Assembly (NCBI GenBank): GCA_949358305.1 | Contig: OX442314.1 | Coordinates: 6,699,087-6,763,086 of the forward strand | Origin: Strigamia acuminata | Lineage: Eukaryota; Arthropoda; Chilopoda; Geophilomorpha; Linotaeniidae | Direction: 5' to 3' | DNA length: 64,000 nt | Part shown: piece by piece, positions 1 through 64,000 of the stretch | Position numbering within the stretch: the first letter of the stretch is position 1 | How the letters are laid out: each line of letters starts with the position of its first letter | Position numbers and translations under genes: made by a program | The notes under the pieces: generated by a model | Told to the model about the DNA's origin: nothing | Seen by the model: the letters and a program-made list of their open reading frames with translations, nothing else | Database searches by the model: none

Positions 1-24
1 ATGAAATAAAATTTTTGATTACCC

Positions 25-336
25 CTAACACGAGTCTTGACACACGGCTTCGATGCTTGCCAGTTGTACACTTCGGTTGACGGTGTCTGGTCTTCGCTCT
101 AAGAACCAATCAGCCACCATTTGCTTCATCACTTCCATGAACCTATTAAGGAGGAGCCGATCTCTCAAAGTGTAATGCGACTTTATGACACTATTGGTTG
201 ACTCCAGGCCATTGTTTGTGCAAGGAGAGCCCAGACAATGACCAACATGCCACCCAACAAAACGATTCAAGTACTCCTCCTCAAAGTAATCAAGGAAATC
301 CACAACGCTTGTTCCAAGTCTCCATTTCTTCAGCAA
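25..336 (-). pseudogene. MULE (Mutator-like) transposase C-terminal remnant
   Basis: The 103-codon minus-strand frame resembles the region downstream of the catalytic domain in animal MULE transposases: a GWHVGHCLGSPCTNNGLES segment followed by a helical stretch (TLRDRLLLNRFMEVMKQ). The pattern of C-x-T-N-N-G-x-E-x-x-N then a basic helix is what I associate with this family. No DDE core is visible in the window, so this is a fragment; the rest, if present, lies in decayed sequence or beyond the window edge. A second MULE fragment, from the catalytic part, occurs at 62080-62332. The assignment rests on motif memory, not on a search. Confidence 0.55.
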
Positions 337-969
337 TAGGCCTTTTGCTACGTCGAAATGCTAGAAACGTCAAAAACGTCATGAAAACGTTTCCGGGGGA
401 AAAAAAAGAATTTGGGGGTTCGGTTCAATGATTAGGATAGAAATTCAACATGTGCGCAATTAAATATTTCTGGTATTTTGGAAAATATGAATGGGGGGTC
501 GATAAATACAACCCAATGTAAACTGTGTTCGAACTCCAATGGTCAATGCTGACCTTTTGTTATTATTCGCTATGCTGTCCAACAATATTTTTGCGATTAA
601 AATAAACATAAACACTATGCTAATTTTCAATACACAAATGGCTGCTGATTAATTGCGCCTTACAAACATTGAGATAAAGAATCAGCAGTTTACAGTAATA
701 TTGTTAATTGTTGTGAAAGTAGATAAAAATAGTGAATAAATATAAATAAATAAATTTATAGTTTGCGAATAAGTATTGTACAATTAAATTGCTTAGGTCA
801 TTTCTTTAAAGTTAAAAATGGGGTGTCAATAGTATATCCCCTTAATGCATCCAGTGTTATCTTTACAATAATGATTTTTGTGTTGAATAAATACATATCT
901 TTTGTAAAATTGGGACTACATGATTTGAATTTCTTATGTGGATAGTGTTAACAAGTACTTTGTAATATT
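337..969. other. AT-rich sequence without recognised genes
   Basis: Low-complexity AT-rich DNA with short open frames only (for example 763-945). I see no splice-bounded exon, terminal repeat or tandem array here. Confidence 0.4.
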
Positions 970-1366
970 TTAGGGCTTCATTATGAACGGAAATTGGCAA
1001 CCCTTTTGCTGACGGTACCAATTAACGATGTTTAAAATCCAAGGGTATAGAGACATCAATGACATTCCCAAACCTAATCCTACAATGCTGCCCACATCGC
1101 TTATCAATTGCGATACTGGATAAGCTTGTTTTTCTTCTGTGGTCTCGATTAAACTATCAGCAAATCTAACACCTATGCCTGTCTTAAACTCAAACGGATA
1201 TTCACTCCCTTGTAAAATGGTTTGGTAATAAATAATTTCACAAGGTTGTTTACATTTGCAATGTTTGTGATTTGAGTTATAATTGTTTAAGTACATAAAA
1301 TGAGCGGTTGTGACGTCCATTGTAGTGTTGCAAGCCGGTAAGATAGGTTTTGCCATATATGGTAAT
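970..1366 (-). CDS. DEG/ENaC sodium channel, terminal exon (TM2)
   Basis: Minus-strand exon encoding the end of an amiloride-sensitive (degenerin/ENaC/pickpocket-type) cation channel subunit. The protein shows the cysteine cluster before the pore (CKCKQPCEIIYYQ), the pre-TM2 segment YPVSQLISDVGSIVG, and the pore/TM2 helix GLGLGMSLMSLYPW containing the G-x-S selectivity filter. It ends about 20 residues after TM2, a short cytoplasmic tail. Just upstream on the minus strand is a good acceptor, TTTGTTTCAG before ATTACC, so I start the exon at 1366 instead of at the frame's first methionine. The exon at 12484-11680 begins with a similar sequence (RLPYM here, RFPFM there), so the two are homologous exons. 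The channel would sit in the plasma membrane. The rest of the gene is not recognised nearby. Confidence 0.75.
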
Positions 1367-1402
1367 CTGAAACAAATAATACGCAAATTGGCGCTCGGTT
1401 CT

Positions 1403-1505
1403 TGTAACTGCCTGGGCCCGTTTAAGAGGCGGATCTAATTAAGTGCTGCGAGTCATAAACATCACCGATTTTTACGAAAAAATCACCAATTTCTTTCAGA
1501 AAATT
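1403..1505. repeat. truncated MITE fragment
   Basis: ACTGCCTGGGCCCGTTTAAG and AATTAAGTGCTG followed by a 'caatttctttcagaaaattgg' type stretch resemble the left half of the MITE at 8866-9096 (CTGCCTCGTTTAAACGCCC, AATTAAGTGCCGGG). No right end is seen. Confidence 0.35.
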
Positions 1506-2084
1506 GGAATTTTTCTATACTTTTCAGTAATAATTTTTTTTGAATAAGTGCCATGATATAAAGACCAAATTAAATAAATAATCGTTCGGGCGTTTATTTG
1601 AAGCTTACGGCAGTTGGCTCACGGTGTTTAAATCTTTAATTATCACTGTGCGGGAAGCATTCCGAGCTGAAATTTATTTGTATTGCTCCTCAGTTTTTTT
1701 TTTTTTTTAAAAAACTTCCATGCTGAGTGCGTGCATTTGGGTTGTGACAAAAAGACGGATGTGAAGGGTATTAAACATTAAAACAAGCACATTAAACTTT
1801 TATTTTTATTAACTGTTGTTTTTGGTGTACCATAGGGTATTACAAAATAAGAAAAGAAATTTGAAATTGATTAAATGTAAGTGAGCAAATACAAGTATGT
1901 GTGCGCTGATACGACTGGCAACCAGTTAGTTGGTGGTTTACATTTTGTTATTATTTGACGCTTCCACAAGTTTATCCTTAACGAACACATTTTGAATGTC
2001 TAATTTCCCTGTAACCTTTACTCCGTAGGAGTGACATTAATAAATAAATTAAGAGCGTGCAATTTCTCAACGGGCACTGAATGT
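1506..2084. other. no recognised feature
   Basis: AT-rich with a poly-T run near 1692. I see no coding exon or terminal repeats. Confidence 0.4.
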
Positions 2085-2972
2085 TGTGGTGATCTCGAAT
2101 TGTTTCACCACTTAAGAAGTAAATATTAATTATTTCCTAATTAATTTGGCTTGGCACACGCCAAGTCAGATCATGTGACCGAGGGGAGAAATCTTCCCTA
2201 GGCACATATCACCTCAGGTTGGCTGGGGTGAAAACGGCAATTAGCCGTTATGGTGCAATAATCCTTTGTTTCACCAGTTTTAGCTAATTGCGCAGATTAT
2301 CTGCGCAATATTGAAGCGTGCCGGGCTCGCGCTCTAGCTTCAATCGGGACTCTTAAAAATACAACACAAACCACAACATCACTGCTTATTCTCTCCTGAA
2401 ATGTATTGACAGTGGACCGTGTTCTTTAAGTTTCACCAGCTTGCTTTGTACCAACGTGCGAAGCCAGCTATTTGCGTAAATCAACCGCCGTTGATTTCCG
2501 CATTCGAGAAGAGAAGTTTTCCGCGCGAACGTTAGCCATCGCCATCGTACGCCGAACGGACGCCTGCCCGACGTGAACCACCGCCATCGCGCCGTCGTAC
2601 GCCGAGTGGAAGACTCGCGAGAACCATCATCGTTCATCCGATCATCGTTCGTGAGTTTAGAGAAGACCTAGTCTTCAAACAACGACAGTTGTTAAGCGCC
2701 ATTACAGCGCTTTCTACTCGTAACAGTCGTTACGAGTAATTCCATTGTTATTTCCATCATTTTTATCGTATTTATTCATATTGTTCTCGTATTATCATTG
2801 TATTAACCGAATAAATATTGTGTGCATTTGAATTAATAAAACTGTGTCTTTATTTCTTAGGAAATTAACCCTAGATAATTTAAGGCCGCGATATAAGTCT
2901 CTCGTAGCATTTACCTGCGGTATCTCAAGCATATTTATTAGAAATTTGTTTGAAATAACCCGGATTGCAGCA
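2085..2972 (+). repeat. putative solo LTR (888 bp)
   Basis: Begins TGTGGTGATCTCG, much like the gypsy LTRs further right (TGTGGTGATTCGG), and can be closed at ...GGATTGCAGCA at 2972. ATGT occurs directly before the start (2081-2084) and directly after this end (2973-2976), the 4-bp duplication size seen for the gypsy element here. Internally there is a GC-rich block, then AATAAATATTG and AATAAAACTG near 2810-2840 that could act as poly(A) signals, and AACCCTAGA as in the gypsy LTR. The right end was chosen because of the repeat, so the call is tentative. Confidence 0.4.
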
Positions 2973-3339
2973 ATGTATAGTTTGCTTGAGGTGCAAAAAA
3001 TATAACTGCTTTTGGACGTGTTTTTGAATGTGTGAATATTTGTAAACAGTCATGTTGTGCTAATTGACAAAATCGGAGCTGAGGTGTAAAAATATCTGAA
3101 ATACTACCTGCAGTTAATACTTTGAAATAAATTGTTGTGGATGCAGGCCTTTTTACACTCGAAATAAGCACTTGTGTTTTTTTCACATGGATTGGGCTTC
3201 GTATTTCTTCGTATAGTCTATTTCATCAAATGAAAGTACTTGGTAAAAGCTTATAAACAAGGTGGGCCAAGAGTCATAAAGCAGTCTGAAGTAATAACTT
3301 CTTTCATCAAATTTTTTAAAAAATTTTCTTTAACTATTT

Positions 3340-3480
3340 TATAAAGAAGACTTAGAAGATTAATCATGGAAAAATTCACGACCGAACAGAAAACAAATTG
3401 TGAAATTTTACTAACAAACCCAAGGATCAATAATTCTGACCCAACATCCAACAATGAAATTTCTAACAATCATTGATTTG
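3340..3480 (+). pseudogene. DUF4817-type transposase N-terminal remnant, copy A
   Basis: An ATG near 3366 opens MEKFTTEQK, and after a one-base frame change the sequence reads KIVKFY then QTQGSIILTQ, the signature of the helix-turn-helix DUF4817 domain common in arthropod mariner-like transposases. Two related copies lie at 7876-8016 (+) and 10606-10760 (-). An upstream GGTGGGCCAAGAGTC at 3260 resembles terminal repeats of such elements (compare GACTTTTGGGCCACCC at 9856). Frameshifted and dead. Confidence 0.5.
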
Positions 3481-4448
3481 CTTGGAGAAATTTCATGTCA
3501 TAATGGCTGCTCTTTGGGTCAGAATTGATTTTTGATTCTTGGATTCTTGGTGTGGTGAATTACATGATGTGTGTCACTCGCCATTGCTCATTTCTAACAA
3601 TAATCTTTATTGATTCATTCTTGATGTTTACCGGTAATCTTAACAAATCTTTTGGTACAATGTAATTCAATTGTTTGGTTGCAATGCAAGAGAACTTAGC
3701 TACCACACTCGGTTTCCACATGTAAATAAAAGAATTTGACAGAGAAATCCAAATCCGTGAGAAACTTTATTTCAACTAAATTAATGGATACAATGACAAG
3801 TGACTAACTTTACCTTTAGTGGAAAACCCAATTGATTCAAGTTTAGTTAATCAGTGGGTGAAAAAATGTTCGTTCAGTGAAAAACGTAGTGATTGGGGAT
3901 TTCAATATGTTCTCACTTATTGGAAAATTCAGGAAGACTAGGGATTTAATAAATAGAGTCCATTTGGTTACCTTGAATAATCGAAAATTGACTAAATTAA
4001 ACAAGCCATAGTGTAAAGCCAATGGTGCCAAAATGTTGACTTCATCTTCTGGATGATTGAAGTGTAGCTGAATATAATTGTAATACACTGTTAGTTTTTG
4101 GATTCAAACAATAAAAATTCCTAAAATCATGAATTTTTGGCAAATGGGCACAGACGCATCACATATCCACCCATGATCAAAGAATCACCTGTCTACACCT
4201 TAAATTGAAATGGATACCAAATTGTCCAATGGGAATCTAAAACCACTGAAATCTATCGTTTTATCAACGTTCATTTGTTTACCCAATGTTCATCTTTTCC
4301 CGTTCATTGTTTTGACTTTTCGCCGGTCACGTTTACTTTGACTTTAACTTTGACTTTTTGTGTAATCTGTTTCATCTTTGAATGCTCTTAATAATCGCTA
4401 AAAATATGTTCAACTACAATAATCTAGATAAACAGACTTTTCACAGAC
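3481..4448. other. no recognised feature
   Basis: AT-rich unique-looking DNA. The 81-codon minus frame at 3843-4088 has no recognisable motif. Sequence near 4200-4245 resembles 29950-29990, so part may be an old repeat. Confidence 0.35.
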
Positions 4449-4733
4449 TACCGTCTTCCCCTGAATATAACACCATGGTATTGTATTCGTCAAATAACAT
4501 GTAAGTTTGTAAAAAAAAAGAAAATTGTTAATATATATTGAAAACTGTGATTAAAAAAACAAACAATATCCTGTATGTTTTTATTTTTTGTGTTTTATTT
4601 AAAGTAACAAAAACAACAATAAAAATAAACTGAATGAAAACGTACGTGTGCTGTTTCAGTAGCGTTTTGGAAGCGTACACTGTACGTCTTTCATAGTTTT
4701 CTTAAAATTCGAATATAACACCATGGTGTTGTA

Positions 4734-5302
4734 CAGTCGAAACTCTTTATAACGAATCGCAAGGGACCGGAAGAATCGATTCGTTATAACGAGAATTCGT
4801 TAAAACTAATTAGATGAAAAAATTTAATTTTAGCACCAAGCACTATTTTTTTTGTAAGCCTTGATTACCACTGGCAAGTTACATGTTAATTTTATCCCGA
4901 TTTCTTAAAATTGTTGAAATTTTAGAACTGGACAAATTAAACTCCTCTGCTACAATTGATGGCTTCTTGCCATTGTCAATGGCATCAATAATGTTCAACT
5001 TGTCGTGAATCGAAATTGCCTTTTGTTTGGCAGTCATTTTCATTTTCCTTTGTTTTCTAAACATGGGCATCGGATGTTGTGATTCATGTGATCAGTTTTG
5101 AAAATTCGTTATAACGATAGCTTATGGGTATTATAGTGTACCTGAAAACTTGTTTGTTATAACGAATAATTCGTTATATTGAAATTCGTTATAACAAAAA
5201 TATATAACATGGTGTTCTATGGCTGGCCAACCAAGTCATTCTCAACAATTCGTTATAGCGATAATTCGTTATATCGCGATTCGTTATAAAGAGTTTCGAC
5301 TG
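4734..5302 (-). mobile_element. Tigger/pogo-like element, 569 bp, TA target duplication
   Basis: Terminal inverted repeats start CAGTCGAAACTCTTTATAAC and end GTTATAAAGAGTTTCGACTG, flanked on both sides by TA (4732-4733 and 5303-5304). Internally it repeats 'attcgttataacga' modules and holds a scrap of the transposase DNA-binding domain (4879-5070). Near-equal-length copy at 14421-14990 and a short one at 58994-59176. Non-autonomous. Confidence 0.85.
4879..5070 (-). pseudogene. CENP-B/psq-type HTH fragment of Tigger transposase
   Basis: 63 codons reading MTAKQKAISIHDKLNIIDAI, NGKKPSIVAEEFNLSSSKIS and TILRNRDKI. This is the N-terminal pipsqueak/CENP-B helix-turn-helix of pogo/Tigger transposases (K-L-x-I-I-D-x-x-x-x-G-x-K, then S-x-I, then TIL-x-x-R). 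The second HTH and the DDE domain are absent, so it cannot transpose the element. It could still encode a small DNA-binding peptide, but nothing suggests selection. The element at 14421-14990 has the same segment, in + orientation and with frame damage. Confidence 0.7.
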
Positions 5303-5625
5303 TATTCGAAAACAATAAAAAAATTCGAATATAACACCATGGGGGTGTATTCGAATACAACACCGTGGTGTTATATTCGGGGGAAGACGGTAGTGCCTTA
5401 TGCCTTTTGGGCCTAACACCCCTGCAAGGCCCCTCAAACCCAAATTACCCCAAATTTTTTTTTAAGAAAATTAATTGGGTTTTATCAACATCAGTAAAAC
5501 AAAACTTGTTTTGCAGCGGAAGGGGGGCCTTGCAGTCTTCAGATTTCATATTTGCCTAGAGCTCACGGATGCTAAAACTGCAACTGTTGTGCCCGTCTGG
5601 CCACCCATGATGACCTACGTCACTC

Positions 5626-5775
5626 TATACTCTTTCCACACTCAAGAGGAGCCCTGGAAGCTGGGCTCCCATTGGCCTACTTAGAACTGCAATGCAACTA
5701 CTGCTACACAGGTTAAATAGCTTGGCCAATGGGAGCCCAGCTTCCAGGGCTCCTCTTGAGTGTGGAAAGAGTATA
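5626..5775. repeat. perfect 52-bp inverted repeat (hairpin)
   Basis: Arms 5626-5677 and 5724-5775 are exact reverse complements by direct comparison, separated by 46 bp. The arm begins TATACTCTTTCCACACTC and ends CTCCCATTGGCC. It lies just upstream of the interspersed repeat at 5830-6230. Confidence 0.85.
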
Positions 5776-5829
5776 CACACTGCTCACTGTCCCTAAAGTC
5801 ATCCCCCCTTGCAGGATAAACTGACCCAT

Positions 5830-6230
5830 TGAAGGGAAGGAGGGAGCTGAGTGGTTTGGTGAGACAGAGAGAGAATGTTTAGGGCGGCACAGAGAGAAGA
5901 CGTGTGCTAGGCAGGTCCTGCAGGCAGCCAGGGTAACAATGCCCTGTGCTGACTCCGCTCTCTTTCCATTCACCACTGTGACGCTCAGTAACATGGCGAT
6001 GGACTGTAGGTGAGTACAGCAAAATGTTATGTGTTACCCGACCATATCACCTACAGGCTAATGCCCTGAGTGTGACGGGTCGGTTGCTGGTGTGGCATGC
6101 CCTATTGGCATCACCAACACAGGTCATAGGAACTCTGACCCCTAGTCGACGGATTAAAGGCCAACAACCAACAATTCGGAGTCCCTGTCTCCATCATTTA
6201 CGTGAAATCCTGTCCCACCCATGGTAACCA
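5830..6230 (+). repeat. diverged ~400-bp duplicated segment with conserved splice donor (copy A)
   Basis: Pairs with 59636-60040. Shared blocks include GGAGGGAGCTGAGTGGT, CCCTGTGCTGACTC, GACGCTCAGT, an ATGGCG (5993), an AG/GTGAGTAC donor-like site (after 6009), and GTGTGACGGGTCGGTTGC. It may be an interspersed repeat or a duplicated first exon with part of its intron. No protein family recognised. Confidence 0.5.
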
Positions 6231-6874
6231 GTCTCCAGGTTGCTATGGAGAAGACTGTCCTTTCACAATGTATTTAGATCCAACCTTTATTGTATTCAAG
6301 TCTCAGTGCTGCTCGGAAACTCACCCAGACTTTCAATTTACCACAGTCCATTTTTCTAAATTAAAATATTTATTAGTGTAATTAACATTATGTGCAATTG
6401 TTGCAAACATTTAAGGTGTATTTTGGAGAAAATATTTTATCCCACCTTTAGATCCGGGCGACATACTTTTGGAGGAAATAGCGATTTAATCATTAGACCA
6501 ATGCCTATGAAACCTTTTTCTGAAAAACATTAGAAAGATCAGAATCAGGGTTGGCTACTTTTCAGATTAAGTACATCAATATTAAGATTAATATTAATAT
6601 ACATATTAAGAATAATTCTTTATTGTGAGTATTGTTAATAGTTTGTTGTTTCGTATTAGTTATAAGACGATTGACCATCCAGAGGCACTTAGATTTTTAT
6701 TAGAAGTAAGTACTGGTTCAGTGTTGGGTTGATCTGCTACTGCAAAAAGAGTAGCACAACGCAGTATGTGCTACTTTGATCTAAGTTAGCCATTAAGTTA
6801 GAAAACTTGTAGCTTGCTGTTTCTACAGGTTACATTTTTCTTTAACCTTCCCATAGCCAAGCGTGGTTACAACA
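6231..6874. other. no recognised feature
   Basis: AT-rich DNA with no long frame, tandem array or terminal repeat that I can see. Confidence 0.4.
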
Positions 6875-7444
6875 CGTAGCTAGCGGATCACTCCTTATTA
6901 GCGAATCCCATTTTAGCGAATTTTAATTTTATAAACCCATTTTAGCGATCTCATTTTAGCGAAAATGAGATTACATCACCGCAACATTGGGTGCATTTTA
7001 GCGAAGCCCGTTTTAGCGAAAACTCGTTTTAGCAAAAAATGTATTTTTTAAAAAAAGATCAAACACTGTGCTTTCACATTATAAATGAATAACTAACCCA
7101 ACTAGGAATTGCACGTTTACACTTCTCACTTCTCTTCCAAACAAAGTTAGACGGAGAAATAACTCGAGACCGTTTTTCCGGCGATTTTGTCGATTTGCGT
7201 GTCATTTTCGGCCTGTTTTGTGCCGTTTTCGTCCGTTTTTCGGCCGGTTTCGTCGGTTTCTGCGTAGATTCTCGTTCAACCACTTCGTTTTAGCGAATCT
7301 CACTTTAGCGAATCCTATTTTAGCGAACACATTGTTTTAGCGAATTTTTTGGCGCTGAAACAAGGCATTTGCTAAAACGAGTCGTCGCTAAAATGGATTC
7401 GCTAAAGTGAGATTCGCTAAAACAATGTGCACTCGCTAGCTACG
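6875..7444. mobile_element. DNA transposon with 'ttttagcgaa' subterminal repeats
   Basis: Ends are the inverted repeat CGTAGCTAGCG (6875-6885) and CGCTAGCTACG (7434-7444). Many inward copies of TTTTAGCGAA on the left and TTCGCTAAAA on the right give it the subterminal architecture of Tigger-like elements. A 69-codon minus frame (7074-7283: KMTRKSTKSPEKRSRVISPS) may be the remains of an N-terminal HTH of its transposase, but that is weak. Non-autonomous. Confidence 0.6.
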
Positions 7445-7471
7445 GTCAAATCGGCCTTCTTTTAAAATGCT

Positions 7472-7604
7472 TTTGTGCATGTGCAGAATCTTATTTTTCC
7501 AGGTGCAATCGCATTTTTTCTGGTTTGAGCACATTAAAACATGTGCTGAGGCCAGGAAAAATGTGATTGCACCTGGAAAATTAAGATTCTGCACATGCGC
7601 AGAA
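7472..7604. repeat. imperfect foldback element
   Basis: Arms 7472-7534 and 7541-7604 are near reverse complements (GCATGTGCAGAATCTTA, CCAGGTGCAATC shared) with a 6-bp loop. Resembles a small MITE. Confidence 0.55.
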
Positions 7605-7875
7605 GCGTTTCAATATACCGTCTAGTGCTAAAAAGTGGCAAAACAGTGTACGGCGCTCACGTAATGGTGTTTTATGTTGTAAATTTTCTTCCTATTATTA
7701 GTTTAACTTATTCATATTCAAAAAAATGTTAGAACTTAGTTATTATAAATTTAGAAAAAATATTTTTGGAGGAATTAAAGCTGGTCCCCTAAATTAATTT
7801 TCAGGAAAAAAAGAGTTACAGCTATTTTACTACTTTTGTTTTTTTTCTGACCCACCATGGCTGTGGGAAGGTTAA

Positions 7876-8016
7876 CTATTTTGGAAAGAAGACTTAGAAG
7901 ATTAATCCTGGAAAAATACATTACCAAACAGCAAACAGAAATTGGGAATTTTACTATCAAAAGCAAGGTCAATTCTTACTCAACGAGCATATCAATGATC
8001 AGACGTTTGATTGTGT
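7876..8016 (+). pseudogene. DUF4817-type transposase remnant, copy B
   Basis: GAAAGAAGACTTAGAAGAT then AATCCTGGAAAAATACATT matches copy A (3340-3480) and the reverse complement of 10606-10760. Translates as LRRLILEKYITKQQTEIGNF with frame damage after it. Confidence 0.45.
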
Positions 8017-8017
8017 T

Positions 8018-8160
8018 GCGATCTCACTTTTACAATTAAAGATAACAATATTGCAATCTCACTTTTACAAATAAATATAAAAATATCGCGATCTCACTTT
8101 TACAAATAAAGATAACTATCGCAATCTCATTTTTACAAATAAAGATAACAATATCACAAT
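8018..8160 (+). repeat. 35-bp minisatellite, about four units
   Basis: Units start GCGATCTCACTTTTACAA or GCAATCTCACTTTTACAA and end in 'aaagataacaatatt' variants. Starts directly after DUF4817 copy B. Confidence 0.7.
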
Positions 8161-8610
8161 CGGCTGCTTTGCACACACAAAACACAAAACAAGACATGAT
8201 TTTATCACAAAGCAAACACCTTCCCATTGTTCATCTCTGAAATGCTTATATTTTTAGGTCTAAATAACCCTGGGAAGATTTGGGAACTCAAACATGAAAC
8301 TAGCCATCCGGATGGCTTGCAACAAACTGTAAAAATTTCTGCTAAAGTGATGGTGCGGAGCTGTGTCGACTATAATGACACAAGGGGCTTGTGTTTCATC
8401 TGAGAAACTGTAAATTCCGATGCTGACTGCAAAAATTTGGAAAATTATTCCAACAGCTGAATCTATGGTAATAGATTTTGCTACAAAAACTCATGTTACA
8501 TGAAACAAGCCATGTGGATATGACATAATGGTCTTAGTATCACATGATCTGATAGTGGGATTATCCCATAATGAATCTATAGGCATGTCACTAAATATTA
8601 AAAAAAACTA

Positions 8611-8780
8611 TTCCAAACTTTTTGAACATGATTTTCATTATTCCAAACTTTTTGAACATGGTTTTCATTATTCCAAACTTTTTAAACATGGTTTTCATTA
8701 TTGGAAACTTTTTGAACATGGTTTTCATTATTGCAAACTTTTTGAACATGGTTTTCATTATTCAAAACTTTTTAAGCACT
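8611..8780 (+). repeat. 30-bp minisatellite, six units
   Basis: Units of exactly 30 bp (TTCCAAACTTTTTGAACATG followed by GTTTTCATTA) start at 8611, 8641, 8671, 8701, 8731 and 8761 (last partial). As 30 is a multiple of three, every frame is periodic and one reads the decapeptide SKLFEHGFHY. No start context or homology supports a real protein. Confidence 0.85.
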
Positions 8781-8865
8781 AGTGTTGTATTCAAATGCAG
8801 TTTACTAGAAAACTATGCATCCTACAGGGGCATTTTTTGGCTCAATCTAGAGTTAAATTACTGTA

Positions 8866-9096
8866 CTGCCTCGTTTAAACGCCCAGGTTCGTAAAGACGC
8901 CAGACCCGTTTTAGCGCCGGGCAGCCATAGGCGATCCACAGAATTGGTGCCTGCCCCAATTAAGTGCCGGGTCTCCAAAAATCGCCAATTTTTTGCAAAA
9001 AAATGGTGTTGCAAAAAATCGCCCATTTTTCGGTTATACGTCGGGTCCCAATAAACGCCGGGTTTCAAATTGGCGCCGGGCGTTTAAACAATGCGG
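8866..9096. mobile_element. MITE with TA target duplication
   Basis: TIR CTGCCTCGTTTAAACGCCC on the left and GGGCGTTTAAACAATGCGG on the right match in about 18 of 21 positions including the flanking TA. The interior is built from 'cgccgggt' and 'tttagcgcc' modules. Related to 13836-13945 and 59222-59572. Confidence 0.65.
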
Positions 9097-9158
9097 TAAT
9101 GTATGTTATTTTTGAGAATATTTTCTTTTATTTAGTGAGAGCTTTCAAACAATGATGT

Positions 9159-10553
9159 TGTGACGGTTACGCTGTCATACATTTTGCTAAGTTAAGGACG
9201 TTTATTCTGCCAATAGATGGCGCTAGTGCTTTTTAGCGGTAATTTCAAGTTTCAAACTTTTTTAGCAGATTTAATATATAAATGTAGATTTATATATTAA
9301 ATTCCGTTTTTTTCAGCAGATATTAATACTTGTTAATATGTTCTAATGTTAGTTGATTTGTTTGCCACATAATTTTATTGAATTATGTGCAAACTTCACA
9401 CATGGTGTGGTCACCACTCACCACCCACTGGGAATTGGACTTATTCCGGATTATAGTCAAGGACTTAATCCGAAATGTATCCTGAGTATCCAGTTCCTAG
9501 ATAGGACCTAGTAGAAGACTATGTCCTAGGTATCCACTTCCTATAATCTAGGATTGGATGGATTTAGGTGCCCAGTGATCCCATTACAGTAGACTAACAT
9601 TTCAAACCTTTTTTTGTCAAAACTTTTCAGTAAGAAATAATTTTTTTAAGAAGAGTTCCAGACTAATTAGATGGTTCTCTACAACTTTGTAATTGGAAAT
9701 TTTGCTTTAACTTGATTGGTTTAGAAGTTAGCAAGTGACTTTTGAGGTCAAATTTGAGGATCCCATTAGATTCGCAATGAAATATTTCCCTTATGAGTTT
9801 TTCTTCAGTTTTCTGATATCTCAGGTATTTTGGAAATTACTTGGGGTGGTTCAGACTTTTGGGCCACCCTGTATACTTCACTTCGAACCAACAATTCGTT
9901 GTAGAAATACTAAGATTACTTATATTTCGTGTAAGCATCTAGAGTGGGCTGAAAACCCACAGACGCATTCCCTCCCGCTTCATGCCAACATCCCGTTGTA
10001 GAATGTAGAATCTAGAGTGAAGCAATTCACAGACGCATTGTAATGTAGTATTTAGAGTGAAGTAATTCACAGACGCATTATTGGAGTAGCCGAGCGGAGT
10101 CATTTCCCGGTTATTCTCCCGCCAGCCAGAACCGTGTTGGAGTAATTTCCCGGTAATGGATAACCTTTCCTGCGAGAAACTTCTTGATTCAATTCGTTGT
10201 TGGTTGATGGAACATTTAAGCATGGCTTAGATGTTGATTGCACTGGGGCAAAAATAGCTCGGCGCTATTTTAATATATTCTTTATTTTCACAGTTTTCCC
10301 TCAGTTTTGCAATTATTATCAAGACTGAAGCCTTCAAGTGATATTATTTTAGGGCTTTTGCCAACCAATTGTATATTTTAACGTACCGTTATTTTAGCCA
10401 TTTGTAGGCCTAGTATTTATATAAATTCCAACTCGTAATAAATTGTTATATGTTTTGAGAAAACATGCAAGCCTCCTTTTTACACTTATAGTTCACATGC
10501 AGTTCACACTTTAATTGTTATGCAATTGCTATCTTGAAAAGGTAATCGTCACA
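9159..10553 (+). repeat. solo LTR (1395 bp) with ATGT target duplication
   Basis: Starts TGTGACGGTTAC and ends GTAATCGTCACA, so the termini are inverted (TGTGACG/CGTCACA), and ATGT flanks both sides (9155-9158, 10554-10557). Blocks such as CCAATAGATGGCGCT, GGACTTAATCCGAAATGT and GTATCCAGTTCCT recur at 14.2-16.8 kb and 28.6-29.8 kb. AATAAATTG near 10438 could be the poly(A) signal. No internal region remains. Confidence 0.7.
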
Positions 10554-10605
10554 ATGTGCTCATGAAAATTTGGATTATTCTAAACTTTCTGAACTGACTG
10601 TAGAC

Positions 10606-10760
10606 TTTAGACGTTTGATTGTAGGATGTTGGATGTTGGGTCAGAATTATTGATCCTCGAGTTTCTTAGTAAAATTTACCAATTTGTGTTCTCTGATCAG
10701 TCTTGAATTTTTCCATGATTAATCTTTTAAGTCTTCTTTACAAAATAATTTTAAAAAAAT
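10606..10760 (-). pseudogene. DUF4817-type transposase remnant, copy C
   Basis: The reverse complement contains AGAAGACTTAAAAGATTAAT then CATGGAAAAATTCAAGAC, and CAATAATTCTGACCCAACAT, matching copy A at 3340-3480. Decayed. CACCCTGTAC at 10799 looks like the end of the parent element's terminal repeat. Confidence 0.5.
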
Positions 10761-10869
10761 TTAAAAAAAAAATTATTTTAAGAAAGGTTATTTTTCCTCA
10801 CCCTGTACTTGGCTAATGAAACTGTATTTTTGTATTCTAGACGATTTTGAAGCTAATTATGATTTTAAT

Positions 10870-10949
10870 GATCTCGCGAGATCAAAAGTAGCGCAAGATA
10901 TGTTTCGCACATCCCAGTGTGCGTGAATCGACAGTGGCACTGTCGATTC
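10870..10949. repeat. cluster of short palindromes
   Basis: GATCTCGCGAGATC (10870-10883) is a perfect 14-bp palindrome. GAATCGACAGTG and CACTGTCGATTC (10925-10949) form 12-bp arms around a single G. CGCACATCCCAGTGTGCG lies between them. Confidence 0.7.
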
Positions 10950-11427
10950 GATCAATGGGGTTAAATTGACCATTAGTGACAATAAATAATAGAGGAAATA
11001 TTGGTTATTTTAACATAGTTTTCACGAGTTTGTGGGACTAACCTGAGACTGCAGGAGAGGAACCACCTACTCAATTACCAGCCCACAAAATTCGCCTCTT
11101 TTCTTAGCCCCCACCCGCGCCAAAGTTTCATCCCGTTTCGCTAAGCCACAAGCAAATAAGAAAATCAATCAATACCCGTATAGAGGGCAAAGCTATTCTA
11201 ATCATTTTTAACACCAAAAACTCACTTTTTGGATGTTACGTTCGTTTTTTGGTCGAGTCACTTGGAGTAACTTGCACTGGGATATTTGGAATCCCGTTCA
11301 ACAAATCCCACAATCCTCCTCGATGTGTCGATGTGTCGACGTTCCGCGTCACGTCATACAAACGTGCCGCGCCAGATCATCAAAACCTGACTTGGTTTAC
11401 GCCATGCCTCGCCAACCCAAACCATGG
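10950..11427. other. no recognised gene; probably MITE-like flank of a palindrome
   Basis: Open frames here (for example 11233-11514) lack any motif. GCCGCGCCA recurs at about 11369 and 11500, on both sides of the palindrome at 11428-11461, which suggests a small element. Confidence 0.35.
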
Positions 11428-11461
11428 GTATCAACAATAGCGGCGCCGCTATTGTTGATAC
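11428..11461. repeat. perfect 34-bp palindrome
   Basis: GTATCAACAATAGCGGC followed directly by its exact reverse complement, with no spacer. Confidence 0.85.
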
Positions 11462-11679
11462 TACTGATTTGCAACAAGATGACTTGGGTCGGATTTGAAT
11501 GCCGCGCCAACTAATGCCGCGCGGAGTACTCGTCACCATAGATTAATTGATTATGGTAATTACTTTTCGTAGAATACCTTTTTTTATTTGTGCGCAATCA
11601 CCAGAGGGAAGTGGAATAGGATTCATGGCTGTTTTCTATAATAAAGAAAACAACACATTTTCATTGTTCGGTTTATATT

Positions 11680-12484
11680 TTAAAAATGCAGTATATCAAT
11701 TACTATTGTCGTAACACGAATTTTTTTGTAAACAGTGAGTGAGTTCCAAATATCTTCCACTGATAATTCGACATTGAACAAATGCCAGGGTGATATGTTG
11801 CTACAAGTTTTATTGGTGTTTTTAAGTAACTGTAATCTCACTTTGTCCATTATATCATTTTGTTGTTCTCCACAGATGGTGATGGTAGGAAACTCATTAT
11901 ATCGCTGATGAACGATTTCATCGCTTATAGTTACCGGTTCATCAATGTAGTAGTTGAAACGAATGTGCAGGCAAAATAAAGTAAATCCTGCACTAACTAA
12001 CACAAGTATTAACTTTATTTTTTCTAAGACTTTATTTGTTTTTGTTTGATCTTCACGTGCAATGACTTGCTTTTTGCATGTCTCGTAAAGAAGGCGGATC
12101 TTATTAACGGGTCTTTTTCGTTGGTTGTTTGATGCGATGCAATGTAAATACCAAATGATTTTCGGTATTGAGACCAAAGATAGACCAAGAAACAGGCCCA
12201 GATTACCTCCTAAATCTGACAATAGAGCAATAACGTCATAGGTGTAACGTTCTTCATATACAGTAATTTTTTCATTTGTTATTGCTAAAGATAAGGACGT
12301 CCTTTTCTCATCATCTGCTCTGTTTGCATCAGTGTGTGGTGTAAACATTATTTGTTGACATGGACGTTGACATAGACAATCAGTAATTGGGTTCAAGTAC
12401 TTTAAGCGCAAAATAAATTCGTATTTTTGCGATGTATTGTTTGAACATTTGCAAAGTGGTAAATCTATTTCCATGAAGGGGAAT
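11680..12484 (-). CDS. DEG/ENaC channel exon joining TM2 of one subunit to TM1 of the next
   Basis: One uninterrupted minus-strand frame encodes, in order: a pre-pore cysteine cluster (DCLCQRPCQQIMF), the pre-TM2 segment (YDVIALLSDLGGNLG), pore and TM2 (LFLGLSLVSIPKIIW with G-x-S), about 45 basic cytoplasmic residues, then a second helix (LILVLVSAGFTLFCLHIRF) followed by FPTITIC, the hallmark just after TM1 of this family, and about 70 residues of extracellular start with N-x-T/S sites (NKTCSNIS). So a C-terminal half is followed by an N-terminal half. The exon start at 12484 is set by ATACAAG before ATTCCCC, matching the acceptor of the 1366-970 exon. A donor such as AATA/GTAATTG near the frame's end would continue it. 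This could be a concatenated channel gene or a fusion of tandem paralogues after loss of a stop. The frame is clean, which argues against long decay. Confidence 0.7.
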
Positions 12485-12766
12485 CTTGTATCGAAGATAT
12501 TTAATTACTAGTACTTTTTAAATTGCGTAATATCAAGCACGGATCAGTAGATGCATTCAAAGTTAAAATCCAAATTTGACTTTCATAATCTGAATTATTG
12601 ATAACTCATAACTCATTTGATAAGTTGAATGTCAAGTCAATATCAATGTGGCTTATTTGTGTGAAGTATTATTTAAGTCAGAGATAATTGTTGTAATTTG
12701 CATCATAAAATTTATAAGTTAATCAAAACATGTGACCTATTTGATCACTTTGATAAGTTATTAAAA

Positions 12767-12887
12767 ATGGATGCCACTTCAGCACAATCTAACTCTAAAA
12801 CAGAACAATTCCAGCAAGAAACTGGTCTAGAAATGAAAGAATGGAATTTGCTAACTAGGTTGCTCATCAACACACACCTAGGCAAAG
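12767..12887 (+). CDS. candidate first coding exon, unknown gene
   Basis: ATG at 12767 in a good context (TTAAAAATGGATG) opens MDATSAQSNSKTEQFQQETG and LEMKEWNLLTRLLINTHLGK, ending at a strong donor GGCAAAG/GTAAGG (intron from 12888). It is hydrophilic, then amphipathic helical. I do not recognise a family and find no second exon downstream before the MITEs. It could be a chance frame, or the 5' exon of a host gene whose remainder is lost or far away. Confidence 0.3.
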
Positions 12888-13622
12888 GTAAGGCTAGTAA
12901 TGATTTTTTTCTTGTTTTTCAATGGTGATGCATGTTCAATTTCCAAATATAAATAACATCTATCTCAATGCGCACTTTCCTTGAGATAATAAATAAAATG
13001 ATTTTATTGATATTATTAATGGAGCCATTAAGTCCATTAATGTCATTAAAATCATTTCATTTTATTAAGTTTCAAATAGGATGCTGTTTTTGTAGTACCG
13101 GTAACTATTTTTTAAAGTTTTTTTTTATTTTAAAATGCTTGTTTGTTTCATTAAATATTTTAAACTAAAAAATGCATTTTATTAACCCTCGCAGTACCAT
13201 CCTAAAAAAAATCCCTTACTCACCCATTTTTTACCCCAAGCCGAAAATTTTTTTCCAAAAATGAGTGAAAATGATTTTATTCTCTGAGTATTTCATGTTT
13301 ATGAAGAAATTTAAGCAATTCGGTATTTCTCAAAAGAGAACGACAAAAATAATTGACATTGTATTCAAAAGTAGTGAGTAAACAATGGAATTTTGCAAAA
13401 ATTTTTTTTTGCAATTTTGCAATCTATTAATTTTTTTATTGTTTGTTATGCTTTTGATGTTAAATGAAAATACATGAAATTTCAGAATGGAAATCCCAAT
13501 AGTTTTCGAGAGAAAAAATAAAAACATTTTTGGAGGTCAAAATTGAGCCTAGGTTGGGGTGGGAAGGATTAAAAAATAAAAACAAAATTGCAACATTTTA
13601 ATAATTAGAAAACTAGAAACAA
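12888..13622. other. AT-rich, no recognised feature
   Basis: Homopolymer-rich (poly-T and poly-A runs). Short open frames only. Confidence 0.4.
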
Positions 13623-13753
13623 TAAAAAAAACACCGAATTATTTTTTTTGCGGTAGTGCACAGTCTCAGGATGGGATCCCATTGGCCTAGCCATATTACG
13701 CCTAACCTGAGACTGTGCACTACCGCAAAAAAAATAATTTGGTGTTTTTTTTA
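13623..13753. repeat. 48-bp foldback hairpin
   Basis: Arms 13623-13670 and 13706-13753 are reverse complements with a single mismatch (a possible G-U pair); the loop is 35 bp. The arm contains TTTTGCGGTAGTGCACAGTC. It has the shape of a foldback transposon or a miRNA-like precursor. Confidence 0.75.
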
Positions 13754-13835
13754 ACTCGAGTTAGGCCAATCTTGAAGTGGGTTTGAGTATATTTGACTTA
13801 TCTGGCTTATCAGTAAGCCAGATTTATATATCGTA

Positions 13836-13945
13836 TTGCCGCATATAATAGCCGGGGCTTTTAAAAATTTTCTTGACCCGTTTATAGAATTTTCGTTCCA
13901 AGTCCGCCAGGCGATAAAACGGTTCCCGGCGCCTTTTTGAGGCAG
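13836..13945. mobile_element. short MITE, TA duplication
   Basis: TTGCCGCATATAATAGCCGG at the left and CCCGGCGCCTTTTTGAGGCA at the right are imperfect inverted repeats flanked by TA (13834-13835, 13946-13947). Same family style as 8866-9096. Confidence 0.5.
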
Positions 13946-14224
13946 TACGGTAAGTCAGGTTTTGATGCATGCTTTGATGTACTTTAAGATCACTTTCTGG
14001 GTCTGATAGGTCATTTCAAACAAATCATGTGTCATAAGTCATTTGACTTTGATTTTGAATGCACCTAGTGTCACCTTGATATGTTCTTACCTGCATGTCA
14101 GATGTATTTTATAACTTTTTAATAAACAACTTTGATAGCATTTTTTGTATCCTTTTTCACTGGAGCATGAATTTATAGGCGAATTAAGAAATATAAGCTA
14201 AAATTAAATACCAGTTTGTACATG

Positions 14225-16576
14225 TGTGACGGTTACATAACGATGCCTCAATTCGTCAATAGATGGCGCGCTTCAATTTTAGCGGCAAATTCACCCAGAA
14301 TTACAAGAGTTGAGTTTAAACAGTATAAAACTTAGTTTTATGCCATTTTAACACTTATACAGATCATTTGATTATTTTATGACGATCTCGATGTTGTGCC
14401 TCCGATATAACGCCATATTACAGTCGAAACTCTTTATAACGAATCGCGATATAACGAATTATCTCTATAACGAATTGTTTAAAATTACTTGGTTGGCCAG
14501 CCATAGAACACCATGTTAAATATTTTCGTTATAACGAATTTCGATATAACGAATTATTCGTTATAACGAACAGGTTTTCAGGTACACTGTAATACCAACA
14601 AGCCCTCGTTATAACGAATTTTCAAAACTGATCACATGACTCACAACATCTTATGCCCATGTTAGGAACACATTTAGAAAAAATGAAAAATTTTCTGTTT
14701 TAAAATGGCTGCCAAATGAAAAGAAATTTTGATTTAGGACAAGTTGAATATTTTTAATGCCATTAACAATGGCAAGAAGCTACCAATTGTAGCAGTTGAG
14801 TTTAATTTGTCCCGTTTTAACAATTTCAACAGTTTTTAAGAATCGGGATAAAATTAACATGATTTTATGAATAAATAATGTTGTTTATGATGAAATTTTA
14901 TTTTTTTCAGCTAATTCGTTTTAACGAATTCTCGTTATAACGAATCGATTTGTCCGGTCCCTTGCGATTCGTTATAAAGAGTTTCGACTGTACACCAATA
15001 GATGGCGCTGACGACTAAAAGCGGCAAATTCGAGTAGAATTTGTCCTTTAATATAAAAACACATAAAACGCAACTTTTATGTGATTTTAAGATAGAGGAA
15101 CAGTTTATCTTTATTTATGAAAGTAAATACTGATATTATGTTGTTTTATGCTAACTTTATCCAAGTTATCATAAAACTAGGTTAAGGGATTAAGTCACCC
15201 CTTCGCACCTGCTCCAAGCTCGGACTCCCCACGGATTAAGCGAAAGGACTTAATCCAAAAGTGTCCCTGCGTATCCAGTTCCTGTCCTGACCTAGCAGAG
15301 AGCTATGGCCTGTGTATCCAGTTCCTGTTGACCACCTGGACTGGATATAATTGATGAATGTGTCCTGAGTATCCCATCACTGTGACCAGTGATTGGAGGG
15401 ATTTGGGGGACTGTTGCCCTTATTAGAGCAATGGTCAAGCTATTGTTCACCACGAGTATAAACTTCCTCGCAACAGGAAGTCACTCGCTCTTGTCCAGAT
15501 ATTGATATATATGTTACTTGAGCCCTTCTACTGCTTCGGCTGTCTGATGATTGCTCAGACAGCGCCCCTATACATTCTGCGGGCCTATGACAAACTTCAT
15601 ACGGCGTACACTTGAAGTGGAGATGGGTGATATGATGCCTCCATGTCCGGGTGGCCGTGAGGAGATGCCGTCGGGCGCTTTATTCAATCCACAGTGTTCC
15701 TCAAGGCCTGCCAGATTTGGTAAAACACGGCAGCCGAACTGCGTGTTGAAAACAAGTCATAGAAGCTAAACAACTAAACTCGAAATAGTTTAGTTAAAGT
15801 AACTTCCCAGCCGGTTTATGTCGCAACTCAGCATTGTACATAAACATGGATACTTCTTCCAGAACTGACCAATCTGAAGCGTAGCCACTTATAGCATTTA
15901 CTAGCAAGAGTAAATGTGTGGTTATAATACCAACTTTATGTAAGCAGAATTATTACGAGTATTTACTGCATAAGTAATACTCTAATAAACACATCCATTA
16001 CACGAACCGAACCAGAAGTTATTATGATGTAAACTCGCAACAGTTTATTCATTTGAAGACTCCATTTGATTTTCCACACCAATTATAAATGTCGTAAAAC
16101 ATTTATAAGAGGTCAATTGGTAAATAGCTCTCACAAGCTATTTAAACCAATAACCGCCCCAGGTTGTGGCGATGCAGATAAAGTCAACCGCAAATCCTCG
16201 GATACTAACCTTTTATTTACACAGATTAGAACCAACCAAACAGACGACAATCAACCGATTCAGACGACATCTTTGACCAGACCGAAGCCGATGTGATATT
16301 TACATAGCGCCTTACAGGCTACTAGATGTATAGCTAATCGAATCCTCAATTTGGCCATTTGTCGGCGTTGCAATTGTATAATTGTTTATAGCAACATTGA
16401 TTAATATAATCACTTCACGGTGATTATAGTGCAGATCAATAAAGATGTTATGTTTTGATAACCAGATGCCTTCTTATTTTACCCAGTTCACACTTTAGGT
16501 TTGTAAGCCTTCTCTCAGCACTGACAGATAGACTTGCTTGTTATGCTTAATTTAAGCGGAAAGCGTCATTGTCACA
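14225..16576 (+). repeat. old LTR-like copy B of the 9159-10553 family, with Tigger insertion
   Basis: Starts TGTGACGGTTACATAACG and shares CAATAGATGGCGC, AAGCGGCAAATTC, GGACTTAATCC and GTATCCAGTTCCTG with the solo LTR at 9159. Closes at ATTGTCACA (16576). The CCAATAGATGGCGC block is present twice (14255 and 14995), one on each side of the Tigger-like element at 14421-14990. AATAAAGATG near 16450 could be a poly(A) signal. Small frames inside (15551-15769, 16066-16296) have no motif. No clear target duplication. Confidence 0.5.
14421..14990 (+). mobile_element. Tigger/pogo-like element, 570 bp, TA duplication
   Basis: CAGTCGAAACTCTTTATAAC and GTTATAAAGAGTTTCGACTG termini with TA on both sides (14419-14420, 14991-14992). 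Carries a frame-damaged psq HTH scrap at about 14700-14870 (ATTAACAATGGCAAGAAGCT region), in the opposite orientation to the 4734-5302 copy. Confidence 0.85.
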
Positions 16577-16823
16577 ATTTATTCATAGAAAGATGATTAT
16601 TTGATGGTCTTATGATAATATTCAGTGAATTTATCATAAAACCAAGTTAAAAGGTTACTCACCCTTGCACCTGCATCAATTATTAGACACCCTGTGGATC
16701 GAGTCAAAGACTTAATCCAAAGTGTGTCCCAGCTATCCAGTTCCTGTCCGTACCTGAGAGAAAGCTAGGCCCTGAGTATCCAGTTCCTGTTTTGACATCT
16801 GGGATCAACATAATTGAGCAAGT

Positions 16824-17453
16824 TGTGGTGATTCGGCATCACCTGAAGATATAATTAGGGGGTAATTATATTATTATTGATTCTTGACACTAGAGTGCGC
16901 CAGAAACGGTGACTAGACTGACTAGTCCTTAGTTTCTGCGAACCTGCATAATCACTACGATTTGCATATGACGTTATTTCCGGTTGATATATAAGATCGA
17001 AGCTTGACCGGAAACGACACTACAGTTACCACATTTCAGCAAGAGCACCATTTACCTCACCTTTCAGGCCGTTTCACGGATTGATCGAGGACCGGTGCCC
17101 GCTGACCATTCAACTGTACAACAGCCACATTTATTTAGCGTAGCCAAACAACGCTAGAATAAATATCCAAGCGATATTCGTTTAATTCGCACGAGAAAGC
17201 GAATTCTCGCGTGTTCATTATAACACGTGGAAATAACCCTAGACAACAACACAGACCACGCGTAGGACTAAACAATAGGATCCGCCATTGTTTAGCGGCG
17301 ACTCGTATTCGCAGAAGAATCCGAGGACCATCACTGGAATCATCTAAACCATTACTGTATTAGTAAGCGCGTTAATAAAGCAGTATTGCAACATATATCA
17401 TATTCCCGAGTACTATTATTTATTATCTTTAACCACAAAGTCGAATCACGACA
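16824..17453 (+). repeat. 5' LTR of gypsy copy 1
   Basis: 630 bp, from TGTGGTGATTCGG to GAATCACGACA. TATATAAG at 16988-16995 is a plausible TATA box and AATAAA at 17374-17379 a poly(A) signal, so U3 is about 190-200 bp and R-U5 makes up the rest. Confidence 0.95.
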
Positions 17454-17455
17454 CG

Positions 17456-17473
17456 TGGGGGTCTGTCCGGGAT
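17456..17473 (+). promoter_or_regulatory. primer binding site of gypsy copy 1
   Basis: TGGGGGTCTGTCCGGGAT, two bases after the LTR. It starts TGG (complement of CCA) and resembles the tRNA-Pro site known from gammaretroviruses, with about three mismatches; the exact tRNA is uncertain. Confidence 0.6.
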
Positions 17474-17545
17474 AGATTTGCTAACCTTAAGACAATACTT
17501 TAAATAATAACCGGGATCTTTCGATCGATCATTATATCGTAAGAA

Positions 17546-20494
17546 ATGACGAAAACCACCGCTGAAGACCGAAAGAAGCGCAACGACGAAAAGGAGAAAA
17601 AAGAAGCCGAAGAAATCGAGCGTCAAAAAGCCGAAGAAGTCGACCGCCAGAAAGCCGAAGAGATCGACCGTCGAAAGGCCGAAGAAATCGAGCGTCGAGA
17701 AGCGGAAGAAGCGAACCGTATAGAACAAGGAATCGAGACTAGCTCGACCGAAATTCTAACGGAGTCCACGAGTGAATATCTTCCCCTCGCTAGGCAACTC
17801 CTATTTACGGGAGGCGAGTTTGGAACAAGTAGCTCTCACGAAACGAACAGACTAAATAAATCGTTTGAGAATCCACAATTCGGATTGAAAAGTCCAAGGG
17901 GAGTCGGGAAGGACGCCAGCGAATTAGACCTGATGACGCTTTTAACGAAGGCAGCAAATACTGGCGCCGCAATTGTTAACGAGGCCGCTCGAGCCGAGCA
18001 AGCCAGAGCTGTCGCATTGGAAGCCAAGAAAAACGAATTGATGGAAGAATTAGCCAGGGAACACCGCGAGAAGCTAGCCGCGGTAGAGCAAAATTTGGCC
18101 CGCGAACGCCAAGCCAAACAAATGGCTGCCGCCCGCGAAAGCCAAGAAAAGCAAATAGCGCTGGAGCGCGAGCTGACCCGCGAACTGCTGGCAAAGCAGA
18201 AAATCATCGAGCGAGAGATGGCGAAAGACTACAAAGTCCCGCCACCGAATAATGGGTCGAGTCGACGCTCAGAGACAGACTCTAGGCAAGACTCCCCAGA
18301 GCGATCCTACTCAGCTAAGGAACTGGTCGCTAAAGCAATAGAAGTAACTCGAGAGGCCTGCGCGCACGGGATCGAGATCGATCAGGACAAAGACCCGTAT
18401 GAAGAACTAGAAAGGGTAATCGACCTGGTAAATCAAAGGACCGAGAAGAGAGCAGCAGAAATTTCGACGAGACGCGGAGAAAAACGACGTCGAGTCGGAG
18501 CGGATCGACAGCAGACCGAGACCAACGAAGAAGCAGCCTCGGACAGCGAAAGCATCGACTCACTAGCCTCCCACAGCAATATTCGAGTTACCGCACTAGA
18601 CAGCATAGTAAACGAATCGGGCGAGGTTCAAGGAGAGCTGTACGAAGCATTTGTGCAAGATAGTCGAAATAATCAGGGCGCCGAGTCATGGGCGTTAAAA
18701 AATACCTTCGCGATGAAAACTGGCCTAACCAGTAACATGCATCCGAGCGACCCTAATTCCGAACTAATTCGGTGCATAAATCAAAAGAACCAAATACGAA
18801 ATGAAGCGGGTCGTAATAAATTGGCCATGCCAACGCTCGAGGAGATCAACGCAGTTAAGAATCACCTCGAAAAGAAGCACGCCGCCGAAGCCTATGCTGG
18901 AAGAGACGCCTTTGTATTCATCAAAAAAGTAGACGGAAAGCCCACGGGGACTCGATTGGACGACCTGATACCACCCGGAACTCAACTGGGTCAAACTACG
19001 GCTCCCGTAAAAACGACCCCCGAAAGCTCAACAGTAGCACAAGACCTTACGAATAATCCGAATCCCGTAGGGTTACGAGGACAGACGCTATTCCAGCCGA
19101 ACCAACTCGGAGCTACAAGACAGGGCAACCATTTCCCAAGTCTTCCCTCCAACAATACTCGATCGTCGCCACCGCTTAGTGAGACTGACTCGCTAAGCGA
19201 CAAGCTACAGGCGATGAAAGACGAACTCCTCCAGGCAGTGGACCAGAAATTCCAACAAAACCATAGCCAAAGCAGTGAGGAAGACGACCGGAGCGAGGGA
19301 TTACTGAAACGTTACTCTGCGGACCGATGGTTGTACGCCCGTAAGGACAACAACATCAAATGGACGACTTTACGACTAACCAAGTTTGACGGATCATGGA
19401 ATGCCGGAAACTTCTTTCTCGACGAAGTCGCTTTGACGATAAACCGACTAGGAGCGGAACCCGACGAAATGGTCGCGCGGAGAGTACCGGAAATGCTCAT
19501 ACACCGAGCCAGAATCTGGTACAACAAGGTCCAGCCCCGAAATTGGGAAGACTTTATCATCAAGTTTCACAACCAATTTGGCGAGACGAGCCAAGAAATC
19601 CAGAAAAGAGTAAGCTCCATGCAGCAAGCTCCCGGAGAAACGCTGAGAGAATATGTACAGCGAGCAGATAGTATGTTTCGAGAAATGGACAAGCCATTTA
19701 ATCAACATGCGCAAAAAGCTCTCTTCGAGCAGGGCCTGAACCCAACCGCGACGAAAGTCTTACGGGACATGAACGCCCCTAGAGGAGACAACTTTACCGC
19801 CATTTTTGCATTTGTTGAGAAGAAACACACCGAAGTAAACGCTCGGTATAACGAAGCTCTGACGAAGGAAGAACGAGCTCTGGGGGTAGCCAGACAGCAA
19901 AGAATCCAAGAGAGAAGCATAGACTCCGCTAAGCTGCTCCAGTCCCAGAACTACCTGAACGGAAGCATCGAGCCACTCCCAACGAAAAAGAATCAACAAA
20001 CTTCCAACCCGATACCACCGCCAAATAAGGCCTATCATACGCAGACTAACACTGCCGAAGAGAAGTCCGAGGATGAAGAATGTGAGCAATCTGAGCAATA
20101 CTCGGACAGTGACGAAGTCGATGAACAAATCAACGACGTTGTCCACGCGAATATGGGGAAAGAGCTGGCGCCCAGCTATCGTCCGCAAATGAAGACCCAG
20201 AAAAAATCAGAGCATCATAACCCAAAAGCAGAAGCGGCCTCCGAGAAGAAAGAGAATCCCAAAAGGCCATTTACGCTAGGGAAGAAAAGAAGCCCCTGCA
20301 ACTTCTGTGAGGAGGACGGACACTGGCGCCAAAACTGCCCGAAGTGGGCCAAAAAGAAGGCTGACGACAAGATCGCGGAACGGGAGGAGATAGTAAAGCT
20401 GCTCGCCAAAGAGCAAGAAAAGATGATGAAAGAACTTACTGCTAAGTTTGGTGAAATGACAAAAAACTGGAATTCGCGGGCGGAACAAAAATAA
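17546..20494 (+). CDS. gag: Gag of gypsy copy 1
   Basis: 982-codon capsid/nucleocapsid precursor. Residues about 20-60 are an 8-residue charged repeat (KAEEIERQ, KAEEVDRQ, KAEEIDRR) and about 130-235 a second long helix rich in A/E/K/R, both likely coiled coils. Residues about 590-770 are the conserved retrotransposon Gag region (WTTLRLTKFDGSW, GETLREYVQRADSMF). Residues 918-931 are a zinc knuckle CNFCEEDGHWRQNC (C-x2-C-x4-H-x4-C). It is about twice the usual gypsy Gag length because of the N-terminal coiled coils. ATG at 17546 follows the leader by about 70 bp after the primer site. It ends TAA at 20492-20494, just after a frameshift signal. Copy 2 has the same gene with a lost start and a nonsense codon. 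Confidence 0.93.
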   Translation: MTKTTAEDRKKRNDEKEKKEAEEIERQKAEEVDRQKAEEIDRRKAEEIERREAEEANRIEQGIETSSTEILTESTSEYLPLARQLLFTGGEFGTSSSHETNRLNKSFENPQFGLKSPRGVGKDASELDLMTLLTKAANTGAAIVNEAARAEQARAVALEAKKNELMEELAREHREKLAAVEQNLARERQAKQMAAARESQEKQIALERELTRELLAKQKIIEREMAKDYKVPPPNNGSSRRSETDSRQDSPERSYSAKELVAKAIEVTREACAHGIEIDQDKDPYEELERVIDLVNQRTEKRAAEISTRRGEKRRRVGADRQQTETNEEAASDSESIDSLASHSNIRVTALDSIVNESGEVQGELYEAFVQDSRNNQGAESWALKNTFAMKTGLTSNMHPSDPNSELIRCINQKNQIRNEAGRNKLAMPTLEEINAVKNHLEKKHAAEAYAGRDAFVFIKKVDGKPTGTRLDDLIPPGTQLGQTTAPVKTTPESSTVAQDLTNNPNPVGLRGQTLFQPNQLGATRQGNHFPSLPSNNTRSSPPLSETDSLSDKLQAMKDELLQAVDQKFQQNHSQSSEEDDRSEGLLKRYSADRWLYARKDNNIKWTTLRLTKFDGSWNAGNFFLDEVALTINRLGAEPDEMVARRVPEMLIHRARIWYNKVQPRNWEDFIIKFHNQFGETSQEIQKRVSSMQQAPGETLREYVQRADSMFREMDKPFNQHAQKALFEQGLNPTATKVLRDMNAPRGDNFTAIFAFVEKKHTEVNARYNEALTKEERALGVARQQRIQERSIDSAKLLQSQNYLNGSIEPLPTKKNQQTSNPIPPPNKAYHTQTNTAEEKSEDEECEQSEQYSDSDEVDEQINDVVHANMGKELAPSYRPQMKTQKKSEHHNPKAEAASEKKENPKRPFTLGKKRSPCNFCEEDGHWRQNCPKWAKKKADDKIAEREEIVKLLAKEQEKMMKELTAKFGEMTKNWNSRAEQK

Positions 20495-20512
20495 CTCCGT
20501 TACCGCTCGCGA
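20461..20512 (+). promoter_or_regulatory. -1 ribosomal frameshift signal between gag and pol
   Basis: The heptamer A AAA AAC (20461-20467) is in the correct gag phase (ACA AAA AAC). After a 6-nt spacer, TCGCGGGCGG (20474-20483) pairs with CCGCTCGCGA (20503-20512): ten pairs including one G-U, loop of 19 nt. The pol frame has a stop at 20452-20454 and is open from there on, so slippage here gives Gag-Pol. The same bases are kept in copy 2 (GTTTTTT at 55320-55326). Confidence 0.8.
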
Positions 20513-23500
20513 TAACCTCCTCCTTACTGGACCTCACACTGGTGGAAAAACAGATCAAGGAGATGAAGAAAATACTGAAGTTCTATGAGGAAGCCGCCAC
20601 ACCATTTGACAAACGGGAAATCGAAATTAGAGACGAAGATAGCATAGCCAAAGCTTTCATGACTTTACCGCTTGATCAAGGGGCCAAACCCCTTAAAAGG
20701 CGACTACTCCGCTGCAACCTGTCCACCGAGGCAAAAAGCACATTAGCCAAAATGCCTATCTCTTTCGGCAAAAAAGTGTTAATGGGACTACTCGATTCAG
20801 GAGCGGACCATTCGTTCATCTCCACTGACTTGTTCGAGTCACTCGACAAGAAGATAAAGAAAAAATTGAGGGGAATGAACGAGAACATCCGGGTCCTTAC
20901 AGCAGCAGGCGAAGTCCGAGCGGTGGGAACCCTGTCAACCGATTTCGTGTGGGAGGGAGGTACGATTAAGCACTACTTTATCGTGCTACCGACCCGCGAT
21001 ACGATCCTATTAATAGGCATGGATTTAATGGAACGAATGAACATCCAGCCCAACCCGGTCACGCGTTCGTGGAACTACATCGATAATCACGAAGACCCAA
21101 GATTACCCATAATACCTGCTGAGTTCCTAGAAAAATCTAAGAACGACGAGGAATGGGAAGGAGGCGAGATTAAAAAGTTCATTCAAGACTATAATTTCAA
21201 ATTATTTAATACTATCCTCCAAGAACAAAACTTAATACATAATCTGGCGGTCGATGCTAATCTGGGAGAGGAACGTACTAAACTCCTCGAGGAAATGCTT
21301 AAAAAACATTCTAAAAATCTGAACAAAGAGCCGGGGAAGACAAGTTACGTCATGCACGAAATCGAGCTAGTCACGGGCAAACCTGTACGAGTACCTTTCA
21401 AGACCATGAATCCTCAGAAGAGACATATCGTAAGGACAATGTGTCAGGAATTGCTCGAAAAGGGAATCGTTTCTAACGCAGTCGGAGAGTACGGAATGAG
21501 GATTGTCCTCGTTATGCGACCAGGCTCCGAACCACGCCTCTGCATAGATTACCGACCTTTAAACGCCATAACTGTCATCGACCCCATTCAAATGCCATCA
21601 ATAGAAGCGATTCTGCGAGAACTCGCCCCATTCAACTGGGTCACGACCATGGATCTATCCAAGGGTTACTGGCAGGTTGAATTGCGGGAGGAAGACAAGG
21701 AAAAAACAGCTTTTTGGGCACCCCAGGGCCGCCTCATGTTCAACGTGATGCCCTTTGGGTTAGTAAATGCCCCAGCCACCTTCCAAAGGCTAATTGAGAA
21801 AGTTCTCGGCGAAGCGCTGCATAAATACGCATGGGCCTACCTCGACGACATCGTAATCGTCTCTCAGACCTTCGAGGATCACTTGGTCTACGTGAACGAC
21901 GTAATAGAACGACTCACAAAAGCCGGACTAAATATCCATCCGGGAAAAAGTAAATTTTGTCGCAAAGAACTGGCATTCCTGGGTTACACTGTTGGAGTAG
22001 ATGGCCTGTCCATCGACCCAAAAAAGACTCAAGCGATCAGCCAATTCCCAGCCCCAGAGGACATAAAAGGGGTCCAGCGTTTTATGGGCATGGTAAACTT
22101 CTTCAATCGGATGCTCCCAAATCTAGCAGACGTGGCAGCACCCATTACCGATCTATTACGCAACGACAAAGATTTCGAGTGGACTAGCCACTGCGAAACC
22201 TCTTTTAACAAAATAAAACAAATGTTAATCGATGCAAAAAGAATTCCATTACCCGACCTCAATCGAGAGTTTACACTTCACACCGACGCCAGTCGAATCG
22301 ATCTCGGTGCCGCGTTACTTCAAAAGCACACCATCGATGGAGTGGAACACGAGGTCCCAACAATGTTCATCAGTCGTAAACTACAAGCAGCGGAAAGAAA
22401 TTACAACGCTACGGAGCTAGAGTGTCTAGCAGTAGTTTGGGCAGTCCGAAAGTTCCGGCCGTACCTGGAATTTACCAAGTTTAACGTGCAAACGGACCAC
22501 GAGGCCCTAAATTGGCTGATGGGATTAAAAGAACCCTCCGGAAGAATGGCTCGCTGGCAGCTAGAACTGATGTCCTGCGATTTAATCATAGAATATCGGC
22601 CAGGCAAGTTCAACGTAGTAGCCGACGCACTCTCACGTGCGCCAGCCTCTGAACCCGAAGACGAAACTGACTGCGGAGAGGACGATTCCCGCCTTTTCTA
22701 CTGCCCAAACCCCATTCGGAAATGGGAATTTAAAAAGCTGAACGAGTTACCCAAGAAGAAACTCGAGTCGGGAGACCAAAATTATTACAATTACTGGCTT
22801 CGAGCGTACCAGTCAGTCAAAGACGCTCACCCCCACCACGAATTAACGATCGAACCTCGAATTTCGGATAAATATGTTCGAGCATTCGTCGCTCACGTAA
22901 CTAAGGGAACGACTAGCAAGCCGCCCACTAGGGACGAATTAATAGCCGCCCAGGTGAAGGACGATTTCTGTAAAATTTATCGAGAATTCATCTTAAATAA
23001 AAAATTCCCCGACGAGACGTTCGACGAAATTCAACGCGAGGAATTCGAGAGAGCGGCCTCCTCATACTTAATCGAGGATGGACTTCTATTAAAACACCAC
23101 CCGAATTTTCGCGATGACCTGACGGAAACAGGAACTTCGATGAAGGTCGTTATCCCCAGGAGTCTGCTGACCAAGTTTTTGTGGATGGTCCACGGACACC
23201 CGCTCGCCGGACATTCTGGAGTGGCCAGAACGATCTACAGAGCAAACCAACTTTATTTTTGGCCAAAAATGACCAGGGATATCGTTCGTTTCATACATCA
23301 TTGTTCCAGATGCCAAACATGTAAACCCAGGACGCAGAAGAATTACGAGAAAATCTCACTCGGCCCCTTCGCCCCCTTTGATTGCTGGAGCGTAGATCTA
23401 ATGGGCCCGAAACCAACGTCCTCAAATAAAAACAAATACATCTTGGTAATTATGGACGTCGCGACTGGTTGGCCGGAACTCTTCCCGATGGAAAGGCCAA

Positions 23501-24522
23501 CGAAACAGAAAATTATTCGATGCCTCTACGAAGTCGCACTGCATTTCGGATTCCCTCGGAAACTAATCTCCAATAATGGGCCACAATTCACGTCAAATTT
23601 ATATAAGGACTTCTGCAAAAAGTTCGACATCGAGCCATCGTACACATCGACCTATAACCCACGGGCCAATCCCGTGGAAAGGCTGAATCGCGACATAAAA
23701 TACGCCTTGGCGATTTTTACTGACGTTCACTCCAGCTGGGACGAATATCTTCGTGAAATCGCCTTCAGCATTCGTACAACGATCTCGAGGAATCGCAAAT
23801 TCTCTCCAGCGTTTCTAAACTTCGCTCGGGAACTCAGAGTACCCTGGGACCCGCGAATACCAGAAGGAATACTGGAAGTCGATCCAGAAAAACCACATCT
23901 TTACGTCGATAAATTGGAACAAGTAATTACGGCCACGTATCAGCACATGATGTCGCACATCTTCGACATGAGAGATTGCATTAACGCTGCTGGAAAGGAT
24001 CGGCCCTTCTGCAACTTTAAAGTCAATGACCTCGTCTGGAAAGACACACATATTCAGTCCAGCGCTGATAAGGGAATCCACGCGGGCTTAGCTGATAAAC
24101 GAGACGGCCCTTACGTCATCATTGAGGCGCACGGCGGAAACGCATTTAAACTGAAAAGATTGGCGGACAACGTTAATTTCAGATCCATCAACGCTCGGGA
24201 ATTAACTCCATACTTACCCGAGTTCCCTCAAGAAGCTTGGACAGAAAATCAAACGAAACCAGCTCAATCTCCGATTGTTCGCGATATGTTTCTAGATGAA
24301 CAAACTGAACAGATCAGTTTAATTCAAGACGAGTTACACGAGTCAGCCGACGCCCCAGATGATCTTTCGGAGAGGGAGGAAATAGTCGATATATCTCCTA
24401 AAAAAGGAAAACAATCAAACAAAAATAAGGCTACAGGAATCCCCAAACCTGATAAAGTCTACGGTATGCGCCGGCACAAACCAAATCCGTTCATCAAGGA
24501 TGGAAAAATAGTCGGAAAATAG
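20467..24522 (+). CDS. pol: Pol polyprotein of gypsy copy 1 (PR-RT-RH-IN)
   Basis: Made by -1 frameshifting. Numbering from the GTG codon at 20542 (1326 codons): protease LLDSGADHSF with D85; reverse transcriptase with YLDDIV at 433-438; RNase H with HTDASRIDLGAAL (D582) and a tether; integrase zinc finger from H884 (GHPLAGHSG, then HCSRCQTC); integrase core with D952 (WSVDLMGP), position 1011 (ISNNGPQFTS) and E1046 (NPVERLNR). Position 1011 is Asn where the family has Asp, so strand transfer by this copy is probably lost. The spacing of 35 to E1046 fits the NPxER subtype. A basic C-terminal tail (KKGKQSNKNKATG) follows. It would process Gag, copy the RNA and insert the cDNA. No stop or frame lesion. 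Confidence 0.93.
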   Translation: MEFAGGTKITPLPLAITSSLLDLTLVEKQIKEMKKILKFYEEAATPFDKREIEIRDEDSIAKAFMTLPLDQGAKPLKRRLLRCNLSTEAKSTLAKMPISFGKKVLMGLLDSGADHSFISTDLFESLDKKIKKKLRGMNENIRVLTAAGEVRAVGTLSTDFVWEGGTIKHYFIVLPTRDTILLIGMDLMERMNIQPNPVTRSWNYIDNHEDPRLPIIPAEFLEKSKNDEEWEGGEIKKFIQDYNFKLFNTILQEQNLIHNLAVDANLGEERTKLLEEMLKKHSKNLNKEPGKTSYVMHEIELVTGKPVRVPFKTMNPQKRHIVRTMCQELLEKGIVSNAVGEYGMRIVLVMRPGSEPRLCIDYRPLNAITVIDPIQMPSIEAILRELAPFNWVTTMDLSKGYWQVELREEDKEKTAFWAPQGRLMFNVMPFGLVNAPATFQRLIEKVLGEALHKYAWAYLDDIVIVSQTFEDHLVYVNDVIERLTKAGLNIHPGKSKFCRKELAFLGYTVGVDGLSIDPKKTQAISQFPAPEDIKGVQRFMGMVNFFNRMLPNLADVAAPITDLLRNDKDFEWTSHCETSFNKIKQMLIDAKRIPLPDLNREFTLHTDASRIDLGAALLQKHTIDGVEHEVPTMFISRKLQAAERNYNATELECLAVVWAVRKFRPYLEFTKFNVQTDHEALNWLMGLKEPSGRMARWQLELMSCDLIIEYRPGKFNVVADALSRAPASEPEDETDCGEDDSRLFYCPNPIRKWEFKKLNELPKKKLESGDQNYYNYWLRAYQSVKDAHPHHELTIEPRISDKYVRAFVAHVTKGTTSKPPTRDELIAAQVKDDFCKIYREFILNKKFPDETFDEIQREEFERAASSYLIEDGLLLKHHPNFRDDLTETGTSMKVVIPRSLLTKFLWMVHGHPLAGHSGVARTIYRANQLYFWPKMTRDIVRFIHHCSRCQTCKPRTQKNYEKISLGPFAPFDCWSVDLMGPKPTSSNKNKYILVIMDVATGWPELFPMERPTKQKIIRCLYEVALHFGFPRKLISNNGPQFTSNLYKDFCKKFDIEPSYTSTYNPRANPVERLNRDIKYALAIFTDVHSSWDEYLREIAFSIRTTISRNRKFSPAFLNFARELRVPWDPRIPEGILEVDPEKPHLYVDKLEQVITATYQHMMSHIFDMRDCINAAGKDRPFCNFKVNDLVWKDTHIQSSADKGIHAGLADKRDGPYVIIEAHGGNAFKLKRLADNVNFRSINARELTPYLPEFPQEAWTENQTKPAQSPIVRDMFLDEQTEQISLIQDELHESADAPDDLSEREEIVDISPKKGKQSNKNKATGIPKPDKVYGMRRHKPNPFIKDGKIVGK

Positions 24523-24738
24523 CGAAGAAAAAACATCAAGTAAAACTCCGGCCATTGTCTCAAATGAGAAAAACAACCACAGGGGGGACACCTGTTACGT
24601 CCCACAATGCGTCCTAATTGGCCAAACCAATCAAAGACGACATGAGACTAATAGTTAACCTCTAACCCGACCCACAATTATCACTGTCATCTCCAGCGAA
24701 GGCGACGAAGAGATCGCTCCACATCGCTCCAAAAAATC
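24523..24738 (+). promoter_or_regulatory. pol-ORF3 spacer
   Basis: 216 bp without a coding frame. It includes CGTCCCACAATGCGTCC and several short direct motifs; it could hold a splice acceptor or an internal promoter for ORF3, but I see no clear TATA box. Confidence 0.3.
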
Positions 24739-27700
24739 ATGAAAAGAAATGATTGGAAGAAGGAAATCGAAAAAGCGCTGGATAACGTCTCCGAAGACGA
24801 CGATGAAAATCAAGTCGAATTGTTACAGATCGTGTTAAACGAAGACGATGGAAATTGGGATGATCCCAATGACCACCAACCCGACGTAAGTAAAAAATAC
24901 ATGAAATTCAATTTTCGGTAATTAAAAGTACGAGATAAGTTCGTGGACTGACCACGAACGACGAAATAACTCAACTTTAAGTGACAAATTGTCAATCCAA
25001 ACAAACGCCGAAAGAAAAATTAACTTCGCAACACGTGCCCGAAAAGCACATGGCCGACCAAGACGCCATCTTGTGTCAAAAGAAGACAACTCTTCAAAAT
25101 CTAACAAACTGGCCAACTTTTCTAATATATCCATTTTATTTCTAATATTCAGGATGGATATCGAACCACGTGGGGACAGATCGACCCGAAACGAGTCTCA
25201 GCAGGAAGTTTATGGCGCGAAGTCATCCACATATTGTTCCGCCAAGCATTGGAAGAATTGGTCAACTTTGATCCATGGAAAATCCGCTTGTTACTGTCCC
25301 GTGCGATCAGCCGCTATTGGTCTAGCCAACAAACGCTGATCCACTATATGCCGCGACAATACCACGAAGCGTTACGGGCGGTCATTTCAAGGAACATGGA
25401 CCCGCCGGCGCCAATCCCAAATCCATTGATCCGAGCCGCCTTTCCGGACGACGAAAGGGGATGGGAAGTCTACGAACAGTGGCGCGACGCCGAAACGGAC
25501 GAGGAAAAACACGAAATCCACATGGCGTATTATGAAGAAGTGAGAATGAACGCTCACGATGAAGTTTTCAAGTATCTGCAGCCCGACGGTTATTCAACGG
25601 AAGAGATCAAGATTTGGCTGCAACAAATCCAGGGCAACCGACCCGATCGCCCGGATTGGAGACCGCGACACGGTTTCATCCGCTCACAACGGGCAATGCA
25701 CCAACTATATTATCTCGGTTTCTTCGGCCGCAAACGACAAAAGGCCGAAAAACGCCTCTCTAACGAGCACGACGAAGGCGGTTGCTCAGCAAAAAAGCCG
25801 TGCCTGGACAAACCAAGCACTTCCGGCAGTTCAACCAAAAAGAAACCCGCGACAAAGAAACGCCTGGCCAAACCAAGCGTCTTCACTCGCCTCGAAAGAG
25901 GAAGAAGCCCACACGCCTCACAACCTCGTTCCCAAGATGTCCCGTCGACTGGCCGAAGAAGAAGATATTCTCCCGAGCGCTCAAACCACCGAGACGACCG
26001 ACGGAGGAGCGATAAAAGTCAAGAATCGTGGGACGAATATCGCAGAGATTACTTCCAAAGAAGGGAAGAGAAAAAAGAAACTTGGAAGCGATATAGAGAA
26101 GACTACATACGCGAGCGCGAAGAAAAAGCCAGACGCGCGAAGGAAGACGTCCGTAGACAGGACGAGAGGAGAAGAAAAATGTCCAAATCCCGCGCACGAG
26201 CATGGAAGACTCATCGCGAAGAAGAACTGCGACAACGAGTCGAAAGGCGTTACGAAAATGTCAAAACAATTCGGGACAAACCCGAACCGATGAAGATCGA
26301 CGATGACGTAATCCTCGACGAAGTCCCCGACCAAAAGAAGATTTATACACAGGCGGATCTCGTCGCAAAAATTCTAGAATATCAGAATGCGCAACCGAAG
26401 CCAGTATACCGCCGGACGCTATCTACTGTCTCAAGCCTGGAGACGACGCCGAGCGCCTTCATCAAGCCCGAATTACCAGCGGCGGGGAGTGAAACATCAA
26501 ACGCCAGTCTCCCAGGCGCCTTTCGAAGGAAAGTAATAATAGGTGCGCCCACACTGAGCTCAATCGAACAACTCGAGAAAAGAGAAGCTCGCTTTGGACC
26601 GGCCAAAGGCAAGCCCTCCCCAGAAGTTTCGACAGCCAGCACTTCCAGAACTCCGATTGTTTGGGACAAGCCCGAACCGGACAAACCACGACGCCTGATC
26701 ACGACTACCGCCCAGCCGCCAGTCTCCGCAGGCTCCATCGTGACTCAAGCCTTAGCGCCAATCAACCCTTCTGAAGGGACGTTGCAGCAGTTTCTGGACA
26801 CGACAACCGTGGAACAGGCGAGATCCCTTCTGGTCGAGATGGATTCGTACCAACAAAACGTGATTCAAAACGTTATCACGAATCTCCAGAGGATTTCGAT
26901 CGAATACACGCAAAATAAGAGTCGGGACCATCCAAATTGGAATACTAGGATAGTCGTAGCGATCACAGATCTAATGTCCATACTCCTAGCCGCCGCCACC
27001 TTTCGAAACGCGCGCGTCGCCGTTGCGGCTTGGATTGTGGTGGCCCACGAAGGATTTCAGGTCCCGCCGGCCCTCGTAGAGAGCTGGACTCGCCTGGTAC
27101 CCTCCGCAGCGGTCGTTCGGGCTCAGATGGTGGCCCAAGATCCAAACCCCGAAGCCTCATACCAAAACGTGCGGGCGGTCATTCGGAATCCACCTCCGTC
27201 GCCTCCAGCCGCTGATACCGTCATGGAAGACCTGGACTCGACAGATTCGGTTCCACCTCCTCCTCCTCCGCCTACCGAGAAGAAGAAGGCTCCCGAGCAA
27301 CTGGCCAAACCAGTCCAACTCGCGAAGAGGAAGACCAAATCGACGATGCTTCGCCCTCAGCCGCAAGATAAGGCTCCAGAGCCAACACCACCCCGGATCG
27401 CGCCGAGATTAACATTGTACTATCCGGGCTTGTCTTTAACCGAAGACACCAAGCAAAAGTTGTTACAAACTCCGGATCGCGGCTTCTCCCTTTACGTGTG
27501 GATGAAAAAGGCTATTGAAGCTGGGCCAGGAAACAACATGTTCATCCAGCACCAGCGACTACTCCGAGCCCATCGAGCGCCGACCAGCGTCGCCGAAGCG
27601 CAAAGGATCCATCACACGAACCAGGGGATGGCCCCCTTTCTACCCCAAATTTGGGCGCATGAGAGAACGGGGAACCCTTTAGAGCCTCCCGGCCATCTAC

Positions 27701-27822
27701 GATTCTACCTGAATGAAAGCGAGGATCCGACAGATTACTCGTCCAGATTGACCACATCTTCTAACCTGGACAAACCAAGTTCGGAAGATAAAACGAGCTA
27801 CGCCAATAATCTGAAGAAATAA
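24739..27822 (+). CDS. ORF3: spliced accessory protein of gypsy copy 1, unknown function
   Basis: Two exons, 24739-24885 and 25153-27822, join in phase 0 (...HQPD then DGYRTTWGQI...) into 938 codons. Exon 1 is acidic. Exon 2 has a globular tract rich in W, Y and P (residues about 50-250), a lysine/arginine/glutamate-rich segment (EEYRRDYFQRREEK style), a helical hydrophobic-patterned domain (VVAITDLMSILLAAATFR), seven prolines at about residue 750, and a conserved C-terminal domain (RLTLYYPGLSLTEDTK; FLPQIWAHERTG). There is no signal peptide, membrane anchor or furin-like site, so it is not an evident envelope gene although it lies in the env position. An RNA-binding, nuclear or assembly role is speculation. 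Copy 2 keeps both splice sites but has nonsense codons. Confidence 0.8.
24886..25152 (+). other. predicted intron in ORF3
   Basis: 267 bp from GAC/GTAAGT to a T-rich tract and AATATTCAG/GATGG. Both sites are present in copy 2 (52307 down to 52040). The intron has stops in frame, so splicing is needed to join the two coding parts. Confidence 0.75.
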
Positions 27823-28007
27823 GATGATTGCAGCTTCAATCAAAAAGGAATTTCGTTTCTAGTCATAAGTTAATCATGTCTATACGAATGAACCTCTTTT
27901 TTAAAGTGTATAATAATTTTTTACTAATCACCTCATCCTCATTATAATAAAAGTATTTGTTTTCGTGATGATGTTTTTCAGTTTATTTTAGAGGGTCCCG
28001 ATAGTTT

Positions 28008-28024
28008 ATTCTCGGGGAGGGACG
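28008..28024 (+). promoter_or_regulatory. polypurine tract of gypsy copy 1
   Basis: CGGGGAGGGACG directly before the 3' LTR start; expected plus-strand primer. Confidence 0.7.
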
Positions 28025-28654
28025 TGTGGTGATTCGGCATCACCTGAAGATATAATTAGGGGGTAATTATATTATTATTGATTCTTGACACTAGAGTGCG
28101 CCAAAAACGGTGACTAGACTGACTAGTCCTTAGTTTCTGCGAACCTGCATAATCACGACGATTTGCATATGACGTCATTTCCGGTTGATATATAAGATCG
28201 AAGCTTGACCGGAAACGACACTACAGTTACCACATTTCAGCAAGAGCACCATTTACCTCACCTTTCAGGCCGTTTCACGGATTGATCGAGGACCGGTGCC
28301 CGCTGACCATTCAACTGTACAACAGCCACATTTATTTAGCGTAGCCAAACTACGCTAGAATAAATATCCAAGCGATATTCGTTTAATTCGCACGAGAAAG
28401 CGAATTCTCGCGTGTTCATTATAACACGTGGAAATAACCCTAGACAACAACACAGACCACGCGTAGGACTAAACAATAGGATCCGCCATTGTTTAGCGGC
28501 GACTCGTATTTGCAGAAGAATCCGAGGACCATCACTGGAATCATCTAAACCATTACTGTATTAGTAAGCGCGTTAATAAAGCAGTATTGCAACATATATC
28601 ATATTCCCGAGTACTATTATTTATTATCTTTAACCACAAAGTCGAATCACGACA
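28025..28654 (+). repeat. 3' LTR of gypsy copy 1
   Basis: 630 bp, differing from the 5' LTR at about five positions by eye (for example AATCACTACG against AATCACGACG). Confidence 0.95.
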
Positions 28655-29834
28655 AAGTGTCCTCAGTATCCAACCTCTCACTCAGTGATTGGGTGGATTC
28701 TGGCAACCCTTACCCTCATTGGAGAAGCAGACATTCAATTGTATGGCAAGAGCATATATTCCTGTGCAACCGGAAATACCTCGCTCTTGTCATGATATTT
28801 GTTGAACACATACTTACTTGAGCCCGCATATATTTATACATGCATACTCCGCCTTCAACGGTGCTGCTTACCATGAACTGTGGTGAAATGCGGATTGTTG
28901 ATCGTACGAGCATTAAGTACTCGCTAGGCTGGGTGACGCTGCGGGACTTGGTGATGGATGACGCTTACCATCAATGTCCTGTGAGGCAGACGGCGACTGT
29001 GTGATTGCGAGGATATTGGGCTGAGCGATGGATGATGTTTACCGTTCGGACCCGATAGGATTTAATATTTTATATTTTGCAGTTTAGATTCACCCAACTA
29101 AGTTGACTAAATCACCAAAATGTATCATGATGTAAAACTAAGTTTTACTCACGATAAACACATCAGTTTACATGGAATCGGAAGTAAACATTTCAGCAGG
29201 CAAATGACAACCAAATTTGCTTGCCTGTAATTCAGATGAGACACCATAATGATAAATAGATTACGTTATAAATTGATAACCAAAATTATGCGTAATCTTA
29301 CATAACGATGATACCAGGTATAAATATCGAAGAGATATTCACACGTGGCCAACTTGGTAAATGTCTTCGACAAAACATTTAAACCAACCGCCAACCCCAA
29401 TTGTGACATTGTGGAATAAGTCAACCATACCTCTCGGATACCGCCCATTACACATCCATAGATTCGAACCAAGGACCAGTCAGACCGACATGGACGACAT
29501 CTTTCCTCCATGCGAATAGATACGCAAAACTATCTATTTCGGAGTTCAAGGACGACCATCAAGCTGTTATTATTTTAGGGCTTCACGGCCATATGCGATG
29601 TATAGTTTAATTTACCGTTTAAGTGGGCCATTTGCCGGCCATATTATTTATATAACGTAGTTATATCAAATAAATGTCATCTGATTTGAGAAACACACGC
29701 TTCCAATTATTTACACTTTTACATGATTCACTATTCACTAATTGTTAGACTTATTCTCGTGCGCTTTTTAATGTTTGACATAGCATTTCTCGACCAAGTA
29801 TGTAAAATACTTGCGCCGAAAGTACACTGTCACA

Positions 29835-30104
29835 CATTAAAAGGTGTTGCATTGTATTTTTAAAGGCTTTTATTTAACTTGACGTGACCGTTTGTTATTC
29901 ATTTGTTTCAATGTCCGGCGTTTGTAGTGCCACCCGTACTCCATTGAAACAACAATGGATGCCAAATCGTCCAATTTGAGTCTAAAACTGCTTTTTTTCA
30001 TACGAAAAAGGTTTCGATAAATTCTGAAACCACATTCAGTTTGTAGAGGATTTAACGCTCTGCTAGCCTGTACATTTTTTCTTTTAATATTATAAAGAAG
30101 AGTA
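29835..30104. other. no recognised feature
   Basis: Unique-looking sequence; ATGCCAAATCGTCCAATTTG near 29958 resembles 4212-4232. Confidence 0.35.
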
Positions 30105-30650
30105 CAGTAGAACGTCGATTATCGGAACATCGGTCATACAAACAACTGTTTTTTATATTTTTTATCGATTTCTTATCGAATTTTAATCGATTTGAACCGA
30201 TTTCTTATTAAATTTTAATCGATTTTAACCGATTTCTTATTGAATTTTAATCGATTTTAACCGATTTCTTATTGAATTTTAATCGATTTTAACCGATTTC
30301 TTATTGAATTTTAATCTATTTTAACCGATTTCTTATTGAATTTTAATCGATTTTAACCGATTTCTTATTGAATTTTAATCGATTTTAATCGATTTTAACC
30401 GTTTTATTATTGAATTCTAATCGCTTTTAACCGATTACTAATCAAATTTTAATCAATTTTAACCGATTTTTTATTGATTTTTAAAGATTTTAACCGATTT
30501 CTTATTGATTTTTAACGATATTAATCGATTTCTAACGATTTTAATCGATTTCTAACGTTTTTTAATCGATTACTAACTACTTTTAATCGATTTCTAACTA
30601 CTTTTAATCGATTTTTAAGAGATTTTTCTTTAATGTACTGTAAAAATGTA
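30105..30650 (+). repeat. 32-bp satellite array, possibly inside a pogo-like element
   Basis: TTTTAATCGATTTTAACCGA followed by TTTCTTATTGAA repeats about eight times from 30160 to 30480, then decays to 30620. The left boundary CAGTAGAACGTCGATTATCG looks like a pogo-type terminal repeat and the right side has GTACTGTA, so the array may have grown from an element's inner repeats. Confidence 0.65.
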
Positions 30651-30675
30651 CATGTACATTTATGTACATGTACAT

Positions 30676-31304
30676 TGTCGTGATTCGACTTTGTGGTTAA
30701 AGATAATAAATAATAGTACTCGGGAATATGATATATGTTGCAATACTGCTTTATTAACGCGCTTACTAATACAGTAATGGTTTAGATGATTCCAGTGATG
30801 GTCCTTGGATTCTTCTGCGAATACGAGTCGCCGCTAAACAATGGCGGATCCTATTGTTTAGTCTTACGCGTGGTCTGTGTTGTTGTCTAGGGTTATTTCC
30901 ACGTGTTATAATGAACACGCGAGAATTCGCTTTCTCGTGCGAATTAAACGAGTATCGCTTGGATATTTATTCTAGCGTAGTTTGGCTACGCTAAATAAAT
31001 GTGGCTGTTGTACAGTTGAATGGTCAGCGGGCACCGGTCCTCGATCAATCCGTGAAACGGCCTGAAAGGTGAGGTAAATGGTGCTCTTGCTGAAATGTGG
31101 TAACTGTAGTGTCGTTTCCGGTCAAGCTTCGATCTTATATATCAACCGGAAATGACGTCATATGCAAATCGTCGTGATTATGCAGGTTCGCAGAAACTAA
31201 GGACTAGTCAGTCTAGTCACCGTTTCTGGCGCACTCTAGTGTCAAGAATCAATAATAATATAATTACCCCTAATTATATCTTCAGGTGATGCCGAATCAC
31301 CACA
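30676..31304 (-). repeat. 3' LTR of gypsy copy 2
   Basis: Begins TGTCGTGATTCGAC and ends GAATCACCACA in + orientation, followed by the CGTCCCTCCCCG polypurine tract complement. Confidence 0.95.
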
Positions 31305-31505
31305 CGTCCCTCCCCGAGAATAAACTATCGGGACCCTCTAAATAAACTGAAAAACATCATCACGAAAATAAATACTTTTATTACAATGAGGATGAGGTGA
31401 TTAGTAAAAAATTATTATACACTTTAAATAAGAGGTTCATTCGTATAGACATGATTAACTTATGACTAGAAACGAAATTCTTTTTTGATTGGAGTTGCAA
31501 TCATC

Positions 31506-32490
31506 TTATTTCTTCAGATTGTCGGCGTAGCTCGTTTTATCTTCCGAACTTGGTTTGTCCAGGTTAGGAGATGTGGTCAATCTGGACGAGTAATCTGTCG
31601 GATCCTCGCTTTCATTCAGGTAGAATCGTAGGTGGCCGGGAGGCTCCAAAGGGTTTCTTGTTCTCTCATGAGCCCAAATTTGGGGTAGAAAAGGAGCCAT
31701 GCCCTGGTTCGTGTGATGGATCCTTTGCGCTTCGGCGACGCTGGTTGGCGCTCGATGGGCTCGGAGTAGTCGCTGGTGCTGGATGAACATGTTGTTTCCT
31801 GGCCCAGCTTCAATAGCCTTTTTCATCCACACGTAAAGGGAGAAGCCGCGATCCGGAGTTTGTAACAACTTTTGCTTGGTGTCTTCGGTTAAAGACAAGC
31901 CCGGATAGTACAATGTCAACCTCGGCGCGATCCGGGGTGGTGTTGGCTCTGGAGCTTTATCTTGCGGCTGAGGGCGAAGCATCGTCGATTTGGTCTTCCT
32001 CTTCGCGAGTTGGACTGGTTTGGCCAGTTGCTCGGGAGCCTTCTTCTTCTCGATAGGCGGAGGAGGAGGAGGTGGAATCGAATCGGTCGAGTCCAGATCT
32101 TCCATGACTGCATCAGCGGCTGGGAGTGATGGAGGTGGATTTCGAACGACAGCTCGCACGTTTTGGTACGATACTTCGGGGTTTGGATCTTGGGCCACCA
32201 TCTGAGCTCGAATGACCGCTGCGGAGGGTACTAGGCGAGTCCAGCTCTCTACGAGGGCCGGCGGGACCTGAAATCCTTTGTGGGCCACCACGATCCAAGC
32301 CGCAACGGCGACGCGCGCGTTTCGAAAGGTGGCGGCGGCTAGGAGAATGGACATTAGATCCGTGATCGCTACGACTATCCTAGTATTCCAATTTGGATGG
32401 TCCCGACTCTTATTTTGCGTGTATTCGATCGAAATCCTCTGGAGATTCGTGATAACGTTTTGAATCACGTTTTGTTGGTACGAATCCATC
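31506..32490 (-). pseudogene. ORF3 C-terminal part of gypsy copy 2
   Basis: 327 codons collinear with the end of copy 1 ORF3, with few substitutions, including the polyproline run and the LTLYYPGLSLTEDTK domain. Cut at its upstream side by copia-1; CCATC is duplicated at 32486-32490 and 44041-44045. Confidence 0.9.
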
Positions 32491-32807
32491 TGTTAGAATT
32501 GCTTAGAAGCTTGTGTGAATTGCATAGATCTGCAATGGTGTGGGAAAAGTCCAAAGGTAAGAATCAGCCAGGTGTTCACAGGTGTGAATCTAAACATAGA
32601 GTGAGAGCTTTATTCTCAAGTCATGTGACTCCTTAAGTATACAGTGCCACCTATAGGCATATTACAACAGTTAAATATGTGAGACATTGCAAACACTCGT
32701 AATGTGAAAAGGCAAAAGCAAACAAATACACATGTAACAATTGAGAACATTATCGCTTGTTCATACGATAGAAATACATAGTAAATAATAAGTACGACAA
32801 GTTAACA
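32491..32807 (-). repeat. 3' LTR of copia-1
   Basis: TGTTAGAATTGCTTAG to ACGACAAGTTAACA. GGCCCCCTCG at 32811-32820 is the polypurine tract complement. Confidence 0.92.
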
Positions 32808-32825
32808 ATCGGCCCCCTCGTATAA

Positions 32826-34148
32826 TCAAACGATCAGAGTATCAAGATCAATCAGGAAATAATTGCAAAAGTTTACAAGATCATTCTTATCCACGGATTT
32901 AGTAAAAATATCGGCAAAGTTATACTTTGTTCCTACGTGTAAGATCTGGAGATTTTGTCTCCTCACAAGCTCCCGAATAAAATGATATCTAATATCGATG
33001 TGCTTCGTCTTACGGTTCTCAATATTAGACTTGGTGAAGTCCACAGTGGAGATGTTGTCACATAGGACTCGATGACAGAATTTGCCAGCCAAATCGGGAA
33101 CGATCTCGTACAAAACTCTAACGATCCAAATGTAGTCCTTCACAGTCTCCGTGAGGGCTACGTACTCCGCTTCCATAGTTGATAAAGTAACGTTTCGCTG
33201 CTTGAAGGTCCTCCAATAGATGGGTGCACTACCAAGCGTCACAAGGGTTCCTCCAACAGAGATTCGATCGTCCCTGTTGTTTGCGTAGTCCGAATTGCTA
33301 TAGCCGATGACTTCAATTCTATCATTGGGGAATAGCATCAAACCACGATTCCTCGTTGTTCTTAAATAGCTTAACAAGTTCAAGAGAACAATCCAGTGAT
33401 CCCATCCCGGATTAGACTGGAACTGACTCAGAATGTTGACGGCGTAGGTGATGTCAGGTCTTGTTCGAGATGCGATGAACGCTAAGCACCCAAGAAGGCT
33501 TCGGTAACGGATCTTTTCCATCACTTTGAAATCCTCCAGTGTATCTGGACATTGTTGCTTGGTGAGAACAGTAGACTTGGTTATTGGCAATCGTTCGATA
33601 CGCTTCGCATATTTCCGAAATAAATCAAATACTTCGTTCTTCCTTTTCATCAAAAACATCGTTGAATATCGTGAATAGTCGTCCGTAATAGTAAGGAAAT
33701 ATCGGTTCCCTGAAAGTGTGGGCGTCCCGAATGCTCCACATACATCCATGTGCAAAAGTTCAAGTGGCTCCTTCGACCTGATTCCCGGCAAAGATTTGTG
33801 TGACACTGCCTTCTTCTTTGCGAGATCGCACACGTCACATTGTGTTATGGGCACGTCCAGTACGGGCAACCCAACTACCGCATCGGATTTACTCATTTGT
33901 TGCACGCTGGGGAAATAGATATGTCCCAATCGCTCGTGCCAGAGCCTTGCTTCCTCTGGGCTGGAAGCGCTCTTGCTTGATCCGACAGGTTGCTGTTTCT
34001 TTTGTTCACTAGTGTTCGCTTTGTTCCTCTCCTTTTCCTTCAATTTATCAAAATCTGGTTTTTCTTCGCTAATTCGAATGTAGTAGAGTCTGTCCTTTTT
34101 GACTCCCTCCATTAACTGTCTCTTCCATTGTGGGTCATAAATTTTCAC
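32826..34148 (-). pseudogene. copia-1 pol, C-terminal portion with internal deletion
   Basis: 440 codons. Contains the zinc-binding pre-integrase motif (LWHERLGHIYFPS, then CDVCDLAKKK), the first integrase Asp (LLHMDVCGAFG) and ITDDYSRY, then jumps in frame from KYAKRIERLP to a tract ending YRSLLGCLAFIASRTRPDIT, which lies after RT. Missing: the second integrase Asp, the catalytic Glu and the RT YVDD motif. RNase H follows (STMEAEYVALTE; HIDIRYHFIREL). It is separated from the upstream protease frame by one in-frame TAA. Cannot supply RT or integrase. Confidence 0.88.
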
Positions 34149-34532
34149 TTAGCCTGCACCAATAGCGACTCTACATCGTGCTTCATCGATGCATGGTCCC
34201 GACAACAAATTTCTTCTTAAGTCTGGGGCAAAATAGACCTTTTTGAGTGTGATTGGAATTGTGTCATTTCCAACTAAACACATGATGCAGACATCCCCAA
34301 CTCCTTGTATTTGTATTAGTGTTTTCTTATCTGCCTGACTAATAGTCCCTGTTGTTTCCTTGAAATTGTGGAACTGAGCTCTATCTTTACAAAAATGTCC
34401 AGTGGCTCCCGTATCGTAAATCCAGCAATTATTCGCTCCACTGCATTGTAGCATCTCTTGCTCACTCAATTCCGTGAGGAATCCAACATCTAACATGGTG
34501 TCATCGAGTTCCTCGACCGTATTCGACTTCAT
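34149..34532 (-). pseudogene. copia-1 protease region
   Basis: Frame with WIYDTGATGHFCKDRAQF (catalytic D-T-G-A) and NLLSGPCIDEARC, in the same frame as the ORF below it but ended by TAA near 34148. The upstream side is cut by copia-2, whose ATAAC duplication lies at 34547-34551 and 41618-41622. Confidence 0.85.
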
Positions 34533-34551
34533 GTTGGTATTTGGCGATAAC

Positions 34552-35031
34552 TATTGATATGTAAAGTTTAGGGACAAGTGTTGTCACAGTCAGTTCCGAT
34601 TTACGATGGAGAGATTACTTCGCGCTTTTCCGAATTAGCGCGATTGTTACGCGATTAGTTTATCATTGTATTATGTCCCGGAATTGCCGATCAGTTGTTA
34701 TTGCTTTTTATCTAATGCATGTTTCGTTACCACAACTGATTTACCTTTATATAATGATTTGTCTAATTGTCGTCTGCTCTTATGAGCATTTTGTATTAAG
34801 AACTTGTTCTGTTTTAAGTTGTTTATGTTTAAACATTGTACAGGACAAATCAAATTGAATACAATAGTGATTTGTCCTTCTTATAGTTTGTGAGGTCAAA
34901 TAACCTCAAACCGTGTATACTGTATTACTTATGTTTTTCCACTGCATTAAAGATGGCGGCACAATTTGTGCTAGTAATGCAAAACCTTGAAAGTTGCTTC
35001 AACTCACCTTATTTAAGATTAAAGGCCAACA
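34552..35031 (+). repeat. 5' LTR of copia-2
   Basis: 480 bp. If the inverted fragment at 36752-36888 marks the RNA 5' end, U3 is 34552-34894 and R-U5 34895-35031. TTATAG at 34881 lies about 14 bp upstream of that point. Confidence 0.92.
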
Positions 35032-35032
35032 G

Positions 35033-35061
35033 TGGTAGCAGAGGATGGTTGCGATCCATCG
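35033..35061 (+). other. reverse-transcribed initiator tRNA-Met segment
   Basis: TGGTAGCAGAGG is the primer site. The next 17 bases ATGGTTGCGATCCATCG continue as the complement of the T arm of initiator tRNA-Met (as in vertebrates) instead of the element's own leader (CATGCGTTTC, seen at 36729-36738 reversed). All 29 positions match the tRNA I remember except one at 35051, which is tRNA nucleotide 58. Confidence 0.7.
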
Positions 35062-35570
35062 GCCTCGTATTCGGGCCCGAGGAAATCCAAATACTGGAAT
35101 GCGATCTCCTTTTCCGACAGAGTGATGTCAACGTCTTTCAGTTCTAATGCCTTCCTGTCCACTCTAGAAGTGAACACGACCATGTCGTCTCCCGGAAGCA
35201 TTTGGAGTTGTAAAAACTCCCGGCGCAGCCTGGCTTGTCGCGCCATCGTAGTGGGCTGGTACGCAGTTTTTAATGCGTCCCACGCTTCTTTTGCTGTTTT
35301 ATTTGCGACAGCAACTCCCTTCTGGGCTTCCGTACAGCCGAGACAGATGGAGGAACGTGCACGGGATTCTCGTGCCTGGAAATCACGCTTTTCCTTCGGG
35401 GAGGCCGTTGCGGCCAACGCTGGCTCGGTTCCAATTACGTGAGCCCAAACTCCTTGGTGCTCTAAGTAAAGCTGCATGTCGACGGCCCAAGACTCATAAT
35501 TTGCGCCGTCTAATTTGCGAATGTTTGCATTAAATGGCTTGGAAAAATCTTCCATCACTTCACTGGCCAT
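35062..35570 (-). pseudogene. copia-2 gag N-terminal part (inverted)
   Basis: Minus-strand start MASEVMEDFSKPFNANIRKL, then DGANYESWAVDMQLYLEHQG and a helical Gag core (EAWDALKTAYQPTTMARQ). Parallel to copia-3 Gag (NNYETWKVDVQLLLQELN). It stops at ...FLGPEYEA, exactly where the forward piece (36889) resumes with EALKSIVYHW, so no Gag residues are lost but the two parts are on opposite strands. Confidence 0.85.
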
Positions 35571-36751
35571 TATAAAATTCGTAGCACAAACACAAAAATC
35601 ACTCAAAAAACAACACTTGCAAAATATCACACTTAACCCACCAAAAATTAGGCGAAAAATAATGCAATTCCACCCGGGGTACAGCTCAATAAGTGAGCAC
35701 AACTTCTCCGACTAGTCGCTACAAGGACCTCCGACCGACACACCTGGGGTCGCGGGAAAATCCCCTTGCTTCGAGCAAGCCTAGCCGAAAATAAGACGAC
35801 ACTAGGCGAATGCCTAAAGGGTGCCGAATATATTAAAAGGCCCAAACAAAACCTTAAATTATACAGAGTTTCACGACAACCCAAAAAAAACACTTTTAAG
35901 ATGTTAAGATGGCAAGTTGATGTGTGAATTGCGGGAGGAATCGTCGCAAGTCCCACGCTGGCTGCTTGGAGCTCCCTCGGAGCACAGGCGCACACCGGGG
36001 TGCTAACCTGTGTGTGTGCGGCAATAATAACCTCGCACACTTCGCGCACGTCCGCGCCTTCGCAATTGCCGTATTGCAAATTGCGGTTCTTCAATGTCGA
36101 ATGCACGTGCGTATTCCGTACGCACGGGTTCTCCAACGTCGGTACGTCGTTCGAGACGTACGTGGTGAACGTTGATCGTTCGTGATGCGAAATATTCGCG
36201 ATGATCGCCGCCGCACTCGTATCTGGCGAAAAATGCACAAAATCGACGAACTCCGCCGATAAATTAGTGCTAATGCACGCAAAACACCTCACACTGGTGT
36301 AAATAATAAATACAGTTACTTCAAAACGCTCGTAGAATCCAAAAACCGCTAAAAAACGATGCTGGAAACAGCCAAAACACTTAACACCTGGTCGGCGCCA
36401 TCTTGGATTTCCGAAAATGTGATCCAGGTTGGGAAATACAGTTTCGCGTGGTTTTAGCAGTTTCCTTCTGCTAAATGCCGGATATTTTAACGAAAATATC
36501 TTGTCCTCACCGCTAGTGATGAAAACGCTGGCCGCTCCACGCTGAAAACCGCTCAAAATCGTCGAAAAACGAATAATTTCGACTCCGCCGACCCCCGATG
36601 TTGGCTGCGCTACTCGGCGACGTGCGGGAAACGTTCCGTCTCTCGTCCCCCTCCGTTTTCCGTGCGTCGTGGCCGCCCGCGACGTGGAAAATCGCCGAAA
36701 AATTGCTTTATACAATAGCAACTCACCAGAAACGCATGCCTCTGCTACCAC
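35571..36751 (-). other. inverted leader of copia-2 with long open frame
   Basis: Leader of about 1.2 kb between primer site and gag, in reverse. A 367-codon frame (35648-36751) is open through most of it, starting in the primer site. I see no homology. TTTCTG/GTGAGTTG at about 36732 is a good splice donor and might remove the leader. Confidence 0.45.
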
Positions 36752-36888
36752 TGTTGGCCTTTAATCTTAAATAAGGTGAGTTGAAGCAACTTTCAAGGTT
36801 TTGCATTACTAGCACAAATTGTGCCGCCATCTTTAATGCAGTGGAAAAACATAAGTAATACAGTATACACGGTTTGAGGTTATTTGAC
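36752..36888 (-). repeat. inverted R-U5 fragment of copia-2 LTR (137 bp)
   Basis: Exact-looking reverse complement of 34895-35031, followed outward by the primer site complement CCTCTGCTACCA (36739-36750). Confidence 0.9.
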
Positions 36889-37191
36889 GAGGCATTGAAA
36901 TCCATCGTGTACCACTGGGACAAAGCCGACTTTACGGTCGCAAAAGTTAAAGAAAGGCTCCTTGCTGAGTATAACAGGACCCATGGCGGGACTGCGCCAC
37001 AAGATGCACCTACATCAGGCGCTTACGCGACAAATCCGCAAAAGTCGCAGCAAAAAGGAATTGTTTGCTATAACTGCGGCGGAAAAGGCCACTTTTCGCG
37101 CGACTGCCCCTCTTCAAAGCAGGGCTTTACGATTGTGCCGACCAAATCTGCATCGAACATTTCTCAGTCTCGTGGGCGCGGCAAAGGCTGA
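36889..37191 (+). pseudogene. copia-2 gag C-terminal part with zinc knuckle
   Basis: Begins EALKSIVYHWDKADFTVAKV, then CYNCGGKGHFSRDC (C-x2-C-x4-H-x4-C), then an RG-rich linker ending in TGA at 37189-37191. The frame continues open past that TGA into pol. In copia-3 the aligned position is Arg within RGRGKGRG. Confidence 0.85.
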
Positions 37192-40100
37192 GGCCGTGCA
37201 CGGGGAAGGAAAGCTAACCTGAGCTCTTCTGAGGAACTGGAAGGATTTTACACATCGCTTCAGCAGACTATTGGACAATCAACGACAACCGTGTCTTCAT
37301 TTGTTACATCATCGGGGGTGCAAGACATGGCGTGGTATGTGGACACTGGCGCCACCGACCATTTTACCTTCACTAAACATGGTTTTGTGAACTATAAGCC
37401 TCTCTCGAATTATTCAGTGCGATTGGGTGAGGGTTCATCCAAAATTGACGGGGTGGGAGATATTAAATTGGAATCGAAAGATAAATCTCAAGGGCACCCA
37501 TTCATATTAAAGAATGTGTTTTACGCACCTAATTTCACTAAGAATTTGATTTCCCTCGGTCGCACTGATGAGGCTGGGTATGTAACCCGTGTTGGTGAAG
37601 GAAAGATGGTCATTTTCAAACAACGGATTACAGAACCAATATTGACAGCCATGCGTCAATCGGACAGAATGTACAAAAGTTCTTGTCAAATTGCGGTTCC
37701 TTCTGTAAATGCAAGTGCAATTCCGACGCATGCGGAAGCACCTGGCATAAGTAATCCGATTACTAATACATTGAATGTTACTGAAAGTATTAATGTTGTT
37801 AATAATAGCGTATCTAACCCTAACTCGAGTGAATGCGTAACGCAGGCGAGCGAAATTACGAAACCGTCTTACAGTGAAGTGTTGAACACATCAAAAGGCA
37901 AGAAGGGCATTAAAACTCCAGAGAAAATCGTTTCCAGCGCAACTGATGCGAGTGCGCTTCCGGCCAGCGGAATTAACAAGGTTAAGTCTAATGGGAAAGC
38001 GGATAAAGCTTTAGATATTAGTTACTGGCATGGCCGGATGGCACATTTACACACAAAGGGCATTGTTGACATGGAAAAGTCAACAGATATTTTTGGAGTG
38101 AAATTGTCTAATAGAGACATGGACCAGTGTGACGCGTGCATGAAAGCCAAGAAGACACGTGCTGGATTTCCTCCAATTGGACAAATTTTGACCAAAGGCA
38201 TATTGGACCTTGTACATATGGATGTTTGGGGGGCAAGCCAAACTAAAACCCTTGGGGGTGGGAGTTATTTCCTACTTATAGTGGACGATTATTCACGCTT
38301 TATGTGGATATACATCATGAAAAAGAAAAGTGATGTATTAGGGATTTTTAAGATTTGGCAAAGAGAGATTGAACGCTCCACATCTAAAAAGGTCAAAGCA
38401 ATACGAACTGATAAAGGGGGCGAATTTGTATCCAAGGAATGGGAAGATTATGCCCAACAAGAAGGAATTAAATGCGAGCGGACGAATGCCTATTCGCCCG
38501 AAATGAATTCTGTCGCAGAGCGGGCGAACCGCTTAATCTTAGAGGGGGTGAGAGCGATGTTAATTGAGTCTGAACTTCCCAAGAGATTGTGGGGAGAGTT
38601 AGCAGTAACCCTCGTTTATGTTAAGAACTTATACCCACATCCGAAATTGAACAATCGTTCCCCCTATAATGTATTTTATAACAAAAGGGCTTCAGTTAGG
38701 CATTTAAGATGCATTGGATCAAAATGTTATACACATATCCCTGCCCAACAACGCCATAGCAAATTGGAACCAAGAGCTTGGGTTGGAGCCCTTGTAGGTT
38801 ATTGTACTGACACAAAGGGATATCGCATATGGGACCCAACACGTAATAAGATTTTTGGGTCAAAACACGTGACCGTTAATGAAAATGAATATTGGCACGA
38901 GAAGGGGAACCACATTCCTAAAAACGGAAAGGAACAGACACAAAGTTTTGAATACTTTAATGGGAGTGACTTGGGACTTGAGTCAGACGAAGAAACCCCA
39001 ACTCCTGTGAGCTTGGCACCCGTTCATGTCCCTGTTCCAAAGCCAAGCCAACCTTTACCAGGTCAAGTTCCCCCAATTCAGGGTTTACCTGTTCAACAAG
39101 TCGTGCCACCTGTTTTAAAGCCGCTTCCACCAGCTGTGGATTTGACACTTGGTAAGCCCCCATTACCGACAACCCCTAAACCCCTGGTTTTTAAGAAACC
39201 AAAACTGATTGAATTTACTGGAGAACCAACTGACGAAGTCAGTGATGATGAAGAGGTTTTCCAAGAAGCACTGTTAGCTTCTCCAAACGTAAGAGGGGGT
39301 CAAGAGGCTGTAGCAGTTGGGGGTGTTCCTTTGTTAAAATTGAATATGAATGATTGGGATATCAGACCATATATTAGGCAAACAGGAAGGGATGCTGGGC
39401 AAACCTATGCGCATTATGTAGCGCCAGACAAGAAAAGGCTCCGCAGCAGAATTGAGGCATTGCATTGGTGCCAAGAGAACGGATACGAGTTTGAGGCAGA
39501 TCTGTTTGATTTCTCAGGGAAAACTCAGAATGAAGAACTTCCGAACCCATTTGCGGGCTTTGCGGGTTGTTGTGCGCTTGAGCCCAACACCTACGAGGAG
39601 GCTATAAAAGGCGAGCGAAAGTCCGAATGGGTTGGCGCAATGCAAGAAGAAATTGACATATTTAACGAAAGAAAAGTCTATGAGGAAGTTGATTGTGAGA
39701 AAGACCAACAATTGCTAGGCAGCAAATGGATCTATAAGATCAAGAGAGATAATACCGGGGAAATAAGACGTCATCGAGCGAGACTGGTCGCCCAAGGTTT
39801 CAAACAGCGACCGGGCATAGATTTCACCGAGGTGTTCTCACCAGTGGTGAATTTTGTTGTTATCTTGGTGTTATTTTGCATGTTGGTTGTTCTCATGAAT
39901 TGGAGAGACACACATGCGGATATAAAAGCCGCATATCTCTATGGAGACTTGGACGAAGTCCAATACATGGGAATTCCAAAAGGGTTTCAAACGCCGCAGA
40001 ATGTCGGCAAGTGCTGGAAGCTTTACAAAGCTTTATACGGCCTGCACCAGTCGGGCCGTATGTGGTTCGAAAAGTTGCACGACAGACTGTTGCACATAGG

Positions 40101-41118
40101 ATTTAAACCGGTCCCTGGTTTTAACTGTGTTTATTGCATGGACAGAGATGTAGTTTTAGTCGTGTATGTCGATGACTTAGTCATCTTTTCACGCAACGAA
40201 AAGATCGAGAAAGATGTCCTGTCCTGGATTACAGAACACTTTCAAATGGTAAACCTTGGGCCAGTGACCCATTTACTAGGCATAGAATTTACGCGTGTGA
40301 ATGGCAAGATCTTAGTGCATCAGCGCAAATATATCGAGAGATTATGCAACCATTTTAAAATCGATGGGTCGCATAAAGTTCATTTACCTGGGGCTGTAGG
40401 TACTATGATAATGGGGGTGAAAAAGGATGAACAACTTGACACCGTGTTCCCCTACAGATCGCTGGTTGGTAGTCTTCTGTTCTTGGCGTCGCGAACCAGG
40501 CCAGACATACTATTCTCCACCATCGTGCTCTCCCAATACAATGAGCGACATTCTCAGAGACATATTAATATGTTATTGCAGGTACTCAGGTACCTGAAAA
40601 GTACTGAGGATTATTGTATTGATCTCTCGAGATGCAAAAGCGCTTTGCTAACGGTATTTACCGATGCGTCATACGCTACGGATGTAGACCAACGAAGGAG
40701 TTTCGGAGGTCATGTAGTTTTCCTGGGCGGTGTTCCGGTCTCGTGGTCGTGTAGAAAGCAGAAGATGACCACGTTATCCGTGATGGAGTCAGAGTTTGTG
40801 GCCATCGTTGATGGCGTCAGGGAACTGATATGGCTTAAGAGGCTCTTCAACATGTCGGTAATGTTCGACTACTTTGGGAATTTGCAGCCCTGTGTCTTAG
40901 CTGATAGCACAGCGGCGATACAATATAGCAAGAACCGCGTAGAAAATAAAGCGAACAAACACATCGAGGTTCGCTTTCATTATTTACGCGATCTGTATGA
41001 AAGCAAGGTCTTCGACATCCGGCACGTTTCTGGAAGACTGAACGTGGCCGATTTATTAACCAAGTGGTTAGCCCGACCACGTTTGACTGAATTGTGTGGA
41101 CACATCTTTGACATGTGA
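37192..41118 (+). CDS. pol: copia-2 Pol (PR-IN-RT-RH)
   Basis: In frame with the gag part but for one TGA. From the codon at 37291 (1275 codons): protease WYVDTGATDHFT with D18; pre-integrase zinc motif (YWHGRMAHLH, CDACMKAKK); integrase D311 (HMDVWG), D374 (RTDKGGEF) and E410 (NSVAERANR); RT from KWIYKIKRDN with YVDDLV at 959-964; RNase H VFTDASYATD, VMESEFVAI and HIEVRFHYLRDL. All catalytic residues are present and there is no internal stop. Expression would need readthrough of TGA and a correctly placed gag, which this copy lacks. Confidence 0.93.
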   Translation, partial: GRARGRKANLSSSEELEGFYTSLQQTIGQSTTTVSSFVTSSGVQDMAWYVDTGATDHFTFTKHGFVNYKPLSNYSVRLGEGSSKIDGVGDIKLESKDKSQGHPFILKNVFYAPNFTKNLISLGRTDEAGYVTRVGEGKMVIFKQRITEPILTAMRQSDRMYKSSCQIAVPSVNASAIPTHAEAPGISNPITNTLNVTESINVVNNSVSNPNSSECVTQASEITKPSYSEVLNTSKGKKGIKTPEKIVSSATDASALPASGINKVKSNGKADKALDISYWHGRMAHLHTKGIVDMEKSTDIFGVKLSNRDMDQCDACMKAKKTRAGFPPIGQILTKGILDLVHMDVWGASQTKTLGGGSYFLLIVDDYSRFMWIYIMKKKSDVLGIFKIWQREIERSTSKKVKAIRTDKGGEFVSKEWEDYAQQEGIKCERTNAYSPEMNSVAERANRLILEGVRAMLIESELPKRLWGELAVTLVYVKNLYPHPKLNNRSPYNVFYNKRASVRHLRCIGSKCYTHIPAQQRHSKLEPRAWVGALVGYCTDTKGYRIWDPTRNKIFGSKHVTVNENEYWHEKGNHIPKNGKEQTQSFEYFNGSDLGLESDEETPTPVSLAPVHVPVPKPSQPLPGQVPPIQGLPVQQVVPPVLKPLPPAVDLTLGKPPLPTTPKPLVFKKPKLIEFTGEPTDEVSDDEEVFQEALLASPNVRGGQEAVAVGGVPLLKLNMNDWDIRPYIRQTGRDAGQTYAHYVAPDKKRLRSRIEALHWCQENGYEFEADLFDFSGKTQNEELPNPFAGFAGCCALEPNTYEEAIKGERKSEWVGAMQEEIDIFNERKVYEEVDCEKDQQLLGSKWIYKIKRDNTGEIRRHRARLVAQGFKQRPGIDFTEVFSPVVNFVVILVLFCMLVVLMNWRDTHADIKAAYLYGDLDEVQYMGIPKGFQTPQNVGKCWKLYKALYGLHQSGRMWFEKLHDRLLHIGFKPVPGFNCVYCMDRDVVLVVYVDDLVIFSRNEKIEKDVLSWITEHFQMVNLGPVTHLLGIEFTRVNGKILVHQRKYIERLCNHFKIDGSHKVHLPGAVGTMIMGVKKDEQLDTVFPYRSLVGSLLFLASRTRPDILFSTIVLSQYNERHSQRHINMLLQVLRYLKSTEDYCIDLSRCKSALLTVFTDASYATDVDQRRSFGGHVVFLGGVPVSWSCRKQKMTTLSVMESEFVAIVDGVRELIWLKRLFNMSVMFDYFGNLQPCVLADSTAAIQYSKNRVENKANKHIEVRFHYLRDLYESKVFDIRHVSGRLNVADLLTKWLARPRLTELCGHIFDM

Positions 41119-41137
41119 CACAGTTGTCCAGAGGGGG

Positions 41138-41617
41138 TATTGATATGTAAAGTTTAGGGACAAGTGTTGTCACAGTCAGTTCCGATTTACGATGGAGAGA
41201 TTACTTCGCGCTTTTCCGAATTAGCGCGATTGTTACGCGATTAGTTTATCATTGTATTATGTCCCGGAATTGCCGATCAGTTGTTATTGCTTTTTATCTA
41301 ATGCATGTTTCGTTACCACAACTGATTTACCTTTATATAATGATTTGTCTAATTGTCGTCTGCTCTTATGAGCATTTTGTATTAAGAACTTGTTCTGTTT
41401 TAAGTTGTTTATGTTTAAACATTGTACAGGACAAATCAAATTGAATACAATAGTGATTTGTCCTTCTTATAGTTTGTGAGGTCAAATAACCTCAAACCGT
41501 GTATACTGTATTACTTATGTTTTTCCACTGCATTAAAGATGGCGGCACAATTTGTGCTAGTAATGCAAAACCTTGAAAGTTGCTTCAACTCACCTTATTT
41601 AAGATTAAAGGCCAACA
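41138..41617 (+). repeat. 3' LTR of copia-2
   Basis: 480 bp, no difference from the 5' LTR noticed. Preceded by the polypurine tract AGAGGGGG. Confidence 0.93.
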
Positions 41618-42524
41618 ATAACTGTAGTTGAGCCGTGCAATCCTTTGCCCAATGTCCATGCTGGTTGCACCGAAAACACAGCCCCCGTCCCGTTGATCCG
41701 GTCGTGTTTCCTCGAAAATTTCCTCTTGTGTTTCTGCCTCCTCGATAGTTTGATTTGCTGCCCCTTTGTCCGCCCTGGTAGCCTCGGTTATTTTGTCCAA
41801 AGTTTCCTTGTTGTTGTTGTTGAGGTTTTGTGGAATTTTCACTATTTTTCGCGTTGGTAGAGCCCGTGCTGAAGGCGTCTATGATTGGCCCCTGGCCCAA
41901 ATCCCTTCTCTGCTGAGCAAGGCGCCCTTCTTCGGCAACAAGTTCCGCCTCCACTTTCTCCAAAGTGAAATTCACGTCCTCCCATCTGTAGATGGCCTGC
42001 ACTATGGATTGATATTCTTGGGGCAAATATCTGATAAGCTGGAACGCTTGGTACAAATTGTCCAATTGGTGCTTGACGTCGGCCAATTTTCTCGCGGCAT
42101 TCCTTATTTTTGCTGCAAATACTCCAATTGTTTCCGTTTGTGGGTCGTATTTTAAGTTGAAAAATTCGTCCAGTAATCGTATGATTCGTGCACGAGAAAC
42201 TGGCTCGAAATTCAGCTTTAGTGTGTCCCAAGCCTTCTTGGCGTCCTCGACCCCGCTGAGCAATTCGTGGTATTGCTCTTCTATAGAATAATAGATGAGG
42301 CTGAAAGCTCTTCCTTTCCGCAGTTTGAAATCCGAGCGATCCCGCCAAGACGCTCCGGGTGCCAATGGTTCTTCCGTCCCGTCCGTGAATGCCCAACAAC
42401 CGTGGTGCATTAACAGCACTTTTATCTGCTGTTTCCAGGTGTCGTAATTCGTCCTGTTCAATAGTGTTATTTTTCTTTCAAATTTGTCCGACTCCATTGT
42501 GTTTTCCTTTGTAAAAACTGGCAC
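41618..42524 (-). CDS. gag: copia-1 Gag
   Basis: About 300 codons from the ATG near 42524. The core has NRTNYDTWKQQIKVLLMHHG and AWDTLKLNFEPVSRARII, followed by a Gln/Asn/Gly-rich linker (QQQQQGNFGQNNRGYQGG) and a zinc knuckle CFRCNQHGHWAKDC. It ends by running into the copia-2 LTR (target duplication ATAAC); before that insertion it continued in frame into the protease (34532 down). An internal ATG at 42497 (MESDKFERK) is an alternative start. Confidence 0.88.
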
Positions 42525-43723
42525 TTTTCACACAAAACACTCCAAAAACACTCTCTGTACTGGTTAATCGCAACTAAGTGCAGTGTTGCGATGTTAGTTC
42601 GCTCTTAACCCTTCCAACCCTGAGATGGGTCATTTTGTGACCCTGTTTTAAAAAAAAATCATTTTTTTTATAAGAAATAATTTTTTTTTTATCTGATTTT
42701 TGCTGACTATTCCTTTGAAACATCACTAGACACTATACCACAGTTGAAATTTTTTTAATTTTTCAAGTTTTTCTATAATTTGAACTCAAAGTTCAACTGG
42801 GTAAAAGAAGACCCATCTTAGGAGTCCAAAGGTCATAAATGATGATCATCAGCAGGCTCCGCTAATGTCAATCATGTCCACCACGTCCATATGGCGTTCA
42901 CTACATGTGTAGTTAATCTAACCCCATTGGCTAGATGTTAGGAATTCCCTAAAACCCGGATCTTGCACATGCACAGAATCTGGGTCATATAATGCCCATC
43001 TTAGGGAGAGATGGGAGGCAAATTCTTTCGGGTTGGAAGGGTTAATGCTATGTTAGTATTAATCCTAGCACACAACTAAACTAATAATATAACAATATCG
43101 AAAATTCAACAATTTCAACAAAATGTTCGAGAATGGTGTCCTCCTGACGTTTCTAACTGTAGTTCTGGTTGAAACACACTTCCCGTGTGTTTTGCAGTTC
43201 AATATTGTCTTTTCTCGTCGATTCTCGTCTCGTGTTGATCTTAATTCCGCAAAATGTTCACAAAATTGTCCTACAATTTTCAGCTCGTTTCCTTTGTGTT
43301 TGAAATCCTTTTCCTCTGTTCGCGTTATCCAGGATTTCCGTTCACACTTCGCGTGTGGTTGATGGGGATTTGCGCCGTCGTACAGCCCACGTCGAGACGT
43401 TTTTAGTCCAATTATAACGACACGTCGTCGTTACGTATCGGCGCTCCTCGATCCCGAGATAAATTCCCGAAAACAGGAATAAACAAAAGAATAAATAAAT
43501 AATCGTGTATAGTTTGAACCAATTATTGTTCCTGTGCTCCGTGGCGTCTAGTTGTCGCCTCCAAAACCGTGGAATCCAGGCACAAACACTGATTGTTTAC
43601 ATCCATCATGGGCGCCGCCATCTTGGATGAAAATGAGGAAATTTTCACTGCTGACCTCCACTGACTCAAGATGCCTTAAAATCACTCTGGACACTTTCCC
43701 TACATTATATAGGCCCATAACCT
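42525..43723 (-). other. copia-1 leader with nested MITE
   Basis: About 1.2 kb between gag and LTR, of which 433 bp is the piggyBac-type MITE at 42609-43041. Next to the LTR the minus strand reads AGGTTATGGGCC, complementary to the anticodon arm of initiator tRNA-Met (half-tRNA priming, as in Drosophila copia). Confidence 0.6.
42609..43041. mobile_element. piggyBac-type MITE, TTAA duplication
   Basis: CCCTTCCAACCC and GGGTTGGAAGGG termini flanked by TTAA on both sides (42605-42608, 43042-43045). No transposase. It sits in the copia-1 leader, so it is younger than that insertion or was carried by it. Confidence 0.8.
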
Positions 43724-44040
43724 TGTTAGAATTGCTTAGAAGCTTGTGTGAATTGCATAGATCTGCAATGGTGTGGGAAAAGTCCAAAGGTAAGAATCAG
43801 CCAGGTGTTCACAGGTGTGAATCTAAACATAGAGTGAGAGCTTTATTCTCAAGTCATGTGACTCCTTAAGTATACAGTGGCACCTATAGGCATATTACAA
43901 CAGTTAAATATGTGAGACATTGCAAACACTCGTAATGTGAAAAGGCAAAAGCAAACAAATACACATGTAACAATTGAGAACATTATCGCTTGATAATACG
44001 ATAGAAATACATAGTAAATAATAAGTACGACAAGTTAACA
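43724..44040 (-). repeat. 5' LTR of copia-1
   Basis: 317 bp, TGTTAGAATT to AAGTTAACA, about three differences from 32491-32807. Confidence 0.93.
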
Positions 44041-44681
44041 CCATCTCGACCAGAAGGGATCTCGCCTGTTCCACGGTTGTTGTGTCCAGAAACTGCTGCA
44101 ACGTCCCTTCAGAAGGGTTGATCGGCGCTAAGGCTCGAGTCACGATGGAGCCTGTGGAGACTGGCGGCTGGGTGGTAGTCGTGATCAGGCATCGTCGTTT
44201 GTCCGGTTCGGGCTTGTCCCAAACAATCGGAGTTCTGGAAGTGCTGGCTGTCGAAACTTCTGGGGAGGGCTCGTCTTTGGCCGGTCCAAAGCGAGCTTCT
44301 CTTTTCTCGAGTTGTTCGATTGAGCTCAGTGTGGGCGTACCTATTATTACTTTCCTTCAAAAGGCACTTGGGAGACTGGCGTTTGATGTTATGCTTCCCG
44401 TGTTCGAGAGTTCTGGTTTCAGGAAGGCGCTCGGCGTCGTCTCCAAGCTTGAGACGGTGGAAAGCGTCGGGCGATAGACTGGCTTCGGTTGCGCATTCTG
44501 ATATTCCAGAATTTTTGCGACGAGATCCGCCTGAGTGTAAATCTTCTTTTGGTCGGGGACTTCGTCGTCGAGGATTACGTCGTCGTCGATCTTCATCGGT
44601 TCGGGCTTGTCCCGAATTGTCTTGACGTTTTCGCGGCGCCTCTGGTCTCGTCGTCGCGACTCCTCTTCTCGATACGCTTTC
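44041..44681 (-). pseudogene. ORF3 middle part of gypsy copy 2
   Basis: Collinear with copy 1 ORF3 between the two copia insertions (KIYTQADLVAKILEYQNAQP; TVSSLETTPSAF). CGA to TGA nonsense at 44357-44359. At its upstream end the charged segment (KAYREEESRRRDQRRRENVK) differs clearly from copy 1. Confidence 0.88.
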
Positions 44682-45540
44682 TGTTACATAAAGAGATAAT
44701 TGTTAGACGTTAAAATCTGATAATTGAATTGTATAACATTGTTTAAATACGAGAATTTAGAGTCTTAAGTCGAAATTGTGAAAGCATATTTGTGTCAGTA
44801 AATGGTTTGATATATGTTGATCGTTTATTGTATAAACTGGATGAATTTCGGCTTATTTGATGTAAAATGTTATAGTGTTGTTGCTTGTATGCGGTACGAG
44901 GGCGCCACACGAAATGTGTTAATGTTCTCGTAACGTGTTAGTCTGTGGTGATGATGTCAAAGCAATGACATCATCGTGGTGAGAGATTGTATCTTTATTT
45001 ATTATCTTTTTCGTTTTGTCATAAGATTTGTACTGTGTGTAAATTCAATGACGTCACCAGAATAAAAGTCATTCATTCTGTTTTAGTTTTCAACCGTGTA
45101 CGTGTGTTTTTCTTCTGCCAGACACCTCATTATACATTCATGAAAATAGGCCCAGATTGGACCAACTTCACCTATTTTCTAGGCATGGAAAACTAACAGT
45201 TTTGGACATTACATTTAAGATTCAACTACATTTGAACACAGCTTGGATTGTGAAACCCAGACATTGGTTTCACATTGGTTAATATGTGATAATATAACAT
45301 TATCACATGTGAGTACATTTATTTTACAAAACTTTATATTTATTTTCGTTGTATTTCACGTTGAATACACGTCCCGAGGAGCGAACGTTTCCACAACGCG
45401 AACGACGCCGAGCATACGCATCGCCGGAAAGCCTAACGACGCGCCGCCCGACGTTTGACGATTTATTGGCTAGGACATTCATATATCGGGTATTTTATTA
45501 TTTCCACTGCGTTTATGAATATTTTGGCGAGTGTCCTACA
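44682..45540 (+). repeat. 5' LTR of copia-3
   Basis: TGTTACATAAAGAG to GAGTGTCCTACA. AATAAAAGTC near 45060 may be a poly(A) signal. ACCCAGACATTGGTTTCACA and later ATGTGATAATATAACATTAT followed by CACAT form short hairpins. Confidence 0.93.
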
Positions 45541-45558
45541 TGGTAGCAGAGGGTGGTT
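45541..45558 (+). promoter_or_regulatory. primer binding site of copia-3
   Basis: TGGTAGCAGAGGGTGGTT matches the 3' 18 nt of initiator tRNA-Met with one mismatch, directly after the LTR. Confidence 0.8.
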
Positions 45559-45606
45559 CTGCTAAAACCCGATATCGACGGAAAATAGCGACGATACGAC
45601 GGAAAA

Positions 45607-48600
45607 ATGGCGTCGAAGGGAAGCGCGGCGTCGGCGGCGGCAGGAATCGCGCCGCTTGACAAAAACAACTACGAGACGTGGAAAGTGGACGTTCAATTGT
45701 TGCTTCAGGAACTCAATTTGTGGGGATTCCACGACGAAACAATTAAAGCGCCGCCGGATGGAACGTCGGCAGCGGATTTGGCGAAATACGAGAAGCGGAA
45801 AGCTCGTGCACGTGGAATTTTGTGCAACAGCGTCGCAACCAGACTGAAACCGTCGCTGTTAAAGCTGGATACATCGAAAGAGGTATGGGATTACCTGAAA
45901 AAGCTGCATGAACCCACGTCAGTCGCGAGAAATGCAAAGATTCTCGAGGATTTCTACACGATACGTTGCGGCGATAAAGAGGAAGTCGATACGTTTATCA
46001 CACGTGTCGAATTGGCAGCCGACGAATTGAAATCAATAAAACAAGAGCCGAATGACAAAGTAAAAGCCTATACTTTAATAAATAGAATTCGTAAAGACTA
46101 CGAACATCAAGTGCAGGCTATTTACCAGTGGAGTGACGGGGACTTCACGTTTGATAAAGTTTCCGAGGCATTGCTTGCCGAGAGTGCACGTCGTCGATAC
46201 ACGACAGGAACGAGTTCTCCAACGATGGAATCCAGTGCTCTCAGTGTCAGTGCTTCCAACAATCAGCAAGGATCGAGGAAACAAGACAACAAAGGAGGTA
46301 AGAGCAACTTTTCCAATATTTTATGTTACAATTGCCACGAAAAGGGACATATTGCACGGAACTGTCAAATGCCAAATACAAAACAACAGGACAACACTCG
46401 TGGACGTGGCAAAGGGCGCGGACAGCCCCAACGAGGCAAGGGTTTGCGTGGAGCCTTTTATGCATCATTTTTGGGGGAAAGTGTGTCCAATTCAATTGAA
46501 AAAGTATGTGATGAGGACGCATGGTTTGTGGATTCCGGCGCATCAGACCATGTATGTGGAAAATTGGAATATTTTCAGACTTTCAAGTCATTACCTCCAA
46601 CCAAATTACAATTGGGCCAGGGCACAGCTAGTATTACTGGCTGTGGTGCTGTAAACATCAGCACATTTGCGAATGGAATCCACAACCATGTGGACTTAAT
46701 AAATGTGTATTTTGTCAAGGGTTTCAAACGCAATTTAATTTCGAGTGCTAAAATTGATGAAGCAGGGTTCAATCAACACATTTACAATGGTGTGTTGAGA
46801 GTGTATTTACAAAACAACAAAGAGTGTTTATTGTTAGCGAACAGGCAGACAGATGGATTGTATCGTGTCCAAGGCCAGGTTCAAATGAATCAAAATGTGT
46901 CAAATACCATTGTTAATCCAATTTCACAAAATGTTACCCAGGTTTTACCATTGATTGAACAAAATGTTGTAAAACGAATTGAGCAATTGCAGAGCAAGAG
47001 TCCAAATTATGAAATTGTTTCCCAACAACCTGCACCTGTTGTGCAAAGTTTTGCAGTTTCGGTCGACACGTGGCATAAGCGTTTTGCCCACATGCATGTT
47101 CAGGGGCTAGCCACGTTGTTGAAAAGTGAGGAGACCACGGGATTAGATTTCACAGGAAATCTAAACAATTTTGCGTGCGATTCATGCAGAATTGCAAAAT
47201 CAACCCGTGCTAATTACAAAGTTAGAGATGATCGCGAGCGTGGGGAACCGCTTGAATTGTTGCATATAGACGTGTGGGGGCCCAACCCCACAACATCACT
47301 GGGTGGTGCACGTTATCTGTTGTGCATTGTTGATGATGCAACGCGTTTTTCGTGGGTTTATCCTATGAAAACAAAAGATGAGGCCTTTCCGATTTTTAAA
47401 ACATTCTTGGCGCGCGTTGAGCGCCGTTCAAATAGGAAAGTTCATGAAATTAGAACGGATCGGGGTGGAGAGTTTTGCAGCAAGGAATTTGATTCTTTTC
47501 TGCAACAAAAGGGCATTGGTGCCCAAAGAACAAACCCGTACTCAGCACAAATGAACGGCATTGCGGAGCGATTAAACCGCTCAATATTAAACAATGTGCG
47601 CGCAATAATTGAGGATACAAATTTGCCGTGGATTTTGTGGGCAGAATTGGCTGTCAGCTACATTTATTTAAAGAACAGGTATCCACATTTATTTGCGAAG
47701 GGACAAATTCCTTACATTAAATTCAGACAAAGAAGCATGGCAGTGAAGCATTTACGTGCAATTGGCTCGTTATGTTTCGTACATATTCCCAAACCCAAAA
47801 GAGCTAGCAAACTCGACTCAAGAGCATGGAAGGGCATACTGGTGGGGTATGCATTCACTACAAGGGGTTATAGGGTTTGGAATCCAATTACAAATGAGGT
47901 AGTCGAAACAAAACATTTAGTCATTGATGAGTCCAGGGACTGGAAGTCCTTTAATGCTGTGGACATAAATGTTCAACAACCAGATTTGGATACAAATGGT
48001 TACGATTCGGATGAGAGTGGGTTGTATCAACAGGAATTCCATGATCCGATGCCACCCACTACACCACCGGGTTCGCCTCCCGTTATGCGTAAAGTCCCAG
48101 CACCCCTCGCGCAGGTCCCACCACAAGTGGGACCAATGGCCCAAGCGCCTATTCCCACACAGCCAGTCCAAGGGGGGGCAAAAGTTAAGAAACCTCGAAT
48201 TGCCACCCGAACCACAGATGCAGATGGGTGGGATAGGGAGCAAGTGACCAGGCAAGGAGGTGTTACAGCTGGGAGAATTGATGTGCTGTTTTACGCACCA
48301 GATGGCACAGGGCCTTTGAAAACAAAGAAAGATGTTGAAGCGTATTGCCGGGGAAATAGGATATTTTTCAATCCATTAAAATTCGATTTCACCCCAGTGA
48401 AGGAGCCCATCAATACAATCGAGCAATCGTCCGACGAGGAACCAATGGAGACGGTTCTCACTGCAACGACACCTCCCATCAGCGTGTATTGTGCTGTCAC
48501 GCAGCCCAAAACATACGAGGAGGCAGCTTCCTCGCCTCAATCTAAAGAATGGAGAGAGGCGATGGAAGAGGAGATTGAAACATTACAAGAAAGAGAAGTG

Positions 48601-50028
48601 TACGAGGAGGTGCCGCGACCGAAGGCCAAGGTCTTGGGTCACAAATGGGTATACAAGTTGAAACCAGACGAAGATGGCAATATTGTGAGATATCGTGCCA
48701 GGGTAGTCGCACAAGGGTTTAGACAAACGCAAGGTGTGGACTACACAGAAGTGTTCTCGCCGGTCGTAAATTTCACATTAATCCGACTGTTTTTCTGTTT
48801 ATTGGTGATCTTGCGTGGCTGGGTCGACGTCCATCTGGACGTCAAATGCGCGTACCTTTACGGCAAATTAGATTGTCCCATACATATGGAGATCCCGCAA
48901 GGATTCAAAACACCGGGAACGGACAATGTTTGGCTCCTGTACAAATCATTGTACGGATTACACCAATCCGGCAGGATGTGGTTCGAGGAGTTAAATACCA
49001 GTCTGCTGGATTTGGGTTTCACCAAAGTGATTGGATGCAATTGCGTTTACACTTTTGATCGCAATGCCGTCCTCTTGATATACGTGGACGACATGATTTT
49101 GTTTGCAAAAGATGTGGAAACCCAGAGCGCCCTAATTGACCTCATTAAACAAAAATTCAACATTGTGAACTTGGGTCGGATCACAAAATTGCTAGGTGTG
49201 AAATTTTATCGTGAGAATGGGAAGGTATGCCTCCACCAGAAGCATTTCATAGATAAGTTGGCTGTGAAATTCAACTTGACTCAAAATACGAAAGTGAGAG
49301 TTCCTATTGCAGCCGGGTCAACGTTTAATCACAATGTTAAAGAAGTTGATCCGAACTCAGACTTTCCATATCGTTCGCTGGTCGGGAGTTTGATGTTCCT
49401 CGCGTCCAGGACAAGGCCGGACATTTTATATTCCACAATATACATGTCCCAATTTAACACAAGCTACACTCAGAAACACGTCAAGGCTCTTGTGCAAATT
49501 GCTCAATACGTTGTGAATACTAAAAATTATTGTGTTAATTTATCAAAGTGTATAAATACAGATTTGCGCATTTACACCGATGCTTCCTGGGCGACGGACC
49601 TCCATCACTGCAAGAGTTTTGGGGGGTTTGCATTGTTTATGGGCGATGCCCTCATTAGTTGGGGTTGTCGGAAACAAAGTTCCGTCGCGTGCAGTACTAT
49701 GGAGGCGGAATATTTGGCGCTAGTTCACGCCGTCCAGGAAGGATATTGGCTATCCAGCATATTCGAAAGCTGTGTGCTTTTGGATTATATTAATATGCCA
49801 ATAGTGTATTCGGATTCGTTGTCATCGATACAATTTGTGGAAAATGATCTTGAAAATTCTAAAACTAAACATATCCGAATACGCTATTGCTTCTTAAGAG
49901 ACTGGTTCGAGAAAAAGTATTTCTCAATTGAGAAAATTCCGACAAAATGGAATTTAGCAGATTTGTTCACAAAGTGGCTGCCTCAGGACCGGTTAAAAGA
50001 CTTGTGTGCAGATATGTTGGATGTTTGA
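45607..50028 (+). CDS. gag-pol: copia-3 Gag-Pol polyprotein
   Basis: 1473 codons in one frame, the typical copia arrangement. Gag core NNYETWKVDVQLLLQELN; zinc knuckle CYNCHEKGHIARNC at 240-253; RG-rich linker; protease WFVDSGASDHVCG with D309; pre-integrase zinc motif (WHKRFAHMH, CDSCRIAKS); integrase D555 (HIDVWGPN), D618 (RTDRGGEF) and E654 (NGIAERLNR); RT from HKWVYKLKPDEDG with YVDDMI at 1159-1164; RNase H IYTDASWATDL, TMEAEYLAL and HIRIRYCFLRDW. No stop, frameshift or missing catalytic residue seen. ATG at 45607 is 49 bp after the primer site. The order PR-IN-RT-RH defines Ty1/copia. Confidence 0.96.
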   Translation: MASKGSAASAAAGIAPLDKNNYETWKVDVQLLLQELNLWGFHDETIKAPPDGTSAADLAKYEKRKARARGILCNSVATRLKPSLLKLDTSKEVWDYLKKLHEPTSVARNAKILEDFYTIRCGDKEEVDTFITRVELAADELKSIKQEPNDKVKAYTLINRIRKDYEHQVQAIYQWSDGDFTFDKVSEALLAESARRRYTTGTSSPTMESSALSVSASNNQQGSRKQDNKGGKSNFSNILCYNCHEKGHIARNCQMPNTKQQDNTRGRGKGRGQPQRGKGLRGAFYASFLGESVSNSIEKVCDEDAWFVDSGASDHVCGKLEYFQTFKSLPPTKLQLGQGTASITGCGAVNISTFANGIHNHVDLINVYFVKGFKRNLISSAKIDEAGFNQHIYNGVLRVYLQNNKECLLLANRQTDGLYRVQGQVQMNQNVSNTIVNPISQNVTQVLPLIEQNVVKRIEQLQSKSPNYEIVSQQPAPVVQSFAVSVDTWHKRFAHMHVQGLATLLKSEETTGLDFTGNLNNFACDSCRIAKSTRANYKVRDDRERGEPLELLHIDVWGPNPTTSLGGARYLLCIVDDATRFSWVYPMKTKDEAFPIFKTFLARVERRSNRKVHEIRTDRGGEFCSKEFDSFLQQKGIGAQRTNPYSAQMNGIAERLNRSILNNVRAIIEDTNLPWILWAELAVSYIYLKNRYPHLFAKGQIPYIKFRQRSMAVKHLRAIGSLCFVHIPKPKRASKLDSRAWKGILVGYAFTTRGYRVWNPITNEVVETKHLVIDESRDWKSFNAVDINVQQPDLDTNGYDSDESGLYQQEFHDPMPPTTPPGSPPVMRKVPAPLAQVPPQVGPMAQAPIPTQPVQGGAKVKKPRIATRTTDADGWDREQVTRQGGVTAGRIDVLFYAPDGTGPLKTKKDVEAYCRGNRIFFNPLKFDFTPVKEPINTIEQSSDEEPMETVLTATTPPISVYCAVTQPKTYEEAASSPQSKEWREAMEEEIETLQEREVYEEVPRPKAKVLGHKWVYKLKPDEDGNIVRYRARVVAQGFRQTQGVDYTEVFSPVVNFTLIRLFFCLLVILRGWVDVHLDVKCAYLYGKLDCPIHMEIPQGFKTPGTDNVWLLYKSLYGLHQSGRMWFEELNTSLLDLGFTKVIGCNCVYTFDRNAVLLIYVDDMILFAKDVETQSALIDLIKQKFNIVNLGRITKLLGVKFYRENGKVCLHQKHFIDKLAVKFNLTQNTKVRVPIAAGSTFNHNVKEVDPNSDFPYRSLVGSLMFLASRTRPDILYSTIYMSQFNTSYTQKHVKALVQIAQYVVNTKNYCVNLSKCINTDLRIYTDASWATDLHHCKSFGGFALFMGDALISWGCRKQSSVACSTMEAEYLALVHAVQEGYWLSSIFESCVLLDYINMPIVYSDSLSSIQFVENDLENSKTKHIRIRYCFLRDWFEKKYFSIEKIPTKWNLADLFTKWLPQDRLKDLCADMLDV

Positions 50029-50063
50029 ATCAAGATATAACGTGTAACATTTAAGGAGGTGAT

Positions 50064-50922
50064 TGTTACATAAAGAGATAATTGTTAGACGTTAAAATCT
50101 GATAATTGAATTGTATAACATTGTTTAAATACGAGAATTTAGAGTCTTAAGTCGAAATTGTGAAAGCATATTTGTGTCAGTAAATGGTTTGATATATGTT
50201 GATCGTTTATTGTATAAACTGGATGAATTTCGGCTTATTTGATGTAAAATGTTATAGTGTTGTTGCTTGTATGCGGTACGAGGGCGCCACACGAAATGTG
50301 TTAATGTTCTCGTAACGTGTTAGTCTGTGGTGATGATGTCAAAGCAATGACATCATCGTGGTGAGAGATTGTATCTTTATTTATTATCTTTTTCGTTTTG
50401 TCATAAGATTTGTACTGTGTGTAAATTCAATGACGTCACCAGAATAAAAGTCATTCATTCTGTTTTAGTTTTCAACCGTGTACGTGTGTTTTTCTTCTGC
50501 CAGACACCTCATTATACATTCATGAAAATAGGCCCAGATTGGACCAACTTCACCTATTTTCTAGGCATGGAAAACTAACAGTTTTGGACATTACATTTAA
50601 GATTCAACTACATTTGAACACAGCTTGGATTGTGAAACCCAGACATTGGTTTCACATTGGTTAATATGTGATAATATAACATTATCACATGTGAGTACAT
50701 TTATTTTACAAAACTTTATATTTATTTTCGTTGTATTTCACGTTGAATACACGTCCCGAGGAGCGAACGTTTCCACAACGCGAACGACGCCGAGCATACG
50801 CATCGCCGGAAAGCCTAACGACGCGCCGCCCGACGTTTGACGATTTATTGGCTAGGACATTCATATATCGGGTATTTTATTATTTCCACTGCGTTTATGA
50901 ATATTTTGGCGAGTGTCCTACA
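50064..50922 (+). repeat. 3' LTR of copia-3
   Basis: 859 bp; short frames within it translate identically to those in the 5' LTR. Confidence 0.95.
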
Positions 50923-52454
50923 CTTTCCACGACTGCGCACGGCTTTCGGTAACTCTCGCCCTTCTCTCGTCTCGTCGGCGAAGGTCTTCTTTTTCACGTC
51001 GAGTTTTTTCTTCGCGCTCGCGCAAGTAGTCTTCTCGATGTTTGTTCCAAGACTCTTTATTTCGTTCTCTCTGTCGGAAGTAGTCTTTTCGATATTCTTC
51101 CCACTCTTTTTGACTTCTATCGTCCCTGCTTCGGTCCTCTCGGTGATTTGGACGTTCTCGCGTATTTTCCTTTCCTCGACTGGTCGACGGAGTGTCCCTG
51201 GATCGGTATCGCGAAGCTTGTGAATTCTTGGTCCTCTCGAGGCGAGTGAAGACGCTTGGTTTGGCCATCCGTTTCTCTGTTGCAGGTTTCTTATTCTGCG
51301 AGCGGCTAGAAGTGCTTGGTTTGTCCAGGCACGGCTTTATCGCGGGTTTCTTGTTTTGCGAACTGTTAGAAGTGCTTGGCTTGTCCAGGCACTGCTTTTT
51401 CGCCGAGCAACCTCCTTCGTCGTGCTCGTTGGAGAGGCGTTTCTCGGCCTTCTGTCGTTTGCGGCCGAAGAAACCGAGATAATATAGTTGGTGCATCGCC
51501 CGTTGTGAGCGGATGAAACCGTGTCGCGGTCTCCAATCCGGGCGGTCGGGTCGGTTGCCCTGGATTTGCTGCAGCCAAATCTTGATTTCCTCTGTTGAGT
51601 AGCCGTCCGGTTGCAGATGCTCGAAAACCTCGTCGTGAGCGGTCCTTCTTACTTCCTCGTAATACGCCATGTGAATTTCGTGTTTTTCTTCGTCCGTTTC
51701 GGCGTCGCGCCACTGCTCGTAGACTTCCCACCCTCTTTCGTCGTCCGGAAAGGCGGCTCGGATCAGTGGGTTAGGGATTGGCGCCGGTGGGTCCATATTT
51801 CTTGATATGACTGCTCGTAATGCTTCGTGGTATTGTCGTGGCATATAGTGGATCAGCGTTTGTTGGCTAGACCAATAGCGGCTGATCGCACGGGACAGTA
51901 ACAAGCGGATTTTCTATGGATCAAAGTTGACCAATTCTTCCAACGCTTGGCGGAACAATACGTGGATGACTTCGCGCCATAAACTTCCTGCGGAGACTCG
52001 TTTCGGGTCGATCTGTCCCCACGTGGTTCGATATCCATCCTGAATATTAGAAATAAAATGGATATATTAGAAAAGTTGGCCAGTTTGTTAGATTTTGAAG
52101 AGTTGTCTTCTTTTGACACAAGATGGCGTCTTGGTCGGCCATGTGCTTTTCGGGCACGTGTTGCGAAGTTAATTTTTTCTTTCGGCGTTTGTTTGGATTG
52201 ACAATTTGTCACTTAAAGTCGAGTTATTTCGTTGTTCGTGGTCAGTCCACGAACTTATCTCGTACTTTTAATTACCGATAATTGAATTTCATGTATTTTT
52301 TACTTACGTCGGGTTGGTGGTCATTGGGATCATCCCAATTTCCATCGTCTTCGTTTAATACGATCTGTAACAACTCGACTTGGTTTTCATCGTCGTCTTC
52401 GGAGACGTTATCCAGCGCTTTTTCGATTTCCTTCTTCCAATCGTTTCTTTTCAT
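50923..52454 (-). pseudogene. ORF3 N-terminal part of gypsy copy 2 (two exons)
   Basis: Exon 1 is 52454-52308; exon 2 starts at 52039 after ATTCAG. Both splice sites of copy 1 are kept. TGG to TAG nonsense at 51914-51916. The first ~150 residues of exon 2 match copy 1 with about four changes. Then the CLDKPSTS unit is duplicated, and the charged segment after KPSVFTRLER matches copy 1 at only 27 of the first 52 positions. Confidence 0.88.
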
Positions 52455-52659
52455 GTTCTTCTGGAGCGATCTCTTCGTCGCTTTCGCTGGAGATGACAGT
52501 GATAAGTGTGGGTCGGGTTAGAGGTTAACTATTAGTCTCATGTCGTCTTTGATTGGTTTGGCCAATTAGGACGCATTGTGGGACGTAACAGGTGTCCCCC
52601 CTGTGGTTGTTTTTATCATTTGAGACAATGGTCGGAGTTTTACTTGATGTTTTTCTTCG

Positions 52660-53208
52660 CTATTTTCCGACTATTTTTCCATTCTTGATGAACGGATTTG
52701 GTTTGTGCCGGCGCATACCGTAGACTTTATCAGGTTTGGGGATTCCTGTAGCCTTATTTTTGTTTGATTGTTTTCCTTTTTTAGGAGATATATCGACTAT
52801 TTCCTCCCTCTCCGAAAGATCATCTGGGGCGTCGGCTGACTCGTGTAACTCGTCTTGAATTAAACTGATCTGTTCAGTTTGTTCATCTAGAAACATATCG
52901 CGAACAATCGGAGATTGAGCTGGTTTCGTTTGATTTTCTGTCCAAGCTTCTTGAGGGAACTCGGGTAAGTATGGAGTTAATTCCCGAGCGTTGATGGATC
53001 TGAAATTAACGTTGTCCGCCAATCTTTTCAGTTTAAATGCGTTTCCGCCGTGCGCTTCGATGATGACGTAAGGGCCGTCTCGTTTATCAGCTAAGCCCGC
53101 GTGGATTCCCTTATCAGCGCTGGACTGAATATGTGTGTCTTTCTAGACGAGGTCATTGACTTTAAAGTTGCAGAAGGGCCGATCCCTTCCAGCAGCGTTA
53201 ATGCGATC
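52660..53208 (-). pseudogene. pol C-terminal tail of gypsy copy 2
   Basis: Collinear with copy 1 pol after the integrase core (NVNFRSINARELTPYLPEFP onward). TGG to TAG at 53143-53145. Joined to RNase H at the deletion point near 53206-53211. Confidence 0.9.
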
Positions 53209-55320
53209 TCAGGACATCAGTTCTAGCTGCCAGCGAGCCATTCTTCCGGAGGGTTCTTTTAATCCCATCAGCCATTTTAGGGCCTCGTGGTCCGTTTGCA
53301 CGTTAAACTTGGTAAATTCCAGGTACGGCCGGAACTTTCGGACTGCCCAAACTACTGCTAGACACTCTAGCTCCGTAGCGTTGTAATTTCTTTCCGCTGC
53401 TTGTAGTTTACGACTGATGAACATTGTTGGGACCTCGTGTTCCACTCCATCGATGGTGTGCTTTTGAAGTAACGCGGCACCGAGATCGATTCGACTGGCG
53501 TCGGTGTGAAGTGTAAACTCTCGATTGAGGTCGGGTAATGGAATTCTTTTTGCATCGATTAACATTTGTTTTATTTTGTTAAAAGAGGTTTCGCAGTGGC
53601 TAGTCCACTCGAAATCTTTGTCGTTGCGTAATAGATCGGTAATGGGTGCTGCCACGTCTGCTAGATTTGGGAGCATCCGATTGAAGAAGTTTACCATGCC
53701 CATAAAACGCTGGACCCCTTTTATGTCCTCTGGGGCTGGGAATTGGCTGATCGCTTGAGTCTTTTTTGGGTCGATGGACAGGCCATCTACTCCAACAGTG
53801 TAACCCAGGAATGCCAGTTCTTTGCGACAAAATTTACTTTTTCCCGGATGGATATTTAGTCCGGCTTTTGTGAGTCGTTCTATTACGTCGTTCACGTAGA
53901 CCAAGTGATCCTCGAAGGTCTGAGAGACGATTACGATGTCGTCGAGGTAGGCCCATGCGTATTTATGCAGCGCTTCGCCGAGAACTTTCTCAATTAGCCT
54001 TTGGAAGGTGGCTGGGGCATTTACTAACCCAAAGGGCATCACGTTGAACATGAGGCGGCCCTGGGGTGCCCAAAAAGCTGTTTTTTCCTTGTCTTCCTCC
54101 CGCAATTCAACCTGCCAGTAACCCTTGGATAGATCCATGGTCGTGACCCAGTTGAATGGGGCGAGTTCTCGCAGAATCGCTTCTATTGATGGCATTTGAA
54201 TGGGGTCGATGACAGTTATGGCGTTTAAAGGTCGGTAATCTATGCAGAGGCGTGGTTCGGAGCCTGGTCGCATAACGAGGACAATCCTCATTCCGTACTC
54301 TCCGACTGCGTTAGAAACGATTCCCTTTTCGAGCAATTCCTGACACATTGTCCTTACGATATGTCTCTTCTGAGGATTCATGGTCTTGAAAGGTACTCGT
54401 ACAGGTTTGCCCGTGACTAGCTCGATTTCGTGCATGACGTAACTTGTCTTCCCCGGCTCTTTGTTCAGATTTTTAGAATGTTTTTTAAGCATTTCCTCGA
54501 GGAGTTTAGTACGTTCCTCTCCCAGATTAGCATCGACCGCCAGATTATGTATTAAGTTTTCTTCTTGGAGGATAGTATTAAATAATTTGAAATTATAGTC
54601 TTGAATGAACTTTTTAATCTCGCCTCCTTCCCATTCCTCGTCGTTCTTAGATTTTTCTAGGAACTCAGCAGGTATTATGGGTAATCTTGGGTCTTCGTGA
54701 TTATCGATGTAGTTCCACGAACGCGTGACCGGGTTGGGCTGGATGTTCATTCGTTCCATTAAATCCATGCCTATTAATAGGATCGTATCGCGGGTCGGTA
54801 GCACGATAAAGTAGTGCTTAATCGTACCTCCCTCCCACACGAAATCGGTTGACAGGGTTCCCACCGCTCGGACTTCGCCTGCTGCTGTAAGGACCCGGAT
54901 GTTCTCGTTCATTCCCCTCAATTTTTTCTTTATCTTCTTGTCGAGTGACTCGAACAAGTCAGTGGAGATGAACGAATGGTCCGCTCCTGAATCGAGTAGT
55001 CCCATTAACACTTTTTTGCCGAAAGAGATAGGCATTTTGGCTAATGTGCTTTTTGCCTCGGTGGACAGGTTGCAGCGGAGTAGTCGCCTTTTAAGGGGTT
55101 TGGCCCCTTGATCAAGCGGTAAAGTCATGAAAGCTTTGGCTATGTTATCTTCGTCTCTAATTTCGATTTCCCGTTTGTCAAATGGTGTGGCGGCTTCCTC
55201 ATAGAACTTCAGTATTTTCTTCATCTCCTTGATCTGTTTTTCCACCAGTGTGAGGTCCAGTAAGGAGGAGGTTATCGCGAGCGGTAACGGAGTTATTTTT
55301 GTTCCGCCCGCGAATTCCAG
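53209..55320 (-). pseudogene. pol of gypsy copy 2 (PR-RT-RH, integrase deleted)
   Basis: 678 codons from the GTG at 55245 with DSGADHSF, YLDD and RNase H intact, nearly identical to copy 1. It ends at ...WQLELMS followed by TGA, created where about 1.39 kb (22576-23968 of copy 1) is missing. The whole integrase zinc finger and core are gone. The frameshift heptamer is present upstream. Confidence 0.93.
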
Positions 55321-58241
55321 TTTTTTGTCATTTCACCAAACTTAGCAGTAAGTTCTTTCATCATCTTTTCTTGCTCTTTGGCGAGCAGCTTTACTATCTC
55401 CTCCCGTTCCGCGATCTTGTCGTCAGCCTTCTTTTTGGCCCACTTCGGGCAGTTTTGGCGCCAGTGTCCGTCCTCCTCACAGAAGTTGCAGGGGCTTCTT
55501 TTCTTCCCTAGCGTAAATGGCCTTTTGGGATTCTCTTTCTTCTCGGAGGCCGCTTCTGCTTTTGGGTTATGATGCTCTGATTTTTTCTGGGTCTTCATTT
55601 GCGGACGATAGCTGGGCGCCAGCTCTTTCCCCATATTCGCGTGGACAACGTCGTTGATTTGTTCATCGACTTCGTCACTGTCCGAGTATTGCTCAGATTG
55701 CTCACATTCTTCATCCTCGGACTTCTCTTCTGCGGTGTTAGTCTGCGTATGATAGGCCTTATTTGGCGGTGGTATCGGGTTAGAAGTTTGTTGATTCTTT
55801 TTCGTCGGGAGAGGCTCGATGCTTCTGTTCAGGTAGCTCTGGGACTGGAGCAGCTTAGAGGAGTCTATGCTTCGCTCTTGGATTCTTTGCTGTCTGGCTA
55901 CCCCCAGAGCTCGTTCTTCCTTCGTCAGAGCTTCGTTATACCGAGCGTTTGCTTCGGTGTGTTTCTTCTCAACAAATGCAAAAATGGCGGTAAAGTTGTC
56001 TCCTCTAGGGGCGTTCATGTCCCGTAAGACTTTTGTCGCGGTTGGGTTCAGGCCCTGCTCTAAGAGAGCTTTTTGCGCGTGTTGATTAAATGGCTTGTCC
56101 ATTTCTCGAAACATGCTATCTGCTCGCTGTACATATTCTCTCAGCGTTTCTCCGGGAGCTTGCTGCATGGAGCTTACTCTTTTCTGGATTTCTTGGCTCG
56201 TCTCGCCATATTGGTTGTGAAACTTGATGACAAAGTCTTCCCAATTTTGGGGCTGGACCTTGTTGTACCAGATTCTGGCTCGGTGTATGAGCATTTCCGG
56301 TACTCTCCGCGCGACCATTTCGTCGGGTTCCGCTCCTAGTCGGTTTATCGTCAAAGCGACTTCGTCGAGAAAGAAGTTTCCGGCATTCCATGATCCGTCA
56401 AACTTGGTTAGTCGTAAAGTCGTCCATTTGATGTTGTTGTCCTTACGGGCGTACAACCATCGGTCCGCAGAGTAACGTTTCAGTAATCCCTCGCTCCGGT
56501 CGTCTTCCTCACTGCTTTGGCTATGGTTTTGTTGGAATTTCTGGTCCACTGCCTGGAGGAGTTCGTCTTTCATCGCCTGTAGCTTGTCGCTTAGCGAGTC
56601 AGTCTCACTAAGCGGTGGCGACGATCGAGTATTGTTGGAGGGAAGACTTGGGAAATGGTTGCCCTGTCTTGTAGCTCCGAGTTGGTTCGGCTGGAATAGC
56701 GTCTGTCCTCGTAACCCTACGGGATTCGGATTATTCGTAAGATCTTGTGCTACTGTTGAGCTTTCGGGGGTCGTTTTTACGGGAGCCGTAGTTTGACCCA
56801 GTTGAGTTCCGGGTGGTATCAGGTCGTCCAATCGAGTCTCCGTGGGCTTTCCGTCTACTTTTTTGATGAAAACAAAGGCGTCTCTTCCAGCATAGGCTTC
56901 GGCGGCGTGCTTCTTTTTGAGGTGATTCTTAACTGCGTTGATCTCCTCGAGCGTTGGCATGGCCAATTTATTACGACCCGCTTCATTTCGTATTTGGTTC
57001 TTTTGATTTATGCACCGAATTAGTTCGGAATTAGGGTCGCTCGGATGCGTGTTACTGGTTAGGCCAGTTTTCATCGCGAAGGTATTTTTTAACGCCCATG
57101 ACTCGGCGCCCTGATTATTTCGACTATCTTGCACAAATGCTTCGTACAGCTCTCCTTGAACCTCGTCCGATTCGTTTACTATGCTGTCTAGTGCGGTAAC
57201 TCGAATACTGCCGTGGGAGGCTAGTGAGTCGATGCTTTCGCTGTCCGAGGCTGCTTCTTCGTTGGTCTCGGTCTGCTGTCGATCCGCTCCGACTCGACGT
57301 CGTTTTTCTCCGCGTCTCGTCGAAATTTCTGCTGCTCTCTTCTCGGTCCTTTGATTTACCAGGTCGATTACCCTTTCTAGTTCTTCATACGGGTCTTTGT
57401 CCTGATCGATCTCGATCCCGTGCGCGCAGGCCTCTCAAGTCACTTCTATTGCTTTAGCGACCAATTCCTTAGCTGAGTCGGATCGCTCTGGGGAGTCTTG
57501 CCTAGAGTCTGTCTCTGAGCGTCGACTCGACCCATTATTCGGTGGCGGGACTTTGTAGTCTTTCGCCATCTCTCGCTCGATGATTTTCTGCTTTGCCAGC
57601 AGTTCGCGGGTCAGCTCGCGCTCTAGCGCTATTTGCTTTTCTTGGCTTTTGCGGGCGGCAGCCATTTGTTTGGCTTGGCGTTGGCGGGCCAAATTTTGCT
57701 CTACCGCGGCCAGCTTCTCGCGGTGTTCCCTGGCTAATTCTTCCATCAATTCGTTTTTCTTGGCTTCCAATGCGACAGCTCTGGCTTGCTCGGCTCGAGC
57801 GGCCTCGTTAACAATTGCGGCGCCAGTATTTGCTGCTTTCGTTAAAAGCGTCATCAGGTCCAATTCGCTGGCGTCCTTCCCGACTCCCCTTGGACTTTTC
57901 AATCCGAATTGTGGATTCTCAAACGATTTATTTAGTCTGTTCGTTTCGTGAGAGCTACTTGTTCCAAACTCGCCTCCCGTAAATAGGAGTTGCCTAGCGA
58001 GGGGAAGGTATTCACTCGTGGGCTCCGTTAGAATTTCGGTCGAGCTAGTCTCGATTCCTTGTTCTATACGGTTCGCTTCTTCCGCTTCTCGACGCTCGAT
58101 TTCTTCGGCCTTTCGACGGTCGATCCCTTCGGCTTTCTGGCGCTCGACTTCTTCGGCTTTTTGACGCTCGATTTCTTCGGCTTCTTTTTTCTCCTTTTCG
58201 TCGTTGCGCTTCTTTCGGTCTTCAGCGGTGGTTTTCGTTAT
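55293..58241 (-). pseudogene. gag of gypsy copy 2
   Basis: Same architecture as copy 1 Gag, ending in the identical zinc knuckle. The start ATG is ATA (58239-58241) and CGA is TGA at 57435-57437, splitting the frame. Otherwise highly similar. Confidence 0.92.
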
Positions 58242-58333
58242 TTCTTACGATATAATGATCGATCGAAAGATCCCGGTTATTATTTAAAGTATTGTCTTAA
58301 GGTTAGCAAATCTATCCCGGACAGACCCCCACG

Positions 58334-58962
58334 TGTCGTGATTCGACTTTGTGGTTAAAGATAATAAATAATAGTACTCGGGAATATGATATATGTTGCA
58401 ATACTGCTTTATTAACGCGCTTACTAATACAGTAATGGTTTAGATGATTCCAGTGATGGTCCTCGGATTCTTCTGCGAATACGAGTCGCCGCTAAACAAT
58501 GGCGGATCCTATTGTTTAGTCCTACGCGTGGTCTGTGTTGTTGTCTAGGGTTATTTCCACGTGTTATAATGAACACGCGAGAATTCGCTTTCTCGTGCGA
58601 ATTAAACGAATATCGCTTGGATATTTATTCTAGCGTAGTTTGGCTACGCTAAATAAATGTGGCTGTTGTACAGTTGAATGGTCAGCGGGCACCGGTCCTC
58701 GATCAATCCGTGAAACGGCCTGAAAGGTGAGGTAAATGGTGCTCTTGCTGAAATGTGGTAACTGTAGTGTCGTTTCCGGTCAAGCTTCGATCTTATATAT
58801 CAACCGGAAATGACGTCATATGCAAATCGTCGTGATTATGCAGGTTCGCAGAAACTAAGGACTAGTCAGTCTAGTCACCGTTTCTGGCGCACTCTAGTGT
58901 CAAGAATCAATAATAATATAATTACCCCTAATTATATCTTCAGGTGATGCCGAATCACCACA
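58334..58962 (-). repeat. 5' LTR of gypsy copy 2
   Basis: 629 bp. The primer site follows on the minus strand, TGGGGGTCTGTCCGGGAT, as in copy 1. Confidence 0.95.
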
Positions 58963-58993
58963 AGGATAGTGATAAATAGACTGCATTACGGAA

Positions 58994-59176
58994 CAGTCAG
59001 AACTCTTTATAACGAATCGCAAGGAACCAAAAAATCGATTCGTTATAACAAGAATTTGTTATATCGAATTTTTTTAACATGGTGTTCTATGGCCAGCCAA
59101 CCAAACCAGCCATTTTTAGGTATTCGTTGTATCGATAATTTCTTATATCGCAATTTGTTATAAAGAGTTTCAACTG
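58994..59176. mobile_element. short Tigger-type MITE
   Basis: CAGTCAGAACTCTTTATAAC to GTTATAAAGAGTTTCAACTG, 183 bp, TA at the right edge. Shares TGGTGTTCTATGGCCAGCCA with the 4734 copy. Confidence 0.75.
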
Positions 59177-59221
59177 TAGTAACATCCGCGATGGTACAAG
59201 TCAAACAAACACACGGTACTA

Positions 59222-59572
59222 CTGTATATCTTCCAATAACGCTCCGTGCGCTATTTGCAAATATATTTTTTACCCCGCGCGCAATTGGAGGCCCGCGCAG
59301 TATTAGAGGCCGCGGACTATTTAAACCCAGGTTTTTATTAACGTATCTGCAACGAAAAAGACCAAAAAAGTGTGACAAATGAAACGTTTTGCATACGTTT
59401 CGGTAATTACGTTTCATTTTCTGTCGAAACGTATGCAAAACGTTTCATTTGTCATCTTTTTTTGGCATATTTAAAAAATTTTGAGCCTCCAATTGTGCAC
59501 CCACGCGCAATTCGAGGCCAGCGCTTTATTGACACCGATAATATTTCCCCGCGCGCAATTGGAGGTCCGCGG
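59222..59572. mobile_element. MITE with internal 30-bp hairpin
   Basis: The TIR is weak (CTGTATATCTTCCAATAACG left; CGCAATTGGAGGTCCGCGG right) with TA on both sides. GCGCGCAATTGGAGG recurs near both ends in direct orientation. Inside, 59373-59402 and 59425-59454 are perfect 30-bp inverted repeats (TGACAAATGAAACGTTTTGC start). Confidence 0.5.
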
Positions 59573-59635
59573 TAACCGGCGTCACTAACACACACCGCCC
59601 TACAGCCCCAAAGTTGTCCCCTTTGTGGGTGGACC

Positions 59636-60040
59636 AAACTAGTATGGGGGAGGAGGGAGCTGAGTGGTGTGATGAGAGAGAGATGTGAGAGAGGCAGAGA
59701 GAGGAGCCGCGACCACCGAAGAGACGAGACGTGTCCAAGGCCTGACATGAGCAAGAGCAATCCTGCCCTGTGCTGACTCTGCTCTCCTCACCATTTACCA
59801 CAGAGACGCTCAGTGGTATGGCGTGCAGCCTCCTTGGGTGGCTGCGTGGGTCGTACTAGGTAAGTACGACATGAATGTTGTGTTTAACCGACCTCGTCAC
59901 CCATGGGGCTCACGCCCTGTGTGTGACGGGTCGGTTGCCGGTGCGGTGTGCCTACTTGGCTCCCCTGCAACGGGTGACGGGACTATCCAACCCCTAGACA
60001 ACGATATTAAAGCTAAACAACCAGCAATATGGAGTCTCTT
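59636..60040 (+). repeat. diverged ~400-bp duplicated segment (copy B)
   Basis: Pairs with 5830-6230: GGAGGGAGCTGAGTGGT, CCCTGTGCTGACTCTGCTCT, GACGCTCAGTGGTATGGCG, a donor AG/GTAAGTAC after 59859, GTGTGACGGGTCGGTTGCC. Confidence 0.5.
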
Positions 60041-60295
60041 GTCATTATTACATGAGTATGAATCCCAAACCAGAATAACTAGACCCCAGGTAACCTTGGC
60101 CAAGACCACACCAGTCACAAGATATGAACTCTGGTTTTCATCAGAACACTGCTTTTTGTTTGTTTCTCTGATCTAAGCTTAATTGCAGGAAGGCGAACCT
60201 GTGGTTAATCGTCCTCGGTCATATTATCCCCAAAGGGTAGAAAAGTCACAACTGAAAGAAATTTATTTTGTAAATTAACTTTCTTTATTTGTGTA
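60041..60295. other. no recognised feature
   Basis: Short spacer between the repeat and the channel fragment. Confidence 0.35.
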
Positions 60296-60420
60296 TAAGG
60301 ACAACAATGACATTCCCAAACGTAATCCTATAATACTACCCACATCTCTTATCAATTGCGATACTGGATATGCCTGTTTCTCTTCTATAATCTGTGTTAA
60401 ACAATTATATCGTGAATCAA
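60296..60420 (-). pseudogene. DEG/ENaC TM2 fragment
   Basis: Minus strand reads TQIIEEKQAYPVSQLIRDVG then SIIGLRLGMSLLSLY, aligned with the exon at 1366-970 (EEKQAYPVSQLISDVGSIVG, GLGLGMSLMSLY). The G-x-S motif is kept but a charged Arg lies in the pore region and the upstream cysteine cluster is absent. A diverged paralogous piece, probably not functional. Confidence 0.65.
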
Positions 60421-60726
60421 AAACAATGCAAATAGAAACAATTTTGCAAAAGTGTTTATTACAAACTACATTGTAATACGTCTCAGATGTGCTTATAGTT
60501 GACAGGACATTGTTGCAGACATGGCTGAAAAATTTGTAGTGAGTTGGTCATGGTTTGAATTGTTTTTATCCAAAGTTTGGAAATTTGTATTCTGTTATAA
60601 CTAGAATAAACCAAGGTTTTTCAATGTGCTGTCATCTATATGCCAACAGCACACTTTTGGACATTTGAGTTTTTTTCTTCAGGTTAATTTAGATGTAAGG
60701 AATTAATTAGAACAAAATTTTTCCAA
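60421..60726. other. no recognised feature
   Basis: AT-rich, short frames only. Confidence 0.35.
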
Positions 60727-61196
60727 ATGGATATATGGTCTCAAGGACTGTGCGAAGGTGGGTTGAACAGCTGCATAGCTGCACAACAGGATATTCTTTC
60801 AGATGTGCACCGTGCAGCAAGGGCTCAATTCGCTGAAGTGCTTCGTTCCTGCTACATCTTTTTCTGTTGGTTGGTTTTCTTGTTGGTTCTCTCCGGAACT
60901 GCGTGCACTTTTAAGGAGGAAGAGATGTTTCCATTGTAGATATAAACGGTCCCGTGTTTTTTATCACTATCTTACTTTTTCTTTCTTGCGCTACCAGGTT
61001 AAGATTATTATGAAGCGGGATTATGCTAATTATTTTGACTATTTGGCTACAACTGCACGGACTGATCCTTCTGTTTTTTTGGAAGCTGTTTGTTAAGCTG
61101 GGGTTTCGTGAGGCTCACTTTGATATTTCTTTGCTGGTTAACGATGTCTTGGTCTCGGATCTATAGGTTTTGGGTAACACATTCGCTAATTAGTTT

Positions 61197-61562
61197 TTGG
61201 CCCTTGTAACGATGACCCGCTTGGTGGTTTTCCTTATTGTTGCGGGTCCAATCGTGTTGATCTTCCTTTGGTCTCTCTCTGATTTGATTGATGCAGCTAA
61301 GAAATTGTGCCCTAAGAAGTCCTTGGGTCCAGAGGATATCCCTTCCTTTATTTTGAAGGGCTGCGTTGAGGTTTTGAGTGTTCCGCTGCTCTATATCCTT
61401 AATCTTTCTGGTATTTTTCCTTCGGGGTGGAGGTGTTCCACGTTGACCCTGGTCTTCAAGGGTGGTTCTCGCCTTGATGTTGGAAATTATTGCCCGGTTT
61501 CAATGTTGTTTTCCACCTCTAAACTTCTTGAATACGTCGTCTTGGGTTCTAGCGAGGATTGA
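61197..61562 (+). pseudogene. non-LTR RT fragment (fingers/palm start)
   Basis: 121 codons with KKSLGPEDIPSFILKGCVEV, LLYILNLSGIFPSGWRCSTL and NYCPVSMLFSTSKLLEYVV, the usual run of motifs before the catalytic Asp in jockey/CR1-type RTs. The frame breaks after this; the active-site motifs lie in other frames downstream. Confidence 0.8.
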
Positions 61563-61945
61563 TGATAATCTATCTTGATTTTGCCAAGGCTTTTGACTTG
61601 GTTGACCATTATATTTTACATAAAAAGTTGAGTTTCTAAGGTTTGAGTGACCGTTTTGTGTCCTGGTTTACCTCTTTTCTCGGTGGTCGTTTGGTCGGGT
61701 CCGGTGCAATGGCGTCCTTGGTTCTCTATTCAACGTTTTTGATGCCGATGTTCCCCACGGCTCTGTTTTGGGCCGATATTATTTAAGATTTAGATTAATG
61801 ATTTATCTTCTTTGCTGTCGGGGTGTTTCCAGTCATTTATTGCGGACGACACCAAGATTGGGAGATCGATTGACGTTCTTGGCGATTGTTTGGCTTTGCA
61901 GCGTGTTTTGGTGGCGGTCAAGTGATGGGTGGTGATGAATTAATG

Positions 61946-62630
61946 GATTCCAATCACTTCGGCACCTGAATTGGCGCCGAAATGAGGATGTTTCCCAGCT
62001 TTGTTTCATTCTGTTCTATTTTTTTGTTCGCTTGTTTTGTCGTCAATCATTTCGTCGCTAGTCATTTCGTCGCCAAATGTTTCGTCGCCGATAACCATGA
62101 ACGTTACGATACTGTACGTAACTTCAGTGACTTCGAGGTTGCTACACTTAATGCAGCCCAGGAAAGCTTCCCTTACACAACCTTGCATGGCTGTTTCTTC
62201 CAACTTGCGCAAAGCATTTACCACCATGTCAAGGCTCAGGGTCTGCAGACTAGATACACCAAGGACAAGGATTTCAATATGGCAGTTTGGCAGTTAGCGG
62301 CTCTGTCATTTCTGCTTTGTAACAGAATCTAGCCAACGTACAGACAGCTAAAACTGCTGTTTGACGCTGATCACTCTAAGGAGGGAGCAAGCAGACACAG
62401 AGACAGTGATGGAATTGATTATTTGCCGAGTACCGAGGCCAAAGAAGAAGGGCAAGTTCCTATGCCGGAAAGCATACCTATTGTACAAGAGGTAATGGCA
62501 GAAGTAACCGGCGACGAAATGACCGGCGATGAGAGGATCGGCGCCGAAATGACCCGCAAAAGTCAGCAGTAAAAAAAAAGGTTTTTGCCTTAAGACTACG
62601 GAAAAATCTGTGCCGAAATGACCCGACTTC
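61946..62630 (+). mobile_element. MULE-type element (685 bp) inside the non-LTR element
   Basis: Flanked by the 9-bp direct repeat GAATTAATG (61937-61945, 62631-62639), a duplication size typical of Mutator-like elements. The ends are inverted (TCACTTCGGCACC left, GTGCCGAAATGACCCG right) and rows of CATTTCGTCGCC on the left face GGCGACGAAATGAC on the right. It carries a transposase scrap. Confidence 0.75.
62080..62332 (+). pseudogene. MULE transposase catalytic-region fragment
   Basis: DFEVATLNAAQESFPYTTLH, GCFFQLAQSIYHHVKAQGLQ and TRYTKDKDFNMAVWQLAALS match the MULE domain pattern (D-x-E then F-P, G-C-x-F-x-x-x-Q, L-x-x-x-Y). The usual H in GC-x-FH is Gln here. Fragment only. Confidence 0.7.
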
Positions 62631-63345
62631 GAATTAATGCTTCCAAGTCGGTTGCTATGTCCTTTACCCACAGGGTTACTCGTATTCTGTATCTGAACAT
62701 CTTGGTTGGCTTGCTTCTTCCTAGAGGTACTTCTCAGTGTGTTTTGGTCGTCGTTTTTAATTCATCATTGGACTGGGTGCTCGGAGTCACTTGTTGTTCA
62801 ATTGGAGGGTATTCAACAGCGATTTACGCATCTTGTGGACCGTCGCTTTTTTCGCTCCACTATTTATAATTATGATATTGTTAAGACACTGAAGCTTCCT
62901 ACTATTAAATCTTTTTTTGTAATGCAGGATGTTTTGCTTGTCTGTGTTTTTCTTTGCCTTAATTTATGGACATGTTCATTCCCCACATCTTCTGGGTTTG
63001 CTGAAATTTTATGTTCTAGTCTATTACACTCATGCTCATCTGACTTTTGTCCCTTCTCCTGTTGATTTCACTTAACGTTTGTGTGTCAATGTGAATAATT
63101 TGTCGAGTACTATTGTTATTTTTAATGCCATTTAATGACTTTAAGTGTGCTTTGGTTGCTTTATTTGACTAGTTTGTTGTTGCTATTTTTCTTTTTTTCA
63201 TTTTGTTTTTACTCCGTTTTTATTTTCTTTTTTTGCAAGCCGGTTACTGCTTCTTTGTTTCGTCCTGTCTCTCCCCTTGTAGGCGTTTGCTGTTGGGAGG
63301 GACAGGACTACTTTTTGTAAACTCAATAAACTTTATTATAAAAAA

Positions 63346-64000
63346 AAACAAAGAAAAAAATCAATTTATTAAAAATGTATTTGTAAAATCAATTTCAACT
63401 TTGAAAGCAGAAATGATTATTTTTTTAAGCTTCTTATTTATTTCTTATTTAAACTTCTTTAAAAACTAATTGTTAGATTATATAATTTTCCCAATCAGAA
63501 TTGATTCTTCTTTATGTAAGAGCCTATTACATGCTAAGAAGCACACATTCCATTTTCGTTGCTTTATTAAAGTTTTGCTTCCAAAAATAATTTTCCCTCC
63601 TAATTAACGCCATTGCTGCTCACACTCTAATATCGTTAAATGCGCGTTTCGTCACATGCGCAAACGAAGTTCATGCTTGCGTCTGATGCGCATAAATTGG
63701 TTTAAGTACAAAAATCCTTGAAAAATCCAATAAAACCCCCACAACCCGAACACCACCTAAACAATTTCTTTGACATCTTCTTTCTTCATCTTCCAGCTAA
63801 GCTAACTTATTTGTAGGAATGTTTTATAAAGTGAATTCAAATGTGACATGCAGGAGTCCAGCCTTGGATATAAAAAAGTTCCTTACCTGCTCGAGCTCCG
63901 GCACCAGAACGAGTCTTTTCAACGCCAACCACCAGATGGTGCAAAAACTAATTGATTTTTTTGTGACATCACAAGAGTTTGAGAAATTTATAACTAGACA
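63346..64000. other. no recognised feature
   Basis: AT-rich sequence after the non-LTR tail. I see no exon or repeat structure. Confidence 0.4.

Follow-up and report, generated by a model that had tools for sequence, protein, structure and literature searches.

Initiator tRNA-Met (tRNA-iMet) is known as a primer among Ty1/copia elements. To our knowledge, most evidence for the read-through of a primer tRNA past its methylated A58 (m1A58) comes from work in vitro and in cell culture. For HIV-1 and its primer tRNA-Lys3, a review describes arrest of plus-strand strong-stop synthesis at m1A58, and synthesis past nucleotide (nt) 58 when the m1A58 enzyme is mutated (PMC13191261). Set beside that account, the copies described here are alike in that the tRNA is copied from its 3' end and copies to at least nt 59 are common, but they differ in that read-throughs have become integrated and persist in the genome, some of them altered at nt 58 and many of them ending at nt 10-13. 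The joining of a reverse-transcribed host tRNA to the DNA of a retroelement also has precedents in PMC12220202, which recounts the finding by Colicelli and Goff of a tRNA-Gly between MMLV LTRs and itself reports tRNA-Gly beside HIV proviruses in cell culture, said to be self-primed. Unlike the HIV tRNA-Gly, as far as that source describes it, the tRNA in the present case is the element's own primer, is contiguous with the element's own U5 and occurs at several genomic loci. A third likeness is offered by the Helenus TRIMs, LTR elements holding a tRNA-like sequence which, according to PMC10886601, lies within the LTR and derives from a SINE insertion, whereas here a mature tRNA copy with CCA is located after the LTR. 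In the open-access literature we found no report of germline LTR elements archiving tRNA-primer copies with nt 58 errors and a far end at nt 10. Arrest at m1A58, read-through and tRNA copies in retroviral DNA are thus already known; what appears to be new is a genome-wide germline record with nt 58 errors, in which integrated elements carry tRNA sequence from beyond the primer site.

The window, by which we mean the whole stretch of 64,000 nucleotides that was analysed, corresponds to C1:6699087-6763086 of the 237.5-Mb genome of Strigamia acuminata. It contains a copy of an element that we call copia-2, inserted in a second copia element of opposite strand with LTR starts at 32491 and 43724. 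The copy is bounded by the target-site duplication ATAAC (34547-34551 and 41618-41622) and, on the plus strand, by a left LTR of 480 bp (34552-35031) that is identical at all 480 positions to the right LTR (41138-41617). Since the LTRs are identical and the 5-bp duplication is intact, a complete DNA must have been made and integrated normally. Pfam finds Retrotran_gag_2, zf-CCHC, rve in 37291-38601 and RVT_2 across 38602-41118 (pol, plus strand, 37291-41118, searched by profile in three pieces), and the copia-type gag, the integrase ahead of RVT_2, the two LTRs and the 5-bp duplication all place the element in Ty1/copia. Where this copy departs from the group is in lacking an uninterrupted gag-pol after the primer site, 35062-36888 being inverted; five relatives (L002-L005 and L007) align across the break point with no inversion.

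Three further features of the window and its relatives may be recorded here. An MBD (methyl-CpG binding domain) profile of Pfam lies ahead of RVT_2 in copia polyproteins, at 38602-39900 in the window (E 2e-4) and in the loci L043 (1e-9) and L031 (5e-6); the primer site of a third element, matching to nt 59, stands at 45541-45558 just upstream of an open reading frame of 1473 codons (45607-50028); and a tandem repeat with a 32-bp period occupies 30127-30634.

A single G separates the left LTR from a 34-nt complement of tRNA-iMet (35033-35066, plus strand, nt 76-43), in which 33 of 34 bases match and the ordinary primer-binding site takes up the first 12 nt. Position 35033 pairs with A76 and 35051, the sole mismatch, with nt 58, where a G in the DNA makes the A58 of the tRNA read as C. 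The tRNA-iMet genes of the host read ...CCCAGAGGCCG[A/G]TGGATCGAAACCA[T/C]CCTCTGCT and end in ...CCCAGAGGCCGATGGATCGAAACCATCCTCTGCT, or in a variant with G-C in the T stem. Fifteen of them were read (13 places lacking CCA, together with L083 and L088); all 15 have A58 and are called tRNA-Met(cat) by ARAGORN, which did not call L022, L024, L027 or L034 as a gene, and other changes are carried by L083, L088 and L012. Whereas the usual vertebrate sequence has U at nt 47, the host genes have C, so that the match extends as far as 35066 (nt 43) with no further mismatch. The sequence-only reading had placed the complement of initiator tRNA-Met at 35033-35061, with 35051 as its one exception and as nt 58; alignment to the host genes, 15 sequences without several common differences and none with C58, confirms that position and extends the match beyond what had been claimed. 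Past the 12-nt primer site, 22 nt equal the host tRNA-iMet with one mismatch, for which the chance at a given site is, by an arithmetic estimate, about 22*3/4^22. The CCA of a tRNA is added after transcription; its presence at the 35033 end, contiguous with the element's own U5, therefore means that the template was a mature tRNA and no gene. Scans of the window for tRNA and Rfam families gave no match, as expected for a fragment. It is close to certain that these 34 nt are copied primer tRNA.

That they replace the normal leader had also been proposed, on the ground that the inverted copy retains it, and this is borne out by the relatives. From 36738 downwards, the inverted copy continues after its 12-nt site with CATGCG..., and five of the seven relatives fetched (L002-L005, L007) have CATGAG, CATGCG or ATTACG there, the bases of 35033-35066 being found in none of these five ordinary leaders; the remaining two, L006 and L008, are themselves aberrant. 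A query made of primer site plus leader aligned over its whole length at 23 places besides the window (40 scored of 64 candidates). Twenty places matched a 30-nt tRNA pattern; among them, the junction with this gag sequence occurs only in the window, and G58 (in the DNA strand) in three, namely the window, L027 and L034.

Beyond the tRNA complement, the minus strand carries the N-terminal part of gag (35062-35570, start codon read by eye; positions 1-139 of 172 of the Retrotran_gag_2 profile; 95% to L008 and 97% to L002), the leader (35571-36738), the inverted copy of the ordinary 12-nt primer-binding site (36739-36750) and the 3' 137 bp of the LTR (36752-36888), which we take as R-U5 and which end at LTR position 34895. 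With the primer site included, this inverted arm agrees with the left LTR at every one of 150 nt, 34895-35044 and 36739-36888 being 100% complementary. The C-terminal part of gag with its zinc knuckle then resumes on the plus strand (36889-37191) where the inverted part stopped. Short overlaps mark both junctions: GCCTC (35062-35066, J1) is common to the tRNA complement and antisense gag, and AC (36887-36888, J2) to gag and the end of the inverted LTR. The inverted part of gag stops, and the sense part starts, at one and the same point of the gene, where the relatives L002 and L003 read ...GAATACGAGGC... across the break; if GCCTC at J1 is assigned to the tRNA and AC at J2 is counted as LTR, the cut falls between AATAC and GAGGC and gag neither loses nor gains a base. 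Given this clean cut and the identical LTR arm, one RNA and one tRNA can supply everything in one round of reverse transcription. A template switch at a CCTC shared by tRNA and gag had been suspected earlier; the overlap is in fact the 5 nt GCCTC, the gag homology of the relatives begins within it, at 35062, and both this start and the second case described below, from a sister subfamily, support the switch.

We consider it probable that 35033-35066 was reverse-transcribed from the initiator tRNA-Met with which copia-2 had been primed, that synthesis passed m1A58 with a misincorporation and then switched to genomic RNA, and that the product was integrated. In such a scheme, plus-strand strong-stop DNA would copy U3-R-U5 and then the tRNA still attached to the minus strand, and rather than stopping at nt 59 the plus strand would pass nt 58 (m1A), inserting G, and extend to about nt 43. 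Its 3' end, GCCTC, would displace the end of the minus strand from its pairing with GAGGC in the gag region of the genomic RNA, and the displacing strand would copy that RNA to its 5' end (R). The two 3' ends could then meet over AC/GT and extend on each other, giving a double-stranded DNA with two good LTR ends that integrase would insert normally. The order of these steps, from takeover of the minus-strand end in gag through copying to the RNA 5' end to the meeting of the 3' ends, is the simplest path, to which we give roughly even chances; we infer the order of the two switches and the identity of 34895 as the RNA 5' end.

The second case is L027/L093 (C13:8702738), a member of a sister subfamily whose U5 ends differently. 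Inside its own pol, in antisense, it carries about 30 nt of filler, a 75-nt piece of U5, tRNA complement from nt 76 to nt 10 and then antisense pol, the last two overlapping by 3 nt (CGC), and like the window it has G in the DNA at nt 58. As L093 contains only these 75 nt of U5, its comparison with the R end in the window has no bearing on 34895 as RNA start. The window and L027 thus have antisense of their own RNA beyond the tRNA copy, and other loci show other outcomes. In L008, the primer-site copy ends at nt 59 and is joined to a distant part of the leader (a leader deletion), which we read as the usual stop followed by a wrong transfer. In L022 and its copies, the tRNA copy is flanked on either side by a repeated 592-bp block, an arrangement that we read as LTR-tRNA-LTR; in L031 the tRNA copy is followed by a second primer site; in L026 there follows, after about 130 nt, an open frame with Retrotran_gag_2; in L043 the copy lies between pol domains, with Pol_BBD upstream and RVT_2 downstream; and in L039 an 18-nt copy precedes a longer one. 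L038 (C1:32335121-32335244) has two inverted tRNA copies with matching flanks, both with T at nt 58, and looks like a fold-back product. This variety fits a plus-strand 3' end that has gone past its stop and needs another template.

The whole genome was searched with a pattern of nt 46-76 (N at 58, at most 3 mismatches). Among 36 places, 13 lacked CCA (genes) and 23 had it. The latter reduce to 18 loci when the four near-identical C6 copies, the tandem pair L029/L030 and the inverted pair L038 are each counted once, a merging that removed L030 (no mismatch) and three of the C6 copies, among them L090 with a single D-arm change. In the tRNA sense, nt 58 is A at 13 loci, C at three (window, L027, L034), G at one (L031) and T at one (L038), and it is therefore changed in 5/18, against four mismatches at about 890 other positions (908 copied nt): two in L035, one in L039 (nt 57) and one in L040 (nt 68). 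The excess is significant (Fisher, 2e-7; 7e-6 without the window), with the qualification that the first 12 nt are kept by function, which makes the background mismatch rate somewhat lower. Counting L034, L036 and L040 as three independent events was rejected, their leaders being related downstream of the tRNA copy; without these and the window, three of 14 loci are changed, against three other mismatches (Fisher, 1.4e-4). Adding five shorter copies (L041 and L097 with T, the latter read by eye because scoring ended at nt 59; L094, L095 and L096 with A), drawn from the one-mismatch and exact places among the matches listed (547 places in all), brings the count to 7/23, from which L098/L099 and 69 places with a GATAGC-type leader among 100 matches listed were left out; compared with the tRNA genes alone (0/15) the difference is weak (p=0.03).

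Changes thus cluster at nt 58 across separate loci, which lends statistical support to the earlier proposal that reverse transcriptase had read through a modified base, and the change at nt 58 probably records misincorporation at m1A58, a methyl group that we take over from other species. Human iMet carries m1G9, m2G10, m2G26, t6A37, m7G46, D47, m5C48 and m1A58, with G9 almost fully modified (PMC7293042), and a zebrafish study shows, for an example tRNA, high RT error at m1G9 and m1A58 (PMC11417395). As nt 58 is changed in only 5/18 loci, either the methyl is missing from some tRNAs or it is often read correctly.

For a single base at a single locus chance is always possible, and 35051 could be an ordinary mutation after insertion that fell on nt 58 by accident. 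This we regard as the least likely account of all, for LTRs identical over 480 bp leave few mutations to be expected, and nt 58 is changed in four of the 17 other loci against four changes in about 857 other positions. Hardly more credible is an origin of the inversion in chromosomal rearrangement or faulty assembly instead of reverse transcription: fold-back errors can create inverted repeats, but neither process gives a CCA-ended tRNA copy between LTR and gag, the LTRs and target-site duplication are intact, and CCA-ended copies are found at 17 other loci.

For the two copia-2 loci with G58, a common cause apart from the tRNA is conceivable, and the alternative that deserves most attention, improbable as we hold it to be, is that G58 was carried over from another element, copia-2 RNA having recombined at the shared primer site with an RNA that has a TGGTAGCAGAGGRTGGTTGCTATC leader. 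G does stand at the nt-58 place in the ordinary leader of other elements, of the GATAGC type (at least 69 places, among 100 matches listed; seven read in detail), if not in the window's family as read; L034 has a near-full tRNA complement with G58 that matches L027 from CCA to nt 10; and past the primer site the leader of L066 is similar to the tRNA complement (p=0.0004 against shuffled sequences), a similarity for which the same comparison in L068 gave no support (p=0.19). Yet the window continues with CGATCCATCGGCCTC like the tRNA, where the leader of the other elements has CTATC, the U5 joined to the tRNA in the window and in L027 is that of their own subfamily, as in a natural chimera of tRNA and minus strand, and other loci have G or T at nt 58 in the tRNA sense. 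Of the seven elements with this ordinary leader (L066-L070, L072 and L073; TGGTTGCTATC), L066 retains further pieces of tRNA complement in its leader, and most carry an inverted primer-site copy, CCTCTGCTACAA, at the end of the sequence that precedes the site.

The far ends of the copied tRNA may point to a second modified base. Over the 18 loci, the last nt copied is 10 at four (L022, L027, L034 and L040), and 11, 12, 13, 13, 18, 19, 33, 42, 43, 43, 44, 44, 46 and 49 at the others, where L029 represents the tandem pair (L030 ends at 41) and a short overlap with the next template may move an end by a few nt. Thus 8/18 loci end at nt 10-13 (5/15 without three related leaders) and 0/18 pass nt 10; six end at nt 42-46, or five if L032 is moved, which is scored to 42, yet beyond a gap resumes the tRNA complement as far as about nt 11. 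A wall at m1G9 would produce an end at nt 10. Primer sites matching the middle of tRNA-iMet (nt ~40 to 10), which presumably use its 5' half as Drosophila copia does, end in CTGCGC, at nt 10, in four of the six families inspected (L074, L076, L087 and L019), while L089 stops a base earlier and L085, with one change, is ambiguous; one such family is apparently of high copy number, with 148 pattern places, tRNA genes and CCA-type copies included.

At the other end of the range, exact matches to nt 76-59 number 1133 genome-wide, read-throughs included, the end having been read for few (L008 and window 45541). Tandem primer sites were also seen. L094 (C1:32326383-32326536) consists of 17-nt units (nt 76-60) in at least nine copies, as if the reverse transcriptase, on reaching the inner ACCA, had slipped back to the terminal one, and tandem complements of the 18-nt primer site occur at C1:12832459-12832686 and C1:32304152-32304217, with spacings of 30 nt and 24 nt. 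Since the spacings among the matches listed are 17, 21, 24 and 30, with 17-nt units in L094 and an 18-nt unit in L039, and are thus not all 17-18, stalling at nt 59 as the cause of the tandems stays a suggestion.

Taken together, these observations could be accommodated by a model, which we would neither favor nor discount, in which the genome preserves, as DNA, the encounters of reverse transcriptases with the modified bases of one tRNA, m1A58 setting the usual 18-nt primer site and leaving substitutions when passed, and m1G9 setting the nt 10 ends of both the read-throughs and the 5'-half primer sites. If this is true, the modification state of a tRNA can be read from genomes, and primer-site length is written by tRNA methylation and is no trait of the element. 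Integrated copies with position-specific errors would make both the fidelity of reverse transcriptases on modified bases and the modification state of tRNA in the germline accessible through DNA alone, in any genome rich in LTR elements; they also offer a concrete route by which LTR elements may acquire inverted 5' ends.
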